This document shows positions 1 through 64,000 of a DNA stretch of 64,000 bases, in pieces. The notes beneath the pieces were generated by a model. That model did not search any database and was not told the DNA's origin. It saw only the letters and a program-made list of their open reading frames with translations. The DNA lies in the NCBI RefSeq assembly GCF_000377985.1, contig NZ_KB899045.1:1-64000 (forward strand). The letters are read 5' to 3'. Positions within the stretch are counted from its first letter, which is position 1. Each line of letters opens with the position of its first letter. The position numbers and the translations under genes were made by a program. Source of the stretch: Sporolactobacillus vineae DSM 21990 = SL153. Its GTDB lineage: Bacteria; Bacillota; Bacilli; Bacillales; Sporolactobacillaceae.

Positions 1-150
1 TCAGCAGAATATATCGCCCTTCGCGAAAAAATATCGACGCTCAGCAGAATATATCGCCCTTCGCGAAATATATCGACGCTCAGCAGAATATATCGCCCTT
101 CACAAAAATATATCGACGCTCAGCAGAATATATCGCCTTTCACGAAAATA
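1..150. repeat. Intergenic tandem array 1, ATATCG core with 20-bp spacing
   Basis: Three full units of 39-40 bp plus a fourth partial unit are seen, starting at 1, 41, 80 and 120. Each 40-bp unit is two 20-bp half-units, so the core ATATCG recurs at 11, 31, 51, 70, 90, 110 and 130. The spacers alternate between CCCTTCGCGAAAA-like and ACGCTCAGCAGA-like. The array starts at the window edge and may extend to the left. It lies about 120 bp beyond the 3' end of ilvD. It does not look like CRISPR (no unique spacers) and I know no named family for it. Confidence 0.9.
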
Positions 151-270
151 GACAATGGTGGATTATGAGCGAACGGAATAATCAGTTTTTCTTTTTCTGT
201 AATGTAAAAATAGCCGCTATATAATAGAAGAAACAGTCAGAAACCCGAATGCTTTTTCTAAAGGCTTTGT

Positions 271-1998
271 TTATTTGGCTGGTTCCGTCTCTTTGTCCGG
301 CTGTTCGGTCCACGACTCCGGCAGACGCATGACGCCGCCTGTATGAGCGGATGTGACCAGAGCAGCGTAGCGTGCCAGATAGCCGGTCCGGACTTTCGGA
401 CGGAACGGTGTCAGCTGCTTGCGCCGCTCTGAAAGTTCGGCGTCGGAAACAGCAAGATGAATGGTACGATGCGTCAGATCGATCGTAATTGTGTCGCCGT
501 CTTTGACTAAAGCGATCGGTCCGCCGGAAGCGGCTTCCGGGGAGATGTGACCAACCGATATGCCGCGTGAAGCTCCTGAGAACCGGCCATCGGTAATCAG
601 CGCAACGTCTTTGCCCAGCCCGCGGCCGACAATCGAAGAAGTTGGCGCGAGCATTTCCGGCATGCCCGGTCCGCCTTTCGGCCCCTCATACCGGACGACC
701 ACCACGTGCCCTTTCTGGACGGTATGATTGTCGATGGCTTCGACGGCTTCGTCATGAGAATTGAAGCAGATGGCTTTGCCGGTAAAGACTTTGACTGACG
801 GATCGACGCCGCCGACTTTGATCACGGCCCCTTTCGGCGCGAGGTTGCCGAACAGCACGGACAGGCCACCGGTTTTACTGTAGGCCCTTTCCAGCGGATG
901 GATGACTTGAGGATTTTTGACGGAGGCATCTGCAACATTCTCCCGAAGCGTTTTTCCGGTCACTGTCGGGCGATCAGGATGAAGAACGCCGCCCATGTCG
1001 ACGAGACTCTTGATGATGGCGGAGATACCGCCCGCTTCGTCGACATCCTGCATCGAATACGCGGAACTTGGTGCGATTTTAGCGAGATAAGGCACTTTTT
1101 CAGCAACCTGGTTGATCCGGTTCAGGTCGTAATCGATGCCTGCTTCAGAGGCAACAGCCAGCATATGGAGTACGGTGTTCGTCGATCCGCCCATTGCCAT
1201 ATCGAGCGCGAATGCATCGTCGACGGCCTCGGCAGTGATCAGGTCGCGCGGCCGGACGTTGTTCTTTACCAGGTCCATCAGCCGGAAAGCGGATTTGCGG
1301 ACCAGTTCGCGCCGTTCTTCAGAAATGGCCAGTTTCGTTCCGTTTCCGGGGAGCGCAACACCGAGAACTTCCATCAGGCTGTTCATCGAATTGGCAGTGA
1401 ACATTCCGGCACAGGAACCGCATGTCGGACAGGCAGAGGCTTCGATATTGAGGAACTGCTCCTTTGTGATCCGTCCTTCTTTGTAGGCGCCGAGACCTTC
1501 GAAGACGGAGGACAGAGTCAATGCCTTACCTTCTGCAGACAGCCCGGCTTTCATCGGGCCGCCGGAACAGAAGATTGCAGGAACATTGGTCCTGACAGCG
1601 GCGAGCAGCATGCCCGGGGTGATTTTATCGCAGTTCGGCATAAAGAATACACCGTCGAACCAGTGGGCATTGATCATTGTCTCGGCGGAGTCGGCGATCA
1701 ATTCGCGGCTGGGGAGGGAGTAGCGCATCCCCATATGCCCCATGGCAATTCCGTCGTCCACAGCAATCGTATTGAATTCGAACGGGACACCGCCGGCCTC
1801 CCGGATCGCCTGCTTTGCTACTTCTGCCAGCTTTTTCAGATGGACATGGCCGGGAACAATATCCGTGTATGAATTACATACGGCAATAAATGGTTTCTTC
1901 ATATCCTCCGAATTTCTGACGACTCCGGTTGCTCTCAGCAGGCTTCGTGCCGGCGCTCTGTCCAGCCCTTTCTTGATTTCATCACTTCGCAACTTCAC
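271..1998 (-). CDS. ilvD: Dihydroxy-acid dehydratase
   Basis: This enzyme dehydrates dihydroxy-isovalerate and dihydroxy-methylvalerate to the keto acids in valine, leucine and isoleucine synthesis. The protein (575 aa from the chosen start, close to the usual 555-575) has the IlvD/Edd family motifs: [21 protein letters not shown] and the Fe-S cysteines in [18 protein letters not shown]. The open frame continues upstream to 2136, but that part overlaps a terminator hairpin and the family N-terminus begins at [15 protein letters not shown] chose the GTG at 1998, which follows GAGAGG by 5 nt; a TTG six bases further in is the alternative. It is divergent from ilvBNC and sits behind a leader peptide and terminator. 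Confidence 0.95.
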
Positions 1999-2033
1999 TT
2001 CATCCTCTCTGTTTTTCTGTATGTGTATATAGA

Positions 2034-2070
2034 AAAGAGCTCCCGTTTCCTGATTGAACGGGAGCTCTTT
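2034..2070 (-). terminator. Attenuator terminator in the ilvD leader
   Basis: A perfect 14-bp stem (2034-2047 with 2057-2070, AAAGAGCTCCCGTT arm) with a 9-nt loop is followed on the minus strand by TTTTCTATAT. It lies between the ilvD promoter and the ilvD start, so it must be read through for ilvD expression. A second hairpin (CCGGGTCC/GGACCCGG, 2075-2082 with 2099-2106) stands just upstream of it. The weak U-run fits a regulated rather than constitutive terminator. Confidence 0.75.
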
Positions 2071-2140
2071 CTTGCCGGGTCCCCATTCATACAAACCAGG
2101 ACCCGGACAATCGTTAAGTTTTTCAGCGATTGCCAAGGCC

Positions 2141-2191
2141 CTAGCTAATAATCAACACATTCACGACTCGATTGTTGAATGGGAATAACAT
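2141..2191 (-). CDS. Putative branched-chain leader peptide of ilvD
   Basis: A 16-codon ORF, ATG to TAG, encodes [16 protein letters not shown]. Seven of 16 residues are Val, Leu or Ile, and codons 9-15 read V-V-N-V-L-I-I. A GAGG sequence lies 10 nt upstream. It starts about 40 nt after the predicted transcription start and precedes several competing stems and the terminator at 2034-2070. The segment over codons 6-8 (ACAATCG) and a segment just after the stop (GGCAATCG) can both pair with CGATTGTCC (minus strand, 2105-2113), which overlaps the arm of the next hairpin. This is the layout of ribosome-mediated attenuation as in enterobacterial ilv leaders. Translation is inferred, not shown. Confidence 0.65.
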
Positions 2192-2239
2192 AATGCGAAT
2201 ACCTCGCTTGGAACATTGTTGTTTTGAATTTGTATCGCA

Positions 2240-2268
2240 AGTATAAAGCCGCTTCAGGTGTATGTCAA
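2240..2268 (-). promoter_or_regulatory. Sigma-A promoter of ilvD
   Basis: On the minus strand TTGACA (2263-2268) and TATACT (2240-2245) are separated by exactly 17 bp. Transcription would start near 2233 and give a leader of about 235 nt before ilvD. Confidence 0.85.
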
Positions 2269-2483
2269 CCGCTTTTGCAGACAAGTTTTTCTATTTTTTG
2301 ATTATTTGCATGCTTTTGAACAAATAATCCGGTGTTTGATACGGTGAATAGCGGGACTGCACTTCCGGAAGACCGTAACAAAAACAGCGGCATAAAGGGT
2401 GTACAAAGTGTTGGCGAAAAAATTTCTTTTGCCTTGTGCTGCAGCAAATTGCTTCATAAAGTGGCGGCGATTTTCAACGTACT

Positions 2484-2498
2484 AATTTTCAAAAAAAT
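2484..2498. promoter_or_regulatory. CodY-like box upstream of ilvB
   Basis: The 15-mer AATTTTCAAAAAAAT matches 13 of 15 positions of the CodY consensus AATTTTCWGAAAATT. It ends 13 bp before the -35 of the ilvBNC promoter. CodY binds GTP and branched-chain amino acids and controls ilv operons in Bacilli, so this fits; binding is inferred. Confidence 0.55.
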
Positions 2499-2511
2499 GA
2501 AAAACATGGGG

Positions 2512-2540
2512 TTGACTGATTTTTGTAAGCGTACTAAGAT
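2512..2540 (+). promoter_or_regulatory. Sigma-A promoter of ilvBNC
   Basis: TTGACT (2512-2517) and TAAGAT (2535-2540) are spaced by 17 bp. The transcript would start near 2547 and carry a leader of about 145 nt. Confidence 0.75.
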
Positions 2541-2547
2541 TTGTGTC

Positions 2548-2638
2548 ACTCCCGCAAGCGACGGATCCTGAATTTCTCAGAATCCGAAAAAAGTATCCGG
2601 GAGTCGAACACGGAAGGCATCATCCGGAGCGCCGGATG
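2548..2638 (+). promoter_or_regulatory. Structured 5' leader of ilvB
   Basis: Three stems can be read in the leader. An outer stem ACTCCCG/CGGGAGT (2548-2554 with 2598-2604) encloses a symmetric hairpin CGGATCCTGA/TCAGAATCCG (2562-2571 with 2577-2586, one internal mismatch). A third hairpin CATCCGG/CCGGATG (2621-2627 with 2632-2638) follows. There is no T-box motif, no BCAA-rich leader ORF and no U-run, so it is not a standard attenuator. It may stabilise the 5' end or bind a ligand or protein. Confidence 0.5.
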
Positions 2639-2693
2639 CAGCCGGACCGGAATAGCAATTGCCATTGAATTTTGAGAAAGGAGGAGAAATGGT

Positions 2694-4412
2694 GTGACAC
2701 TAATCACGAAAGCAGAGGATGAACCGATGTCTGCCTGTAATACGGGGGCGGATCTTCTGGTCCAGTCAATTCTAAGAGAGGGTACGGATGTCGTGTTCGG
2801 GTATCCGGGCGGGGCTGTTCTTCCCTTGTACGATGCGCTTTACCGCCAGAAAGTCAGGCATATCCTGACCCGGCATGAACAAGGCGCCATCCATGCAGCA
2901 GAAGGCTATGCGCGGATCTCCGGAAAACCGGGCATTGTGATTGCGACAAGCGGACCCGGTGCGACCAATCTGGTTACCGGTCTGATGGACGCATACACGG
3001 ATTCCCTGCCAGTTGTTGTTTTTACGGGTCAGGTTACCCGGGCTGTGATCAACACGGATGCTTTTCAGGAAGCAGATGTTATCGGAATCACGGCATCGGC
3101 GACCAAACATAACTTCCAGGTGAGGGATGTACAGGATTTGCCGCAGATGGTTCACGAGGCGTTCTATATTGCGGCGACCGGCCGACCCGGCCCTGTCCTT
3201 GTTGACTTGCCAAAAGATATCTGTAAGGCGCAGCCCGATCCGCAGGCAGAAGAACCCGCGATTCATCTTCGGGGTTATCACATTCCCGGAGAGGTCAGTG
3301 AAGCGCAGATCCGGAACCTGGCCGGTGCCATAGAAAAATCAGTGCGTCCGGTGCTGCTGGCCGGGGCAGGTGTCCAGCATGCCATGGCCAGCGAACGACT
3401 GCGTGCTTTCGCACAAAGTCAGCAGATCCCGGTGGTCAGCACACTTCTCGGACTGGGCAGCTTTCCGGCATCGCATCCTCTGTTTCTCGGTATGGGCGGG
3501 ATGCACGGCACGTACACGGCAAATATGGCAATTTCGGAGTGCGATCTACTGATCAATGTCGGCTCGCGCTTCGATGACCGGCTGACTGGCAATCTGACAC
3601 GGTTTGCTCCGGGCGCAAAGATTGCCCACATCGACATCGACCCTTCGGAAATCGGTAAAAATGTTCCGGTTGATTATCCGGTTGTCGGTGATGCGAATGC
3701 CGCTCTGGGAAAGCTTGAAAAAGCGATGATCCCCTGCAAAGACCGGAGAGACTGGCTGGCCCGTCTGAGCGCTTATACCCGGAAGCATCCGCAGCATTAT
3801 GACGACACCGCCGGGGATGAGACCATTCCGCCGCAGCTTCTGATCGAGCGGATCTGCCACTATGCCGGACCGGACGCGATTGTGACAACCGATGTCGGGC
3901 AGCATCAGATGTGGGCGGCTCAGTATTATCGGTTTGAACGTCCGAATCATCTGGCCAGTTCCGGCGGACTCGGTACGATGGGCTTCGGTTTTCCCGCAGC
4001 GATCGGTGCGCAGGTTGCCGAACCCGGGAAGCAAGTCATCGCGATCGTCGGTGATGGCGGATTTCAGATGACTCTGGAGGAACTGGCTGTGGTGCGGGAG
4101 TTAAATCTGCCGGTTAAGATCATTATTCTGAACAATCATGCGCTCGGCATGGTCCGTCAGTGGCAGGAAGCCTTTTACGGACAGCGCTATTCGCATTCCC
4201 GGTCGTCTTTCCAGCCCGATTTTGTCCGGCTTGCAGAAAGCTACGGCATTGACGGACGGAGAATCGGGAAAAAGGCGGATATCGATCCGGCTCTGGATGC
4301 GGCCATGCAGACGCCCGGGCCCGTCCTGATTGACTGTCATGTCCGCCAGATGGCAAATGTGTATCCGATGGTGCCGCCCGGCAAAGGGCTGCAGGAAATG
4401 ACGGGGGTGTGA
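2694..4412 (+). CDS. ilvB: Acetolactate synthase, catalytic subunit
   Basis: The enzyme condenses two pyruvates, or pyruvate and 2-oxobutyrate, in the first common step of branched-chain synthesis. The 572-aa protein has the TPP-enzyme order: N-terminal PYR domain with the catalytic Glu context LTRHEQGAIHAAEGYAR, a central FAD-type domain, and the C-terminal TPP motif GDGGFQMTLEELAVVRELN. The start is GTG at 2694, 7 nt after AAAGGAGGAG. The same bases hold an ATG-GTG-TGA triplet run starting at 2689, so a two-codon ORF overlaps the start. It is the first gene of ilvBNC and ends 1 nt before the ilvN frame. Confidence 0.96.
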   Translation: MTLITKAEDEPMSACNTGADLLVQSILREGTDVVFGYPGGAVLPLYDALYRQKVRHILTRHEQGAIHAAEGYARISGKPGIVIATSGPGATNLVTGLMDAYTDSLPVVVFTGQVTRAVINTDAFQEADVIGITASATKHNFQVRDVQDLPQMVHEAFYIAATGRPGPVLVDLPKDICKAQPDPQAEEPAIHLRGYHIPGEVSEAQIRNLAGAIEKSVRPVLLAGAGVQHAMASERLRAFAQSQQIPVVSTLLGLGSFPASHPLFLGMGGMHGTYTANMAISECDLLINVGSRFDDRLTGNLTRFAPGAKIAHIDIDPSEIGKNVPVDYPVVGDANAALGKLEKAMIPCKDRRDWLARLSAYTRKHPQHYDDTAGDETIPPQLLIERICHYAGPDAIVTTDVGQHQMWAAQYYRFERPNHLASSGGLGTMGFGFPAAIGAQVAEPGKQVIAIVGDGGFQMTLEELAVVRELNLPVKIIILNNHALGMVRQWQEAFYGQRYSHSRSSFQPDFVRLAESYGIDGRRIGKKADIDPALDAAMQTPGPVLIDCHVRQMANVYPMVPPGKGLQEMTGV

Positions 4413-4416
4413 GGTG

Positions 4417-4653
4417 ATGAAACGAAACATTATTGCCATTGTCACGACGAATTCCGGTGTGCTCGGGCGGATCGGAAATCTGCTGTCACGGGCACAGCTG
4501 GATGTTGACGGCCTGACAATGCAGAAGCTTCCGGGAAAGGGCATGTCCGACATCAGCATGCTGATCGATACGGATGATGCACACAAGGTTGACCACTTTA
4601 TTAAACAGATGGACAGGTTCGTTGACGTGATTTCGGTTGCCGATATGACCTGA
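4417..4653 (+). CDS. ilvN: Acetolactate synthase small subunit, single ACT domain
   Basis: This 78-79-aa protein is the regulatory partner of IlvB. The sequence RNIIAIVTTNSGVLGRIGNLLSRAQLDVDGL is one ACT domain, with the glycine turn that normally contacts valine, followed by the second half ISMLIDTDDAHKVDHFIKQMDRFVDVISV. Bacillus-type IlvH is about 170 aa and has a second C-terminal domain, which is absent here; the size is like enterobacterial IlvN/IlvM. The start may be GTG 4414 or the adjacent ATG 4417; both use the GAGG just upstream of them. It lies directly behind ilvB, suggesting translational coupling. Confidence 0.88.
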   Translation: MKRNIIAIVTTNSGVLGRIGNLLSRAQLDVDGLTMQKLPGKGMSDISMLIDTDDAHKVDHFIKQMDRFVDVISVADMT

Positions 4654-4689
4654 ACAATACAAAACAGAAAAGATGAAGGGGATAGAGAA

Positions 4690-5724
4690 ATGACAGCTAC
4701 AGTTTATTATGACAACGATATCGACGAAAACGTACTCCGCAATAAGAAAATCGCCGTTTTTGGCTATGGTTCACAGGGCCATTCTCAGGCTCAGAACCTG
4801 CGCGACAGCGGCTTTCAGGTAGCGATCGGTGCACGGCCGGGCAAATCCTGGGACAAGGCCGTTCGTGACGGATTCGACGTGAAGTCGGTCAAAGAAGCCG
4901 CTGAAGAAGCAGATGTCATGATCATGCTGCTTCCGGATGAAAAACAACCGGCTGTTTATTACAAAGAAGTTGAAGCAGGCCTGAAGCCGGGCAATGCGAT
5001 CGCTTTCGCTCACGGGTTCAACATCCACTTCAAGCAGATCGTTCCGCCGGACTTTGTCGATGTCTTCATGGTTGCGCCTAAAGGTCCGGGCCATTTCTGC
5101 CGTCGTGAATATCTCAATGGCGGCGGTGTTCCGGCATTCTACGCAGTACAGCAGGATGCCACCGGAAACGCTGAAAAAATTGCGCTCGCCTGGGCAAAAG
5201 GCCTCGGTGCCGCCCGCGCCGGCGTTCTGAAGACCACCTTCAAAGAAGAGACGGAAACCGATCTGTTCGGCGAACAGGCCGTACTGATGGGCGGCATGAC
5301 TCATCTGATCGAAGCCGCTTTCGACACGCTCGTTGAAGCCGGCTATCAGCCGGAAAATGCCTATTTTGAAACTTGTCACGAAATGAAAATGCTGACGGAT
5401 CTAATCTATGAAAACGGACTTACCGGAATGCGCTACTCTTGCTCGGATACGTCCAAATTCGGCGACTTCACCGTCGGCCCGTATATCGTTGATAAAGGCG
5501 TAAAGGAACGCATGAAAAAAGTCCTGGAGAATATCCAGTCCGGCAAGTTCGCACGCGACTGGCTGCTTGAAAACAAGGTTGGCAGACCGATGTTCAATGC
5601 ACTCCAGGAAAAAGAAAACAACTCTGAACTTGAGCGGGTCGGCAGAGAGCTTCGCAAACTTATGCCATTTGTTAAACAAGGCAAGAAAGACAGCGAAGAC
5701 ATCACCGCCAACGTCGCACAATAA
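4690..5724 (+). CDS. ilvC: Ketol-acid reductoisomerase
   Basis: The enzyme rearranges and reduces acetolactate or acetohydroxybutyrate with NAD(P)H. The 344-aa length is that of class I KARI. The nucleotide fold GYGSQGHSQAQNLRDSG is near residues 25-41 and the knotted C-terminal domain has FGEQAVLMGG and the metal ligands in ETCHEMKMLTDLIYENG. A good RBS (GAAGGGGATAG) precedes the ATG. Last gene of ilvBNC, closed by a terminator. Confidence 0.96.
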   Translation: MTATVYYDNDIDENVLRNKKIAVFGYGSQGHSQAQNLRDSGFQVAIGARPGKSWDKAVRDGFDVKSVKEAAEEADVMIMLLPDEKQPAVYYKEVEAGLKPGNAIAFAHGFNIHFKQIVPPDFVDVFMVAPKGPGHFCRREYLNGGGVPAFYAVQQDATGNAEKIALAWAKGLGAARAGVLKTTFKEETETDLFGEQAVLMGGMTHLIEAAFDTLVEAGYQPENAYFETCHEMKMLTDLIYENGLTGMRYSCSDTSKFGDFTVGPYIVDKGVKERMKKVLENIQSGKFARDWLLENKVGRPMFNALQEKENNSELERVGRELRKLMPFVKQGKKDSEDITANVAQ

Positions 5725-5752
5725 CAAAATAGATACACAAAAATACTAAAAC

Positions 5753-5790
5753 ACAAGAAGATGTCTGTCAAATCATCTTCTTGTTTCTCT
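5753..5790 (+). terminator. Terminator after ilvC
   Basis: An 11-bp perfect stem ACAAGAAGATG/CATCTTCTTGT (5753-5763 with 5774-5784) is followed by TTCTCTTGTC. Confidence 0.8.
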
Positions 5791-5872
5791 TGTCTAAAAA
5801 AATGGGTAAAAAACACTATGGGAGTGTGAACAGCTTGGGGATTCCCTGCAGCTAAACAACATACAGGACGCG

Positions 5873-6829
5873 ATGCAGCGTCTGGCACCGGTGGTTCACC
5901 GGACGCCGATGACGGAATCAACGACATTTGATACGATGACCGGTGCTCATCTGCATTTTAAACTGGAAAACCTGCAGCGTACCGGATCATTTAAATTGCG
6001 CGGCGCCTATAACAAAGTTTCTCACTTATCCGTGCAGCAGGCAGAAAGGGGCATTATCACCGCCTCGGCCGGCAACCACGCCCAGGGTGTAGCTCTGTCT
6101 GCCGCCAGACGAAATATCAGGGCAAGGATCTATATGCCGGAAACGACACCGAAACCCAAGGTGCAGGCAACCGCTGCATACGGCGCGGAAGTTGTTCTGG
6201 CCGGCCGATCTTATCAGGACTCGTATGAGGCTGCGCTCCGTGACCAGCAGGCATCGGGCGCAACGTTCGTTCATGCGTTCGACGACGTGCAGGTGATGGC
6301 CGGACAGGGTACGATCGCTGTCGAAATGCTGGAGCAGTGCCCGCAGCTTCAGACAGTGGTTGTACCGGTCGGCGGCGGCGGACTGGCATCCGGCGTGGCG
6401 ACCTGCGTGAAGTCGGTGCGGCCGGATATTCGTGTGATCGGGGTGCAGTCCGACCGGGCGCCGGCAATGTACAACCGGTTCCACCATTATGCCGGGAACC
6501 GGGACCGGAAGTTCACCGGCGGCATCGCGGAAGGAATTCTGGTTAGAAAACCTGGGGAACAGACTTTCCCGATTCTGCATCGCTATCTTGACGACATCGT
6601 GACCGTTACCGATCAGGATGTTGCCGGTGCAATGCTTCTCTTGCTTGAGCGGAGCAAACTGCTCGTGGAAGGTGCCGGCGCGGCGGCGCTTGCTGCCGTA
6701 CTCTCCGGCCGCATTCAGGTGCGCGGCCGGCACGTCGGGCTGATCGTCAGCGGCGGGAACGCCGACCCGGATCGGATTCCGCTTCTGAATCAGCTGGTTT
6801 CCGGATCGATGGAAAAGTATGGAACATAA
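5873..6829 (+). CDS. ilvA: Threonine ammonia-lyase, short form
   Basis: A PLP enzyme that deaminates threonine to 2-oxobutyrate, the entry to isoleucine. The PLP lysine lies in LQRTGSFKLRGAYNK, the SAGNHAQGVA loop follows and the glycine-rich phosphate loop is VPVGGGGLASG. At about 318 aa it ends after the catalytic domain and lacks the C-terminal ACT-like feedback domain of biosynthetic IlvA. Family similarity (LNNIQDA before MQRLAPVVHRTP) continues upstream of the first ATG, so the real start may be the in-frame CTG at 5846, preceded by GGGGATTCC; no in-frame ATG, GTG or TTG is available there. Its own transcription unit, downstream of the ilvC terminator. Confidence 0.9.
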   Translation: MQRLAPVVHRTPMTESTTFDTMTGAHLHFKLENLQRTGSFKLRGAYNKVSHLSVQQAERGIITASAGNHAQGVALSAARRNIRARIYMPETTPKPKVQATAAYGAEVVLAGRSYQDSYEAALRDQQASGATFVHAFDDVQVMAGQGTIAVEMLEQCPQLQTVVVPVGGGGLASGVATCVKSVRPDIRVIGVQSDRAPAMYNRFHHYAGNRDRKFTGGIAEGILVRKPGEQTFPILHRYLDDIVTVTDQDVAGAMLLLLERSKLLVEGAGAAALAAVLSGRIQVRGRHVGLIVSGGNADPDRIPLLNQLVSGSMEKYGT

Positions 6830-6868
6830 TGACAGACATTGGCTGCGGGGCATCAGGGAGGTGAAGCA

Positions 6869-7645
6869 ATGATTATCGATGCGACTCATATTAGCTGGAA
6901 AAGAAAAAACAAAGTGGTGCTCAGAGACGTTACCTGGCAAGTCCGCAAGGGGGAACACTGGTCGCTTGTCGGTCTGAACGGGTCGGGGAAAACGACGATG
7001 CTCAAAATGATTAACGGCTATATCTGGCCGACGAGCGGCACATTGTCGGTACTTGACCACCCGTTCGGCACGGTCGACCTGCGCCTTTTGCGGCGAAAAA
7101 TCGGCTGGGTCAGTTCGGCACTGGCAGCCCGGCTGTCTTCCGGTGACGATCCGCTATCAATTGTCCTGAGCGGGAAGTTCGCGTCCATCGGTTTATATGA
7201 CAAGCCGACGGATGACGACAGAAACAAAGCTGCGGAACTGATGGAACGCCTGCAATGCAGCAGCTTCGTCGGCCGGGATTATTCTACTCTGTCCGAAGGG
7301 GAAAGGCAGCGTGTACTGATTGCGCGTGCATTGATGGCGTCACCTGAATTACTGATTCTGGACGAACCGTGCAACGGGCTCGATATATTTGCCAGGGAAC
7401 ACCTGCTTTCGCTGATCCGGCAGTTGGCATCATCGCCCGAAGCCCCGACAATGATCTTTGTCACGCACCACGTCGGCGAGATCCTGCCCTGCTTCGAGCA
7501 TACCCTGCTGCTGAAAAACGGGGGTGTATATCAGGCCGGTTTAACCCGGGATCTGATGACGCCCGAGAAGATGACACAATTTTACGGCGGCGACGTCATC
7601 GTGGAACGTCATGGGACGCGTCTTTCGCTTGCTCTCCGGTCGTAA
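6869..7645 (+). CDS. ABC transporter ATP-binding protein, YlmA-like
   Basis: A single ATPase domain of 258 aa with Walker A GLNGSGKTT, signature LSEGERQRV, Walker B LLILDEPCNGLD and the switch histidine in FVTHH. It most resembles the stand-alone YlmA/ModF-type ATPases. No permease or binding protein gene is next to it, so its partner and substrate are unknown. The chosen ATG at 6869 follows AGGGAGGTGAAGCA; the frame opens 10 codons earlier without a good RBS. It starts 39 bp after ilvA on the same strand and may be co-transcribed with it. Confidence 0.85.
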   Translation: MIIDATHISWKRKNKVVLRDVTWQVRKGEHWSLVGLNGSGKTTMLKMINGYIWPTSGTLSVLDHPFGTVDLRLLRRKIGWVSSALAARLSSGDDPLSIVLSGKFASIGLYDKPTDDDRNKAAELMERLQCSSFVGRDYSTLSEGERQRVLIARALMASPELLILDEPCNGLDIFAREHLLSLIRQLASSPEAPTMIFVTHHVGEILPCFEHTLLLKNGGVYQAGLTRDLMTPEKMTQFYGGDVIVERHGTRLSLALRS

Positions 7646-7672
7646 ACTTGCCGGATGCATCTGAAAAAAAGA

Positions 7673-7700
7673 TTGACAAATAATTTTCAGAGTGTAACAT
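7673..7700 (+). promoter_or_regulatory. Promoter of the leuABCD leader
   Basis: TTGACA (7673-7678) and TAACAT (7695-7700) are 16 bp apart. The spacer contains AATTTTCAGA, the left two-thirds of a CodY box, which could be coincidence. Confidence 0.7.
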
Positions 7701-7706
7701 GAAATT

Positions 7707-8067
7707 CACCGATAGTTTTTAAAATTAAGAAGACGGCGGACAGCTGATCCGTTCGCCGCGAATAAACCGATGACGAGGATTAAATCATCGGGACCGCTGC
7801 TTACAGAGAGCCGGAACACGCTGAAATCCGGCAGCATATCCCGATGATGAACTCACCTCTGAGCGTCCGTCCGAACTCATTAGGCCGGGCCGAGTGTTCC
7901 AGACACTTGTTAAAAAAAGACATCTTTGTTTGAAAAAATAAACAGATGCCGATGAGCTGATATTTCGAAAGATCTATCAGAAGTTGGGTGGTACCGTGAA
8001 AAGAAGCCTTTTCGCCCCTGCAGAACCGATCGCAAGACCGGGTGTGGGGTGAGAAGGCTTTTTTTAT
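7707..8067 (+). promoter_or_regulatory. T-box leader, leucine-specific (CTC)
   Basis: The leader has AGAGAG near 7806, the specifier context GAA-CTC-ACC with CTC (Leu) at 7852-7854, the antiterminator motif GGGTGGTACCGTG at 7986-7998, and a terminator AAGCCTTTTCGCCCC/GGGGTGAGAAGGCTT followed by seven T residues ending about 8066. Uncharged tRNA-Leu pairing with the specifier and the T-box bulge would permit read-through into leuA. Strong match to the T-box class. Confidence 0.95.
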
Positions 8068-8129
8068 ATAAAAAAATATAAAGCACCGGCAAAGAGGCCG
8101 GAAAAACGAACAGGAGAGGAGTACGAAAA

Positions 8130-9287
8130 ATGGAAAAGGTTGAAATTTACGACACAACACTGCGCGATGGCGAACAGTCTCCGGGCTGCAGCCTGAATGA
8201 TGAAGAAAAAATGCAGGTGGCAGAGCAGTTGGAGCGTCTCCATGTCGATGTCATTGAAGCAGGATTTCCGGCTTCTTCGCTGGACGATTTTAAAGCTGTT
8301 CAGGATATCGCGCATGAGATTAAAGAAAGCACTGTAACCGGACTGGCGCGCTGCGTGAAAAGCGATATCGATGCCTGCTGGGAAGCTCTGAAAGACACAG
8401 AAAGTCCAAGGGTACATGTGTTCATTGCCACGTCGCCGATTCATATGGCGTATAAGCTGAAAAAGACGCCGGACCAGGTTATCGAAATGGCCGTTCAGTC
8501 CGTGAAATACGCCAGAAAATTTTTCCCGCAAATTGAATTTTCCGCTGAGGATGCTTCCCGAAGCGATCTCGATTTTCTGAGTCAAGTAGTTGACGCGACG
8601 ATTCAGGCCGGCGCAACGGTCATCAACCTTCCAGATACGGTCGGCTATTCGACGCCTGTAGAATTTGCCAACATGTTCCGCTATATCAGGAATCATGTTT
8701 CTGATGACAGCCGAGTGCGTTATTCCTGCCATTGCCACAACGATCTCGGGATGGCGACGGCGAATACGCTGGCTTCGGTTGAAGCCGGTGTCCGTCAGGT
8801 TGAGTGTACCGTCAACGGGGTCGGCGAGCGGGCCGGCAATGTCGCGCTGGAAGAAGTCGGTGCGGCGCTGCATGTCCGGAAGGATGTCTTCCATGTCACA
8901 ACGCAGCTCAACATGAAAGAGATCAAAAAGACGAGCAGTATGGTCAGCCGGCTGATGCACAGCCCGATTCAGGCCAATAAAGCGATTGTCGGTGCCAATG
9001 CCTTCGCTCATGAAGCCGGCATTCATCAGGACGGCGTACTGAAAAATCCGAAGACCTATGAAATTATGTCGCCGTCCCTGATCGGTCTGGATAAGACGGA
9101 ACTGGTTCTCGGAAAGCATTCCGGCCGCCACGCCCTGATTGCCAAGGCCTCTGAACTCGGTTTTCATCTCGAGGAGAATGAGGTGAACCACTGCTTTAAG
9201 GCATTTAAGGAAATGGCCGATGAAAAGAAAACCATTTCAGATACTGATCTGGTTAATTTTTTCAAGCATGAGCAAGTATCCATCTGA
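8130..9287 (+). CDS. leuA: 2-Isopropylmalate synthase, short form without regulatory domain
   Basis: It condenses acetyl-CoA with 2-oxoisovalerate in the first step of leucine synthesis. The HMGL-like barrel is complete: YDTTLRDGEQSPGCSL at the start, metal histidines in SCHCHNDLGMATANTL, and NGVGERAGNVALEEV. The subdomain after the barrel (GIHQDGVLKNPKTYE, GKHSGRHAL) is present, but the protein stops at 385 aa. Bacillus LeuA is about 515 aa, the remainder being the leucine-binding LeuA dimer domain. leuB starts 24 bp downstream, so there is no room for a frameshifted remnant. RBS CAGGAGAGGAG precedes the ATG. First gene behind the Leu T-box. Confidence 0.92.
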   Translation: MEKVEIYDTTLRDGEQSPGCSLNDEEKMQVAEQLERLHVDVIEAGFPASSLDDFKAVQDIAHEIKESTVTGLARCVKSDIDACWEALKDTESPRVHVFIATSPIHMAYKLKKTPDQVIEMAVQSVKYARKFFPQIEFSAEDASRSDLDFLSQVVDATIQAGATVINLPDTVGYSTPVEFANMFRYIRNHVSDDSRVRYSCHCHNDLGMATANTLASVEAGVRQVECTVNGVGERAGNVALEEVGAALHVRKDVFHVTTQLNMKEIKKTSSMVSRLMHSPIQANKAIVGANAFAHEAGIHQDGVLKNPKTYEIMSPSLIGLDKTELVLGKHSGRHALIAKASELGFHLEENEVNHCFKAFKEMADEKKTISDTDLVNFFKHEQVSI

Positions 9288-9310
9288 CGGGATGAAAAAG
9301 GAGCAGAACC

Positions 9311-10408
9311 ATGTCAAAAACAATCACCGTTCTGCCGGGCGATGGAATCGGCCCGGAAGTGACGGATTCAGCCGTACGCGTGCTGGACTATCTGTTTAAA
9401 AAGTTTCACCATGATGTCCATTTTGTAAAGGCGTTGATTGGCGGTGCGGCGATCGACGCCGAAGAAACGCCGTTGCCGCAGAAGACGATCGACCAGTGCA
9501 AGGCGAGCGATGCCGTTCTGCTCGGCGCCGTCGGCGGGCCCAAATGGGACCGGCAGTCAATGACCGTACGTCCCGAGCAGGGGCTGCTGGGGATCCGAAA
9601 GGCGCTGGAGCTGTTTGCCAATATCCGTCCGGCGAAAACTTTTGCACCGCTGATCGATGCGTCACCGTTGAAAAGAGAATATGTCACATCGGTCGACTTT
9701 GTGATCGTCCGTGAACTGACCGGCGGCCTCTATTTCGGCAAACCGAGCGAGCGCCGCGGACCGCACAAAGAGGATGTCGTCGACACATTGGCCTACAGCC
9801 GATATGAGATCGAACGGGTCGTCGATAAAGCTTTTCAGATGGCTGAGAAACGCCGGAAGAAACTGACATCGGTCGACAAGGCGAACGTGCTGGAGTCAAG
9901 CCGGATGTGGCGCGAAGTGGTTACGGAAAAAGCGCAGGACTATCCGGATGTCGAAGTCAATCATGCTCTGGTCGATTCCACGGCGATGCAGCTGATCCGG
10001 AACCCGTCGCAGTTCGATGTGATCGTGACCGAGAATATGTTCGGCGACATTCTGAGCGATGAGGCATCAGTAATCACCGGTTCGCTCGGCATGCTGCCGT
10101 CGGCGAGCCTGCGTACCGACAAATTGGGGCTCTATGAACCGGTTCATGGATCAGCACCGGATATTGCCGGTCAGGGCAAAGCCAATCCGCTGGCCACAAT
10201 CCTGTCGGCGGCTTTCCTGCTTCGCTATTCGCTGGATTTGGACAAGGAAGCCGAGCTTATTGAAACCGCAGTTCAGCGTGTCCTCGAGCAAGGTTACCAT
10301 ACACCGGATCTGCAAGTGAATGCGGCACAGACGACATCGGTCAATACCGCGGAGATGACGGATCAGGTCATTGCCGCGATCGCTGCGCAGATCCCCGAAC
10401 AAGTATAA
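9311..10408 (+). CDS. leuB: 3-Isopropylmalate dehydrogenase
   Basis: It oxidises and decarboxylates 3-isopropylmalate with NAD+. The 365-aa protein opens with the family motif TITVLPGDGIGPEV, has the substrate-binding region GLLGIRKALELFANIRPAK and the metal and NAD site residues in VTENMFGDILSDEASVITGSLG and GSAPDIAGQGKANP. AAAGGAGCAG precedes the ATG. Second gene of leuABCD. Confidence 0.97.
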   Translation: MSKTITVLPGDGIGPEVTDSAVRVLDYLFKKFHHDVHFVKALIGGAAIDAEETPLPQKTIDQCKASDAVLLGAVGGPKWDRQSMTVRPEQGLLGIRKALELFANIRPAKTFAPLIDASPLKREYVTSVDFVIVRELTGGLYFGKPSERRGPHKEDVVDTLAYSRYEIERVVDKAFQMAEKRRKKLTSVDKANVLESSRMWREVVTEKAQDYPDVEVNHALVDSTAMQLIRNPSQFDVIVTENMFGDILSDEASVITGSLGMLPSASLRTDKLGLYEPVHGSAPDIAGQGKANPLATILSAAFLLRYSLDLDKEAELIETAVQRVLEQGYHTPDLQVNAAQTTSVNTAEMTDQVIAAIAAQIPEQV

Positions 10409-10525
10409 AGTTCCAGCCCGTCCGGTAGTCGGCTACTCCGTTTAACAAGACTTTGCGGTGCCACAGCATGGCCGGGAAGTTAAAGGGGCGTTCCGCTGAA
10501 ACAGTATGAACAAGGAGGAAGCAGC

Positions 10526-11935
10526 ATGAAACCAAGAACTATTGCCGATAAAATCTGGGAAAAACATGTGGTGCACAGGGAAAAAGGAAAACCGGATTTA
10601 CTCTATGTCGATCTGCACCTGATCCACGAAGTGACGACACCTCAGGCGTTTGGGGGATTGAGGATGAACCGCCGGAAAGTCAGACGCCCCGATCTGACAT
10701 TTGCAACGGTGGATCATGATGTACCCACATCGGAGAATCGGGAAACAAAAGACCCGATTTCCAAGGTGCAGATCAGCACACTGGAGAAAAACTGTAAGGA
10801 TTTCGGCATCCGGATGGCGGATATCTATAGCCCGATGCAGGGCATTGTCCATGTGATCGGACCGCAGCTCGGCCTGACTCAGCCGGGAAAAACGATTGTC
10901 TGCGGCGACAGCCATACGTCGACGCATGGAGCATTCGGTGCTCTGGCGTTCGGCATCGGCACGAGTGAAGTCGAACATGTTTTGGCGACCCAGACCATCT
11001 GGCAGAAGAAGCCGAAAACGATGGAAATCAAAGTGAACGGCCGGCTCGGATTCGGCGTCGGTGCCAAAGATCTGATTCTGGCGATCATCGCCAAATACGG
11101 CATTGCTGTCGGAACAGGCTGTATCGCAGAGTATACCGGGGAGGCTGTCCACAGTCTGTCAATGGAAGAACGGATGACGGTCTGCAACATGTCGATCGAA
11201 GCCGGTGCCCGGGCGGGACTGATCAGTCCGGACCAGACGACCATTGACTATGTCAAAGACCGACCATTTGCGCCAAAGGGCGCGGCGTTTGAAAAGGCGG
11301 CGCGAGAGTGGCTGTCTCTGGCAACGGATAAAGGTGCCGTCTATGACAAAACGATTGAAATTGATGCGAATGAAATCAAACCGCAGGTGACCTGGGGAAC
11401 GAATCCGTCGATGGGTGCCTCGATCGAGGATACGGTGCCGGACCCGGATTCGTTTGCCACAGAAGAGAAGCGTGAGTCAGCCGCCAAAGCACTGGCATAT
11501 ATGGATTTGAAATCGGGCACACCGATCCGCGATATTCCAATTGATGTCGTGTTCATCGGATCGTGTACGAATTCCCGGATCAGCGATCTCAGACAGGCTG
11601 CCCAGGTTGTCCGCGGCCATCACGTTGCCAATGGGGTGCGCGCCCTTGTCGTTCCCGGTTCTCAGCAGATAAGGAAACAGGCGGAGACAGAAGGCCTGGA
11701 CACGATTTTTACCGATGCCGGATTTGAATGGCGCCAGCCGGGCTGCAGCATGTGCCTGGCGATGAACGATGACATCGTGCCGGCCGGAAAGCGCTGCGCG
11801 TCAACGTCGAACCGCAACTTTGAAGGACGGCAGGGTGCAGGATCGCGAACCCATCTCGTCAGCCCGGCGATGGCTGCGGCAGCGGCGATCAGCGGACACT
11901 TTGCCGATGTCCGTGACCTTGTCGAAACAAAGTGA
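10526..11935 (+). CDS. leuC: 3-Isopropylmalate dehydratase, large subunit
   Basis: The aconitase-like large subunit (469 aa) that with LeuD isomerises 2- to 3-isopropylmalate. Motifs include [20 protein letters not shown] and the [4Fe-4S] cysteines in [17 protein letters not shown] and [27 protein letters not shown] precedes the ATG. A 117-bp gap separates it from leuB; it holds no terminator I can see. Confidence 0.97.
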
Positions 11936-11947
11936 GGAGGGAATTCC

Positions 11948-12526
11948 ATGCAACCATTCAACACATTTGAAGGGCTCGTCTGCCCGATTGACCGCATCAA
12001 TGTGGATACCGATCAGATCATTCCAAAACAGTTTCTGAAGCGTGTGGAGCGCCAGGGATTCGGCCAGTTTCTTTTTTACAACTGGCGTTTTGATCAGGAC
12101 GGCAAGAAAAATCCGGATTTCATTCTGAATCAGCCAAAATATAAAGGTGCATCCATTCTTGTGGCCCGGGACAACTTCGGCTGCGGTTCGTCGCGTGAGC
12201 ATGCGCCGTGGGCCCTGCAGGACTACGGCTTTAAGGTTATTATTGCACCGAGTTTCGCCGATATATTTTACAACAACTGTCAGAAGAACGGGGTTCTGAC
12301 GGTGATACTGGATCCCCGGAAGGTCGACCGGCTGATCCGGGCAAGCCAGGAAAAATCTTTGAAACTGACAGTCAGCCTTGAAAATCAGGTGATCACCGGC
12401 GGCTTTGAGGAGCACTTCGACATCGACCCGTACAAAAAGAAGATGCTCATTCAGGGCCTGGATGAAATTGCTGTGACGATGTCCTATGAGGACGAGATTG
12501 CCGCCTTTGAAAAACAGCGCGCCTGA
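11948..12526 (+). CDS. leuD: 3-Isopropylmalate dehydratase, small subunit
   Basis: The 192-aa swivel-domain subunit of LeuCD. It shows the family start FEGLVCPIDRINVDTDQIIPKQFLK and the substrate loop NFGCGSSREHAPWAL. It begins 12 bp after leuC with GAGGAGGGAATTCC as RBS. Last gene of the leu operon. Confidence 0.97.
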   Translation: MQPFNTFEGLVCPIDRINVDTDQIIPKQFLKRVERQGFGQFLFYNWRFDQDGKKNPDFILNQPKYKGASILVARDNFGCGSSREHAPWALQDYGFKVIIAPSFADIFYNNCQKNGVLTVILDPRKVDRLIRASQEKSLKLTVSLENQVITGGFEEHFDIDPYKKKMLIQGLDEIAVTMSYEDEIAAFEKQRA

Positions 12527-12568
12527 ACAGCTTCGCTCCCAATATTGGAATGGAAATTAATTTAAAAT

Positions 12569-12597
12569 GTGACATTATTAGTAATCAATTGTAAAGT
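12569..12597 (+). promoter_or_regulatory. Candidate promoter of the MFS leader
   Basis: GTGACA (12569-12574) and TAAAGT (12592-12597) are 17 bp apart in an AT-rich stretch after leuD. It precedes the leader peptide ORF by about 40 bp. Confidence 0.45.
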
Positions 12598-12637
12598 CAT
12601 AACAACGCTTAAGAACAAAAAGAAAGGTCGTTTTCAG

Positions 12638-12724
12638 ATGTCTATCAGCCGCCGGTTGCAGAATCTACTCGTTGAACGTTTGCAGGAATTGCGTCGCTTG
12701 CCCCTGCTTAATTTCATTCACTAG
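12638..12724 (+). CDS. Putative Leu-rich leader peptide
   Basis: A 28-codon ORF opens with ATG 10 nt after AAGAAAGG and ends in tandem stops TAGTAG. The peptide starts MSISRRLQNLL and ends LPLLNFIH. Eight residues are Leu (codons TTG four times, CTA, CTC, CTG, CTT) and five are Arg. It lies between a promoter-like sequence and mutually exclusive hairpins ending in a terminator, ahead of an MFS gene. This is the architecture of a leader peptide attenuator; translation is inferred. Confidence 0.6.
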   Translation: MSISRRLQNLLVERLQELRRLPLLNFIH

Positions 12725-12725
12725 T

Positions 12726-12832
12726 AGAACACAGCAATCGCCGGTAATTTCATAAATCGCTTGCGTGTTCTGTTCATGAACGTAAGGATACGCATTGAAA
12801 TCCTGTTCGTTGATGAACAGGATTTTTTATAT
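12726..12832 (+). promoter_or_regulatory. Attenuator with competing hairpins before the MFS gene
   Basis: Hairpin 1 pairs AGAACAC (12726-12732) with GTGTTCT (12765-12771). An antiterminator can pair CTGTTCAT (12770-12777) with ATGAACAG (12813-12820). The terminator pairs AAATCCTGTTC (12798-12808) with GAACAGGATTT (12815-12825), followed by a T-run. The antiterminator shares bases with both hairpin 1 and the terminator. Hairpin 1 starts 2 nt after the leader stop, so a ribosome at the stop would mask it. Confidence 0.7.
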
Positions 12833-12893
12833 TTTAAGGAAAACAGTGTGGGCAGAAGATTCTGCTCTTACATAGAAAAAGGAGAGAAATTGT

Positions 12894-14315
12894 ATGGATG
12901 CAGAAGGCGTGATGACGAATCAGAGAGTCAGAACCAGGGAGTCGGAGGGCGGTCATGAGACTCACAACGATACGGAACAGGAAAAGCAAAAACTTGAAGC
13001 GCGGATCAATAATCTGCCGGTAACGCGGACGATGTATAAAGTCTTTGCCCTGATTACGCTCGGTATGATGCTGGATGGCTTCGATGTCTATCTGGCCGGC
13101 GGTGTGCTCGGACAGCTGGTCAAGACAGGCTGGTCGTCTGTCACATTAAACGCCACATTTATCTCAACAACGTTTATCGGACTGTTCATCGGATCCATTG
13201 TCACCGGATTTGTCGGCGACTGGAAGGGGCGTCAGTTTGCCTATCAGATTAACCTGCTCATTTTTGGTATGGCATCGCTGGCCAGCTTTTTTGCACCGAA
13301 CATGATGACACTGATTATTCTAAGAGGGATCAGCGGAATCGGGCTTGGTGCTGAAATCGTGACAGGTTTTGCTCTGCTCGGTGAATTCGTACCGGCACAA
13401 TCGCGAGGGAAATGGGTCGCATCGCTTTCCTTCCTCGCCAACTGTACCGCGCCAATCACAACATTTATCGCCTATCTGGTGATCCCGACCATCGGCTGGC
13501 GCTGGATGTTCGTCATTGTCGGTGTCTGCTCCGTTATTGTCTGGTATTTCCGGCGCAATCTTCCGGAGTCGCCCCGCTGGAATTTTTCCAGGGGCAATTA
13601 TCAGAAAGCTGAAGAAGTCGTGAATATTTTTGAGAATGAAGCTGAAGAAAAGTATGGAAAAGGTTACCGGGCTGACCATAACTATCAGGCCTCTCAATAT
13701 CATCGGATCATGAAGCAGGAAAGCTTCAGCAAGCTGTTCAATAAAAATATGGTGATTCGGTTCATCCTTGCGTGTCTCATTCTGGCGGCAATCAACACAG
13801 CTGTTTATACTTTTGTTACCTGGGTTCCGACGTTACTCGTTAAGAAGGGCATTACCATTTCTCATTCCCTGATCTTTACCATGCTGATGATGTTTGGGGC
13901 ACCAATCGGCGCATTTGTCGGCCGGGCTACTGTGGATAAAATCGGTCGTAAGTGGAACATTGTCGGGGCATTCATCCTGGCTGCCATTCTGGGTATTGGT
14001 TATGCGTTCCAGACAAGTCCAGTGATGATTATGATTCTCGGGTTTCTGATGACGATCTGTCTGTATGTCCTGATGGCCGTCGGTCTGGCCGTTTACGTGC
14101 CGGAGCTTTTTCCGACACCAGTTCGTCTGCGCTCAAATGGACTGGCTCAGGCATTCGGACGACTGTTTACAATTACAACACCTTATGCCGTCGCCTGGCT
14201 GCTGATTAACCAGGGTATTGTAAGCATTTTTGTAATAATGGGCATTTTCCTTGTTATCGTGGCCGTTTTCACGATGATTTTCGGACCGGAAACGAAAAAG
14301 CAGATTCTGCGATAA
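12894..14315 (+). CDS. MFS transporter, metabolite:H+ symporter type
   Basis: A 473-aa, 12-segment major facilitator. After a hydrophilic N-terminus of about 45 residues comes the aromatic-acid/sugar-symporter-type motif LDGFDVYLAGG in helix 1, the loop 2-3 motif GDWKGRQ, FRRNLPESPRW after helix 6 and the loop 8-9 repeat DKIGRKW. The substrate is unknown. Its position behind leuD and a Leu-rich leader suggests a leucine-linked organic or keto acid, which is inference only. RBS AAAGGAGAG precedes the ATG. A strong bidirectional terminator follows. Confidence 0.85.
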   Translation: MDAEGVMTNQRVRTRESEGGHETHNDTEQEKQKLEARINNLPVTRTMYKVFALITLGMMLDGFDVYLAGGVLGQLVKTGWSSVTLNATFISTTFIGLFIGSIVTGFVGDWKGRQFAYQINLLIFGMASLASFFAPNMMTLIILRGISGIGLGAEIVTGFALLGEFVPAQSRGKWVASLSFLANCTAPITTFIAYLVIPTIGWRWMFVIVGVCSVIVWYFRRNLPESPRWNFSRGNYQKAEEVVNIFENEAEEKYGKGYRADHNYQASQYHRIMKQESFSKLFNKNMVIRFILACLILAAINTAVYTFVTWVPTLLVKKGITISHSLIFTMLMMFGAPIGAFVGRATVDKIGRKWNIVGAFILAAILGIGYAFQTSPVMIMILGFLMTICLYVLMAVGLAVYVPELFPTPVRLRSNGLAQAFGRLFTITTPYAVAWLLINQGIVSIFVIMGIFLVIVAVFTMIFGPETKKQILR

Positions 14316-14347
14316 GTCTTATGGTTCGGCGGTTTCTTTGACACAAG

Positions 14348-14389
14348 AACAGCCCGCAGACAGGGATACTGACCTGTCTGCGGGCTGTT
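14348..14389. terminator. Bidirectional terminator between MFS gene and pflA
   Basis: A 17-bp perfect stem AACAGCCCGCAGACAGG (14348-14364 with 14373-14389) is followed by TTATTATTTT on the plus strand. It separates two convergent genes. Confidence 0.88.
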
Positions 14390-14452
14390 TATTATTTTAT
14401 TGAAGATCTTTGGGCCGATGTCCGTCGCTCTGGAACGGGACGGGTGCTTCGG

Positions 14453-15238
14453 TCAGCCTGCATAATCCGGATAATCCGCGCAGTGCAGAAGACGTTCGGC
14501 ATTGGCCACACGTTCGGCGGTTGGCGGCTCAATGCCTTCCAGACGGTAGCGGATGCCCAGTTCCTGATATTTGGCGACGCCCATCGTATGATAAGGCAGG
14601 ATCTCGACGCGCCGGACATTTTTCAGTGTCCTGATGAATTGATCCAGATGTTTCAGATCCTCGTCATTATCCGTCCGTTCCGGAACCAGAACATGGCGGA
14701 TCCATACGGGTTTGTCAATCTCGGAAAGATAGGCGCACATATCAAGGATGTTTTCGTTCGTGAAGCCGGTCAGCTTGCGATGCTTGTCAGGATCGATTTC
14801 CTTGATGTCGACGAGCAGCAGATCGGTCACGTCCATCAGTGCTTTGAATGTACTGAAAAAAGGTTCTTCCCGCGTAAACGGATTGCCGCTCGTATCGAGA
14901 CAGGTATGGATGCCCAGTTTCTTCGCTTTACGGAATAAATCAAGTGCGAATTCCGGTTGCAGCAGGATTTCCCCGCCGCTCAGCGTAATCCCGCCCTTTT
15001 GCCCCCAGAAGCTGCGGTAGGGGAGTGCCTCGTTGAGAATATCCGTGGCGGTTCGCTTTGTGCCGACACGGGTTTTCCAGGTATCGGGATTATGGCAGTA
15101 CTGGCAGCGCATTCTGCATCCCTGGACGAACACGACGAAGCGGATTCCGGGACCGTCGACAGCGCCGAAACTCTCTGTTGAATGAATATAACCGTAAACT
15201 TCCTGCTGTCCGGATAAGCTGCGTTCTTCTGTGGCCAT
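14453..15238 (-). CDS. pflA: Pyruvate formate-lyase activating enzyme
   Basis: A radical SAM enzyme (261 aa) that installs the glycyl radical on PflB. The [4Fe-4S] motif CRMRCQYCHNPDTW (CxxxCxxC) is near residues 40-53 and the SAM-site GGE lies in LSGGEILLQPEF. The start has AGGGTG upstream. It lies 90 bp downstream of pflB on the same strand, with a strong hairpin between. Confidence 0.95.
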   Translation of the reverse strand: MATEERSLSGQQEVYGYIHSTESFGAVDGPGIRFVVFVQGCRMRCQYCHNPDTWKTRVGTKRTATDILNEALPYRSFWGQKGGITLSGGEILLQPEFALDLFRKAKKLGIHTCLDTSGNPFTREEPFFSTFKALMDVTDLLLVDIKEIDPDKHRKLTGFTNENILDMCAYLSEIDKPVWIRHVLVPERTDNDEDLKHLDQFIRTLKNVRRVEILPYHTMGVAKYQELGIRYRLEGIEPPTAERVANAERLLHCADYPDYAG

Positions 15239-15259
15239 GTCAAATCACCCTGCCTTTCG

Positions 15260-15296
15260 ACAAAGAAGCAGGCAGAACCTCTGCCTGCTTCTTTGT
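15260..15296 (-). terminator. Intercistronic hairpin between pflB and pflA
   Basis: A perfect 17-bp stem ACAAAGAAGCAGGCAGA with a 3-nt loop (15260-15276 and 15280-15296). On the minus strand it is followed by TTGTCGAAAGG and not by a U-run. It probably lowers read-through into pflA or protects the pflB mRNA 3' end. Confidence 0.65.
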
Positions 15297-15328
15297 TCTG
15301 ATTCTGTCCATTCTATGGTGTCGTTCAG

Positions 15329-17593
15329 TTACATTCTGCTGTGGAAGGTACGGGAAATCACATCATCCTGCTGTTCCTTGGTCAGGTCGGCGAAGTAGAC
15401 GCAATATCCGGAAACACGGATGGTGAGTGTCGGATATTTCTCCGGATGCTGCTGCGCGTCGATCAGGGTTTCGCGCTTGAACACGTTGATATTGAGATGA
15501 TGGCCGTTCTTCTCCATATAACCATCGATCATGTGTACCAGCGTGTCTTTCCGGGTCTCGGAATCGGCACCGAGTGTTGATGGTGTCACCGCGAATGTGT
15601 TGGAAATTCCGTCGGTCGCGTACTTATAAGGAATCTTGGCAACGGACAGCAGGGAAGCCAATGCACCATTGGTTTCTGCTCCGTAATATGGGTTGGCACC
15701 CGGTGCAAACGGTTTGCCTTGCTCACGGCCGTCCGGTGTCGAGCCGGTGTTCTTGCCGTAGACGACGTTCGACGTAATGGTCAGAACGGAGGTCGACAGT
15801 TTTGCACCGCGATAAAGGTGATGACGCGCCATCTTTTTATAGAATGTCTTGATCAGCCAGACGGCAATATCATCGGCACGATCATCGTTGTTCCCGTATT
15901 TCGGATAATCGTGATCCGCTTTGTAATCGACCGCGAGTCCGTTCTCATCACGAACGATGCGGACATGGCCGTATTTGATCGCTGCGATCGAATCCACAGC
16001 CACGGAGAATCCGGAAATACCCGTTGCGAAAGTCCGGTTCAGATGGGTGTTCTTCAGCGCCATCTGTGCCGATTCGTAATAGTACTTGTCGTGCATATAG
16101 TGGATGATGTTCAGCGAGTTGACATACTGATCGGCCAGCCAATCCATCATCGGATCGAGCTTCTTCATAAATTCATCATAATCAATATATTCAGAGGTGA
16201 TCGGCTCGTAAGCCGGGCCGACCTGAGCCTTGCCGATTTCATCGACACCGCCGTTGATGGCGTAGAGAACGGCCTTGGCCAGATTCGCCCGGGCGCCGAA
16301 GAACTGCATGCCGTCAGCAACCGGCTGAGCAGATACGCAGCAGGCGATGGCATAATAGTCCGTTCCCCACTGGGTGCGCATCAGTTCGTCGTTTTCGTAC
16401 TGAATCGTCGAGCTGTCAATCGATACCTGAGTCGCATAACGTCTGAAGGCTTTCGGCAATTTGTCGGTCCAGAGCAGTGTGATGTTCGGTTCCGGCGACG
16501 GCCCCATGTCGGCCAGGGTATTCAGGAAACGATAGGATGTTTTCGTCACCATGTGCCGGCCGTCCATGGCCATGCCGCCGATCGACAGTGTCGCCCAGAT
16601 CGGGTTGCCGGAGAACAGGGAATCATACTCCGGTGTACGGATAAATTCAACCATCCGCAGCTTCATCGTAAACTGGTCGATCAGTTCCTGAGCAGCCTGT
16701 TCGGTCAAAGTGCCGTTCTTCAGATCGCGTTCGATGTAGATATCGAGGAAGGCATCGACACGGCCGATCGACATAGCGGCACCGTTTTGCTGCTTGATCG
16801 AAGCCAGGTAGCCGAAGTACAACCACTGAATCGCTTCCTGGGTGTTTTTCGCCGGTTTAGAAATATCATATCCGTAGCTGGCGGCCATCTTTTTGATATC
16901 TTTCAGTGCGCGGATCTGATCGGATACTTCCTCACGCAGCTGAATAACATCATTCGACATTTCACCGTCGCCGATATTCTCGAAGTCTTCCTTCTTTGCT
17001 TCAATCAGGCGGTCGATGCCGTAAAGGGCAATTCGCGGGAAATCCCCGATCAGCCGGCCGCGGCCGTAAGCATCCGGCAGTCCGGTAATGATTTTATAGT
17101 GGCGGCATTTACGCATTTCTTTATCATAGACATCGAAAACGCCCTGGTTGTGTGTCTTGTGATACTCTGTGAAGATATGTTCAATTTCCGGATCCAGTTT
17201 CAGCCCATGTGCCTCGAGTGCTTCCTGAGCCATACGGATGCCGCCGAACGGCATCAGGGCTTTCTTCAATGGTTTGTCGGTCTGCAAGCCGACGATTTTT
17301 TCAAGATCTTTATCCAGATAGCCGGGCTTGTGAGAGGTGATTGTCGAGACCACTTTTGTGTCGGCGTCGAGCACGCCGCCTTCTTCGCGTTCTTTCAGCT
17401 TCAGGCTCATCAGCTTGTTGTTCAGTGCTGTCGTAGCTGCGGTCGGTCCGGTTAAGAATGATTCATTTCCGTCATAGGGTTTAAAGTTATGGAAAATAAA
17501 ATCACGAACGTCAATCTCAGTTTGCCAGCTTCCGCTTTGAAAGCCCTTCCAAAAAAGGTCAGATTTCGTATCAACTGTTTGAGTTAATGCCAT
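15329..17593 (-). CDS. pflB: Formate acetyltransferase (pyruvate formate-lyase)
   Basis: It converts pyruvate and CoA to acetyl-CoA and formate in anaerobic metabolism. The 754-aa protein has the catalytic Cys pair in [10 protein letters not shown] and the glycyl radical site RVSGYCVYF near the C-terminus (Gly about 729). I start at ATG 17593 ([12 protein letters not shown]), 7 nt after GGAGGG; the frame opens 10 codons earlier without an RBS. It forms an operon with pflA. Confidence 0.97.
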
Positions 17594-18039
17594 CTCTATC
17601 CCTCCAGTGTGTCTATATCTCATATCCTTGCCTTGTTACAAATATAGTTTAGCGCATTTATCGGCTTTAATGTACGATATCCAGTGATAGACACATAATG
17701 TTCATAAAGGCTGCGCTGTCATTGCTCCATATTTCACAGACTGGCAAACAACAGTTGATTTTTAAAAAGGTCTAAAGCTCAGAAGGGTCAGGCTCCGGTA
17801 TCTTTGTTGCTGCCGGACATGGAGAAACTCATTCTGCAGGCCTGTCCGGAGCGGGTGAATGGGCGGTTAAAAGGGCACACGATATCCCACTTTCTTCTAT
17901 AATATATTGTTCTCTTTTTCACATGAAAATTTTTTTGAAAAATCCGGGCAGAACGCTTGAACATCGATTCTTAGTGGTTTAAACTTCTGATTCTGAAGAC
18001 AAGGTTAAGACACATTATTCAGGAGGATCAAAGAGAGAA
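17594..18039. other. Divergent intergenic region pflB / DUF1861 gene
   Basis: About 445 bp without a gene. On the minus strand TTAAAG (17665-17670) and TATATT (17641-17646), 18 bp apart, are a weak candidate pflB promoter. The middle (about 17790-17860) is GC-richer and can fold (CTCCGG with CCGG/GGAG), but I cannot assign an RNA family. The right part holds the promoter of the next gene. Confidence 0.4.
17957..17985 (+). promoter_or_regulatory. Sigma-A promoter of the DUF1861 gene
   Basis: TTGAAC (17957-17962) and TAAACT (17980-17985) with a 17-bp spacer, 55 bp before the start codon. Confidence 0.6.
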
Positions 18040-19002
18040 ATGACTGTTCAGCTGGCAGATTGCCGAAGATTGCTGAAGGCGTACGAGGCCCATCGTCCAT
18101 CGATTCATGACGTGGAGAAACTGAAGTTCACCGGGGTTGGGGGTAAGGATGTCTACAATATTACGGCGGTGTTTTCAGATGGCGGGAAAGAACTGATTGC
18201 CGGCCGTGTGGAATCACGTGACAATGAACAGTCTGAAGTGGCTTTTTTTGAAAGGCACGGGGACTGCTGGCAATTGCTGAAAGACCTGCCGACTTTTTCA
18301 CTGCAGGATCCGTTTGTGACCCGAGTCGACGGACTGCTGGTTTTCGGCGGCGTCGAAGTTTTCACTGATCATCAGGGACGGACCCTATGGCGGACGGTTC
18401 TCTATAAGGGGAAAAATGTGAAATCGCTGGTTCCGTTCTTCCGGGGGCCGGATGGGATGAAGGACCTGCGTCTGAGCCAGTTACGCAGTGGAGAGATTCT
18501 GGTGCTTACCCGTCCTCAGGGTAAAAAGGGCGGACGCGGGAAGATCGGCTTCCTGCTGCTCTCATCGCTGTCTGAACTGACGGTGAAGAAAATTGAGGAT
18601 GCGCCGCTGATCGATGAACATTTTACCGGTGACGACTGGGGCGGTGCCAATGAGATTCATCAGCTGGAGAATGGAAAGGTCGGCGTGCTGGGTCATGTCG
18701 CCCGGTTCGATAAGACGGGGAAGCGCCACTATTATTCGATGGTCTTCATGCTGGATCCGCAGACCGGTCACCATTCGCCGCTCGAAATCATTGCGACACG
18801 CCGCGACTTTATCGACGGCCCGGCCAAACGTGAGGATTTAAAGGACATCGTGTTCAGCGGTGGTGCAATTCGTAAAGATGCAAAGCTGATTTTGTATGCA
18901 GGAACAAGTGACACCGAGGCGCAGCGCATTGTGCTGAATGACCCGTTTGAAAAATATGAGCGTGAAGATGAACCGGTTGCTGTCGGCGACGGTGAGTTTT
19001 AA
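18040..19002 (+). CDS. DUF1861 family protein, glycosidase-like beta-propeller
   Basis: A 320-aa protein without signal peptide or membrane segment. The sequence resembles the DUF1861 family, whose fold is related to the five-bladed propellers of GH43/GH130. Supporting motifs are GKDVYNITAVF near the start, RLSQLRSGEILVLTRPQG, and DDWGGANEIHQLENGKVGVLGH, where the paired acids could be catalytic-like. The biochemical role is not known to me. AGGAGGATC precedes the ATG. It is monocistronic, with its own promoter and terminator. Confidence 0.7.
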   Translation: MTVQLADCRRLLKAYEAHRPSIHDVEKLKFTGVGGKDVYNITAVFSDGGKELIAGRVESRDNEQSEVAFFERHGDCWQLLKDLPTFSLQDPFVTRVDGLLVFGGVEVFTDHQGRTLWRTVLYKGKNVKSLVPFFRGPDGMKDLRLSQLRSGEILVLTRPQGKKGGRGKIGFLLLSSLSELTVKKIEDAPLIDEHFTGDDWGGANEIHQLENGKVGVLGHVARFDKTGKRHYYSMVFMLDPQTGHHSPLEIIATRRDFIDGPAKREDLKDIVFSGGAIRKDAKLILYAGTSDTEAQRIVLNDPFEKYEREDEPVAVGDGEF

Positions 19003-19038
19003 TAATGCCGCACACAATTAAATGAACGAGGATATAGG

Positions 19039-19078
19039 AAGGGAAACACCGGCCGGAAGCCGGGCGTTTCCCTTTTGC
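19039..19078 (+). terminator. Terminator after the DUF1861 gene
   Basis: Stem AAGGGAAAC/GTTTCCCTT (19039-19047 with 19066-19074) with a GC-rich inner part, followed by TTGCTTTTATTATTT. Confidence 0.8.
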
Positions 19079-19178
19079 TTTTATTATTTGGAAAAATCAG
19101 GAGAACGGAGATAAAGTGAGTATTCAATCATGATATAATCGGACTGTATCAATGAACTTAGGAAGAGAGGATCTGTCC

Positions 19179-20822
19179 ATGTATTGCAGGTATTGTGGCA
19201 CGAAAAATCCGGATCACGCTAAATTCTGTTTGCGGTGCGGAAAGCCTTTATTGCCGGCTGACGTCCGGACATCCGGGAGGACGGAAGAGGCAAATCCGGT
19301 TGAAAAGAATCCGGTATCCGGCAGTGAACCGGGCGGCAACAGGGAACGAGAAGGAAATGAAGGACATACGGAGGACGAAGCGTACATTCCCGGCATTCCC
19401 TCCGAATACGTCAGTCCGGCAGCCCCCGCTCCGGCAGAGGACGGGACTGAAGCGGCAAACCGAAGCACTGCGATGTCGGGCAAGCAGCCCTTTTACAGGA
19501 AAAAAAGATATATGATTCCGCTGGTTATCGTGCTGGTGCTGCTTGTGGCGGCATACTTTTCCGGGAAATATATGACGTCACCGGTTCGCACAGTGGACGC
19601 ATTCGAGCAGGCGGTCCGCGATCAGAATACCGGAGTATTGAAATCGCTGATCCTGCCCAGTGAACATACGCATGTGAATGACGCCCAGATTAAAGCGATG
19701 CTGGCTTTATTCAAGAGTCACCCGGGGATCTATTCACAGGTTGTCAGCGATCTGGCCGCATCGGCGCATCATCCAGATCGTACAGCGCTCAGTCATGCAT
19801 TATATTACCTTCAGAAAGACGGTAAGAAATATCTGGTTTTTGATAACTATAAGATCGGCACGACGCCGATCCAGGCGAAAATTTTGACCAACCTGAAAGG
19901 GATGTCCGTCGGGATTAAAGGTGTCGGCCGGGCCCAAACGGCAGCCCAGGCGGATGATCAGTCGCCGCAGTCGCTGACTGTCGGTCCCGTGATCCCCGGT
20001 GAATATGGCTTCTATGGGGATTCGGACAAATTGAGTACGGCAAAAACGGCGGATCTGACCCGCTCGGGGAAAACCATTGATTTTTCCGGAGTGTACCTGA
20101 CGATTCAAAGCAATCTCAATGGTGCTGAGTTATATGTGGATAATAAAGATACCGGCGAAACCGTTTCGGCGGCAAAAACCTACGGGCCTTTCAAGAAGAG
20201 CGAAACGCCGGTGTTCTATGCCAAATATACAGTTGGCGGAAAATCCATAAAGACGAATTCGGTCACAATTGTTCGTGACAGTGCCATGGACAGTGGCGAC
20301 GGAAACCGCATCACCCTGAGTGAAGCCGAAAGCAGCGGCATCGATCTCGAATTCGACAACGTCGATCCTTCGAGTGATTTCTACGCGCTTGACGGCAATG
20401 ATGAACAGTCGAACAGCCAGAACCTTAATGGTTATTTCCAGGGATTTTACGACGCGCTTTCTTCAGCCGTGTCGGACGACATGCCTGACGATTTTAAAAC
20501 CTATTTTGTCAACGGATCAAGTTATCAGAAGGCTCAGCTGCAATCCGCGAAGAAGTTCTATGATCAGGGTATCACCGAGTCGATTCAGGATTTCACCGTC
20601 GATCATGTGAAGAAGATCGGCGACGGTTTATACGCAGCGACAACGGATGAGAGCTGGAGCGAATCGATCACAGACCCGGATACAGGTGATTCGAAGGATA
20701 AGGACTTCAGTTATACCAATACTTATCAGCTGCAGGAAACGGCACCGGGCGAGCTGAAAATTGTCGGTCAGAAAATCAGTCATCGACAGGATTCCGACGC
20801 ATCGTCTGACAGTTCATATTAA
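19179..20822 (+). CDS. Zinc-ribbon, single-pass membrane protein of TcaA/YvbJ type
   Basis: A 547-aa protein with an N-terminal zinc ribbon (CRYCGTKNPDHAKFCLRCG), a hydrophilic linker rich in Glu and Pro, one membrane segment (MIPLVIVLVLLVAAYFSGKY, about residues 110-130) and a large extracellular part. The arrangement matches YvbJ/TcaA proteins linked to envelope stress or glycopeptide sensitivity. The start was set at ATG 19179, after GAGAGGA, giving MYCRYCG as the family does; the frame opens 9 codons earlier. A TATAAT at 19134-19139 may be the -10. Function is not otherwise visible. Confidence 0.78.
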   Translation: MYCRYCGTKNPDHAKFCLRCGKPLLPADVRTSGRTEEANPVEKNPVSGSEPGGNREREGNEGHTEDEAYIPGIPSEYVSPAAPAPAEDGTEAANRSTAMSGKQPFYRKKRYMIPLVIVLVLLVAAYFSGKYMTSPVRTVDAFEQAVRDQNTGVLKSLILPSEHTHVNDAQIKAMLALFKSHPGIYSQVVSDLAASAHHPDRTALSHALYYLQKDGKKYLVFDNYKIGTTPIQAKILTNLKGMSVGIKGVGRAQTAAQADDQSPQSLTVGPVIPGEYGFYGDSDKLSTAKTADLTRSGKTIDFSGVYLTIQSNLNGAELYVDNKDTGETVSAAKTYGPFKKSETPVFYAKYTVGGKSIKTNSVTIVRDSAMDSGDGNRITLSEAESSGIDLEFDNVDPSSDFYALDGNDEQSNSQNLNGYFQGFYDALSSAVSDDMPDDFKTYFVNGSSYQKAQLQSAKKFYDQGITESIQDFTVDHVKKIGDGLYAATTDESWSESITDPDTGDSKDKDFSYTNTYQLQETAPGELKIVGQKISHRQDSDASSDSSY

Positions 20823-21048
20823 GCTGTTGCCATAAGCAGTTCAGGCCACGGAGATGGCGCATTGACCTGCTGATTCCGGTCGTGCCGATGATGGGCGCGG
20901 AAGGCGAGCAGCAAGTTTTCCGACGGACACTTTTTCATTCGGAAACTTATGGAAAGTCCCCCTGTTTTGCGGTAAACTAGCGAATAGTATACTAGTGTAA
21001 GTGTAATTTTTTATCGGAAATTGACAGTAAAGGAAGAATCATAAGTAA

Positions 21049-21960
21049 ATGAAAAAGTTCCTGCTTGGGGGATTGATCGTTGTCCTCATCGCCGTATCGG
21101 CCGGAGGCGGCTATGTCTGGTGGATGTGGCATTCTGCAACGGCGACGGCGAATCAGATGTATGAGACGAAGGGCGGTACTGGTGACCATCAGACCGTGAA
21201 AGCGACCAAACCGATCAGTCTGCTTCTGTTTGGCGTCGATGAACGAAAAAATGACAGCGGCCGGTCCGACACGATCATCGCAATGACACTTAATCCGAAG
21301 ACCAATACGGTTCAGATGATCTCGATTCCCCGTGATACGCGGACGGAAATCGTCGGCCATGGAACAATTGATAAAATCAATTCCGCCTATGCGTACGGCG
21401 GTGTTCAGATGGCCGAGAATACGGTCAGCAACTTTATTGGCAACATTCCCTTCGATTTTTACATCCAGATTAATATGAAGGGTATGAGCGATCTGGTCAA
21501 TGCGATCGGCGGTGTTGAAGTGGACAACCCGATTGCCTGGACGGATGAGGGCTATTACAAGAAGGGCTATCAATTTAAAAAGGGTAAGATATTCCTGAAA
21601 GACGGTGCGATGGCGATGGGCTTTGCGCGGATGCGCCATCTGGATCCGCAGGGCGATCTTGGCCGCAATAAGCGTCAGCGCATCCTGATCATGGCGATTA
21701 TCAACAAAATGTCCGGCGTTTCCTCGCTGACCCGTTACAACCAGCTTCTGCAGGCGATCGGCAGCAATGTGAAAACAAACATGACTTTTGACGACATGAA
21801 AAATGTGGCGCTGAACTACCGGAACACACGGAAACACACGATCAACTACGAAGTGAATGAATCACCGCAGAAGATCAATGGGGTCGACTATCTGGTCGCC
21901 AGCGACGCCGAGAAGCAGAAAATCCACAAGATGATTCAGAGCCAGCTTGGCCGGCAATAA
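21049..21960 (+). CDS. LytR-CpsA-Psr family protein (first copy)
   Basis: LCP enzymes transfer polyprenyl-linked wall polymers such as teichoic or teichuronic acid to peptidoglycan. The 303-aa protein has an N-terminal anchor (residues 4-24) and the LCP core: LLLFGVDERKNDSGRSDTII, ISIPRDTRTEI, NSAYAYGGVQM, DLVNAIGGVEVDN and ARMRHLDPQGDLGRNKRQR with the conserved arginines. A TATACT sequence 70 bp upstream may be its -10. A second LCP gene lies at 40562-41569. Confidence 0.92.
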   Translation: MKKFLLGGLIVVLIAVSAGGGYVWWMWHSATATANQMYETKGGTGDHQTVKATKPISLLLFGVDERKNDSGRSDTIIAMTLNPKTNTVQMISIPRDTRTEIVGHGTIDKINSAYAYGGVQMAENTVSNFIGNIPFDFYIQINMKGMSDLVNAIGGVEVDNPIAWTDEGYYKKGYQFKKGKIFLKDGAMAMGFARMRHLDPQGDLGRNKRQRILIMAIINKMSGVSSLTRYNQLLQAIGSNVKTNMTFDDMKNVALNYRNTRKHTINYEVNESPQKINGVDYLVASDAEKQKIHKMIQSQLGRQ

Positions 21961-22058
21961 GCGTATTTTACCGGGATCCTGACGGCAGGCGATGCCTGAT
22001 GCACGTGGTCAGGACGGATCCCCTTTCTGTCCGCCCGCGGACGTCTGTGAAAAAGTTA

Positions 22059-22116
22059 AAAAAGGAGTATCCGGGAGTGCCGCAGTGCAGACGGCGCGTT
22101 CCGGATACTCCTTTTT
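22059..22116. terminator. Bidirectional terminator between LCP and chemoreceptor genes
   Basis: A 16-bp stem AAAAAGGAGTATCCGG (22059-22074 with 22101-22116) has A- and T-runs on both sides, so it can serve both convergent genes. Confidence 0.88.
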
Positions 22117-22135
22117 AATAGGGGCGTAGCAGACC

Positions 22136-23503
22136 TTATAATGCCTTACCGTTTCTCAGCCTGAAAGAGGAGACCAGCTGATGCAGCTCATCGGCGACGG
22201 ATGCCAGCGAAGCAGCACTGCCGGCAACTTCTTCGGCAGCTGCAGCCTGCTCTTCAGAAGCTGCGGAAATAGTCTGTGTGGATGAGGACGTTTCATTGGC
22301 AGAAGACTCCATGGCCCGATAGGCCTGTGCTGCTTTGAACGATACTTTTGAGATCGTGTTGACTTCGGTATCGACTTTGGCCATCTTCTCGCTTGTCTCG
22401 GTGACGAACGCTTCGATCTTCCGGAAGGATGCACCGCTGCGGGTAACGGTGGCCATTCCTTCATCGACTTTCGACACACCGGCAGACATCGACTGGGCGA
22501 CCTGACCGGTTTCCGAGCGGATGGCAGCGAGAATGTCGTTGACCTGCCGGGCAGATGTAGCGGATTGATCGGCCAGTTTGCCGATCTCTTCAGCGACGAC
22601 GGAGAATCCTTTTCCTTGTTCACCGGCGCGTGCGGCTTCAATCGACGCATTCAGTGCGAGCAGCCGGGTCTGGTCGGCAATGTCGTTAATGACGCGGATG
22701 ATCTGATTGACGTCCTGCGTCTGCCGGTTCAGGTGATCGATCATCCCGGAGAGTTCGGTAACCGTCTGTTTGATCTCACGCATCTGCCGGGTCGCGTCAC
22801 CCATCGCCTGCTCCCCTGAAAGTGCGGTCCGGACCGATTCTTTGGACGTGGCTTCAAGCGAAAGTGTGTCCATTGTAATCGCGGCCACCGACTGGTTAAT
22901 GCCGTCATTCTCCTTTTTCGCTTCCATGACCCTCTTCAGATCCTCCTCCGTTTCCGTGGCGACCTTTTGCAGTGACCGGGCAATTTCGTCGGTTGTCGCT
23001 TTGTTTTCTTCTGAAGAAGCAGTCAGCTGTTCGGAGGAAGCGGCAACGGTTTCCGATTTGCGGCTGATCGATTCGATCATTTTGCGAAGCGATGCCGCCA
23101 TGGCATTAAGACTCTGCCGCATCCCGGCAAATTCCCTGTTTGTTGCCACGGAGTCGTCCAGTACCTGGGAAAGATCATGATTTTTAATCGCCTCCAGACT
23201 TTTAATAAAATGGTCCATCGGCTGAAGAAATACAGCGCCGCAGACCAGCCAGACGAGAATGGCAAGGACAACGAGTGTGATCAGCACAATCAGTCCGATT
23301 TTCCCGACGAGCAGCCAGGCTGCAGATGCAATATGGGCACTGTTCAGCGGCCCGCTGTCTGCCGCCAGTTTCAGGACATCCGTGCGGACGAAAGCCATGA
23401 TAACCAGATCAGGAATCAGGACAATCGCAAGGACAAAGGGAATAAACAGCGCGCGAATGTGAAACTTCGCGGTGATTTTTGTAACAGATTGAATCCATTT
23501 CAT
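22136..23503 (-). CDS. Methyl-accepting chemotaxis protein with minimal sensor
   Basis: A 455-aa chemoreceptor. Two membrane segments (about 17-37 and 63-92) are separated by only some 30 extracellular residues, so there is no ligand-binding domain of usual size. A HAMP segment ([24 protein letters not shown]) and a long coiled-coil signalling domain follow, with the conserved hairpin tip [37 protein letters not shown]. It may sense through the membrane helices, cytoplasmic cues or a partner. A SigD-like promoter and a cre-like site lie upstream. Confidence 0.93.
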
Positions 23504-23559
23504 GTAAAAGCCTCCCGGAGCAGCGAAAAAATTTCTAGGTCGTACCTATCCATATTTCT

Positions 23560-23596
23560 CTATCGACATTTTTTGTCAGATCATAAAGCGTTTACA
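23560..23596 (-). promoter_or_regulatory. SigD-like promoter with cre-like box before the chemoreceptor gene
   Basis: On the minus strand TATG and GTCGATAG are separated by 14 nt, close to the flagellar/chemotaxis sigma consensus TAAA-N15-GCCGATAT. Overlapping its upstream side, TGTAAACGCTTTAT (23583-23596) matches 12 of 14 cre positions. Both are consensus-based guesses. Confidence 0.4.
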
Positions 23597-23677
23597 TTAA
23601 CTTTTTTTGCTGCTTTGCTGGTAAGACGACATCATGATCGTGTAAAATCAGGACATATGAAGGAGTGAACGTCCAAC

Positions 23678-24418
23678 ATGGAGTACGTGATTAAGTTCAT
23701 CTACGGTTTTATGCTGCCGCCCGGATTGTTCGTCACGCTGACTGCAGCCGCCGCAGTGTGGCTGTGGAGGCAGAAGCGGAAAGCAGCCTGTTTCTGCGGC
23801 GCTTTTTCGGTGCTTCTCTACCTCTCATTCCTGCCGCTGACCGGAGCCCTGCTCGTTCATCCGCTGGAAAACAGGTACCAGCCGCCCGCACAGGTAAACG
23901 GTGATGTGATTGTCATGCTCGGTGGCGGCGCCACAGAGGGCACGCCGGATCTAAACGGGACCGGTCAGCTTTCCGGCGATGCAGCGAACCGGCTTCTGAT
24001 GACGTACCGTTTATATCAGAAGACCGGACTGCCGATCATCGCCTCAGGGGGAAAGGTGTATCCGGACAGCGGGCGTGAGGCGGATATTGCCAGGCGGGAG
24101 CTGATTGCTCTCGGTGTACCGAAAGGAAAGGTCATCGCCGAAAATCAGAGCCTGACGACACGCCAGAATGCGGTCAATACGGAAAAGATTCTGAAGCAGC
24201 GCCGCTTTGTCCGGCCGGTGCTGGTCACCTCCGCGTTCCACATGCCGCGCGCTGTTCGAAACTTTCAAAAAGTCGGTGCCCAAGTGATTCCGTACCCGAC
24301 CGATTATCTGGTCAGCAAACGGATCGCCCTTTACCCGGCGCAATTCGTCCCGTCCGATGCCGCAACAGCGGCGACTGCGCTTAAAGAATACGCCGGTCTG
24401 CTGGCAACACTGTTTTAA
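23678..24418 (+). CDS. YdcF/ElyC-like DUF218 membrane protein
   Basis: A 246-aa protein with two N-terminal membrane segments (about 8-30 and 38-58) and a DUF218 domain: DVIVMLGGGATEG, IIASGGKVYPDSGREADIAR, ENQSLTTRQNAVNT and LVTSAFHMPRAVRNFQ. Family members such as ElyC/SanA affect the cell envelope, probably via lipid carriers; the exact reaction is unclear. It stands alone between the chemoreceptor and a transporter gene. Confidence 0.82.
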   Translation: MEYVIKFIYGFMLPPGLFVTLTAAAAVWLWRQKRKAACFCGAFSVLLYLSFLPLTGALLVHPLENRYQPPAQVNGDVIVMLGGGATEGTPDLNGTGQLSGDAANRLLMTYRLYQKTGLPIIASGGKVYPDSGREADIARRELIALGVPKGKVIAENQSLTTRQNAVNTEKILKQRRFVRPVLVTSAFHMPRAVRNFQKVGAQVIPYPTDYLVSKRIALYPAQFVPSDAATAATALKEYAGLLATLF

Positions 24419-24524
24419 AATAAATGATTATTCATTGTCTCTTCCCGTGAAGGGTGATCTATTCTTTCCCGAATGAGTTGAAAGGATAGGCAACTTAAAA
24501 AATGACCGGTGAAAGGGATCCGCG

Positions 24525-25418
24525 ATGCTCATATTTGTTGAAGTGATTCTGCCTGTATTTCTGATCTTTGTCAGCGGGTTTATCCTGCAGCGGGTCTTCC
24601 TGCTCGATATTAAACCGATATCGACACTCGCCGTATATCTGCTCCTTCCGTTCCTCGTGTTCGAAACATTTTATACAGAGCCGCTGGATATGAATTTTTT
24701 CTATATTGCGCTGACGTCTGTACTGATTATGGCCGTGCTGATCGGTGCCGGTGTTGTGCTGTGCCGGCTGCTGCATTACGATAAGAGTGAAACCAATGCA
24801 TTTCTCCTGTCCACTGTTTTTCCCAACAGCGGGAACTACGGCATTCCGATTGTGCTCTTTGCATTCGGCAGACAGGGTGTTGCGTATGCCATGCCGCTGA
24901 TGATCTGTCATGCGATTCTGATGGGCGTTATCGGAATCTACATTGCCGCAAACGGTCGCGGCGGCGTGAAGGTATCGCTGAAGACCGTGCTGAAGCAGCC
25001 GATGAACTATGCGATGATTGCGGCGGTGATTCTGCAGCAGCTGCATATCTCGATCCCGGGTAATTTTCTGAAAAGTATTGAGCTGGTCGGTAATACGGCA
25101 ATCCCGGTCGTCATGATCATTCTCGGCATGCAGCTGGCTAATGTGACCGTGAAACAGATCAACTGGGGGCAGATCGGTCTTGCATCCGTCCTTCGTCTGA
25201 TCATTTCCCCGCTGATTGCTTTAGCCGTCTGCCTGATGCTGCCGGTCGGTCCGCTGCTGAGAAATGTCATTGTTGTCATGGCCGCGATGCCGAGCGCTGC
25301 AAACACGACGCTTTACGCCATTCAGTTCAACGCCCGGCCGCAGTTTGTCTCCAGCTGTACACTGATTACGACACTGCTCAGTGTGGTGACGCTAACGGTT
25401 TTACTTAATTTTGTTTAA
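24525..25418 (+). CDS. AEC family transporter
   Basis: A 297-aa polytopic protein with about ten membrane segments in the auxin efflux carrier fold: FILQRVFLLDIKPISTLAVYLLLP in the first half, VFPNSGNYGIPIV in the central crossing, and the second half repeat ELVGNTAIPVVMIILGMQLA. Bacterial homologues carry malate, malonate or other organic anions; the substrate here is unknown. AAAGGGA precedes the ATG. Confidence 0.88.
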   Translation: MLIFVEVILPVFLIFVSGFILQRVFLLDIKPISTLAVYLLLPFLVFETFYTEPLDMNFFYIALTSVLIMAVLIGAGVVLCRLLHYDKSETNAFLLSTVFPNSGNYGIPIVLFAFGRQGVAYAMPLMICHAILMGVIGIYIAANGRGGVKVSLKTVLKQPMNYAMIAAVILQQLHISIPGNFLKSIELVGNTAIPVVMIILGMQLANVTVKQINWGQIGLASVLRLIISPLIALAVCLMLPVGPLLRNVIVVMAAMPSAANTTLYAIQFNARPQFVSSCTLITTLLSVVTLTVLLNFV

Positions 25419-25524
25419 TTTTTTTCATCTGGCTTGTGCATCTGAGACACCAGGTGTGCACAGACTATGATGATAACATTTACATACCACTGATCAGGAG
25501 CAATGTGAAGAGAGGGGTGAACGT

Positions 25525-26187
25525 ATGATTCAGATTTTGCCATCGATTCTGGCAGCGGATATGGCCAGACTTGCAGAAGAAATTCATGAAGTGGAGCAGG
25601 ATACAGACTTCATTCACGTCGATGTGATGGACGGCCATTTTGTTCCGGAGATCGCGATGGGCGCCCAGGTCGTCGCTGCTGTTAAGCAATCCTGTGATGT
25701 GTCGGTCGATGCGCATCTGATGGTCGAAGAACCGATTCACCTGCTGCCCTCCTTTCTGAACGCAGGAGCGGAGATGATCTCAGTCCATGCCGAAGCCTGC
25801 AGGCACCTGCACCGTGCCGTCCAGATTATCAAGAATGGGGGCGCGAAGGCGGGCGTTGCCTTAAATCCGGCAACACCGGTCACAGCGATTGAACCCATCT
25901 TAAGCGATCTTGACTGCCTGCTGATCATGACTGTGGATCCCGGCTACGGCGGCCAGGTATTTCTGGAAACGATAACGGAGAAGATCCGGAAAGCTCGGCG
26001 ATTGATCGATTCCAGAAATCTGCCGGTTGTGATCGAGGTCGACGGCGGGATCAATGCAGAAACGCTGCCTGTCTGCCGGAAAGCCGGGGCTTCACTGTTT
26101 GTCGCCGGCTCGGCGATCTTCGGCCAGACGAACCGGCATCTGGCGATCGAGACACTGAAGCAGTCGGCACGATCCGTTAATAAATAA
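25525..26187 (+). CDS. rpe: Ribulose-phosphate 3-epimerase
   Basis: It interconverts ribulose 5-phosphate and xylulose 5-phosphate. The 220-aa TIM barrel has ILPSILAADMARL, HVDVMDGHFVPEIAMG (metal His and Asp), DAHLMVEEP, MTVDPGYGGQ and the phosphate loop EVDGGINAET. AGAGGGGTGAACGT precedes the ATG. It is followed 18 bp later by tkt, forming a non-oxidative pentose phosphate pair. Confidence 0.97.
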   Translation: MIQILPSILAADMARLAEEIHEVEQDTDFIHVDVMDGHFVPEIAMGAQVVAAVKQSCDVSVDAHLMVEEPIHLLPSFLNAGAEMISVHAEACRHLHRAVQIIKNGGAKAGVALNPATPVTAIEPILSDLDCLLIMTVDPGYGGQVFLETITEKIRKARRLIDSRNLPVVIEVDGGINAETLPVCRKAGASLFVAGSAIFGQTNRHLAIETLKQSARSVNK

Positions 26188-26205
26188 TAAACCGGAGGGA
26201 CCATC

Positions 26206-28215
26206 ATGAGAAAATCTGTCGATCAGCTTGCTGTTGATACACTCCGGATGCTGTCGCTAGATATGATCAGTCAGGCAAATTCCGGCCATCCCGGTCTGCC
26301 GCTTGGCGCCGCTCCGATGGCCTATACCCTCTGGTCGCGCTGTATGACTTTTAATCCGGACAATCCGCACTGGTTCAACCGCGACCGTTTTGTGCTTTCT
26401 GCAGGGCATGGCTCGGCATTGCTGTACAGTCTGCTGCACGTTTTCGGTTACAGCCTGACGGTGGATGATTTGAAGGCCTTCCGAAAACTCGGGAGCCGAA
26501 CGCCCGGTCATCCGGAATATGGTCTGACACCCGGCGTTGAAGCGATGACCGGCCCGCTCGGTCAGGGCTTCGCTATGGCAACAGGTATGGCGATCACAGA
26601 AGCGCACCTGGCCGGTCAGTTTAACCGGCCCGCCTTTCCGGTCGTCAATCATTTTATCTATGTGCTCTGCGGCGACGGGGACTTGATGGAGGGAATCACT
26701 TCAGAGGCGGCTTCCCTCGCCGGTCATCTGAAGCTGGGCAAACTGATCGTACTGTATGATTCGAACCGAATCACGCTGGATGGCGGCAGCGACCGGTCGT
26801 TCACAGAAAATGTGCAGGATCGGTTCCGGGCTTACGGATGGCAAACCTTAACGGTGGAAGACGGAAATCGTCTGGATGACATTGACGAAGCGCTGCGAAA
26901 AGCGAAAGCGGACAGCCGCCACCCGTCGCTGATCGAAGTGCATACGGTGATCGGTTACGGCGCGCCGGACATTCAAGGAAAGCATACGGCACACGGTGCA
27001 CCACTGAGTGCAGAGGAAATGACATTGACGAAGAAGGGCTACGGCTGGACCCACGAACCCTTTTTCGTGCCGGATCCGGTCTATCGCAGATGTGCTGAGA
27101 GCGGTGCACGCGGACGGGCTGAGGAGGCCGCATGGACTGAACTCTTAAAAGACTTTGCCGCAGTGTATCCGGACGAAAACCGGGCGCTGAACGAAGCAAT
27201 CGAAGGAAAAATACCGGATGGTTACGATGCAGCGCTTCCCGACTATAAAGTCGGTACACAGGCGGCGACACGCAAGCTGTCCGGCGACATTCTGCAGAAT
27301 CTGGGCCGGAGTATTCCGTTCCTGTTCGGCGGATCGGCGGACCTGTTTTCATCGGTGCAGACGTATCTGAAAGGGGAGGGCGACTTTCAGCCGGACAGCT
27401 ATGCCGGGCGCAATATCTGGTTCGGCGTGCGGGAATTCGCCATGGCCGGAATCGTCAACGGCATGACGCTGCACGGCGGCGTCAAAGCCTATGGATCCAC
27501 ATTTTTTGCCTTTTCCGACTACCTCAAACCGGCGCTGCGGGTGGCCGCACTGATGAAAATCCCGTCGATTTTTATCTTCACCCATGACAGCATTGCCGTC
27601 GGAGAAGACGGACCGACGCATCAACCGGTGGAGCAGCTGGCCGGGCTCCGGGCGATGCCCGGTCTTCAGGTCATACGCCCGGCCGATGCGGCCGAGACGC
27701 GGGAGGCGTGGAAACTGGCTGTTGAAAGCACACATCGTCCGACGGTGCTCGTGCTGACCCGCCAGAGTACGACCACGTATGAAGGTGAGGTGTTCGGTGC
27801 CCCGAAAGGCGTAAGACGCGGCGGCTATATTGTATCGGCAGCCGACCCGGCAAAGCCGGAGGCGGGCATCCTGATTGCGACGGGTTCCGAAGTGGGTCTA
27901 GCCATCGAAACGCAGAAGCGGCTCGCTGCGGAACACACCAATGTCCGCGTCGTCAGCCTGCCGTCATTTGATCTGTTTGATGCTCAGGGTCAGGCTTACC
28001 GGAACCATGTACTGCCGCCGGAACTGACGGTGCGTGTCGGTATCGAGATGGCCGCTTCATTCGGTTGGGATCGTTATGTCGGTCCGGACGGCGGTATGGT
28101 CGCCGTCGACCGGTTCGGCGCGTCGGGAAAAGGCACGGACGTGACCGCTGCATACGGCTTTACCCCGGAACATGTCGCTGACGTATTCATGCATTTCCTG
28201 AAAGCGGCAAAATGA
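26206..28215 (+). CDS. tkt: Transketolase
   Basis: A TPP enzyme (669 aa) that moves two-carbon units between sugar phosphates. The TPP site is [32 protein letters not shown] and the PYR-domain part has [14 protein letters not shown] and [34 protein letters not shown] precedes the ATG. Second gene of rpe-tkt, with a terminator after it. Confidence 0.97.
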
Positions 28216-28277
28216 CCGGTCTGTGCTGTTTTCTCGGGCCATTACGTTCCTTTTAAAAAATATAAATTCAGAGTGAA

Positions 28278-28306
28278 CCCGGATTGCTTTTTATCCGGGC
28301 TTTTTG
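28278..28306 (+). terminator. Terminator after tkt
   Basis: Stem CCCGGAT/ATCCGGG (28278-28284 with 28293-28299) followed by CTTTTTG. Confidence 0.82.
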
Positions 28307-28375
28307 TGCCTTCCCATGCAGGAAAATGATTACAATGCGCACAGCGTTTTTCAAAACCGCGTGAAAAAGACGGTA

Positions 28376-28404
28376 TTAATTGTCTGTGTAAGCGCTATTA
28401 CAAT
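28376..28404 (+). promoter_or_regulatory. Promoter of the gut operon with a cre-like palindrome
   Basis: TTAATT (28376-28381) and TACAAT (28399-28404) are 17 bp apart. An inverted repeat TGTAA-GCGCTA-TTACA (28387-28402) fills the spacer and overlaps the -10. It is close to the CcpA site consensus, and its position fits repression by glucose. Confidence 0.6.
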
Positions 28405-28458
28405 GTAACTGTAGTCAGAGGATGACAATAACCAATGGATAAAGGAAGGCGTTTGAGG

Positions 28459-29262
28459 ATGACTGAATCCTGGCTTGGATTAGAGAAAAAAGTAATTGTC
28501 GTAACGGGCGGTGCTTCAGGGATTGGCAAACATATTGTCGCGACCCTGGCAGCAGCCGGCGCACAGGTCGTTGTCTGTGACATACATGTGAAGACCGGAG
28601 ATCAGAGTGAGAATGGCGTGTACTATGTACAGATGGACGTCACCAGCAAGGAAAGTGTTGAGAACATGGTTTCTCACGTCGCGGCAAAGTTCGGCGGAAT
28701 TGACGGACTAGTCAATGATGCCGGCATCAATCTGCCGCGCCTGCTTGTTGATTTTCGCGGTGAAAAGCCACAGTATGAACTTAGTGAAAAAGATTTTAAT
28801 CTGATGATCGGTGTCAATGTGAAAGGCGTGTTCCTGACCTCTCAGGCAGTGGTTCGTCAGTTCCTGAAGAAAGGTTCCGGCGTGATCGTCAACATTTCTT
28901 CTGAAGCCGGTATGGAAGGTTCGAACGGCCAGAGTGTTTATTCGGCAACAAAGGGCGCCGTGAACGGGTTCACACGTTCCTGGGCCAAAGAACTGGGCAG
29001 CCACCATATTCGTGTCGTCGGTGTCGCACCGGGGATTAACGAGAAAACCGGACTGACGACGGATACTTATAATGAAGCGCTGGCGTATACAAGAAACATT
29101 TCCGTCAGCGAACTCGGCACGGATTACTCGAAGGCCATCCCGCTCGGGCGCCCCGGGAAACTGGACGATATCGGTAACCTGGTCACTTACCTGCTTTCCG
29201 ATCGTGCCGCATACATCACCGGTACAACCGTCAACATCACCGGCGGAAAGTCCAGAGGCTGA
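28459..29262 (+). CDS. gutF: Sorbitol-6-phosphate 2-dehydrogenase (SDR family)
   Basis: It oxidises sorbitol 6-phosphate, the product of the glucitol PTS, to fructose 6-phosphate. A 267-aa short-chain dehydrogenase with the NAD motif VTGGASGIGKHI, the NDAGIN element, catalytic Ser in NISSEAG and YSATKGAVNGF (Tyr and Lys). I start at ATG 28459 (MTESWLGLEKK), as homologues do, with GGAAGG 9 nt upstream; an in-frame ATG at 28435 is possible. First gene of gutFRMCBA; also called srlD. Confidence 0.88.
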   Translation: MTESWLGLEKKVIVVTGGASGIGKHIVATLAAAGAQVVVCDIHVKTGDQSENGVYYVQMDVTSKESVENMVSHVAAKFGGIDGLVNDAGINLPRLLVDFRGEKPQYELSEKDFNLMIGVNVKGVFLTSQAVVRQFLKKGSGVIVNISSEAGMEGSNGQSVYSATKGAVNGFTRSWAKELGSHHIRVVGVAPGINEKTGLTTDTYNEALAYTRNISVSELGTDYSKAIPLGRPGKLDDIGNLVTYLLSDRAAYITGTTVNITGGKSRG

Positions 29263-29308
29263 CTGACGCCGACCCGACCGTTTATAACAAAAGACGCGGA
29301 GGGATTAA

Positions 29309-31219
29309 ATGGTCAAACTGGCACAGAAAGACCGTCTTTCAGCAATACTGAAGGAAAGCCGGTCGATGAACGAAATCAATTTGAAGCAGCTGGCCGGAAA
29401 ACTGTCTGTTTCAACGCGAACGATCCGCAACGACATTCATGATCTCAACCGGGCGCTGAGCGGCATTGCCCAGTTTCAGCTGGTCCGCGGAAGTTACTGG
29501 CTTCATCTTGATGATGAGGCGCGTTACAGAAAGTTTCTTGCCGACCATGAACTGACTACTGAATCAGAGGATTCGTTAAAAAAACGTGATCAGGATCTTG
29601 CGCTTAAACTGCTGCGGGCAACAACAGCCCTGAAAATTGATGAACTGGCAGAATCGCTGAATATCGGCAGAACGACATTGATTGAGGATCTGAAACGACT
29701 CAGGGTGACTTTTGACAGCTTTGATCTTGAAATCAAGGGAAAGCCGAACGAAGGCATCCGTCTGTCCGGGAGCGAGTGGAAGAAGCGCATCTACATTTTG
29801 CAGAACAAGATTGATGTGCCGGAAGAATGGGGAAATGGCCTGGAAGGCTTGATCCGGACATTCTCCGAACGGTTCTTCCTGGAACAGCAGACCGAGACCG
29901 AGTGGAAACGTTACATTAAAGTCATGCTCCGGCGCATTCGCGACGGGCATCCCCTGTCCTGGGACGGCATTCCGGATTTTCTGACCGCAGCTCAGGATTC
30001 GCCCGAATTCCGGCAGGTCGGTGTCTTCTCCGATCAGCTCGAAAGTGCAACCGGTGAAAATTTTTCCGTGCTGGAACGCCTGTTCATCACGGTGCCGATT
30101 CTGGGCAGACGGTCGCCGGTCAATGTGCTGGATTTGACGAGCGTCCCGGTTTCGAAAAGCATAAAAAAAATGATTCGTGATATACAGAAGCAAGTTCAAA
30201 AAGAACTGAATATCTCCTTCTCCCTGGACAAAGTGGCGAAAGAGCTCAGCTATCATCTGATGTTCATGATGAACCGGCTGGTATTCGGCGTGAAGCTGCA
30301 TAATTCACTGATTACGGAAGTCAAAAAGAAATATCCGCTCGCATATGAGATGGCAGAGATTGCTTATGATGTGATCTACCGTGACTATCATATTAAGGTG
30401 ACGGACGCCGAACTTGGCTATCTGGCCTATTATTTCGGCATTATGCTGGACGAGCAGAGCAATCCGCTCATGGGTCTGCGGACCGTCGGCATTGTCTGCG
30501 ATACCGGGCACAGTGCCGCACGTATTATTGAAGTGCAGCTTAGCAAGATTCTGACCGGTAAGGTTGAAAAAAAGCTTTTTTCATCCAATGCGGTGCAGGC
30601 CGGCGAGTTGAATCAGCTGGATCTGATCTTCTCAACGGTGCCGCTTGATTCGGCTGTACGCACGCCGGTCATTCATATCACGGACATTTTCGATGAACGG
30701 CTGCTGATGAAGAAGATCAATCAGCTTTTCGAACTGAAGCAGCTGGACGTAGCGCCGGATGAAGAACACTTTTCAATTCTGGGCAATCTGCTGGCAGAGG
30801 ATCAGTTTTTCATCCTTGATGAACAGAAGTCTTATCAGGAAAATGTCGGGATGATGATCGCCGACCTGACCCGGAAGCAATATGTGGATGCAGGCTTTGC
30901 CCGGAGGATTGCTGACCGTGAGAAGAAGAGTCAGATGATTTTCAATCATGAAATTGCTTTTCCGCATGCGGTGAACAAAACGTCGCATGGGATCGTCCTG
31001 GCGCTGGGAATTTTTCATCAGCCGATCCGCGTCGGCCGGAAAGATGTTCGTCTGGTCTTTCTTCTCGGTGTTCCGGAAGAAAACAGCGATGAGAAGCTGC
31101 TGATTGACGTGTATGATGAAATGATTGTCTTATCCGGTCATCCGGAGTGGATCAATCAAATTTCCCGGGTAACCAGTTATCCGGAACTGAAGCGATTCTT
31201 CCGGACGGAATTCAAATAA
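29309..31219 (+). CDS. gutR: PRD-containing transcriptional regulator of the gut operon
   Basis: A 636-aa PTS-controlled regulator. The order is an N-terminal helix-turn-helix (KLSVSTRTIRNDIHDLNRAL, about 28-50), a second HTH (LNIGRTTLIEDLKRL), two PRD regions (about 190-400), an EIIB-like domain with VGIVCDTGHSAARI (Cys near residue 396), and an EIIA-2-like domain with the phosphorylatable His in FNHEIAFPHAV. It would be set by phosphorylation from the PTS and sorbitol uptake, probably as an activator. GGAGGGATTAA precedes the ATG. Gene order F-R-M-C-B-A matches the sorbitol operon of Lactobacillus casei. Confidence 0.88.
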   Translation: MVKLAQKDRLSAILKESRSMNEINLKQLAGKLSVSTRTIRNDIHDLNRALSGIAQFQLVRGSYWLHLDDEARYRKFLADHELTTESEDSLKKRDQDLALKLLRATTALKIDELAESLNIGRTTLIEDLKRLRVTFDSFDLEIKGKPNEGIRLSGSEWKKRIYILQNKIDVPEEWGNGLEGLIRTFSERFFLEQQTETEWKRYIKVMLRRIRDGHPLSWDGIPDFLTAAQDSPEFRQVGVFSDQLESATGENFSVLERLFITVPILGRRSPVNVLDLTSVPVSKSIKKMIRDIQKQVQKELNISFSLDKVAKELSYHLMFMMNRLVFGVKLHNSLITEVKKKYPLAYEMAEIAYDVIYRDYHIKVTDAELGYLAYYFGIMLDEQSNPLMGLRTVGIVCDTGHSAARIIEVQLSKILTGKVEKKLFSSNAVQAGELNQLDLIFSTVPLDSAVRTPVIHITDIFDERLLMKKINQLFELKQLDVAPDEEHFSILGNLLAEDQFFILDEQKSYQENVGMMIADLTRKQYVDAGFARRIADREKKSQMIFNHEIAFPHAVNKTSHGIVLALGIFHQPIRVGRKDVRLVFLLGVPEENSDEKLLIDVYDEMIVLSGHPEWINQISRVTSYPELKRFFRTEFK

Positions 31220-31249
31220 ACCGCAGGATTGAAAAGAGGTGGGGTCGTC

Positions 31250-31723
31250 ATGCTGTTCTTCACACTGATGCTGTTTATCGGCGGTGCGTTTCTGTTGCAG
31301 ATTTTTCTTGGTTATTTTCAGATGAGGCATATGTCCCGCGTCTTCATCGTTATGAGACGCCAGGGGCGTGTGGCGATCGGCCGGAAGCGCGGAAATTTAC
31401 GCGCCGGAACGATTGTGTTTCTGGCCATCGATAAGAATGGGAAGATTCTTGATGCGCGAAAGATGCAGGGCGTGACGATTCTTGCCCGCTTTCGTGAACT
31501 GAAACCGCTGATCGGCGAACAGATCCAGTCTATTGATGAGAAAAAAGTAAGCGTATACAACAAATTGCTTCGTCAGGCAATTGCGGATGCCGTCACTAAT
31601 TACCGAATTGTTGCCGAGGGTGGAACGATTGAGGAAAATCGCAGCACACCGCTCAGCACAACCCTGATCGGGATTAAATCCGTATTTACAGGAAAATTTC
31701 ATTCAAAAAGACAAAAGGGGTGA
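31250..31723 (+). CDS. gutM: Glucitol operon activator-like protein GutM
   Basis: A 157-aa protein with one N-terminal membrane segment (MLFFTLMLFIGGAFLLQIFL) and a basic cytoplasmic part (RRQGRVAIGRKRGNLRAG). GutM homologues sit in almost all glucitol operons and assist activation. The start was placed at ATG 31250, 6 nt after GAGGTGGGG. gutC follows after 6 nt. Confidence 0.85.
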   Translation: MLFFTLMLFIGGAFLLQIFLGYFQMRHMSRVFIVMRRQGRVAIGRKRGNLRAGTIVFLAIDKNGKILDARKMQGVTILARFRELKPLIGEQIQSIDEKKVSVYNKLLRQAIADAVTNYRIVAEGGTIEENRSTPLSTTLIGIKSVFTGKFHSKRQKG

Positions 31724-31729
31724 ACAGAA

Positions 31730-32281
31730 TTGGATATACTTGTCTTTCTGGCCAAAGGCTTCATCGGATTATTCCAGTACGGTGCAAAAACCTTTATCTC
31801 CTGGATGAGCGGCATCGTACCCGTTGTTTTGATGTTACTTGTCGCCATGAACTCATTGATTCGCCTGATCGGACAGGACCGGATAAACAAACTTGCCGCG
31901 AAATCATCTAAGAATCCGCTGCTTCGTTACATGGTGCTCCCGTTTCTCGGGGCCTTCATGCTGGCGAATCCGATGGCACTGTCGCTCGGACGGTTCCTGC
32001 CTGAGCGATATAAACCGAGTTATTATGCATCGGCCGCGTACTTTTGCCATACGAGCAACGGTATTTTCCCGCATATCAATGCCGGGGAGCTGTTCATCTG
32101 GCTGGGCATTGCCCAGGGCGTTCAGAAACTCGGCCTTGATACGACGCCCCTTGCTTTAAGGTATCTGCTGGTCGGGCTGGTTGCCAACTTCTTCTGCGGC
32201 TGGATCACCGACTTCACTACACCATGGGTCGAGAAGCAGCAGAATGTCAAACTGAGTAAAGAAATAGAGATTAAATCATAA
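31730..32281 (+). CDS. gutC: PTS glucitol/sorbitol EIIC component
   Basis: A 183-aa membrane protein, one of the two membrane parts of the glucitol permease (srlA type). Motifs include LMLLVAMNSLIRLIGQDR, LGAFMLANPMALSLGRFLPERYKPSYYASAAYFCHTSNGIFPHINAGELF, typical of the family. It starts with TTG at 31730 after AGGGGTGA. Confidence 0.9.
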   Translation: MDILVFLAKGFIGLFQYGAKTFISWMSGIVPVVLMLLVAMNSLIRLIGQDRINKLAAKSSKNPLLRYMVLPFLGAFMLANPMALSLGRFLPERYKPSYYASAAYFCHTSNGIFPHINAGELFIWLGIAQGVQKLGLDTTPLALRYLLVGLVANFFCGWITDFTTPWVEKQQNVKLSKEIEIKS

Positions 32282-32301
32282 ACCGGGGCAGGTGAATTAA
32301 A

Positions 32302-33318
32302 ATGACAGAATATAAATCAGCAAAAGTAGTCAGAGGACATGGTGGTTTCGGCGGCCCGTTGATCATCACGCCGCGTGAAGGCAAAGATAAAATCGTCTAT
32401 ATTGTCGGCGGCGGCAACCGTCCGGCAATCGTGGATAAACTCGTCGAACTGACCGGAGGGGTTCCGGTCAATGGATTCAAAACCAGTGTTCCCGATGAAA
32501 AAATAGCAGCAATCATCATTGACTGCGGCGGGACACTGCGCTGCGGCATCTATCCGAAAAAAGGAATTCCGACGATCAATGTGATGCCGACCGGAAAGAG
32601 CGGCCCGCTGGCTCAATATATCACGGAAAAGATCTATGTATCGAATGTTACAGTTGATCAGATTTCCGCTGCTGCCGGTCCGGCTTCGAATGAATCCGAA
32701 CAGGATGCAGGTGCCGGAGCACAGCAGCGGCAGTTCAAATACAGTACAGACAAAACGATTTCGAAAACGAAAGCAGCCAGTGATCAGCAGAGCGTGCTGA
32801 CCCGGATCGGGCTGGGTGCCGGGAAAGTCATCGATACCTTTTATCAGGCCGGCCGTGATTCGATCCAGACGATGTTAACGACGATCCTGCCGTTCATGGC
32901 CTTTGTGGCGATGCTGATCGGCGTCATTCAGGGGTCCGGAATCGGCACGCTGTTCGCAAAAATCATGACCCCGCTTGCCGGCAATATCTGGGGGCTGCTG
33001 CTGATCGGGTTTGTCTGCTCACTGCCGTTCCTGTCGCCGCTGCTCGGACCTGGCGGCGTTATCGCCCAGATTATCGGGACACTGATCGGCGTTCAGATTG
33101 CTCAGGGGAATGTACCACCGCAGCTGGCCCTTCCGGCGCTGTTTGCCATCAATACACAGAACGCCTGTGACTTTGTTCCTGTCGGTCTCGGCCTTGCCGA
33201 AGCCAAACCGGAAACTGTTGAAGTCGGTGTTCCATCGGTTCTCTATTCCCGCTTCCTGACCGGTGTTCCGCGTGTTGCTCTTGCCTGGCTGTGCAGCTTC
33301 GGACTTTATGTGAAATAA
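32302..33318 (+). CDS. gutB: PTS glucitol/sorbitol EIIBC component
   Basis: A 338-aa protein with an N-terminal EIIB domain (about 1-115) carrying the phosphorylated Cys in [18 protein letters not shown], a linker, and a C-terminal EIIC part (about 195-338) with four membrane segments including [20 protein letters not shown] and [21 protein letters not shown]. Corresponds to srlE. RBS GGGGCAGGTG precedes the ATG. Confidence 0.92.
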
Positions 33319-33352
33319 AAAGATTAACAGATACGATTCTGAAGGAGGGCAG

Positions 33353-33394
33353 ATGGTATCCGTACTTAAATCAGCGGACACCGAAATAAGATGA
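33353..33394 (+). CDS. Possible 13-codon coupled mini-ORF before gutA
   Basis: ATG at 33353 follows AAGGAGGG by 3 nt, the best RBS in the region. The frame encodes MVSVLKSADTEIR and its TGA overlaps the gutA start in ATGA (33391-33394). gutA has no other clear RBS, so translation of the mini-ORF may feed ribosomes to gutA. No homology is expected at this length. Confidence 0.4.
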   Translation: MVSVLKSADTEIR

Positions 33395-33789
33395 AAACCA
33401 TTTATGAAAATCATGTAAAAAGTATCGGGAGTATGGCTCATGATTTTTTACAGGAGAAAATGCTGATTTTGTTCGGTGATGAAGCACCGGCAGGACTGAA
33501 AGACTACTGCTACGCGGTAGATCTGAATCCGATCGACGGAAAGATCACCACCGATGATCAGGTCGTATTCAATGACCAGGTCTATCGGATCACTGCCGTG
33601 GGTAACCTTGTTCAGAAGAATCTGGTTAACCTGGGCCATATCACGATGAAATTCGACGGCAGTACCAAGGCCGATCTGGCAGGTACACTCTATCTCGAAG
33701 ATAAAGAAGTTCCCAACATTCAGGTGGGTACGAAGATCTGCATACAGGGATCTGAATCCGACAAGAAAGAAGACGGTGTTTCCGCCTGA
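33391..33789 (+). CDS. gutA: PTS glucitol/sorbitol EIIA component
   Basis: A 132-aa EIIA-Gut protein that passes phosphate from HPr to EIIB. The family start MKTIYENHVKSIG and the His-containing stretch NLVQKNLVNLGHITMKFDG are visible. Corresponds to srlB. The start codon lies inside the stop of an upstream mini-ORF with a strong RBS. Last gene of the operon. Confidence 0.9.
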   Translation: MKTIYENHVKSIGSMAHDFLQEKMLILFGDEAPAGLKDYCYAVDLNPIDGKITTDDQVVFNDQVYRITAVGNLVQKNLVNLGHITMKFDGSTKADLAGTLYLEDKEVPNIQVGTKICIQGSESDKKEDGVSA

Positions 33790-33811
33790 AACCGGATGAA
33801 TTACAGAGACA

Positions 33812-33840
33812 GGGGGGTCCATAATGGGCTCCTCTTTTTT
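33812..33840 (+). terminator. Terminator of the gut operon
   Basis: GGGGGGTCC (33812-33820) pairs with GGGCTCCTC (33826-33834), counting G-U pairs, and is followed by six T residues. Confidence 0.7.
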
Positions 33841-33913
33841 GCCGGTCACATAAACCGGGTACCGGTGTCATACCCTCCGGAAAGGGAAACTGTTTTCAGG
33901 GAGAGTGGCAAAA

Positions 33914-34291
33914 ATGGATCTGATTCAGCCGACAGAAACAATCGAACTCATTCATGAGAACGGAAACTGGCAGCTTGGACGGGGAAAGGGGTTCTCGCCG
34001 GTTCAGTTGGTTGCGGCCTCGGCGGCTGCCTGCAGTGCCTATGTATTTGAAGAATTACTGGATCAGCGGCAGATTTCCTACCGATTGGTCCAGGTATCGG
34101 TGGATTACACAGAGAACCCGTACCCGCCGAATCCGATTGCGCAGATTGATGTCCGGCTGCTGCTTGAGGCGGCGCGGCCGGTGCAGGAAGCGGTGAAGCA
34201 GATTTTTTTAGAGATTCCCGGCCATTGTCCAGTGATTCAGTCATTGAATCCGAATATCCGGAGCAATGAATCGGTGTATTTTACCTCCTAA
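33914..34291 (+). CDS. OsmC family protein
   Basis: A 125-aa protein with the OsmC-fold helix FSPVQLVAASAAACSAYVFEELL and the second cysteine in PGHCPVIQSLNP, the pair used by OsmC/Ohr thiol peroxidases. The role is probably peroxide or redox defence, without firm subgroup. ATG 33914 lies 9 nt after GGGAGA; a GTG three codons earlier abuts the RBS and is less likely. Nothing links it to the sorbitol operon, whose terminator precedes it. Confidence 0.78.
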   Translation: MDLIQPTETIELIHENGNWQLGRGKGFSPVQLVAASAAACSAYVFEELLDQRQISYRLVQVSVDYTENPYPPNPIAQIDVRLLLEAARPVQEAVKQIFLEIPGHCPVIQSLNPNIRSNESVYFTS

Positions 34292-34360
34292 AAAGGCATG
34301 AAAGCAAAAAACGACCTATAATTAAGTCGTGAGGGCCTTTTGAGAAAGATGCAAAGGCAT

Positions 34361-34470
34361 GATTCGCGCAATTTTTGAGAAATACGCGCAGTTATCTTGG
34401 AATGCGCGCAATTTTTGAGAAATACGCGCATTTTTTCCGATTTGCGCGCGATTTCCAGCAAATGCGCGCA
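34361..34470. repeat. Intergenic tandem array 2, GCGCGC core with 20-bp spacing
   Basis: Six 20-bp units start at exactly 34361, 34381, 34401, 34421, 34441 and 34461. Each opens with a 10-bp core such as AATGCGCGCA or AATACGCGCA and continues with a 10-bp spacer such as ATTTTTGAGA. Units 1-2 and 3-4 nearly repeat each other, so there is also a 40-bp period, as in array 1. It fills most of the gap between the osmC-like gene and the GH42 gene. Confidence 0.92.
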
Positions 34471-34491
34471 TTACCAGGGGGGAGCGGAACG

Positions 34492-36486
34492 GTGAAGGCG
34501 CAGACGGAATTTTATTATGGCGGCGACTATAATCCGGAGCAGTGGGATGAATCGGTATGGGCAGACGACATGCGGCTGATGAAAAAGGCGGGTGTCAATT
34601 TCGTCAGCATTAACATATTCAGCTGGGCGCTGCTGCAGCCTGATGAAGCAACCTACGATTTCCACACGCTCGACCGGATCATGGACATGCTGGCGGCAAA
34701 CGGGATCCACGCCGATTTGGCTACGGCGACCGCCGCGCCGCCGGCCTGGATCGCGCGGGACTACCCGCAGTCGCTGCCGGTGGACATCAACGGTGTGCGC
34801 CTGCTGCCCGGATCCCGGCAGCACTACTGTCCGAACAGTCCGGATTACAAGCGGCTGGCTGCCGCGCTGGTTGAGCGACTGTCCACGCGCTACAGCAGCC
34901 ATCCGGCACTGACGATGTGGCACGTGAATAATGAATACGGCTGTCATGTCAGCGCCTGTTACTGCGACACGTGTAAACTTGAATTCCGGCACTGGCTGCA
35001 GCTGAAGTACCAGACGATCGACCGGCTGAACCGCAGCTGGTCAACTGATTTCTGGAGCCAGCACTATTATCACTGGAACGAGATCAACCTGCCCGGGAAG
35101 ATGCCGACGCATCACAATCCGAATCAGCAGGCAGACTACATGCGGTTCATGAATGCATCGATCCTGAATCTTTTTAAAATGGAACGGGCCATCCTCAGAA
35201 AAAATGCGCCGGGCATTCCGGTGACGACGAACCTGATGGGTCTGCACAAGCCGATCAACGGGTTCATGTGGGCAAAATATATGGATCAGGTCTCCTGGGA
35301 CGCCTATCCGGATCCCTTCTGGAACGTTCCCTATGACTATTTTATGGCACACGATCTGACGCGCGGCCTGAAAAAGAAGCCGTTTCTGTTAATGGAACAG
35401 GCGCCCGGCGCGGTCAACTGGCGCGGCGTAAACGGGGTGAAGACGCCGGGCCGGATGCGGCTGTGGAGCTATGAAGCGGTCGCTCACGGCGCGGATGGCG
35501 TGATGTTTTTCCAGTGGCGCGCATCACGTGGCGGCGCGGAAAAGTTCCACAGCGGTATGGTGCCCCACTCCGGCGATGAGAACAGCCGCAGTTTCCGGGA
35601 AGTCGCGGCGCTGGGGCAGGAATTGAAGAAATGCCGTGAACTGGTCGGTGCCGCCAATCCGGCCCAGCTGGCGATCGTCTTTGACTGGGAGAATTGGTGG
35701 GCCCTCGAAATGGATTCGAAGCCTTCCAGTCTGGTGCGTTACACAAAACAGCTGGGCAGTTACTATCGGGCACTGCGCGAACTGAATATCGCCGTCGATT
35801 TTGTCCATCCCGATGAGGACTTGTCCGCCTACAAGGCCGTATTTGCGCCGGCAAGCTATCAGGTCTCGGCGGATTTCGCTGAAAAAGTGAAAACATATGT
35901 CCGGAACGGCGGTGTTTTTCTGACCCATTTCTTCAGCGGGATTGTCGACAGTAATGACCGGGTTTACCCCGGCGGTTATCCCGGAGCCTACCGGGATGTG
36001 CTCGGTATTTCTATCGAAGAGTTTGCACCGATGCCGAAAAATCAGGTGCATCAGATCCATACGCCGGAAGGGGACGCGGAGATCCGGATCTGGGAAGAGT
36101 GTATCCATCTGAAAGGTGCGGAAGCTCTGGCCACTTTCAAAAACGGCTACCTCGCCGGGCATCCGGCGGTGACGCGCCATACATACGGACAGGGCGCTGC
36201 TTATTATGTCGGCACGCAGCCGGACAACGCGTATTTGCGGAAACTCTTCGGCGATGTGCTGGAGGAAGCGGGGGTTCAGGCGCCGCTGACTGTGCCGGAG
36301 GGTGTCGAAGTCGCGCTCAGGCAGAATCACGGGTATGATTATTACTTTGTGCTGAACCATACCGGCCGGCAGAAAATGTTTGTCGTTTCCGGCAGCTATG
36401 AGGATCTACTGAACGGCAAGCCTGAAGCCGGAATGATCACCCTTCCGGCCCGCGGCGTAAAAATTTTAAAGAAACAGCAACAATGA
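34492..36486 (+). CDS. GH42 beta-galactosidase
   Basis: A 664-aa family 42 glycosidase, cytoplasmic (no signal peptide). The family start FYYGGDYNPEQW, the acid/base Glu in WHVNNEYG (Glu148) and the nucleophile in LLMEQAPGAVNW (Glu302) are present, followed by the trimerisation and C-terminal domains. A cluster CHVSACYCDTC is the usual zinc site. The longest ORF opens at 34375, but its first 39 residues are translated repeat array; I use GTG 34492, after GGGGGGAG. It is followed 13 bp later by a GH130 gene, suggesting joint use of a galactoside or mannoside. Confidence 0.92.
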   Translation: MKAQTEFYYGGDYNPEQWDESVWADDMRLMKKAGVNFVSINIFSWALLQPDEATYDFHTLDRIMDMLAANGIHADLATATAAPPAWIARDYPQSLPVDINGVRLLPGSRQHYCPNSPDYKRLAAALVERLSTRYSSHPALTMWHVNNEYGCHVSACYCDTCKLEFRHWLQLKYQTIDRLNRSWSTDFWSQHYYHWNEINLPGKMPTHHNPNQQADYMRFMNASILNLFKMERAILRKNAPGIPVTTNLMGLHKPINGFMWAKYMDQVSWDAYPDPFWNVPYDYFMAHDLTRGLKKKPFLLMEQAPGAVNWRGVNGVKTPGRMRLWSYEAVAHGADGVMFFQWRASRGGAEKFHSGMVPHSGDENSRSFREVAALGQELKKCRELVGAANPAQLAIVFDWENWWALEMDSKPSSLVRYTKQLGSYYRALRELNIAVDFVHPDEDLSAYKAVFAPASYQVSADFAEKVKTYVRNGGVFLTHFFSGIVDSNDRVYPGGYPGAYRDVLGISIEEFAPMPKNQVHQIHTPEGDAEIRIWEECIHLKGAEALATFKNGYLAGHPAVTRHTYGQGAAYYVGTQPDNAYLRKLFGDVLEEAGVQAPLTVPEGVEVALRQNHGYDYYFVLNHTGRQKMFVVSGSYEDLLNGKPEAGMITLPARGVKILKKQQQ

Positions 36487-36499
36487 AGAGGCGTGACTG

Positions 36500-37570
36500 A
36501 TGGTTACGGTAAAACGTTATCAGGAGAATCCTCTGATCCGCCCGGAGGATGTACCGCCATATCATGACGGTTTTGAAGTGATCGGTACATTTAATGCCGG
36601 CGTGGCGGACTATCATGGTGAAATTTTACTCCTTCTGAGGGTTGCGGAACGGCCGCTGTCGAAGGAATCGTCCCGCGTGCCTTCTCCATATTATGACTTT
36701 GACGCAAGGAAAACCTCGGTTCGCTATTTTAACAAAAGGGATCCGGCGTACCAGTTTGGTGACAGCCGGATCGTCGGTCTGTCCGCTCATCCGGATCAGT
36801 TTGCCGGGCTGACGTCGCTGTCCTATCTTCGTCTGGCGAGAAGCCGTGACGGGCGGCATTTCACGGTCGATCCGAAGCCGTTTATTTATCCGGCGACGCG
36901 TTACGAGACATTCGGGATTGAGGATCCGCGGATCACGCAGATCGGCGACACGTATTACATCTATTTCAGTGCCGTGTCTCCGCTCGGCATCGGCATCAAT
37001 CTGGTGACGACGAAAGATTTTAAAACGTATGCGGATCACGGTCTGATCTTTTCGCCTGAGGATAAGGATGCGGTCATTTTTCCGAAAAAAATAGGCGGCC
37101 GCTACTATGCGCTGCACCGCCCGTCGCTGAAGAGTGTCGGCAACCCGGATATCTGGCTGGCGGAATCCGACAATCTGCGCTACTGGGGGCATCACCGCCA
37201 CCTGCTCGGCGTGCGCAAGGGATTCTGGGACAGCGCACGAATCGGCAGCGGGGCGGTTCCAATTCGGACAGCGGACGGCTGGCTGGAGATCTATCACGGC
37301 ATGGATGCGCAGAACAGGTATTGTCTGGGTGCGCTGCTGCTTGATCTGAAGGATCCGGCAAAAATTCTTGCCCGGTCGGCGAAACCAATTCTCGAACCGG
37401 AGGCAGACTATGAAAAACACGGCTTCTTCGGGGCGGTGGTGTTCACCTGCGGGGCCCTGGTTCACGGCTCCGTACTGCAGCTCTATTACGGCGTCTCGGA
37501 CCGGGCGATGGCGGGGGCCGAACTGGATCTCGGGCAGATTCTGGCGGGGCTGAAAACAGAGCGCATCTGA
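36500..37570 (+). CDS. GH130 family glycosidase or phosphorylase
   Basis: A 356-aa five-bladed propeller protein of the GH130 (mannoside phosphorylase/mannosidase) type. Visible elements: NPLIRPEDVPPY, TFNAGVADYHGEILLLLRVAER, FGIEDPRITQIGDTYYIYFSAVS with the catalytic Asp, and DAVIFPKKIGGRYYALHRPS. Whether it uses phosphate or water cannot be told by eye. No signal peptide. It is co-transcribed with the GH42 gene. Confidence 0.85.
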   Translation: MVTVKRYQENPLIRPEDVPPYHDGFEVIGTFNAGVADYHGEILLLLRVAERPLSKESSRVPSPYYDFDARKTSVRYFNKRDPAYQFGDSRIVGLSAHPDQFAGLTSLSYLRLARSRDGRHFTVDPKPFIYPATRYETFGIEDPRITQIGDTYYIYFSAVSPLGIGINLVTTKDFKTYADHGLIFSPEDKDAVIFPKKIGGRYYALHRPSLKSVGNPDIWLAESDNLRYWGHHRHLLGVRKGFWDSARIGSGAVPIRTADGWLEIYHGMDAQNRYCLGALLLDLKDPAKILARSAKPILEPEADYEKHGFFGAVVFTCGALVHGSVLQLYYGVSDRAMAGAELDLGQILAGLKTERI

Positions 37571-37691
37571 TCCTGCCTGGCAAAATGACCGGCATGCACG
37601 CGAGACGTCGGCCGGCCGGCCGCACCTTTTGACAAAAAACGCCTGAATCAGAGCTTGATGACGGAAAATCTGACAGGATAATGTGCTTTGG

Positions 37692-37720
37692 TTGGTGTAA
37701 TTCGGCCGACCTGTTAAAAT
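37692..37720 (+). promoter_or_regulatory. Promoter of the 2-hydroxyacid dehydrogenase gene
   Basis: TTGGTG (37692-37697) and TAAAAT (37715-37720) with a 17-bp spacer, about 55 bp before the start codon. Confidence 0.5.
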
Positions 37721-37774
37721 AAACGTATATTCTGAAGGTGCAGTTACTGTCCCTGGAAACTGGGGGGAAGAATC

Positions 37775-38752
37775 ATGAATGTCCTGTTTTGTGTCGGGAA
37801 GTCTTATTTCCCGATTTATCCGTCGATTGTCCGCCGGCTTGAGGCGCTCGGTGCGCATGTGACCTGCCTGATGTACGATCAGGCGCGGGATAAACAGAAC
37901 ATCGTCCGGGCGATCGGCGGTGCGGCCGTTTACATCACGGCGGTGGCGCCGGCGGATCGTGAAGTGATCGATGCGGCGCCCGGATTAAAATATATTCTGA
38001 AGACCGGCACGGGTCTGGATAACGTCGACATTGAGTATGCGACGGAGAAGGGCATCTTGGTCAGCAATGCGCCGGGGGAGAATGCGATGTCGGTTGCCGA
38101 GCTGGCGATCGGGCTGATGGTGGCGATTTCGCGGCAGATTCCGCAGCTTGACCGGCAGACGAAGGAAGGCACCTGGTTCCACAGCAACGGGTTTGAGCTC
38201 AACGGCAAGACGCTCGGAATTATCGGTTTCGGCACGATCGGTCAGAAAATAGCGAAAATCGCCGGGGCGTTCGGGATGCACCGGATCGCTTACGGCGCCT
38301 ATCGGGACGATGACGCGGCTGCGCGGCTGAACACGCGATTTGTCACGCTGGATCAGGTGCTGAGCGACTCGGATTATCTGATGATCAGCACGGCGCTGAG
38401 AAAGACCAATTACCATCTGATTGATGCCGAAGCGTTGAAGAAGATGAAACCATCGGCCTTCCTAATCAATATTTCCCGCGGCGCGCTGACGGATGAACAG
38501 GCGCTTTTCCAGGCACTCCGGAAAAAGGCGATCGGCGGTGCGGCACTGGATGTGTTCGAGCAGGAACCGCCGGAGGAACCGCTGCCCTGCCTCGATAATC
38601 TGATCACAACACCGCATATCGGTGGAACGACGGAAGAAAGTGTCGAGCGGGTCGCCCAGGTGACGATCGACAACATCCGCCGGTTCATGCACGGCGAGCC
38701 GCTGAATCATCTGGCAAACGGGAATGAACTGAAAAAAGCACATCATATCTAA
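37775..38752 (+). CDS. D-isomer-specific 2-hydroxyacid dehydrogenase
   Basis: A 325-aa NAD-dependent dehydrogenase of the phosphoglycerate dehydrogenase-like group. The Rossmann motif is GIIGFGTIGQKIAKIAGAFG, the catalytic Arg lies in NISRGALTDEQAL, the Glu in DVFEQEPPEEPL and the His in TTPHIGGTTEES. There is no C-terminal ACT domain, so it is not a full SerA; substrate unknown (glycerate, hydroxypyruvate or a similar keto acid). RBS GGGGGGAAG precedes the ATG. Confidence 0.85.
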   Translation: MNVLFCVGKSYFPIYPSIVRRLEALGAHVTCLMYDQARDKQNIVRAIGGAAVYITAVAPADREVIDAAPGLKYILKTGTGLDNVDIEYATEKGILVSNAPGENAMSVAELAIGLMVAISRQIPQLDRQTKEGTWFHSNGFELNGKTLGIIGFGTIGQKIAKIAGAFGMHRIAYGAYRDDDAAARLNTRFVTLDQVLSDSDYLMISTALRKTNYHLIDAEALKKMKPSAFLINISRGALTDEQALFQALRKKAIGGAALDVFEQEPPEEPLPCLDNLITTPHIGGTTEESVERVAQVTIDNIRRFMHGEPLNHLANGNELKKAHHI

Positions 38753-38759
38753 AACCAGG

Positions 38760-38790
38760 AGCTGGCGCTGCGGTGCCGGCTTTTTTTGTC
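38760..38790 (+). terminator. Terminator after the 2-hydroxyacid dehydrogenase gene
   Basis: AGCTGGC pairs with GCCGGCT (one G-U pair) around a short loop, and seven T residues follow. Confidence 0.75.
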
Positions 38791-38894
38791 TATCGGGCGG
38801 CACATTTCGCGGTGCGATCACAATACTCAGGCAGTTTATTTGGTCCGGGAGCGGTTGTTCGTGTATGCTGAAATTACAGCGGTCAGGACTAAAT

Positions 38895-38908
38895 TATAAG
38901 CGCTTTCT
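38895..38908. promoter_or_regulatory. cre-like site before gabD
   Basis: TATAAGCGCTTTCT matches 12 of 14 positions of the CcpA site consensus, with the core AAGCGCTTTC intact. It lies 19 bp before the gabD ATG, downstream of where a promoter would be, which fits roadblock repression. Confidence 0.5.
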
Positions 38909-38926
38909 TAAAAATGGGGTGAAGCA

Positions 38927-40396
38927 ATGAGCAGGACGGATGAGATCCTGGATAAAGCACCGAAGCAGTTGTTTATCGGCGGACAGTGGGTTGATGCTGA
39001 GAATGGTGAAACGGATGCTGTGGTGAACCCGGCGACGGGACAGGTTATTGCGCATGTTGCCCGCGGCGGTGCTGCGGATACGGAAAAAGCCATTGATGCT
39101 GCGGAAAAAGCGTTCCCCGGCTGGGCGGAAACAGACCCGGATCAGCGGGCGGCGATCATGCGGCGGATTACCGATCTGATCGTCAGCCATGCGGACGAAC
39201 TGGCGGTGCTGATGACTTTGGAGCAGGGCAAGCCGGTCGCCCAGGCACGGGGTGAAGTGCTGATCGGCGCGGAGAGCGTGCGCTGGTACGCCGAAGAGCT
39301 GCGCCGGATTTACGGTGAGACGGTTCCCGGTCCGAACGGACAGCTGTTCCTCGTTCAGAAGGAACCGCTTGGCATCGTCGGTGCGATTACGCCCTGGAAT
39401 TTTCCATCATCGATGATTACACGGAAAATTTCCCCGGCCATCGCTGCCGGAAACACCGTTGTGCTGAAGCCGTCTCCTGAGACGCCGCTTTCGGCAACGG
39501 CGCTGATGGCGCTGTTTAAGGAAGGCGGGCTGCCGGACGGCGTGGTCAATGTGGTTACCGGCGATGCCCGCGCGATCGGCGGCGTTCTGACAGGAAGCGA
39601 CCGGGTAAAGAAGATTGCCTTTACCGGATCCACGGCAGTCGGCAAGCTCTTGTTCGGCCAGTCTGCCGATACGGTGAAGAAACTGTCTCTTGAGCTGGGC
39701 GGGCATGCCCCGTTCATCGTACTTGCCGATGCTCCGGTGGATCGTGTAGTTACCGAACTTGTTGCAACAAAATTTCGCAATAACGGCCAGGTTTGTACCT
39801 CACCGAACCGGATCTTTGTTCAGCAGCCGATTCTGGAGGAGTTTACCGGTAAACTGATTGCGGCTGTTAAAAAAGTTAAAGTGGGCAACGGGCTGGACGA
39901 AGGCGTCGACGCCGGACCGCTGATCCGGGAAGACGCCATTGCCAAGATCGACGGACAGATCGCCGATGCCGCCAAAAAAGGGGCGACGGTCGCTACTGGC
40001 GGTCACCGGCTGACCGATGGTGCGTTTGCCGGCGGTTACTTCTATGCGCCGACCGTGCTGACCGGCGTCACACGCGCGATGAACATCTTTTACCAGGAAA
40101 CTTTCGGTCCGGTTCTCCCGGTGATCCCGTTTCATACGGTTGATGAAGTCATCGACCTGGCAAATGACACGGAGTACGGTCTGGCAAGCTATTTCTATAC
40201 AAAAGATCCGGCAACTATAGGAAAAATGAGCCGGAAACTGCAATATGGGATGGTCGGCGTGAACAGCGGTGCCGTTGCCTTTCCGCAGGCACCGTTCGGC
40301 GGCATCAAGCACTCCGGCCTCGGCCGCGAAAACGGACGCCAGGGTATTGACGGCTATGTCAATACGAAGTTTATTAACTTGAACTACGAAGTCTGA
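38927..40396 (+). CDS. gabD: NAD(P)-dependent succinate-semialdehyde dehydrogenase
   Basis: A 489-aa aldehyde dehydrogenase. Cofactor site GAITPWNFPSSMITRKISPAIAAG, the general base Glu in LELGGHAPFIV and the catalytic Cys in FRNNGQVCTSPNRIFV are in the order and spacing of GabD-type enzymes. The substrate is inferred from overall similarity; no GABA transaminase gene is next to it. GGGGTGAAGCA precedes the ATG. A cre-like site lies just upstream. Confidence 0.85.
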   Translation: MSRTDEILDKAPKQLFIGGQWVDAENGETDAVVNPATGQVIAHVARGGAADTEKAIDAAEKAFPGWAETDPDQRAAIMRRITDLIVSHADELAVLMTLEQGKPVAQARGEVLIGAESVRWYAEELRRIYGETVPGPNGQLFLVQKEPLGIVGAITPWNFPSSMITRKISPAIAAGNTVVLKPSPETPLSATALMALFKEGGLPDGVVNVVTGDARAIGGVLTGSDRVKKIAFTGSTAVGKLLFGQSADTVKKLSLELGGHAPFIVLADAPVDRVVTELVATKFRNNGQVCTSPNRIFVQQPILEEFTGKLIAAVKKVKVGNGLDEGVDAGPLIREDAIAKIDGQIADAAKKGATVATGGHRLTDGAFAGGYFYAPTVLTGVTRAMNIFYQETFGPVLPVIPFHTVDEVIDLANDTEYGLASYFYTKDPATIGKMSRKLQYGMVGVNSGAVAFPQAPFGGIKHSGLGRENGRQGIDGYVNTKFINLNYEV

Positions 40397-40509
40397 GTCA
40401 ATCATATAGGTTCAGCCTGAACAAATGGTGTTCAGGTGACGGTTTGTTTGGAGAAATATGCCAATTGACTGACCAAGGCCTAAATTGACTTCGGACGAAT
40501 CGTGAATCC

Positions 40510-40549
40510 AACAGGAGAGGCACCCGGACATCCGGGTGCCTCTCCTGTT
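40510..40549. terminator. Hairpin between convergent gabD and LCP genes
   Basis: A perfect 18-bp stem AACAGGAGAGGCACCCGG (40510-40527 with 40532-40549), loop 4 nt. T-runs are weak on both sides, but the stem is very stable. Confidence 0.75.
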
Positions 40550-40561
40550 TGGGGTGCGGCG

Positions 40562-41569
40562 TCAACTTTTGAAATATTTACTGATGATTGTCTGCAGCTG
40601 ATTTTTATCGAGAATGATCTGTGCATTGTCGGCATTCAGAACGTCGTCGTGCATCCGTACGCTGGTGCCTTTCACCTGCCGGTAACGGATCTGTTTGGCA
40701 GGGTTGAAATTACCCTTGGCACTGAGGCCGGCACTGAGCAGGTCTTCGGAAGATAAGTTGGTCGCTACAAGGAACTTGGAGAGAGAACGGGACAGCGCCG
40801 GAAGCTTAGTGACGTTAGAGGGCTGCATGACTTTCTTCGCAATCCCCATCAGCGCGGCCTCCTGCAGCTGCTGGCGGCCGTAATCGGTCCCCGGCAGGGA
40901 GTAGCGTTCATGAACCAGTTCAGTCACGGTCGTACCGTCAAAAGAATGAAGGCCGGCCGGGTATGTCTTACCGGTAAATGATTTGTTCCAGGGATGCGTC
41001 AGGGTTACTTTAAACGGCAGGTTCATCTCGATACCGCCGAGCGTATTGATCATATCCCGCAGTCCCCAGTAGTTTGTTTCCGCATAGAAATTGATCGGCA
41101 CGCCGGTCAGTCCGGATACGGCGCTGACCGCATCAAGAATCCCCTGCTGCTGCCCGTTCTTCATTTGCGATACGTACTGTACACTGGTCAGTTTGGTATA
41201 CCCATAGCCGTTCATATAGACGCGCGTGTCGCGCGGGATACTGATCAAATCATACGTATGTTTCTTCAGATTGGCATGGATCAGGACCATTGAATCTGAG
41301 TGGCTGGCTGTATCGCCCTTTCGCGCATCGGAGCCGATCAGCAGCAGGTTGAATGTTCCGGAGGCGACCGGAGCCGAGCTGTTTCCACCAATGACTTTCA
41401 GATGAGCAAAGCGGTTCTCCGGGTTCAGCCGGTGTACTTCAAACGCTGTGAAGCCTGCGGCAATCGCAAGGATGAGTACGAGCAGAACCACCAGTCTGCG
41501 GAACACGCGGTGGCGCTTCTGATGTTTTTTGATTTCTTGCCTTGATTCATTTTCACTGTAATTACGCAT
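40562..41569 (-). CDS. LytR-CpsA-Psr family protein (second copy)
   Basis: A 335-aa LCP protein with a basic N-terminus, one membrane anchor (about 27-46) and the LCP core: FNLLLIGSDARKGDTASHSDSMVL, DLISIPRDTRVYMNGYGYTKLTSV, WGLRDMINTLGGIEMNLPF and HERYSLPGTDYGRQQLQ with the conserved arginines. Only about 36% of the core looks like the first copy by eye, so they probably serve different polymers. It is followed by other envelope genes on the same strand. Confidence 0.92.
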   Translation of the reverse strand: MRNYSENESRQEIKKHQKRHRVFRRLVVLLVLILAIAAGFTAFEVHRLNPENRFAHLKVIGGNSSAPVASGTFNLLLIGSDARKGDTASHSDSMVLIHANLKKHTYDLISIPRDTRVYMNGYGYTKLTSVQYVSQMKNGQQQGILDAVSAVSGLTGVPINFYAETNYWGLRDMINTLGGIEMNLPFKVTLTHPWNKSFTGKTYPAGLHSFDGTTVTELVHERYSLPGTDYGRQQLQEAALMGIAKKVMQPSNVTKLPALSRSLSKFLVATNLSSEDLLSAGLSAKGNFNPAKQIRYRQVKGTSVRMHDDVLNADNAQIILDKNQLQTIISKYFKS

Positions 41570-41691
41570 GGTTTCGGGTCCTTTTAATTGATTCGGGGGG
41601 GGCGTGTTGCCCGGCCCGCCATATCTTCATTCTACACGTGACTGGTGTTGGTTTCCATCCGGCCCGGCAATTCCGGCTGCTGCGGAGGCCG

Positions 41692-42540
41692 TCAGAACAT
41701 CGCGTTCCAGGTTAACGGTCCGACGATTCCGTCCGGCTTCAGTCCGTGCTTTTTCTGCCAGTTGCGCACTGCCTGCCGGGTCTGAGGTCCGAAAAGACCA
41801 TCCTCAGCTGCACCGGCGATGTGCTGAATCCGGCGAACAGCATCACCGCGGCTGCCCTCACGTACCAGATGTCCGGGATAAGGAACAGATCCGGACGATA
41901 TATTCTTTTTCGCGGCGGGTGCGGCTTTTCCGGGGATACGTGTGCTGCTTTTGTTCTTTCCGGTATCCGCCGGCCAGATTCCGTCCGGCTTTAAGACGAG
42001 ATCGTCATCGACGCGGACGCCGCTCAGGATCCGGTCATTACGATACTGATAGATATGCGCGCAGGCGGATAACCGGCCTTCCGACCAGGCATAGGTTTGA
42101 TAGAAGAAGTCGGCGGCTTTGGCACGTGAAACGGCCTCGACGACACGGAAGGAACCGTAGGCACCGATTCGGTACCGGATCCCCCGGATGCGGCGAAAAT
42201 AATTGATGATGGTGCCGAGGTCTTCCCCGCCGGCATTATAGTCCACGGTAAAGTAAATGGGTGTGCCGGGAGGCTGTCCGATTGCCGCTGCATAGCGCTC
42301 GGCTGCAGCGGCATCTTTTTTCGCCTGGGCTTCGGTAAAATACGCACGTTTGACCGGATTGGTTTCCCAGATACTGAAAAGACCGAGTCCGGCCGCTAAA
42401 ATGACCTTTGCCTCCTGATTGTCGACGGATTTCCAGGAATGCTCCGGTCCCAGATAACGGCCGATGGCCCCGACGCCGGTTTGCCGCAAACGTCCGATAG
42501 CGTCTTCAGTCAGTTTCGTTGCACAGTCAATCGCTTTCAT
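41692..42540 (-). CDS. DUF1906 glycoside hydrolase-like protein with PG-binding domain
   Basis: A 282-aa protein. Residues 1-200 form a DUF1906 (Rv2525c-like) TIM barrel: AIDCATKLTEDAIGRL, GAIGRYLG, GLGLFSIWETN, TPIYFTVDYNAG and IGAYGSFRVVEA. After a Lys/Pro-rich linker comes a C-terminal PG_binding_1 domain (LVREGSRGDAVRRIQHIAG through KPDGIVGPLTWNAMF). It should act on or bind cell wall, yet I see no signal peptide. GAGAGGAG precedes the ATG. Confidence 0.85.
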   Translation of the reverse strand: MKAIDCATKLTEDAIGRLRQTGVGAIGRYLGPEHSWKSVDNQEAKVILAAGLGLFSIWETNPVKRAYFTEAQAKKDAAAAERYAAAIGQPPGTPIYFTVDYNAGGEDLGTIINYFRRIRGIRYRIGAYGSFRVVEAVSRAKAADFFYQTYAWSEGRLSACAHIYQYRNDRILSGVRVDDDLVLKPDGIWPADTGKNKSSTRIPGKAAPAAKKNISSGSVPYPGHLVREGSRGDAVRRIQHIAGAAEDGLFGPQTRQAVRNWQKKHGLKPDGIVGPLTWNAMF

Positions 42541-42603
42541 CTGCTCACTCCTCTCTCATTTCAGGAAGACCTCTCCCATAGTAAATAGATAGTGAGCGAA
42601 GCA

Positions 42604-42631
42604 AAAAACCGGTCAATTACTCCCGGTTTTT
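42604..42631 (-). terminator. Terminator after the GT-C gene
   Basis: AAAAACCGG/CCGGTTTTT (42604-42612 with 42623-42631), followed by TTGC on the minus strand; it overlaps the stop codon of the GT-C gene. Confidence 0.75.
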
Positions 42632-44856
42632 CAAACTTGCTGTTCTTTCAATCGATGTGCGCCCTGCTTTTTCCCGGTGGTCTGCGGATTCATCCGTCGT
42701 ACCGATATATATGCATAGAAAAGCAGCATCAGGAGCGGCACGGTGAGCAGACTGAAGTAGATCCGGGTGCTCAGATAAGGCTTTTGATCGACATGGTATA
42801 CTTTGAACTTCAGATCCTGTTTCTTTGTGATATTGCCGCTCTGCAGCAGCCGGCCACCGGGATAGAGATCGCGCTGATCATATCCTAATCCGCTTTTTTG
42901 AAGTGCCAGAACAGATCCCGGCCGGCCAGCCACTTGGGTAAAGGTCAGCCGGTAAGGTAGCGATACGTCGGGGACAGCCGGCACACGGAAAGAGAGCGGC
43001 TGATTCTTTTTCATGCTGCTGATCCGCAGATCTCTAGAAAAAATGATTTTCCCCGTATGCAGGTTTGTCAGCGACACTGAATAGACAGCCCGTCCTGTTG
43101 CCCGGTTGGTGTACACAGTGATCCGGTTGAAGGTTCCAAGCGACCGGAATGTCTGGGTGACCACATGTGACGGGTCGACACGTGCACTCTTTTTGCCATT
43201 GATGTACGGCTGGTCGACGCTGTACTGATATTGGCTCGCCTCTGTCTGAGTCAGCGGGTGGTATCCTGCTATACCGGTGACGAGCACGGCCGCCGCCAGC
43301 ACGGCTGCCAGCGCAAGACGCAGCGTGCGTCCGCGGACTGCATCTCCGGCCGGTGCGGCACTTCTCGCGATAAGGTCATTCAAGGCTTTGAGCCCGTACA
43401 CATCGCTGATCAGAATAAATGTACTGAACAGCAGACTGTATCGTGGTTCCGCCTCCCAGACAAACGTGTAGAAGAGAAAGTTTCCGAACAGGCAGATCTG
43501 AATAAGCAGATTGAGATCGGCTTTGCGCGTTCTGAAATAGTGTACGATGGAAAAAATCATCAGGAACAGATTGACCATATAAAATATCTGAATAATCAGC
43601 AGCATCAGGCTCTTACGGCGGTTCAGCAGATACTCATAAACGGTCGTCGGTTTCGCATTTAAGTGCGTGTACCAGAAGTAGGCGTGGGCCCCGGATGACC
43701 AGGTTCGCACCGCCTTTATCGCCGCAAGATGGGTCAGCCCGGTCAGGCCGTAACGGCTGAGACGGTCCCTGATCTGCTGCAGATCCGTCTGTTTCTTCGC
43801 CGCCTGTGTCGGTTGTTTCAGAGTCCGCTGCATGTCGGCATTGTTATAACCGCCGTTCGGCGACAGGCCGAGCGCCATCCAATGGACAGTCGGCGTCGCC
43901 AGTGCCGGATTCGGTACATAGCCGTAATGGCGTTCCACCGGTACAGCCGAGAAACTGATCAGACCGACAATGGCACTGATCACCAGGCTGTTGATAATCA
44001 CCTTTTTCCAGTTCAATACAAAGAACATATAGATGATCAGGGCAGGAAGAAAGAGAATCAGGTTCGGCCGGATCAGATAGCCGATGCCGACCAGCAGTCC
44101 GATGAGCAGCAGATAACCTGCTTTTCCGGACTGCCGGTACTGATACCAGCAATACAGGAGCAGTACCGGAAAAGCGATAATCGTTGTGTCGGTATAAAAA
44201 TATAAGGTGTAGAAGAACAGCGGCAGACAGGTCAACGTGAACAGCAGAAAGAAACAGCCGCCGCGCTCATCGGTCAGTTTGCGCACCAGTTTCCAGCCGA
44301 AGAAAATGCCCAGATCGAGCATCGCCGCACAGAATGCCCAGTCGATGACCATATAGCTGGACAGATGTACCCATGAGAAGACCTGGTAAATAAAATAGCG
44401 GAGCAGAGTCACCGGAATATTATTCGGGTAGATCTGAAAATAAGGCAGCCCCGACGCATGATGATGCGCCAGCAGATACAAGGCTTCGGCATAAGTATGG
44501 CCGCCATCGACATGCGGCGGAATCAGCGTGTGAAAAGCCAGGATCAGCCAGACCTCAAAGCCTCCCATGACGGCCATCAGGACCAGTGATATGCGCCGGA
44601 TTACAGCGGCTGAAAGTGAGTCCATCCAGCGGTACAGGGCCAGAAAAAACAGCAGGACGATGATTGAAAACAAAGCCAGTGCCAGTGCTGCGGAAGTCAG
44701 GTTCCAGTCAGATAGTTGAATGAATGGATAAATAAAACCAGCGGCCCAGGCCGCAAAAAAACAAAGCGCAAAAACAATACTGAATACGGACAGTAATCCG
44801 TGTTTCCACTTTAAAATTGCACCCACATCCCATCCAGGTGGTAAACTGTGCGGCAC
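42631..44856 (-). CDS. GT-C type polytopic membrane glycosyltransferase
   Basis: A 741-aa membrane protein with about 11-13 hydrophobic segments and a C-terminal extracellular domain followed by a last membrane segment. The early loop contains HVDGGHTYAEALYLLAHHH, an acid-containing GT-C-like loop. It lies 48 bp behind a polyprenyl-phosphate GT2 gene; such pairs make a lipid-linked sugar and transfer it outside the membrane to a wall polymer (compare Bacillus CsbB/YfhO, YkcC/YkcB). The acceptor is unknown. The start is GTG, without a strong RBS, so it may be off by some codons. Confidence 0.75.
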   Translation of the reverse strand: MPHSLPPGWDVGAILKWKHGLLSVFSIVFALCFFAAWAAGFIYPFIQLSDWNLTSAALALALFSIIVLLFFLALYRWMDSLSAAVIRRISLVLMAVMGGFEVWLILAFHTLIPPHVDGGHTYAEALYLLAHHHASGLPYFQIYPNNIPVTLLRYFIYQVFSWVHLSSYMVIDWAFCAAMLDLGIFFGWKLVRKLTDERGGCFFLLFTLTCLPLFFYTLYFYTDTTIIAFPVLLLYCWYQYRQSGKAGYLLLIGLLVGIGYLIRPNLILFLPALIIYMFFVLNWKKVIINSLVISAIVGLISFSAVPVERHYGYVPNPALATPTVHWMALGLSPNGGYNNADMQRTLKQPTQAAKKQTDLQQIRDRLSRYGLTGLTHLAAIKAVRTWSSGAHAYFWYTHLNAKPTTVYEYLLNRRKSLMLLIIQIFYMVNLFLMIFSIVHYFRTRKADLNLLIQICLFGNFLFYTFVWEAEPRYSLLFSTFILISDVYGLKALNDLIARSAAPAGDAVRGRTLRLALAAVLAAAVLVTGIAGYHPLTQTEASQYQYSVDQPYINGKKSARVDPSHVVTQTFRSLGTFNRITVYTNRATGRAVYSVSLTNLHTGKIIFSRDLRISSMKKNQPLSFRVPAVPDVSLPYRLTFTQVAGRPGSVLALQKSGLGYDQRDLYPGGRLLQSGNITKKQDLKFKVYHVDQKPYLSTRIYFSLLTVPLLMLLFYAYISVRRMNPQTTGKKQGAHRLKEQQV

Positions 44857-44903
44857 TGGTGACCGCAGTTTGCGTATTTGTCGTCATTTCACTGCAGAAC
44901 GCT

Positions 44904-45887
44904 TTACAGCGCCCGTCTCGTAAACGCGGTATGCTGGTCCGCCAATGTCTGTTTCTCGATGGTATAACGGGGGCGATGCTTGGTTTCCTTGAAAATCTTT
45001 CCGATATATTCGCCGATCACACCGGTCGCAATCAGCTGCAGACCGCCGATCAGCCAGATGGACAGGATCACGGACGACCAGCCGGTGACCGTATGCCCGA
45101 GTATTTTCTGAATGACGGCGTAGAGAGCAGCCAGGAAACCGATACCGGCAACGCCCATGCCCAGATAGGTTACCATCCGGATCGGGGCAATCGAAAAGGA
45201 AGTGATGCCGTCGATGGCGAAATTCAGCATCTTTTTCAGCGGGTATTTCGATTTTCCGGCATAGCGCTCGGCACGATTGTAGTATACTTTGGTGCTCCGG
45301 AAACCGAGCAGCGGGATCATGCCGCGCAGGAACACATTTTCTTCCTGATATTTGACGAACTCATTCAGTACTCGGCGGTCGAGCAGACGGAAGTCGGCAT
45401 GGTTCGGGACCATTTTCACACCGAGTTTGTCCATGATCCGATAGAATAGCAGTGCGGTATTCCGTTTGAAGAAAGTATCGGTGTCCCGTTTATCCCGGAC
45501 GCCGTAAACGATGTCGTAGCCTTCCTGATATTTTTCCAGAAACTTGGTGATTGTATTCACATCGTCCTGCAGGTCCGCATCAATTGTGACCACACAGTCC
45601 GAATAGGGACGGGAGGATTCGATACCGGCAATCAGGGCATTCTGATGCCCGAAATTCCGGCTCAGTTTGACCCCGGTGACATCGGCATAGTCGCGGATAA
45701 ACCGGCTGATCAGATCCCAGGTCCGGTCTTTGCTGCCGTCGTCGACGTACAGAATCGTGCTGCCGTGGGCGGCAAGATGGTCATGGACGGCGTGCTGCAG
45801 CACGGCACGCAGCCTTTTATTGGTTTCTTCAAGTACTTCTTCCTCATTGAAGCAGGGGACGACAATCGTCAGAACAGGTTCATTCAT
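44904..45887 (-). CDS. GT2 glycosyltransferase, polyprenyl-phosphate type (GtrB/YkcC-like)
   Basis: A 327-aa enzyme with an N-terminal GT2 fold (VLTIVVPCFNEEEVLEETN, ILYVDDGSKDRTWDLI, VVTIDADLQDD) and two C-terminal membrane segments (about 230-255 and 265-290). It probably loads a sugar onto undecaprenyl phosphate for the downstream GT-C enzyme. First gene of a minus-strand pair, divergent from a two-component system. Confidence 0.9.
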   Translation of the reverse strand: MNEPVLTIVVPCFNEEEVLEETNKRLRAVLQHAVHDHLAAHGSTILYVDDGSKDRTWDLISRFIRDYADVTGVKLSRNFGHQNALIAGIESSRPYSDCVVTIDADLQDDVNTITKFLEKYQEGYDIVYGVRDKRDTDTFFKRNTALLFYRIMDKLGVKMVPNHADFRLLDRRVLNEFVKYQEENVFLRGMIPLLGFRSTKVYYNRAERYAGKSKYPLKKMLNFAIDGITSFSIAPIRMVTYLGMGVAGIGFLAALYAVIQKILGHTVTGWSSVILSIWLIGGLQLIATGVIGEYIGKIFKETKHRPRYTIEKQTLADQHTAFTRRAL

Positions 45888-46198
45888 CTGTTTATTCCTC
45901 CTGATCTATCGGTCATAAGTTCGCGGCGGGATTGTCTGATGCCCGTCCGTCTTTCTGTTTCCACTATCCATGATAGGGAGACCGTGTTACCGGGTAACCA
46001 ATATTTGGTGAAAATAAGATTAGAATTTCTTAATAAAATTCTCATCCCTGTGCGTGCACGGACCGACTATAATGGAAGTTGGAAGGAAATGGGATTACCC
46101 GGCTTTTGGTACAGCCGTCATGCATCGTCTATAATCGAAAATGACAGAAGATCTGCCGGCATGGAGCCGGCGTTAAATGGAAAGGGCAGGCTGTTTCT
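45888..46198. promoter_or_regulatory. Divergent control region, GT2 pair / two-component system
   Basis: No gene is seen in these 311 bp. For the plus strand a TATAAT (46068-46073) has no good -35 (TCCCTG at that place). Just upstream, an inverted repeat AGAATTT-N7-AAATTCT (46022-46042) includes two TTCT half-sites 12 bp apart. That is where an OmpR-type activator would bind, so autoregulation is likely. Confidence 0.45.
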
Positions 46199-46897
46199 AT
46201 GGCACAGATAAACATTTTGCTGGTCGAAGATGAACAGAGTGTGGCTTCCTTTGTGGCCACAGAACTGAGCTTTGAAAATTATCAGGTGACCGAAGCCGGT
46301 GACGGAGAGCAGGCACTGAAGCTTTTTTTCGACGATGAATCAAAATGGGATCTGATCCTGCTTGACTTGATGCTGCCGAAGCTGAACGGGCTGGAAGTCT
46401 GCCGACGGATCCGGAAGAAGAGTCTGGTGCCGATCATTATCATGACGGCCAGAGACTATGTCGGCGACAAGGTTGCCGGGCTCGACGGCGGGGCGGATGA
46501 TTATATTACGAAGCCGTTCGAGATTGAGGAACTGCTGGCCCGTGTCCGCGTGGCCATCCGGCGGCGGAAAAAATATATGGAGGGACCGGCATCGCATATT
46601 TATCAGACCGGGGACCTTGTTCTGGATACCGAAAAGCGTTCCGCCGCGCGGGGCGGAAAGTCGGTTGAACTGACTCAGCGGGAGTTCGATCTGCTGGCGA
46701 TGCTGATGAAAAATGAGGGCAAAGTGATGACCCGGGATGAACTGTTGTCTAAAGTCTGGGGCTTCGACTATATGGGGCAGACCAATATTGTCGATGTCTA
46801 CATCCGCTACCTGCGCAGCAAGATTGATCCGGGTCCGAAAAACCGGCTGATTCATACGGTCCGCGGGGTCGGTTATGCGCTGAGGGTGGATGAATGA
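46199..46897 (+). CDS. OmpR family response regulator
   Basis: A 232-aa regulator. Receiver domain with NILLVEDEQS, phospho-Asp in LILLDLMLPKLNG (about residue 55), MTARD and GADDYITKPFE; then a winged-helix DNA-binding domain with ELTQREFDLLAMLMKNEGKVMTR and RYLRSKIDP. It overlaps the kinase gene by 4 nt (ATGA). Looks like the ArlR/YkoG group. The target genes are unknown; the divergent glycosylation pair is a candidate. Confidence 0.94.
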   Translation: MAQINILLVEDEQSVASFVATELSFENYQVTEAGDGEQALKLFFDDESKWDLILLDLMLPKLNGLEVCRRIRKKSLVPIIIMTARDYVGDKVAGLDGGADDYITKPFEIEELLARVRVAIRRRKKYMEGPASHIYQTGDLVLDTEKRSAARGGKSVELTQREFDLLAMLMKNEGKVMTRDELLSKVWGFDYMGQTNIVDVYIRYLRSKIDPGPKNRLIHTVRGVGYALRVDE

Positions 46898-48306
46898 AGA
46901 ACTGGATGAGAACGTTCCGGCTGAAAAGAAAGACAACGGTGTTCCAGATGAACTTCTGGTACCTTCTGATTTTGCTGCTGACCGCCCTGTTCATCGGCAC
47001 TGCGGCCATCATTATTGTCAGTTATTCTCTCTATAAAGGGACGGAGCAGGAAGCGGAATATGTCGAGTACGAGCTGATCCACGAGTCCAAAGAGGCTCAT
47101 CCGAACTGGGATCAGGCCATTAATACGATTCTCTATAATCAGCATCCGAATTTTTATCTGCACATTCAGACACCGAATGGAAAACAGATCTATTCCAAGG
47201 GCAGTGAAAGCATCACGGATCAGAATGCGTACCGGATCACGCTGTCGGTGTTTTCCTCGATATCATTCAAGAAAAAATTCGTCCCTATTTATGAATATCA
47301 GTTTATGTATAACGGCTATAAGTTCAAACTGTTCATTCGGATGGTCAGCATTCACCGATTTATCGTCTTAATGCTCAGGGTCATGTCGCTTGTTGTCCTG
47401 TCGGGTATTTTGATCGGTGCCCTGGCCATTTACCGACTGTCACGGCGGCTGAACCGGCCGCTGATGCAAGCCACCGGAATGATCAATAAGATCACGGAGA
47501 CCAACGATCTGAAGCGCCGCGTTTATGTTCCGGAGTTGCCGAAAGAAGTGCACGACTTGGCGCTGGCTTTTAATCAGCTGATGGATCAGCTCGATAAGCA
47601 GATTGAACGGGATCACCGGTTTGTCTCTGATGCGTCCCACGAGCTGAGAACGCCGCTGGCTGCGATCCGCGGCCATGTCGAACTCATTCAGCGCCATGGG
47701 GCAGGGCACCCCGAAGTGATTGAGCAGTCGATCCATTTTGTCGATCAGGAATCCAAACGGATGCAGCGGCTGATCGAACAGCTGCTGATGATCGCCCGTC
47801 TGGACCGGCGATCGGGGAAACTGGGACCTGTCAATCTTTCAATGGTCGCCCGCAATGTAATTTCCGATTATACAGCCAGTGTAACGCAACGATTCACTGC
47901 CGATGTCACCGATGACGTTTACGCGCTGGCAAATGAAGATTATGTGCACCAGGTCATCGTCTCGCTGCTTGGAAATGCACGTAAATACACACCGGAGGAC
48001 GGAGAAATCCGGATTATCGTCAACCGCGATGCCAGGTATGCCTGCATCCGCGTGCAGAATTCCGGGCCGCAGATTCCCGATGCGGAGAAAGAGAAAATTT
48101 TTACCCGCTTCTACCGGCCCGATCAGTCCCGATCCAGCGCTGCCGGCGGTTCCGGCCTTGGTCTGGCAATTGTCCGTCAGCTGGTTGAACTGGACAAGGG
48201 CGCGATCTGGGTACGGAACATTGTGCCGGCGGGTAATGAATTTGTCGTCCGTCTGACGGGATATGATCCGGATAAAAAGGAGACCGGTGCTCCTGAAAGT
48301 GAATAA
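46894..48306 (+). CDS. Sensor histidine kinase
   Basis: A 470-aa membrane kinase. Membrane segments at about 20-45 and 155-180 flank an extracellular sensor of about 110 residues; then HAMP, the His box FVSDASHELRTPLAAIRGH, and ATPase boxes VSLLGNARKYTPEDG, IFTRFYRPDQSRS and GGSGLGLAIVRQLVE. Pairs with the upstream regulator (4-nt overlap). Resembles the ArlS/YkoH group; the signal is unknown. Confidence 0.94.
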   Translation: MKNWMRTFRLKRKTTVFQMNFWYLLILLLTALFIGTAAIIIVSYSLYKGTEQEAEYVEYELIHESKEAHPNWDQAINTILYNQHPNFYLHIQTPNGKQIYSKGSESITDQNAYRITLSVFSSISFKKKFVPIYEYQFMYNGYKFKLFIRMVSIHRFIVLMLRVMSLVVLSGILIGALAIYRLSRRLNRPLMQATGMINKITETNDLKRRVYVPELPKEVHDLALAFNQLMDQLDKQIERDHRFVSDASHELRTPLAAIRGHVELIQRHGAGHPEVIEQSIHFVDQESKRMQRLIEQLLMIARLDRRSGKLGPVNLSMVARNVISDYTASVTQRFTADVTDDVYALANEDYVHQVIVSLLGNARKYTPEDGEIRIIVNRDARYACIRVQNSGPQIPDAEKEKIFTRFYRPDQSRSSAAGGSGLGLAIVRQLVELDKGAIWVRNIVPAGNEFVVRLTGYDPDKKETGAPESE

Positions 48307-48330
48307 TGGTTCGAGCACCTTTTTTGCGGA
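48286..48330 (+). terminator. Terminator after the histidine kinase gene
   Basis: GGTGCTC, inside the last codons of the kinase gene, pairs with GAGCACC, followed by TTTTTT. Confidence 0.7.
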
Positions 48331-48454
48331 AGATTTTTTAAAGGAAAAAGGCGGCCCCTGTCGAATTTATGATCATGTACCTCCCTGGTTCGATCATCTG
48401 TTGACGCCCCGATTTAAAATCAACCCATTGAACTTCTGCAGACTGAGGTGGCCT

Positions 48455-49420
48455 ATGTTTGACCGCAAATTTACAATTCCCTTCCATGTCCGTCAGCTTG
48501 AGGCGGCCGTTCACCGGTTCAGCGGAGACCGAAAAAAGAAAATGGAACTCGAAGAACAGCTGAAAAATTATTATGCCGGCTGCAGAGGAGAGTCCGCCGT
48601 AGATTACCCGCTCAGCCTCCTGCAGGAGAGAGAATTCCGGATTCTTCACTCGCTCCGTTTGCCGAATGGCGTGCATCTTTTTCAGATGGACTGCCTCTTG
48701 CTTACAACTCGTTTTTTTCTCCTTCTGGAAATAAAAAACATTTCAGGAACACTTCATGTCGATTCAAAACTCCATCAGTTTTTTCGTGAAAAGAAAGAGC
48801 AGGTGCAACGCTTCTCTGATCCGTTCGTACAGGCCGAACGGTTGATCCGGCAGTTTCGCGTATGGCTGGGCGGGAGCAAGTTTGCTCACATGCCGATCGA
48901 AAAACTGGTCGTACTGGTTTCACCCAATGCGGTACTCTTGCCGGAGTCGGCAGATTCGAATTTTTATCGGTCCGTAACTTTTGTCGACCGGCTGGCGGAA
49001 CGGGTTCTGGAAATCAGCCGTCTTCATGCTGAGCCATTAGTAACACCGAAAATGCTGCGTGCGTTTTCGAAAAAGTTGTGTGCTGCTCATCAGGAACTTG
49101 AACAAAATGTTTTTGCTGCTTATCACATTGATCCAAACCAAATCCGGCACGGTGTCTGCTGTCCGGAATGTGGTACTTTTCCGATGCAAAGACTGAAGGC
49201 GCGCTGGTCCTGCGGGTCCTGCGGCGGTGTGTCAAAAGATGCGCATATTCAGGCGCTAAAGGATTATCGGCTGATCTTCGGACCGAAAATCACAAACCAG
49301 CAGTGTCGTGCGTTTCTGCATCTGGAGTCACGCGACTTGGCCAGAAGACTATTAAGTGCGGCAGGTGCATCCCCATCCGGAACGGGAAAGGCCATTGTTT
49401 ATCACTTGAATTTTAATTGA
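48455..49420 (+). CDS. NERD domain protein with C-terminal zinc motif
   Basis: A 321-aa protein with a nuclease-related (NERD) domain: FHVRQLEAAVHRF at the start, AGCRGESAVDYPLSLL, and the core DCLLLTTRFFLLLEIKNISGTL with acidic and Lys residues as in restriction-like nucleases. The C-terminus has CPECGTFPMQRLKARWSCGSCGG, a zinc ribbon-like four-cysteine motif. Function unknown; DNA processing has been proposed for the family. ATG 48455 is preceded by GAGGTGG; the open frame extends upstream into the kinase gene but the family start fits 48455. Confidence 0.82.
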   Translation: MFDRKFTIPFHVRQLEAAVHRFSGDRKKKMELEEQLKNYYAGCRGESAVDYPLSLLQEREFRILHSLRLPNGVHLFQMDCLLLTTRFFLLLEIKNISGTLHVDSKLHQFFREKKEQVQRFSDPFVQAERLIRQFRVWLGGSKFAHMPIEKLVVLVSPNAVLLPESADSNFYRSVTFVDRLAERVLEISRLHAEPLVTPKMLRAFSKKLCAAHQELEQNVFAAYHIDPNQIRHGVCCPECGTFPMQRLKARWSCGSCGGVSKDAHIQALKDYRLIFGPKITNQQCRAFLHLESRDLARRLLSAAGASPSGTGKAIVYHLNFN

Positions 49421-49430
49421 TCATCCGGAA

Positions 49431-49510
49431 ATGCGCGCATTTCTGAAAAATCGCGCGTATTTCCGGAAAAATGCGCGCAAATTGAAATAAATGCGCGCAT
49501 TTCGCATAAA
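49431..49510. repeat. Intergenic tandem array 3, ATGCGCGCAT core with 20-bp spacing
   Basis: Four units of exactly 20 bp start at 49431, 49451, 49471 and 49491. The first is ATGCGCGCATTTCTGAAAAA; the second core is TCGCGCGTAT, the third ATGCGCGCAA. The core ATGCGCGCAT is a perfect palindrome, and spacers tend to TTTC..GAAA. It starts 10 bp after the NERD gene. The core is shared with array 2, the spacing with arrays 1 and 2. Confidence 0.92.
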
Positions 49511-49530
49511 ATACCATAATGTGGAAAATA

Positions 49531-49577
49531 AAGGAGACATTTTATACCTGAATGGTAAATTAGTCTCTTATTTTTTT
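49531..49577 (+). terminator. Terminator after array 3
   Basis: AAGGAGAC (49531-49538) pairs with GTCTCTT (49563-49569), with an inner TACC/GGTA, followed by seven T residues. It is about 110 bp after the NERD stop, so array 3 would be part of that transcript. Confidence 0.65.
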
Positions 49578-49701
49578 ACAAAAATGATTATCGGTCTTTA
49601 CAAGCGCTTCAAGTTGGCGCGGTAAACTCATGAGAAGGGTATGAAACGAGCCTTGCCAGGATAGTTTATTCATAAAGGATAAAAATGCGAGGAGTGGCGG
49701 T

Positions 49702-51021
49702 ATGAGAATCGCTGTGATCGGAACGGGGTATGTAGGTTTGGTTACGGGTGTCGCCCTTTCAGACATTGGCCACATCGTGACATGCATTGATATCGACCCG
49801 GAGAAAGTGAAGACGCTGAATCAGGGCGTGCCGACGATTTATGAGCCGGGGCTTGAGGCACTGATGCAGAAAAATATGCGTGCGCGCCGGCTGTCTTTCA
49901 CGTCCCATCACCGGACAGGCGTGGAGGAAGCTCGGGTTGTCTATATTGCAGTTGGAACGCCGCAGCGGTCGGACGGTTCGGCCAATCTGGACTATGTGAT
50001 GCAGGCTGCCCGTGATGTTGCAGCTGTCATCACCCATCCGGTGATCGTCGTCATCAAGAGTACGGTTCCGGTCGGGACGAATGAACGGATCCGTCGACTG
50101 ATGAACGCGATCACAAAAGACGGAATCCGGGTTGATATTGCATCAAATCCGGAATTCCTGCGTGAAGGCTCGGCCGTCGAGGATACATTCCACGGCGACC
50201 GGATTGTGATCGGTGCAGACGAACCGGGGGTAGCGGATGTCCTGGAAGAAATCAACCGGCCGTTCGGCATCCCGGTCCTGAAAACCGATCTGTATAGTAG
50301 TGAGATGATCAAATACGCGTCGAATGCTTTTCTGGCCACCAAAATCAGTTTCATCAATGAGATCGCCAATATCTGTGATCAGCTCGGGGCGAATGTCGAT
50401 GAAGTTGCCCGCGGCATGGGGCTGGATCACCGGATCGGCCGCCAGTTTCTGAAAGCCGGGATCGGCTATGGCGGTTCCTGTTTCCCGAAGGATACGAAGG
50501 CGCTCGTTCAGCTGGCCGGCAATCATCACCATGATTTCAATCTGCTAAAATCGGTCATTGAAGTCAATAATCATCAGCAGGTGATTCTGCTGGAACGCAT
50601 GCTCGGCCGGTTCGGGTCGCTCGAAGGGAAAAAAGTGGCGGTGCTTGGCCTGGCCTTCAAACCGAATACCGATGATCTGCGCGAATCGCCGGCACTTGCA
50701 CTGATTCCGAAACTGAACGCACTTGGCGCACAGATTACGGCTTATGATCCGATTGCTGCGGGGAACGCAAAGAAACAGCTTGGCTCCGCGGCCGTTTTTA
50801 CGGAGAATATCAGTGATGCCCTGCGCGGTGCAGACTGCGCCCTGATCATCACCGACTGGCCGGACATAAAAAAGATGGATCTTGAAACCTATGTCCGTCT
50901 GATGGCTGCGCCGGTTGTTTTTGACGGCCGGAACTGTTACAGTCTCGATGCTGCAGCTCGTGCCGGGATTGAGTATCATTCAATCGGACGGCCGAGCTGT
51001 TTGCCGGAACTGATTCGCTGA
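49702..51021 (+). CDS. tuaD: UDP-glucose 6-dehydrogenase
   Basis: It oxidises UDP-glucose to UDP-glucuronate, the acid sugar donor for teichuronic acid. The 439-aa protein has the NAD motif GTGYVGLVTGVALSDIG, YIAVGTPQRSDGSANL, the catalytic Cys in GYGGSCFPKDTKAL and the C-terminal VLGLAFKPNTDDLRESPAL. GAGGAG precedes the ATG. Own terminator, so it is monocistronic here, unlike in the Bacillus subtilis tua operon. Confidence 0.95.
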   Translation: MRIAVIGTGYVGLVTGVALSDIGHIVTCIDIDPEKVKTLNQGVPTIYEPGLEALMQKNMRARRLSFTSHHRTGVEEARVVYIAVGTPQRSDGSANLDYVMQAARDVAAVITHPVIVVIKSTVPVGTNERIRRLMNAITKDGIRVDIASNPEFLREGSAVEDTFHGDRIVIGADEPGVADVLEEINRPFGIPVLKTDLYSSEMIKYASNAFLATKISFINEIANICDQLGANVDEVARGMGLDHRIGRQFLKAGIGYGGSCFPKDTKALVQLAGNHHHDFNLLKSVIEVNNHQQVILLERMLGRFGSLEGKKVAVLGLAFKPNTDDLRESPALALIPKLNALGAQITAYDPIAAGNAKKQLGSAAVFTENISDALRGADCALIITDWPDIKKMDLETYVRLMAAPVVFDGRNCYSLDAAARAGIEYHSIGRPSCLPELIR

Positions 51022-51033
51022 CCGGTTCCGACG

Positions 51034-51070
51034 GGCAGAGCATTCGATTTTCTGAGGCTCTGCCTTTTTT
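51034..51070 (+). terminator. Terminator after tuaD
   Basis: GGCAGAGC/GCTCTGCC (51034-51041 with 51057-51064) followed by six T residues. Confidence 0.88.
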
Positions 51071-51132
51071 CATGATGAGTGACAAAATCGTCGGATCAGC
51101 AAACAGAAACGATGAAGTGAGGAACATAAGCA

Positions 51133-52365
51133 ATGAAGATTCTTTTTTTTGTCGGCGAATTTCCAAAACTTTCGCAAACATTTATCTTAAACCAGATAAC
51201 CGGATTAATTGACGCCGGGCACGATGTAAGAATCATTGCTAAAAGAAAAGCGCCGGGGCAGAAAGTTCACGATGATGTTGCGAACTACCGTCTGGACGAG
51301 CGGACGATATATTACGATGCAGCCGGCAGCAACAGCAAATTGCAGAAGGCTGTTCATTTTGCAGCGGCACTGGCGTCCGTATCAATAGCCCGGCTTTTTG
51401 AGAAAAAAGACTGGAAATCATTTTCTTACAGAGATTTATTCCGCCAGCCGAATCTGGCCTTCCTGATCCGCACTCTGAGCCGGATCAATTTGCGCGGCTG
51501 CGACGCGGTTCTCGCCCATTTCGGTCCGAACGGCCTGCTGGCCCGAAAATGCATCGACCTGGGATTGCTTCAGGGCGATTTGTATATCGCATTCCATGGT
51601 TACGATATGCTTCGCTATATCAACGAAAAAGGAGAAAATGTCTATCAGGATCTTTTTGCATCCAGATCCACACTTCTCCCGATCAGTGAATACTGGAAAC
51701 GCCGTCTGATCGTTCTTGGCGCGGATCCGGACCGGATTATCGTCCACCATATGGGCATCGATCTGTCACGGTTTACTGTCTGTCCGGCCCGGCCGGCAAA
51801 AGAAACGGTCATTGTCTCCGCAGCCCGGTTTGTTGAAAAAAAGGGTCTGGAATATGGCATTAAAGCGATTGCCGAAATGATTTCACACGGTTATCCGGTT
51901 CGCTACGATCTGGCCGGAGACGGCCCGCTTGCTGCAGAGCTTAAGGAACTGATCGACAGACTGCATTTAGGCGGCCATGTCCGTCTGCTCGGGTGGAAAA
52001 CTCAGGAGGAATGGATTTCGCTCATGAAAGGGGCGCAGATCGTCCTGGCTCCGAGCGTCACTGCGCGAAGCGGGGATATGGAGGGTATTCCTGTTCAGCT
52101 GATGGAGGCGATGGCGATGGAAAAACTGGTCGTCTCGACAAATCACAGCGGTATTCCTGAACTGATTGAGGATGGTGTGAGCGGCTTTCTGGTTAAAGAA
52201 AAGAGTCCGGAACAACTGGCACAGGCGATGATGCGGATTATCGACACACCTGAAAAATGGGACCGCATTACCCGTCAGGCACGCTGGACGGTTAAACAGC
52301 AGTTTAACCGGGACGTGCAGAACAGACGACTGATCGAGATGATGGAAAAAGGTACGGCAGACTGA
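51133..52365 (+). CDS. tuaC: GT4 glycosyltransferase, TuaC-like
   Basis: A 410-aa GT-B enzyme of family 4. The N-terminus KILFFVGEFPKLSQTFILNQITGLIDAGHDV is typical of exopolysaccharide enzymes of the TuaC type; the C-terminal half has VSAARFVEKKGLEYGIKAI, the nucleotide-sugar Glu region and PVQLMEAMAMEKLVVSTNHSGIPELI. Assigned to tuaC by position next to tuaD and size (389 aa in B. subtilis). A weak hairpin after the gene (CAGACT/AGTCTG, 52358-52384) is shared with the convergent gene. Confidence 0.78.
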   Translation: MKILFFVGEFPKLSQTFILNQITGLIDAGHDVRIIAKRKAPGQKVHDDVANYRLDERTIYYDAAGSNSKLQKAVHFAAALASVSIARLFEKKDWKSFSYRDLFRQPNLAFLIRTLSRINLRGCDAVLAHFGPNGLLARKCIDLGLLQGDLYIAFHGYDMLRYINEKGENVYQDLFASRSTLLPISEYWKRRLIVLGADPDRIIVHHMGIDLSRFTVCPARPAKETVIVSAARFVEKKGLEYGIKAIAEMISHGYPVRYDLAGDGPLAAELKELIDRLHLGGHVRLLGWKTQEEWISLMKGAQIVLAPSVTARSGDMEGIPVQLMEAMAMEKLVVSTNHSGIPELIEDGVSGFLVKEKSPEQLAQAMMRIIDTPEKWDRITRQARWTVKQQFNRDVQNRRLIEMMEKGTAD

Positions 52366-52376
52366 TCGGCATCCGG

Positions 52377-53519
52377 CTAGTCTGTCGTTCCGCTTTTTGA
52401 TGAGAACTCGTCGATCAGCCAGTCATGCAGCCTCTTCGCCGCATTTTCCCAGGAGTAGTTTTGAGCCTGAAGCTGTCCTCTTTGGATCAGATCCCTGCGC
52501 AGTCCATTGCTGGTCAGGACATCGGCTATCGCACCGGCAATCCGGTCTATGTCAAGCGGATTGACCAGGACTGCGGCATCGGCGGCTACCTCCGGAAGAG
52601 AAGATGTATTCGATGTGATCACCGGGACGCCGGCAGCCATCGCTTCAATCACCGGTATGCCGAATCCCTCATACAGGGAAAGGAAAAGATTCAGGTCCGC
52701 CATTTGATAGATGGCAACCTTATCTGAAGCAGCAACACGACCGATGAAACGGATATATTGCTGCATTCCGGATTCGGATGCGATCTGTTTCAGCGATTCA
52801 CTGGCATTGGTAATCACAAGATGATAGGCCTTCCGGATACGCTCCGGGAGCCGCATATAAGCCTGAAGCAGAGACACCACATTTTTATGTTTTCTGGTTG
52901 AACCGAAATAGAGAATAAACCGGTGAGGGAGCTGATATCTTTCACGGACTTCATTTCTCTGTTCAGGTCCTACCGGGGAATTGAATGCCGCATAATCGAC
53001 ACCGTTCGGAACCACGAATAACTTGTTATCCTGAAGATTGAAACAGGACATCAGATCTCTCTTTGAATGCTCCGATACCGTCAGAATCCGGTCAGAACGA
53101 TTAACGGCATCCCGGACCCGGGCCAGATAGCGCGCTTTAACCGACTGATTTTCCATTTCCGTTTTCAAGGGAATCAGATCATGTATCGTTGTGACCACTT
53201 TCCCCCTGAACCTTACACGCGGCAATTTATAGTTAAAGAACAAATTCACTTCGCTTTGCCTGCGGCAGATGCTGTCCATCGTCACGGGTAAAAGGCTGAA
53301 ATGCGGATTATAGGCAAACCTTGCCGGCAGCCAGGAAATTTTTACAGGAAAATTGAAACGGTTCAGATCGGACCGTTTCAGTCCCGGCGTGTAAAAAATA
53401 TTGCCGCAGCACTTAAGATCGGGATACTTCATAAGTTCCAATATCATCCGGTTATTGAACACTCCGATACCAGTGCTGAAATGATTGACTTCCTGCATAC
53501 CGAAATTGATCCGCAGCAT
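52377..53519 (-). CDS. GT4 glycosyltransferase, additional to the tua set
   Basis: A 380-aa family 4 enzyme with the usual domains: LTVSEHSKRDLM, FILYFGSTRKHKNVVSLLQAY, VAIYQMADLNLFLSLYEGFGIPVIEAMAAGVPVITSNTSSLPEVA with the Glu-x7-Glu site. It has no counterpart in the classic eight-gene tua operon and may change the repeat unit. It is on the minus strand together with the flippase gene, convergent to tuaC. Confidence 0.88.
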   Translation of the reverse strand: MLRINFGMQEVNHFSTGIGVFNNRMILELMKYPDLKCCGNIFYTPGLKRSDLNRFNFPVKISWLPARFAYNPHFSLLPVTMDSICRRQSEVNLFFNYKLPRVRFRGKVVTTIHDLIPLKTEMENQSVKARYLARVRDAVNRSDRILTVSEHSKRDLMSCFNLQDNKLFVVPNGVDYAAFNSPVGPEQRNEVRERYQLPHRFILYFGSTRKHKNVVSLLQAYMRLPERIRKAYHLVITNASESLKQIASESGMQQYIRFIGRVAASDKVAIYQMADLNLFLSLYEGFGIPVIEAMAAGVPVITSNTSSLPEVAADAAVLVNPLDIDRIAGAIADVLTSNGLRRDLIQRGQLQAQNYSWENAAKRLHDWLIDEFSSKSGTTD

Positions 53520-53545
53520 CGTCTTCCTTCTTTCCTGTTATTAAA

Positions 53546-54964
53546 TCAATTCTTGCCGATTCCGGCTACCTCCCGGCGACGAAATCGCAGCCAGATCTGA
53601 TGGATTGCCGGATATTGAATAAGCAGAACCACGAGCAGCAGTCCGATATTGAGCAGCGTGACGGTTTGCCAAGGCAATAAGTTGAGGAAGGCTCCGCCGA
53701 ACAGCAGCAAGAAGACGCTGTAGTGTCTCAGGACCGGGAAAGCCAATCCGTTTTTTGCCGAGAAGTAAGTTCTGGCGGCAAAAAAGAAGATATAGGAAAC
53801 TGCCGTCGCTGTGGCCGCACCGACAGCGCCGAACAGGGGTACAAGCAGAAGATTGATGATGATGTTTGGAATCAGGGCGATCAGGCCGACCCAGATTCCC
53901 AGATAACTTTTTTTCGAAAAGACAATCCCAAGGCACGTCGTCTCACTGACGGTGAAGATAATCGGCGGCAGACACAGGAAACCGATAATATAGCGCGCGT
54001 CCGCGTAACCTGAGGAGAGCAGCGCCACGATCAGATCTTTAAAAATCAGGATGAACACGGCGATAGTGGACATACCAAGCAGGATGGCATCGCTGACCAT
54101 CTGATAATATCTGATCGGTTTGCCTTCTGAATACCAGCGATAAGCGGTCGGTATCCAGAAACTGGTGAAGCTGGTCTGAATGATTGACAGGGCTGCAGCA
54201 ATCTTCAGTGTTGCCGCAAAAATCCCGATCTGGTAGAAACTGCTCCACGCCCGTAAGGAAAACTGGTCCATCGAATTGAGCAGGCTGGACAGGGACGTGG
54301 CCACCACGACGGGCAGACCGAATGTCAGCATTCCTTTAAGCAGCCGTCTGTCGACGGTAAAGTGGTTCAGCTGAAAAAGATTTCTGTACCGGAACAATAA
54401 ATACAGATCCCCTAGAATTTGTCCGAATACGGCGGAATAGACAACGGCAAGAAAGTCGCGACGGATAAACAGAACGAATATCAGTGTCAGCGTCAGAACC
54501 GCAAATTTCACAAAAATATTAAGCAGAGAATACGCCAGTGCCTGTTCGCGCATTCGGATGGACAGGAGAATAAACCTTTCGAGAACCATGAAGATGATCA
54601 TGACGCCAAACAGCACGGCCGATCCGCCATGGTGAGAAGTACCAAACAGAATCTGCGATACCCGTCCGGGCATGGTCAGCGTCAGAATGAGTGTAAGACA
54701 GGCAAGGATCAGTGGGATCAGCAGTGCATTCTGGAAAAGGCAGCGTTTATCCTGCTGTTCATGATATACCCGGGTATAGGCCTGATCGATCCCGAGGAAC
54801 AGGAAGGTCGCAAAGATCATCTGAACGAGCAGAAACATACTCGCTTTTCCGTATTCGTCGGGACGGATAAAGTAAGTGGTCAGCGGAATCGTCACAAAGG
54901 AAAGAAGAGCGCCGACAACCGGACCTATCGAAAAGCCGATAAATTTTCTGATGAATGTGTTCAT
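53546..54964 (-). CDS. tuaB: Polysaccharide flippase (Wzx/TuaB-like)
   Basis: A 472-aa MATE/MVF-type exporter with about 12-14 membrane segments. Family features: the start FIGFSIGPVVGALLSFVTIPLTTYFIRPDEYGKASMF, DQAYTRVYHEQ and the central RAWSSFYQIGIFAATLKIAAALSIIQTSF. It would flip lipid-linked teichuronic acid units. I use ATG 54964 after AAGGAT; an in-frame ATG lies 6 codons upstream. On the opposite strand to tuaA and tuaEFGH, so the segment 52.4-55.0 kb appears inverted relative to the classic order. Confidence 0.85.
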   Translation of the reverse strand: MNTFIRKFIGFSIGPVVGALLSFVTIPLTTYFIRPDEYGKASMFLLVQMIFATFLFLGIDQAYTRVYHEQQDKRCLFQNALLIPLILACLTLILTLTMPGRVSQILFGTSHHGGSAVLFGVMIIFMVLERFILLSIRMREQALAYSLLNIFVKFAVLTLTLIFVLFIRRDFLAVVYSAVFGQILGDLYLLFRYRNLFQLNHFTVDRRLLKGMLTFGLPVVVATSLSSLLNSMDQFSLRAWSSFYQIGIFAATLKIAAALSIIQTSFTSFWIPTAYRWYSEGKPIRYYQMVSDAILLGMSTIAVFILIFKDLIVALLSSGYADARYIIGFLCLPPIIFTVSETTCLGIVFSKKSYLGIWVGLIALIPNIIINLLLVPLFGAVGAATATAVSYIFFFAARTYFSAKNGLAFPVLRHYSVFLLLFGGAFLNLLPWQTVTLLNIGLLLVVLLIQYPAIHQIWLRFRRREVAGIGKN

Positions 54965-55194
54965 AGCCTGATCCTTACCCATATTGCTCTGATTGTTCCC
55001 TTAGTATAGTCAGTAAGTCCGGCGCGTAATCCAAAGTACCGGTTAACGACATTGTTACCACACAGGTCTCCATGCATTCCGCTAGATGTTGCTCTCCAAA
55101 ATTTACCGCAATCACTATTTCCGTGCAATAAAGTTGTCGGATTCTCAACAAATTTTACATTAGATTCATAAAAACCGAGGAATGCTCTATCCAT
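54961..55194 (-). pseudogene. Possible remnant of a gene C-terminus
   Basis: A 77-codon frame contains CGKFWRATSSGMHGDLCGNNV followed by NRYFGLRAGL, a pattern (W-R-x-S ... G-x-R-A-x-L) that resembles the C-terminal end of secreted repeat domains in lactic bacteria. There is no RBS, a stop stands directly before its ATG and the frame runs into the flippase start. It may be a fragment of a lost gene. Very uncertain. Confidence 0.25.
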
Positions 55195-55421
55195 TTAATC
55201 CAGGTTTCACGTATGACCCGGGACAAATTTGTAAAACCTAATACCATACCGTCATTAATCCAGGATTGTCAGCTGTTGTCAGACATAAGATTTCGGCTCT
55301 GCCCGTTCACCTGTGGTATTTTTACACAATCTTCACCCGCTTTATACAGAAGCTCTATAAACAGCTCTTATACTTTATTCATGGACTTTAAATGACCTAT
55401 AGAGCGGAGAGGTGGCTTTCT
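54965..55421. other. Divergent region between tuaB and tuaA
   Basis: About 450 bp, more AT-rich than its surroundings. It holds the possible remnant at 54961-55194, a direct repeat TTAATCCAGG (two copies near 55195 and 55255), a tandem TTGTCAG repeat spaced 10 bp (55266 and 55276), and the tuaA promoter. No complete gene is visible. Confidence 0.5.
55306..55348 (+). promoter_or_regulatory. tuaA promoter with PhoP-box-like repeats
   Basis: TTTACA (55321-55326) and TATACA (55343-55348) are 16 bp apart. Hexamers TTCACC (55306), TTTACA (55321) and TTCACC (55332) resemble the PhoP half-site TTNACA, two of them 11 bp apart. In Bacillus subtilis the tua operon is switched on by PhoP under phosphate limitation; the match here is suggestive only. 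Confidence 0.45.
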
Positions 55422-56081
55422 GTGAATGCAGAAAAACAGATCAAATCATTTCCTGACTATCGGCTGATCAGCGGGAAAAGGGTTGTCCTGCCGGACGGCA
55501 TTGATGCCTATCTTGTGATTAAAAGAGGCTTTGATGTAGTCTTCTCAGCGATTGGAATCGTCCTGGCGGCACCGATCATTCTGCTCTTTTCAGCCCTGAT
55601 TGTTCTTGAGACGCCGGGTTCTCCTTTTTATGAGCAGGAACGCGTTGGTAAGGACGGGAAACGATTCATTCTTGTGAAACTGAGATCGATGCGCAGGGAT
55701 GCTGAGAAACTTGGCGCACAGTGGGCGCGGACGGATGACCCCCGCATCACCCGGGTCGGACAGATTATACGGAAAACGCGAATTGATGAACTGCCGCAGC
55801 TGATCTCTGTGCTGAAAGGGGACATGTCCCTGATCGGTCCGCGTCCCGAACGGCCGTTTTTCACCGAAAAATTCAACCGGGAAATACCGGGCTTTAAGCA
55901 GCGTCTGATGGTCCGTCCCGGCTTGACGGGGCTGGCTCAGGTGAGCGGGGGGTATGATCTGACACCTCAGGAAAAGCTGATCTATGACCTCGATTATATC
56001 CGCGGGCTGTCTCCGGCACTGGAACTTCTGATTATGCTGAAAACCATCCGTGTGCTTCTCACCGGTGAAGGCGCGCGCTGA
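55422..56081 (+). CDS. tuaA: Undecaprenyl-phosphate sugar-1-phosphate transferase (TuaA-like)
   Basis: The initiating enzyme that places the first sugar phosphate on the lipid carrier. A 219-aa protein (TuaA of B. subtilis is 216) with one membrane segment (FDVVFSAIGIVLAAPIILLF) and the bacterial sugar transferase core KLRSMRRDAEKLG, RKTRIDELPQLISVLKGDMSLIGPRPERP. I start at GTG 55422, 6 nt after GGAGAGGTGG; the longest ORF begins at 55392 without RBS. First gene of the plus-strand tua block. Confidence 0.88.
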   Translation: MNAEKQIKSFPDYRLISGKRVVLPDGIDAYLVIKRGFDVVFSAIGIVLAAPIILLFSALIVLETPGSPFYEQERVGKDGKRFILVKLRSMRRDAEKLGAQWARTDDPRITRVGQIIRKTRIDELPQLISVLKGDMSLIGPRPERPFFTEKFNREIPGFKQRLMVRPGLTGLAQVSGGYDLTPQEKLIYDLDYIRGLSPALELLIMLKTIRVLLTGEGAR

Positions 56082-56142
56082 CATGTTCTACTCAGTTGTC
56101 GCGCCCTGCAACAATGAATTAGGTTAAATCGGAGGACGTCTT

Positions 56143-57078
56143 ATGAAAAAAGTACTGGTTACCGGCGGAGCCGGATTTATTGGTTCCCATGTCGTTGAAG
56201 CCCTGATCCGAAAAAAATATGAGGTCGCTGTGATTGATAATTTTTCTTCCGGGCGTCTTGAAAACATTTCGGGATTGCCGGTCGACCTGTATATTTGCGA
56301 CGTGACTGATCCTTCTGTGATTAATCTTGTTCAGTCGATCAAACCGGACTGTATCATTCACCTGGCAGCTCAGATCAGCGTTGCCAAATCGGTTGCTGAT
56401 CCGCTGGCCGATGAGCGTATCAATGTCAGAGGATCGCTGAATGTGATTCAGGCGGCACACCAGGCAGGGGCTTCACGTGTGGTTTTCGCTTCTTCGGCTG
56501 CTGTTTATGGTGAGCCTCAAGATCTTCCGGTGACTCCGGAACAGCCTGCTGCTCCGGAATCACCATACGGACTGGCCAAACTGACTGTAGAAAGTTACCT
56601 GAAAATGTTTCATAAATTCTACCACCTGTCTTACAGCATTCTGCGCTTCAGCAACGTGTATGGGCCGAGGCAGGATGCGGAAGGAGAAGGCGGCGTTGTA
56701 TCGATTTTTGCAGACAGGATTCGCAAGGACACACCGCCGATGATTTTCGGAGACGGTAACCAGACGCGTGACTTCATCTTTGTCCGTGATGTCGCTTCTG
56801 CGGTTGTCCTGGCACTTGAACCTGCAGAAAGTCTTTGCGTCAACGTCTCGTCGGGAGCACCTCTGTCTGTCAATCAATTGTTCAGCATGATGAAGAAAGT
56901 CTCCGGCTCCCCGATCCAGCCATTCTACGGACCGGAAAGAGATGGTGACATCCGGGACAGCGTGCTTTCCAACGAAGCGGCCAAAACGCTGCTGCACTGG
57001 AAACCGGTGACCAGTCTGTATGACGGCCTCGGTGAAACAATCGGCAAACGGCAACACAGAAAGCGTGTAGCGCACTGA
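56143..57078 (+). CDS. NAD-dependent sugar epimerase (GalE-like)
   Basis: A 311-aa extended SDR with GGAGFIGSHVVEALI at the start, HLAAQISVAKSV, catalytic Ser in FASSAAVYGEP, YGLAKLTVE (Tyr-x3-Lys) and RFSNVYGPRQ. It probably converts a UDP-hexose, hexuronate or N-acetylhexosamine at C4 for the polymer. The classic tua operon has no epimerase, so this is an addition. Follows tuaA by 61 bp. Confidence 0.85.
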   Translation: MKKVLVTGGAGFIGSHVVEALIRKKYEVAVIDNFSSGRLENISGLPVDLYICDVTDPSVINLVQSIKPDCIIHLAAQISVAKSVADPLADERINVRGSLNVIQAAHQAGASRVVFASSAAVYGEPQDLPVTPEQPAAPESPYGLAKLTVESYLKMFHKFYHLSYSILRFSNVYGPRQDAEGEGGVVSIFADRIRKDTPPMIFGDGNQTRDFIFVRDVASAVVLALEPAESLCVNVSSGAPLSVNQLFSMMKKVSGSPIQPFYGPERDGDIRDSVLSNEAAKTLLHWKPVTSLYDGLGETIGKRQHRKRVAH

Positions 57079-57115
57079 GCGGAAACGAACATCATGAGAG
57101 ACAGGAGTGCATGTT

Positions 57116-58582
57116 ATGGGCGAAAACATCCGGGCCGCCAGTCGGGTAACGGCAATCCTTGCTGTTCTTCTTGCGGGATTTGTCGGTGTCATCCAGATCA
57201 ATCCGGTTCCGGAGAGATTATATCTGATTCTGATCTGGATATGGGCTTTGATTGCAGCAAGCCTTTTACTAAAAAGAATGAAGGACGGCAGCCGGATTCT
57301 TCCCGCGGGCATGTACCTGCTGATCGCTGCAACATTTTTAAATCAATGGTTATTGCGTATCGAAATTGGTGGGTTCTCACTGTTTATTTATCGGCTGATG
57401 CTGATTGCCTGTCTTCTTCTGTTCCTGAAGCATCTTGCCGCGAACGAGGGACTTGGAAGGGAATGGACGCAGCTGCAGGTTAAGGGAACGATTTGTTTCC
57501 TGCTTGCCTGGCTGGCTTATGGTACCGTTGCACTCATCTGGTCGGATTCGGTGTCGGAGGGGATCAAGTATCTCTTTCTTGTCGCGATGGGCATCCTGTT
57601 TGTCCTTATGTCTGTAATCGTGTTTAACCGGACAGAACGGCTTGTTGTGTTTCACAGCATCTGGATGACGATGAGCGCAGTGCTGATCGCACTGGGACTG
57701 GTGAATGTCATCGGTCACATTCAGCTGCCCACGTCGACACTTTACGAAGGGCCGGATTATAAGCTTGGCTTTCCGACGGCAACCTTTACCAACCAGAATG
57801 ATTTTGCCGCCATGCTGTCCCTGTCCTTCTTTTTTTATTTGTCCTGGCTGAGGGCACATCTGAGCTCTCGATGGAATGTGACCCTTTTGATGCTTACGAT
57901 ACTTTCACTTGCTCTGATCATTCTGGCCGGCGCCCGGGCAAGTGTGGCGGCCGTGATTTGCGGACTGGCTTTCTATTTGTATCTGTTAGTGCCGAAATTC
58001 TGGAAGAAAGCAGGGCTTTGGTCTGCCGGACTGATGCTGATTGGAGGAATCGCCGCTTTCTCGATGACGCTGTCCGGCAAAATCAGCCGGTTTATGGCTG
58101 TTCTTGCTTACTATTCTCCGTATGAAGCACCGGAGTCAACCTCAGTCCGGCTGCATTTGCTCCAGAGTGCACTGAGCAGTCTGGCGGATACATTCGGTTT
58201 CGGCCTTGGCCCGGGAAACATTTCGTATGCCCTGGAAACCCGTCCTTTGTTCAATACAGATCATATATACGAAGTACACAACTGGCTGGCGGAAATCGCT
58301 GCAAATTTCGGCATTTTGATCGCTGCCGGGTATCTGATTATGTACGTGGTTCTTTTTGTCCGCCTCTGCCGGCTTTACCGTTTCTGCTTCAGCAAGGAGC
58401 AGCGCATGCTGGCTGAAGCCTGTATGACCGCTCAGATCGCCTTTCTTTTTTCCAGTATCGGACCGAGCTCGATCAGCAATCTCTATTTTCACTGGGTATT
58501 TCTTGGCTTTATTATAGCGTGCGTATCGGTACTCAGTAATGAAATCAGCAGGCGTCGCCTGGAAAAACCTGAAGGAGCGTAG
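57116..58582 (+). CDS. tuaE: Teichuronic acid polymerase-type membrane protein (TuaE-like)
   Basis: A 488-aa protein, the same length as B. subtilis TuaE, with about 12 membrane segments and the Wzy/O-antigen ligase loop (STSVRLHLLQSALSSLADTFGFGLGPGNI and EVHNWLAEIAANFG). It would polymerise the repeat units outside the membrane. ATG 57116 lies 8 nt after CAGGAG; the frame opens three codons earlier at GTG. Confidence 0.85.
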   Translation: MGENIRAASRVTAILAVLLAGFVGVIQINPVPERLYLILIWIWALIAASLLLKRMKDGSRILPAGMYLLIAATFLNQWLLRIEIGGFSLFIYRLMLIACLLLFLKHLAANEGLGREWTQLQVKGTICFLLAWLAYGTVALIWSDSVSEGIKYLFLVAMGILFVLMSVIVFNRTERLVVFHSIWMTMSAVLIALGLVNVIGHIQLPTSTLYEGPDYKLGFPTATFTNQNDFAAMLSLSFFFYLSWLRAHLSSRWNVTLLMLTILSLALIILAGARASVAAVICGLAFYLYLLVPKFWKKAGLWSAGLMLIGGIAAFSMTLSGKISRFMAVLAYYSPYEAPESTSVRLHLLQSALSSLADTFGFGLGPGNISYALETRPLFNTDHIYEVHNWLAEIAANFGILIAAGYLIMYVVLFVRLCRLYRFCFSKEQRMLAEACMTAQIAFLFSSIGPSSISNLYFHWVFLGFIIACVSVLSNEISRRRLEKPEGA

Positions 58583-58589
58583 TGAACAC

Positions 58590-59282
58590 ATGAGACACCG
58601 AATTGCCGTCAGGGCAAAAAAATATCTTCTATTAATTGTGGCTGTACCGTTGATTCTCGGCTTGCTTGGCTGGTTCGTTCCGGCGGGGAAAGCGCCCTCC
58701 AGTTACAAAGCAACGACGACCATCGCTCTGGGAAACTATGATGACCCCGATTATAATTACCGGTCACGGGTCAGCGTCTATCTGATGAGTCCTGAATTTT
58801 ATCAGGCGCACATGCCGGACGTCTGGAAGGCATACAGAGCAGATCTCTTTCCGCGGCTGACAGTGACTCAGGGGAAAAGTCCGCTGATTCAGGTCACTTT
58901 CACCGGGCCGTCAAAAAAAGAGGCAGCGCTCGGCGCGAATCAGATCGCATCCGGCTTTTTAGCAGCTGACAAGGTGCAATACCAGAAACACGTCGCCGTT
59001 GTCGACGAGTCAATTACACGCGCACAGATGACTAAATCTGATGCTGCCGCCCGGGCGGAAAGTGATTCTTTGATTTACACGCTGAAGATGAAGAAACTGT
59101 CTTTGAAGCCGGCACAATTGATGGAAGCCGCGGATCCATCGCGGAGCAGCGGCAGCACGGTGTTTACATCGAAGAAGCGTGCGCTGCTCGGCATCATGCT
59201 CGGCCTGACGCTGGCACTGGCCTGGCTGGCGCTGCCGGAACTGGTCCGTCCGGGAGAAAAAGATCAGGAGGTGCGTTCATAG
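58590..59282 (+). CDS. tuaF: Chain-length/co-polymerase protein (TuaF-like)
   Basis: A 230-aa protein with membrane segments at each end (LLLIVAVPLILGLLGWFVPAG and ALLGIMLGLTLALAWLALPEL) around an extracellular part beginning SYKATTTIALGNYDDPDYNY, the Wzz-type arrangement without a kinase domain. Start at ATG 58590, after the tuaE stop; the open frame also runs 17 codons into tuaE. Overlaps tuaG by one base. Confidence 0.82.
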   Translation: MRHRIAVRAKKYLLLIVAVPLILGLLGWFVPAGKAPSSYKATTTIALGNYDDPDYNYRSRVSVYLMSPEFYQAHMPDVWKAYRADLFPRLTVTQGKSPLIQVTFTGPSKKEAALGANQIASGFLAADKVQYQKHVAVVDESITRAQMTKSDAAARAESDSLIYTLKMKKLSLKPAQLMEAADPSRSSGSTVFTSKKRALLGIMLGLTLALAWLALPELVRPGEKDQEVRS

Positions 59283-60040
59283 TGCTGGAAGGTCCCGAGG
59301 TTTCAATCATCATGCCGGCTTATAATTCGGAAAAAACGATCGATGCAGCGATTTTTTCTGTGCGGGAGCAATCCTTCTCTGACTGGGAACTGATCGTCGT
59401 CGATGACCGGTCTGCCGATCGGACACGTGAAAAGATCGCCTCCTGGGAATTCGTCGATGAACGGATTCATCCCGTGTTTCTCAACCGGAACAGCGGCGCT
59501 GCGGCAGCACGCAACGCCGGGCTGGATATGGCCACCGGCCGCTATATGGCCTTTCTGGACAGTGATGACCGCTGGAAGCCGGAAAAGCTGGAAAATCAGC
59601 TGGCTTTCATGAAAAATCATCATTATGCATTTACGTTCACGGGATACGAGTATATTCTGGCCGACGGAACGGCAACCGGGAAGAAGGTTGCTGTTCCGGA
59701 ATGCGTTTCATACACGGATATGCTGAAAAATACAATTGTCGGCTGCCTGACGGTAATGATCGACCGCTCACTGACCGGACCGTTCCGGATGCCGCCGCTG
59801 CGGGCGCGACAGGATCTGGCGACCTGGCTTGCTTTACTGAAGAAGGGGATCTGTGCTTACGGGCTGGATCAGTGTCTGGCTGAGTACAGGATCAGCGGCA
59901 AGGGGTCCGTGTCCGGGAACAAGTGGAAGTCGGCGGAAAAAACCTGGTATGTCTACCGGAAAGTGGAGAAGCTTCCGGTGCTGAGTGCCTGCTGGTATTT
60001 CTGCAACTACGCGGCAAATGCCGTGTTGAAAAGATTGTGA
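59282..60040 (+). CDS. tuaG: GT2 glycosyltransferase (TuaG-like)
   Basis: A 252-aa cytoplasmic GT2 enzyme, the same length as B. subtilis TuaG. Motifs VSIIMPAYNSEKTIDAAIFS, LIVVDDRSADRTREKI, NSGAAAARNAGLDMATGRYMAFLDSDD (DxD-type) and RARQDLATWLALLKKG. It starts with GTG inside the stop of tuaF (TAGTG), 8 nt after AGGAGGTG, so the two are coupled. Confidence 0.88.
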   Translation: MLEGPEVSIIMPAYNSEKTIDAAIFSVREQSFSDWELIVVDDRSADRTREKIASWEFVDERIHPVFLNRNSGAAAARNAGLDMATGRYMAFLDSDDRWKPEKLENQLAFMKNHHYAFTFTGYEYILADGTATGKKVAVPECVSYTDMLKNTIVGCLTVMIDRSLTGPFRMPPLRARQDLATWLALLKKGICAYGLDQCLAEYRISGKGSVSGNKWKSAEKTWYVYRKVEKLPVLSACWYFCNYAANAVLKRL

Positions 60041-60108
60041 CACCGAAATGTTCAGGGCTTCGGACATTTTTCATACAGATCTATAATAGGTGTTAAAGGG
60101 TAAACTTC

Positions 60109-61314
60109 ATGCTGGGAGCAGAATGGCTGATGAAACAAAACATACATATTATTGTCGCTGCGGCAAAGTGGACCGGGGATCGTTTGAAGTACAGGCGCCA
60201 CCGTCTGGCCGAATATCTTGACCGGCTGCCGGACACGGACGGCGTAATCTGGGTCTGTCCGTCGCCTGAAGGAGAGGATCCGGAATTTACCGATTTGCGT
60301 AATGGGATCAGTCAGTGGGCAATTTCAGATCTGCTGCCGCAGAAATTCTTTCGTTTCGGCCGCTATCTGGATCTTTTTTATCAAAAAAAAACGGGCCTTT
60401 TTGCGAAACAGCTTGAGCACATGGAGGGCAACTTTCACTTTTTTCTCTGGTACACCTGCCCGATTTTTCCGAAACTGGCCGAACAGTTCCCATGGACCAG
60501 GGTCATCTACGACTGCAGTGATCTGTGGGCGGCTCCGATCGGCGGCGGGCATTCGCCGCTGTCTGTGCTGCGCCGGAAACTGATTGCCCGTTCGGAGCAG
60601 CGTGTGATCAATGCCGCCGATACACTTTTCTGCACGTCGGATTACTTGCATGACCGTGTGAGCGAACGGGCGGCCCAGGCGAAGCAATCGCGCATTTTTA
60701 CGATCGAAAACGGCGTATCGTTCAGCCGGTTCTCGGAGATGCGGAGAGCGACGCAAGTTCTGCCCGAGCACTTTCAGGGCACCATTCTCGGTTACATCGG
60801 CGGGATCAAACCGAAACTGGATTTTGCCCTGATCCGGGAGGCTGCACGCCGCAAACCGGAATGGCTGTTTCTGTTTGTCGGTCCGGACGGAACTGGCCCG
60901 GACAGTCTGTTCAAAAAGCTGCGTGAAAAGAAGAATGTCCTGTGGACGGGCAGTGTGTCACCGGAAGAAGTACCGCAGTATACTCAGCTTGTCACAATCG
61001 GTATTATGCCATATAAGCCGTCAGTTTATAATCAGGCGGTTTTCCCCCTGAAACTGTTTGAATTTCTTGCGGCAGGCAAGCCGGCCGTCGGACTCCATCT
61101 TCCGTCGACAAAGAAATACGATCAGGCGGGCGTCTACCGTGAACTGGAAGACGGCGATACCGCCGCATTTATCAAGGTCTGCGAAGAGATGGAGCAGGCG
61201 GCAGGAATGGAAACTTTTATCAGGAAACGGCAGGAACTGGCCGGGACAAAGGACTGGAATGCGCTCTTCGCCCGGATGGACTCTTTGATTCAGCAGGATT
61301 ATTGGGAACACTGA
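60109..61314 (+). CDS. tuaH: Glycosyltransferase, TuaH-like
   Basis: A 401-aa GT-B enzyme (TuaH is 397). The N-terminus IHIIVAAAKWTGDRLKYRRHRLAEYL followed by VIWVCPSP is characteristic of the TuaH type; the second domain has GYIGGIKPKLDFALIREA, FVGPDG and IMPYKPSVYNQAVFPLKLFEFLAAGKP. Start ATG 60109 is after AAAGGGT; ATG 60130 is an alternative. A TATAAT at about 60083 may be an internal promoter. Last gene of the tua block. Confidence 0.85.
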   Translation: MLGAEWLMKQNIHIIVAAAKWTGDRLKYRRHRLAEYLDRLPDTDGVIWVCPSPEGEDPEFTDLRNGISQWAISDLLPQKFFRFGRYLDLFYQKKTGLFAKQLEHMEGNFHFFLWYTCPIFPKLAEQFPWTRVIYDCSDLWAAPIGGGHSPLSVLRRKLIARSEQRVINAADTLFCTSDYLHDRVSERAAQAKQSRIFTIENGVSFSRFSEMRRATQVLPEHFQGTILGYIGGIKPKLDFALIREAARRKPEWLFLFVGPDGTGPDSLFKKLREKKNVLWTGSVSPEEVPQYTQLVTIGIMPYKPSVYNQAVFPLKLFEFLAAGKPAVGLHLPSTKKYDQAGVYRELEDGDTAAFIKVCEEMEQAAGMETFIRKRQELAGTKDWNALFARMDSLIQQDYWEH

Positions 61315-61470
61315 CCGCCCCTTCTGCGAGGAGGCTCGCGGGTCGTCCGGCCTGGAGCGGAGATCCGGAAGCGGATGCTGAAACCAATGCAGAATTTAGT
61401 AAAATTGACCCTGTAAATACAGGCGTTCCTGCGGGGGCGGGCCGGCTTTTTACGGTTGCCTCGTTTCGGC

Positions 61471-61498
61471 TTGACTAAACCCTTGATCCATATATAAT
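61471..61498 (+). promoter_or_regulatory. Promoter of the spe operon
   Basis: TTGACT (61471-61476) and TATAAT (61493-61498) with a 16-bp spacer. Transcription would start near 61505, giving a leader of about 140 nt if speD starts at 61646. Confidence 0.75.
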
Positions 61499-61543
61499 GA
61501 GTATAGAATTTTGCAGGCAATGGATAAAAACTCTGTGTCACCT

Positions 61544-61562
61544 GACCGGATTCCATCCGGTC
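61544..61562 (+). promoter_or_regulatory. Hairpin in the speD leader
   Basis: GACCGGAT and ATCCGGTC (61544-61551 with 61555-61562) form an 8-bp stem with a 3-nt loop, 84 nt before the preferred speD start. No U-run follows, so it is not a terminator. Confidence 0.45.
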
Positions 61563-61645
61563 GCTATCTTTATTTTCTTCTGAATTTCCTGACTGGTCGT
61601 CCTGCTGCGAGATTCCGATTATTCAGAAAGGCTGTGAGGACAGGG

Positions 61646-62455
61646 TTGGAAAATAAGCTGAAGCTGTACGGCTTTAACAACCTCACAAAGGCGCTGAGCT
61701 TCAACATTTACGATGTGTGCTATGCGAAGAGCGAGCGTGAGCAGCGTGACTATATATCTTATATTGATGAGCAGTACAATTCGGAGCGCCTGACCCATAT
61801 TCTTTGCAAGGTGACGGAAATGATCGGTGCCCATGTGCTTAATATCAGCAAGCAGGACTATGATCCGCAGGGTGCCAGCGTCACGATTTTGATCGCCGAA
61901 CAGGAATTTCCGAAAGACAAGATCGACAAGTCCTGCAATCTCGGCCGGATCGGGGACAATTACGGACGTGATACGGTCCTCGGCCATCTGGATAAAAGCC
62001 ATGTGACCGTGCACACGTATCCGGAATTTCATCCGGGCAATGCGATTGCTACGTTCCGCGTCGATATCGATGTGGCGACGTGCGGCGAGATCACACCGCT
62101 GAATACCCTGAACTATCTGATCGGCAGTTTCGACTCCGACATTATTACGGCCGACTACCGCGTGCGCGGCTTTACCCGCGACGTCAATGGCAGGAAGCTG
62201 TTCATGGATCATGAGATGACCTCAATCCAGAACTATATTGATCCGGAAACCCTTGAAAAATATGATGCGGTGGACATTAACGTCTACCAGGCAAATCTTT
62301 TCCATACAAAAATGCTGATCAAAGAACTGGATCTGCAGAACTATCTGTTCAACCGGGATGTTCTGGAAATCCCTCCGAAAGAACGGCTGAAGATCAGCAC
62401 CAGTCTTCGCCGGGAAATGATTGAAATTTTCAGCGGTGCCAATATTTTTGACTGA
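61646..62455 (+). CDS. speD: S-adenosylmethionine decarboxylase proenzyme, long bacterial type
   Basis: It makes the aminopropyl donor for spermidine. The sequence closely follows the Escherichia coli-type enzyme (about 264 aa): KLKLYGFNNLTKALSFNIYDVCYAK, ILNISKQDYDPQGASVTIL in variant form, the self-cleavage site HLDKSHVTVHTYPE (Ser becomes pyruvoyl), and DYRVRGFTRDVNGRK. Bacillus subtilis has the short 126-aa type instead. The frame is open from 61511, but family similarity begins at the TTG at 61646 (LENKLKLYG), with TGAGGA upstream; this gives 269 aa. Operon speD-speA-speE. Confidence 0.9.
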   Translation: MENKLKLYGFNNLTKALSFNIYDVCYAKSEREQRDYISYIDEQYNSERLTHILCKVTEMIGAHVLNISKQDYDPQGASVTILIAEQEFPKDKIDKSCNLGRIGDNYGRDTVLGHLDKSHVTVHTYPEFHPGNAIATFRVDIDVATCGEITPLNTLNYLIGSFDSDIITADYRVRGFTRDVNGRKLFMDHEMTSIQNYIDPETLEKYDAVDINVYQANLFHTKMLIKELDLQNYLFNRDVLEIPPKERLKISTSLRREMIEIFSGANIFD

Positions 62456-62475
62456 AAGCGGGTGAGACGACAAAA

Positions 62476-63948
62476 TTGAAGCAGGATACAGATAAGAACC
62501 GACTTTCACAGGACAGGGCACCCGTGCTTGAAGCGTTGCAGCGCTACAAGTCGATGCGGGTTGTCCCTTTTGATGTACCCGGACACAAGCGAGGCAGGGG
62601 AAACCGTGAGCTGACCGATTTTCTTGGGGAGAAGTGCCTGACCGTTGATGTTAATTCCATGAAGCCGCTCGATAATCTGTGCCACCCGGTTTCGGTGATC
62701 AAGGATGCCGAAGCGCTCGCAGCCGAAGCGTTCGGGGCGGAACATGCGTTTTTTATGGTCAATGGAACGACGTCTGCCGTCCAGAGCATGGTGCTGAGTG
62801 TCTGCAAGCGCGGGGATAAAATCATTATGCCGCGCAATGTACACCGCAGCGCGATCAACGCGCTGATTCTCAGCGGTGCGATTCCGGTTTACGTGAACCC
62901 GGGGATGAATCGTGAACTGGGGATTTCACTCGGTATGTCGCTGGATGACGTGGCCCGGGCGATTGCTGAAAACCCGGATGCTAAAGCGGTGCTGGTCAAC
63001 AATCCGACGTACTACGGCATTTGTTCCGATCTGAAGGCAATCACGGACATGGCACATGCACACGGGATGCGCGTTCTTGTCGACGAGGCACATGGCACCC
63101 ATTTTTATTTCGGGGCGCATCTGCCGCTGACGGCGATGGCTGCGGGCGCCGACATGGCTGCGGTCAGTATGCATAAGTCGGGCGGCTCGCTGACGCAGAG
63201 TTCGCTGCTTCTGATCAGCAACGGGATGAGTGAAGGCTATGTCCGTCAGATCATCAATCTGACGCAGACGACGAGCGGCTCCTACCTGCTGATCTCGTCG
63301 CTCGATATTTCACGGCGCAATCTGGCACTGCGCGGGCAGGACATTTTTCAGAAAGTCAGTAACATGGCCGAGTACGCACGCGCAGAGATCAATCGGATCG
63401 GCGGCTATTATGCCTTCTCAAAGGAACTGGTGAACGGCGACACGGTCTTCGATTTCGATGTGACCAAGCTCTCCGTGCACACGCGTGACATCGGCCTGGC
63501 CGGAATCGAAGTCTACGATCTGCTTCGCGATGAGTATGACATTCAGATCGAATTCGGCGATATCGGCAATATTCTTGCCTATATTTCGATCGGTGACCGC
63601 CGGCTTGATCTGGAACGGCTCGTGTCGGCCCTGTCTGAAATCAAGCGGCGCTATATGAAGGATAAGGCGGGTATGCTGAGCCAGGAATATATCCGGCCGC
63701 AGGTAGAGATGGCACCGCAGACCGCTTTTTATTCAGAAAGCGAATCGGTGCCGCTGGATGGGAGTATCGGCCGGATCTGCAGCGAGTTCGTCATGTGCTA
63801 TCCGCCGGGCATTCCGATTCTCGCTCCGGGTGAAAAAGTGACGCCGCAAGTGCTGGAATATATCCATTATGCCAAGGAAAAAGGTTGTTTCCTGACCGGC
63901 ACGCAGGACAGTCAGGTGAACCGATTACAGGTGATCAGGGAGGGGTAG
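62476..63948 (+). CDS. speA: Arginine decarboxylase, Orn/Lys/Arg family (SpeA-like)
   Basis: A 490-aa PLP enzyme, the length of B. subtilis SpeA, a fold I aspartate aminotransferase-type decarboxylase. Visible: PFDVPGHKRGRGN at the start, FFMVNGTTSAVQSMVLS, VDEAHGTHFYFG, and the PLP Lys in AAVSMHKSGGSLTQSSLLL. The C-terminal domain has CYPPGIPILAPGE. Substrate could be Arg or Lys by sequence; the spe context favours Arg. It starts with TTG 20 nt after speD. Confidence 0.92.
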   Translation: MKQDTDKNRLSQDRAPVLEALQRYKSMRVVPFDVPGHKRGRGNRELTDFLGEKCLTVDVNSMKPLDNLCHPVSVIKDAEALAAEAFGAEHAFFMVNGTTSAVQSMVLSVCKRGDKIIMPRNVHRSAINALILSGAIPVYVNPGMNRELGISLGMSLDDVARAIAENPDAKAVLVNNPTYYGICSDLKAITDMAHAHGMRVLVDEAHGTHFYFGAHLPLTAMAAGADMAAVSMHKSGGSLTQSSLLLISNGMSEGYVRQIINLTQTTSGSYLLISSLDISRRNLALRGQDIFQKVSNMAEYARAEINRIGGYYAFSKELVNGDTVFDFDVTKLSVHTRDIGLAGIEVYDLLRDEYDIQIEFGDIGNILAYISIGDRRLDLERLVSALSEIKRRYMKDKAGMLSQEYIRPQVEMAPQTAFYSESESVPLDGSIGRICSEFVMCYPPGIPILAPGEKVTPQVLEYIHYAKEKGCFLTGTQDSQVNRLQVIREG

Positions 63949-63950
63949 GC

Positions 63951-64000
63951 TTGGAACTTTGGTTTACGGAAAAACATACGGACCACGTCCGGTTCTCAAT
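63951..64000 (+). CDS. speE: Spermidine synthase, N-terminal fragment (cut by window end)
   Basis: The last 50 bases encode LELWFTEKHTDHVRFS from a TTG, after GGGAGGGGTAG. This is the usual start of SpeE (spermidine synthase), which transfers the aminopropyl group made by SpeD. The gene continues past the window. It starts 2 nt after the speA stop. Confidence 0.85.
   Translation, partial: MELWFTEKHTDHVRFS

Follow-up and report, generated by a model that had tools for sequence, protein, structure and literature searches.

Phased arrays in the window

The stretch of 64,000 nucleotides analysed here (the window, GC content 52%) carries three arrays of short direct repeats, one of which adjoins a gene for a NERD-domain protein. 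These features, together with one gene located elsewhere in the source genome, are as follows.

1..150, + strand: array 1, a dispersed ATATATCGCC-class array truncated by the contig end; 13 cores in contig C21
34361..34472, no strand assigned: array 2, a dispersed ATGCGCGCAT-class array of six cores in 20-bp phase, intergenic between OsmC-like and GH42 genes
48455..49420, + strand: NERD-domain gene of family A, 321 aa from its likely start, ATG 48455, with an upstream AGGTGG box; PF08378; invariant residues
49429..49512, no strand assigned: array 3, of the ATGCGCGCAT class and in 20-bp phase, the NERD-side copy of this class, 9 bp 3' of the NERD stop codon
C7:79150-80115, outside the window: NERD gene with the core of array 1

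The first-pass annotation had placed three arrays at these sites, and they were confirmed by coordinates, TRF and shuffling. TRF gave period 20/40 for all three, with best period-40 scores of 258, 122 and 94 for arrays 1, 2 and 3, respectively, and no row with a score of at least 70 was obtained in 30 dinucleotide shuffles of the window. The ATATCG cores of array 1 follow each other in steps of 20, 20, 19, 20, 20 and 20 bp. The single 19-bp step, which had been pointed out earlier, is real: contig C21, where the array is complete, shows 13 cores and a 19-bp step only once. In array 2 the steps between CGCGC cores are 20, 20, 20, 20 and 20 bp, and the CGCG cores of array 3 keep the 20-bp register with a single unit (TCGCGCGT) readable 2 bp off. 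The palindromic core ascribed to both arrays 2 and 3 is indeed common to them and is ATGCGCGCAT.

Positions 1-195 of the window are identical to 195 bases at the end of contig C21, and the array on contig C7 contains a run of N. Since the window contig starts inside array 1 and the C7 array has this N run, arrays of this kind evidently break the assembly.

All three arrays lie just downstream of the 3' end of a gene (by about 120, 70 and 9 bp), as the annotation had observed, but this does not extend to a general rule. According to rough ORF calls, 3 of 17 arrays in the source genome are between divergent genes, so that a location always at 3' ends was rejected; by the same calls, dispersed arrays sit alike in tandem, convergent and divergent gene pairs. 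A Pfam scan of ten window genes near the arrays returned NERD, histidine kinase, UDP-glucose dehydrogenase, OsmC, GH42, ilvD and four others. The best matches listed for IlvD (window 271-2136) are from Enterococcus termitis (76%), Trichococcus (75%) and then Staphylococcus rostri (73%); most Bacillus-type entries among the matches listed are at 60-71%, in a list that may omit close relatives. Rfam covariance models at gathering score had no match in the window.

The NERD gene beside array 3

A longer ORF of the NERD gene begins at 48263 (385 aa) and is used below for residue numbering. The protein matches PF08378 over residues 42-154 (E 4.6e-16; 59.7 bits, with a Pfam curated cut-off of 22.1 bits), and its layout consists of a NERD domain with a PD-(D/E)xK-like motif, a zinc ribbon and an extra C-terminal domain. 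No change occurs among 40 family A proteins at residues G106, G109, E110, D143, E156 and K158 or at the four cysteines of the zinc ribbon, and the motifs G-GE, D..ExK and CxxC..CxxC are likewise invariant over 40 homologues. We take this pattern to be that of a PD-(D/E)xK nuclease with a DNA-binding tail. Five gene pairs were compared for dN/dS; one was saturated, and the other four gave values of about 0.14, 0.24, 0.14 and 0.20. Structure prediction of the protein folded alone reached a pLDDT of 35, and a PDB profile search gave mostly ribosomal-protein zinc-ribbon fragments (best E 0.22).

Four paralogues are present in the source genome, each near an array with its own core: GGCGATAT (C7), GGCTGGATTTT (C4:213 kb), AAGTTCACCCGAA (C5) and TTGATCCTAAT (C35). 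The reading frame of the C35 gene is open across 344 codons. At a locus of a relative (L144 1504-2634), the NERD frame continues into the array and would encode the first array units.

The window protein had no match at E 1e-5 among 50,697 phage and 72,556 plasmid records, which led us to reject a phage- or plasmid-borne element, and scans of viral contigs with this protein and with the second subfamily described below (family B) found no relative. These searches are also relevant to defence. The NERD nuclease could attack foreign DNA, with the arrays of the host binding, holding or switching it and thereby marking or protecting self. PglW and MAD6, two defence proteins, contain NERD-like domains, seen here as weak and partial profile matches, and the cores diversify between lineages as self/non-self codes would. 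However, when six proteins were scanned with PADLOC, no model covered most of the protein and the matches to PglW, Cas10 and a few others were partial and weak. Given this result and the phage, plasmid and viral-contig searches, we regard a role in defence as unlikely.

Arrays with the same core in the source genome and its genus

A search with the arrays as queries found five arrays of the ATGCGCGCAT class in the source genome (C4:34 kb, C4:49 kb, C2:391 kb, C3:229 kb and C5:113 kb) and six of the ATATATCG class (C21:18.5 kb, C21:9 kb, C11, C1, C4:196 kb and C7). The C21:18.5 kb array runs on into the start of the window, and the C7 array, which is partly N, adjoins a NERD gene. In a 400-kb sample and the window, further cores with a 21-bp period were TTCGGGTRAACTT (three times within 14 kb), CGCTCCGAAAT and GACCGAAAC (twice). 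The initial description of the arrays as different in sequence and equal in phase was correct but understated, as there are at least seven core classes in the source genome, with periods of 20 or 21 bp.

In the TTCGGGTRAACTT class, a core of about 13 bp is common to the 19 units and the 8-bp spacer is almost free. Because the core is kept while the spacer is nearly free, this class resembles a row of binding sites and not a fresh duplication. Arrays of the GACCGAAAC and CGCTCCGAAAT classes are located at L022 5175-5240, L013 16938-17040 and L022 11595-11715. A cognate NERD gene for these two classes was not found among the five PF08378 matches of the source genome, and the arrays are possibly orphans.

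The dispersed ATATATCG arrays have conserved ends. The left end, TTAACTCATTCCG, is present in three of five dispersed copies with a fourth similar, the right end, CGGAATAATCAGTT, is present in three of five with the remaining two similar, and the two ends are imperfectly inverted. Since these ends are absent from the NERD-side copy, it appears that a derivative has spread in this class, possibly aided by another enzyme.

We then considered which genomes hold dispersed arrays and which hold the cognate gene; these counts refer to the fetched NERD genes of the genus and not to a full census. Of 15 genus genomes, two contain arrays of the GGCGATAT class, namely G010, with 11 sites, and the source genome, with a single site for this query; a NERD gene with that core is present in both. 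Arrays of the GAYYGATAAA class occur in 7 of 15, six of which have a NERD gene of that group. The seventh, G011, has these arrays and the only NERD copy seen there is broken and lies beside one of them; conversely, G013 has a NERD gene of the group, and its array was not found with this query. Strong matches to the ATGCGCGCAT class among 58 genomes are confined to the source genome, with two weak 32-bp matches elsewhere. When the locus of the neighbouring kinase was compared in ten genus genomes (source included), only G002 besides the source has a NERD gene there; this gene is frameshifted, and its array has decayed to about two units. In the three classes tested, dispersed arrays with the same core were thus almost confined to genomes that carry the cognate NERD gene, intact or broken.

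NERD subfamilies and array period

We fetched 57 family A genes from the source genome and its relatives, out of more than 57 matches listed and with the near-identical pairs L131/L132 and L138/L139 among them. Using TRF with a score of 45, an array with a phase of 20.5 bp (or a multiple) was present within 700 bp of the gene in 52 of the 57. As background, eight other genomes were sampled in 1,120 segments, each of 1.4 kb; an array was present in 14 of these, one of them beside a NERD gene. TRF periods below 15 were dropped from both the NERD-flank and the background counts. In the source genome itself, 12 of 325 segments had an array, two of the twelve beside NERD genes, in a sample where the stretches C2:380001 and C3:220001 had been picked as containing known matches. 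By eye, three of the five TRF-negative genes (L175, L177 and L182) have 21-bp arrays and L136 has a weak one, while the upstream flank of L186, trimmed by an over-long ORF, is too short to judge. One further family A gene, L373, has a period of 157-158 bp and is in no count. In a phylum sample of 199 genomes including the source, A-like genes (E 1e-40 or better) were found in two further genomes; four of the six A-like genes from this sample have such arrays and two show none.

Genome-wide density of arrays was tried as a marker of NERD genes and rejected, because samples with and without family A do not differ. In 200-kb samples of 140 segments each, the array-bearing segments numbered 0 (G014), 1 (G002), 2 (G022) and 4 (G029) for genomes with family A genes, and 0 (G031), 1 (G034), 3 (G036) and 3 (G038) for genomes without a match to the window NERD protein. 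The association between arrays and NERD genes is local and class-specific.

The strongest lag in the range 17-24 was 20 or 21 in 66 of 68 NERD-flanking arrays (21 in 51 and 20 in 15), with arrays under about 45 bp dropped and the two other lags, 23 and 24, scored as misses. The annotation had made its proposal depend on a preference for 20-bp spacing elsewhere, and this preference is present in the form of lags 20 and 21. Its reading of each unit as two helical turns agrees with a pitch of 20-21 bp but needs adjustment, since 21 is commoner than 20 and only 21 bp is exact at 10.5 bp per turn; at 20 bp, successive units would be rotated by about 34 degrees relative to each other if the DNA were not overtwisted.

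Units do turn over: two NERD genes with 99.7% identity in their coding DNA are accompanied by 43 and 34 exact cores. Such variation in unit number between near-identical loci is what would be seen if the arrays were functionless products of slippage that came to lie near NERD genes through chance or hitch-hiking. However, the association (52/57 against 14/1,120) contradicts this, and so do a period specific to the subfamily and variable spacers between fixed cores. We find passive repeats scarcely credible. Slippage unique to this strain, which had been named as the outcome that would undo the proposal, is excluded by the arrays in other genomes, though units are gained and lost.

With respect to the side of the gene, the array is downstream only in 22 of the 57 family A genes, upstream only in 19 and on both sides in 11. 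This distribution bears on whether the NERD protein is a DNA-binding regulator, with the adjacent array controlling its own gene and the dispersed arrays controlling others. Repeated cooperative sites are typical of autoregulation and would fit such operators, as would the position of arrays next to the NERD gene and the purifying selection on NERD genes suggested by dN/dS. On the other hand, an operator is not what would be looked for at an array that is downstream only in those 22 genes and downstream in all ten genes of family B, the dispersed arrays show no regard for tandem, convergent or divergent gene pairs, and residues of nuclease type are invariant in the 40 family A proteins. Taken together, operator arrays seem distinctly unlikely to us.

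Family B consists of ten weaker NERD matches that were first fetched as controls. Arrays with a period of 51-53 bp, about five helical turns, are found behind all ten genes, 19-125 bp past the stop codon, and their sequence differs from array to array. Seven aligned family B proteins keep the family A layout, with the acid before the lysine being E or D. At 10.5 bp per turn, 21 bp makes two turns, and at 10.4 bp per turn, 52 bp makes five. Arrays of at least three such units were found beside none of 22 NERD genes outside A and B; among these genes, a 20-bp row of two copies lies 639 bp from L344, and L349 has a 36-bp repeat. The period therefore tracks the subfamily, with 20-21 bp in A, 51-53 bp in B and no array of at least three such units in the 22 others. 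So the arrays would appear to go with proteins having the zinc ribbon and extra C-terminal domain of A and B, the 22 others having been scored on arrays only.

Correspondence between cores and proteins

In order to compare cores with proteins, we scored array similarity between loci, leaving out the five genes without a TRF array. In gene orientation, the mean similarity was 41 at protein identities of at least 60% (10 pairs, near-identical ones included), 18 at 50-60% (26 pairs) and about 8 below, whereas in reversed orientation it was 6-8 at all identities. At 45-65% identity, a score of at least 18 was reached by 20 of 68 pairs in the forward orientation and by 0 of 68 in the reversed one; below 45% identity, the corresponding values were 20 and 4 of 1,254. 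Taken over all protein pairs, the Mantel test gives a weak correlation (rho 0.078, with 44 of 2,000 permutations as high), because most pairs have no core in common.

In the tree of 28 genus proteins, cores near GACCGATA with a period of 21 bp are found in a group of seven (support 85/74), and the four members of its sister group (support 100/99) have arrays of 20 bp whose cores include GGCGATAT. Whether the period is 20 or 21 follows the tree weakly, nearest neighbours agreeing in 38 of 52 cases (220 of 5,000 permutations were as high). Identity was also compared domain by domain as a guide to the determinant of specificity, and no protein domain stood out; pairs above 85% identity were left out of this comparison and of the nearest-neighbour test. 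These results suggest roughly one code per NERD type and not a single code for all cores.

The orientation of the array relative to the gene is kept as well: at 14 loci with arrays on both sides, the two arrays match directly in 11, inverted in one and in neither way in two. Kept orientation would be consistent with co-transcription of array and NERD gene and a role of the array RNA as guide, decoy or antitoxin, and family B adds to this with arrays downstream in 10 of 10 cases and inverted repeats in some consensus units (9-10 bp in two of ten and 7 bp in one of ten). Against an RNA-level system, helical spacing is meaningless for RNA, the array is upstream only in 19 of 57 family A genes, no Rfam family coincides with an array in the window or at 20 NERD loci, and kept orientation could be plain inheritance. 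We consider that the arrays have little chance of acting as RNA. Over 20 NERD loci, Rfam gave two matches, neither at an array: a T-box leader (L190 4334-4566) and a Bacillaceae-1 RNA (L192 1893-1993), near two family B NERD genes.

Interpretation

Arrays and NERD genes are linked, the spacing is specific to the subfamily, cores change together with proteins, and, in the three classes tested, dispersed arrays with the same core occur mainly with the cognate gene. On balance, we think it probable that the arrays belong to a two-part system, composed of a gene of the NERD nuclease family and a population of arrays with the core that its protein would recognise. The annotation had suggested a protein binding cores two helical turns apart. 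The adjacent gene (48455-49420), the arrays at 52 of 57 homologues and the joint change of core and protein support this indirectly, but not in the form of one common code.

As to how such a system might work, the zinc ribbon and the C-terminal domain would bind the core, with protomers lined up next to each other, each occupying 20-21 bp (two turns), and for this reason binding would be cooperative. The PD-(D/E)xK-like NERD domain would then nick or cut at or near the arrays, and copying repair could alter the number of units, homogenise them and seed arrays in other intergenic sites. Spread would in this scheme be driven by the NERD protein itself, in the manner of RAYT/REPIN, where a chromosomal enzyme gene has its own replicating population of short sites. 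The dispersed ATATATCG arrays, in view of their ends, may have spread through another enzyme.

The linkage between gene and array gives two NERD subfamilies a concrete candidate DNA partner that can be tested. The matched proteins and cores, some with a 20-bp and most with a 21-bp pitch, would form a natural series for studying how cores are read and helical turns counted, and also how families of short DNA last in the compact genomes of bacteria. Repeat arrays of this simple kind, which interrupt the assembly of these genomes, would become readable as sites of named genes.

Comparison with known systems

In a search of the open literature, with subscription papers and most preprints outside its scope, we found no account of NERD genes with repeat arrays, and a NERD gene with its cognate phased arrays is apparently an undescribed system. 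PMC9040797 describes SmdA as a membrane-anchored cell-morphology protein without several conserved NERD residues, and states that, to its authors' knowledge, NERD-domain function had not been studied in any bacterial protein before that work. SmdA and other NERD proteins resemble the present ones in the NERD domain; they differ in that the 22 NERD genes outside A and B are without such arrays.

CRISPR has in common with our loci repeats with variable spacers adjoining a gene of nuclease type, but the units here are 20-21 bp with spacers of about 8-10 bp, and no cas genes were detected in the Pfam scan of the ten window genes around the arrays. Arrays resembling typical CRISPR, with repeats of about 30 bp at a period of 65-68 bp, were seen at L203 618-5658 (G014) and L212 175-742 (G002) and are unrelated to the phased arrays. 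At plasmid replication origins, iterons of about 17-22 bp are repeated directly and in helical register. Our arrays are likewise direct repeats in helical register; however, many core types are dispersed in one chromosome with no plasmid, and there is no Rep (replication initiator) gene among the ten window genes scanned. STAR elements of Staphylococcus aureus are intergenic short direct repeats in Firmicutes with one GC-rich motif, and we know of no gene linked to them. They are similar to our arrays in being intergenic short direct repeats and, by this description, different in having one motif where we see many.

RAYT (TnpA-REP) proteins are HUH/Y1 transposases, and REPs are hairpins. Here, the Pfam scan of the neighbour of array 3 gives NERD, the sole transposase-type entry being a zinc-ribbon match far below the cut-off. 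Inverted hairpin REP pairs are not seen either, as the units are direct repeats at 20-21 bp and ATGCGCGCAT is the only palindromic core among the classes listed. A NERD protein thus takes the place of the transposase, and arrays of phased direct sites that of the hairpins. What is alike (cf. PMC8049555) is that an enzyme gene on the chromosome has short repeats of its own type on its flanks and that repeats of this type are also dispersed between other genes; dispersed repeats are tied to the cognate gene in three classes, G011 and G013 being the exceptions. A bolder proposal, of which we are somewhat more doubtful than confident, is that the two NERD subfamilies represent a new class of site-specific array nucleases. 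Each type would have its own core code and a fixed pitch (two turns in A, five in B) and would maintain and spread its cognate chromosomal arrays without phages or plasmids, as a transposase-free counterpart of RAYT/REPIN in which codes split as the proteins diverge.
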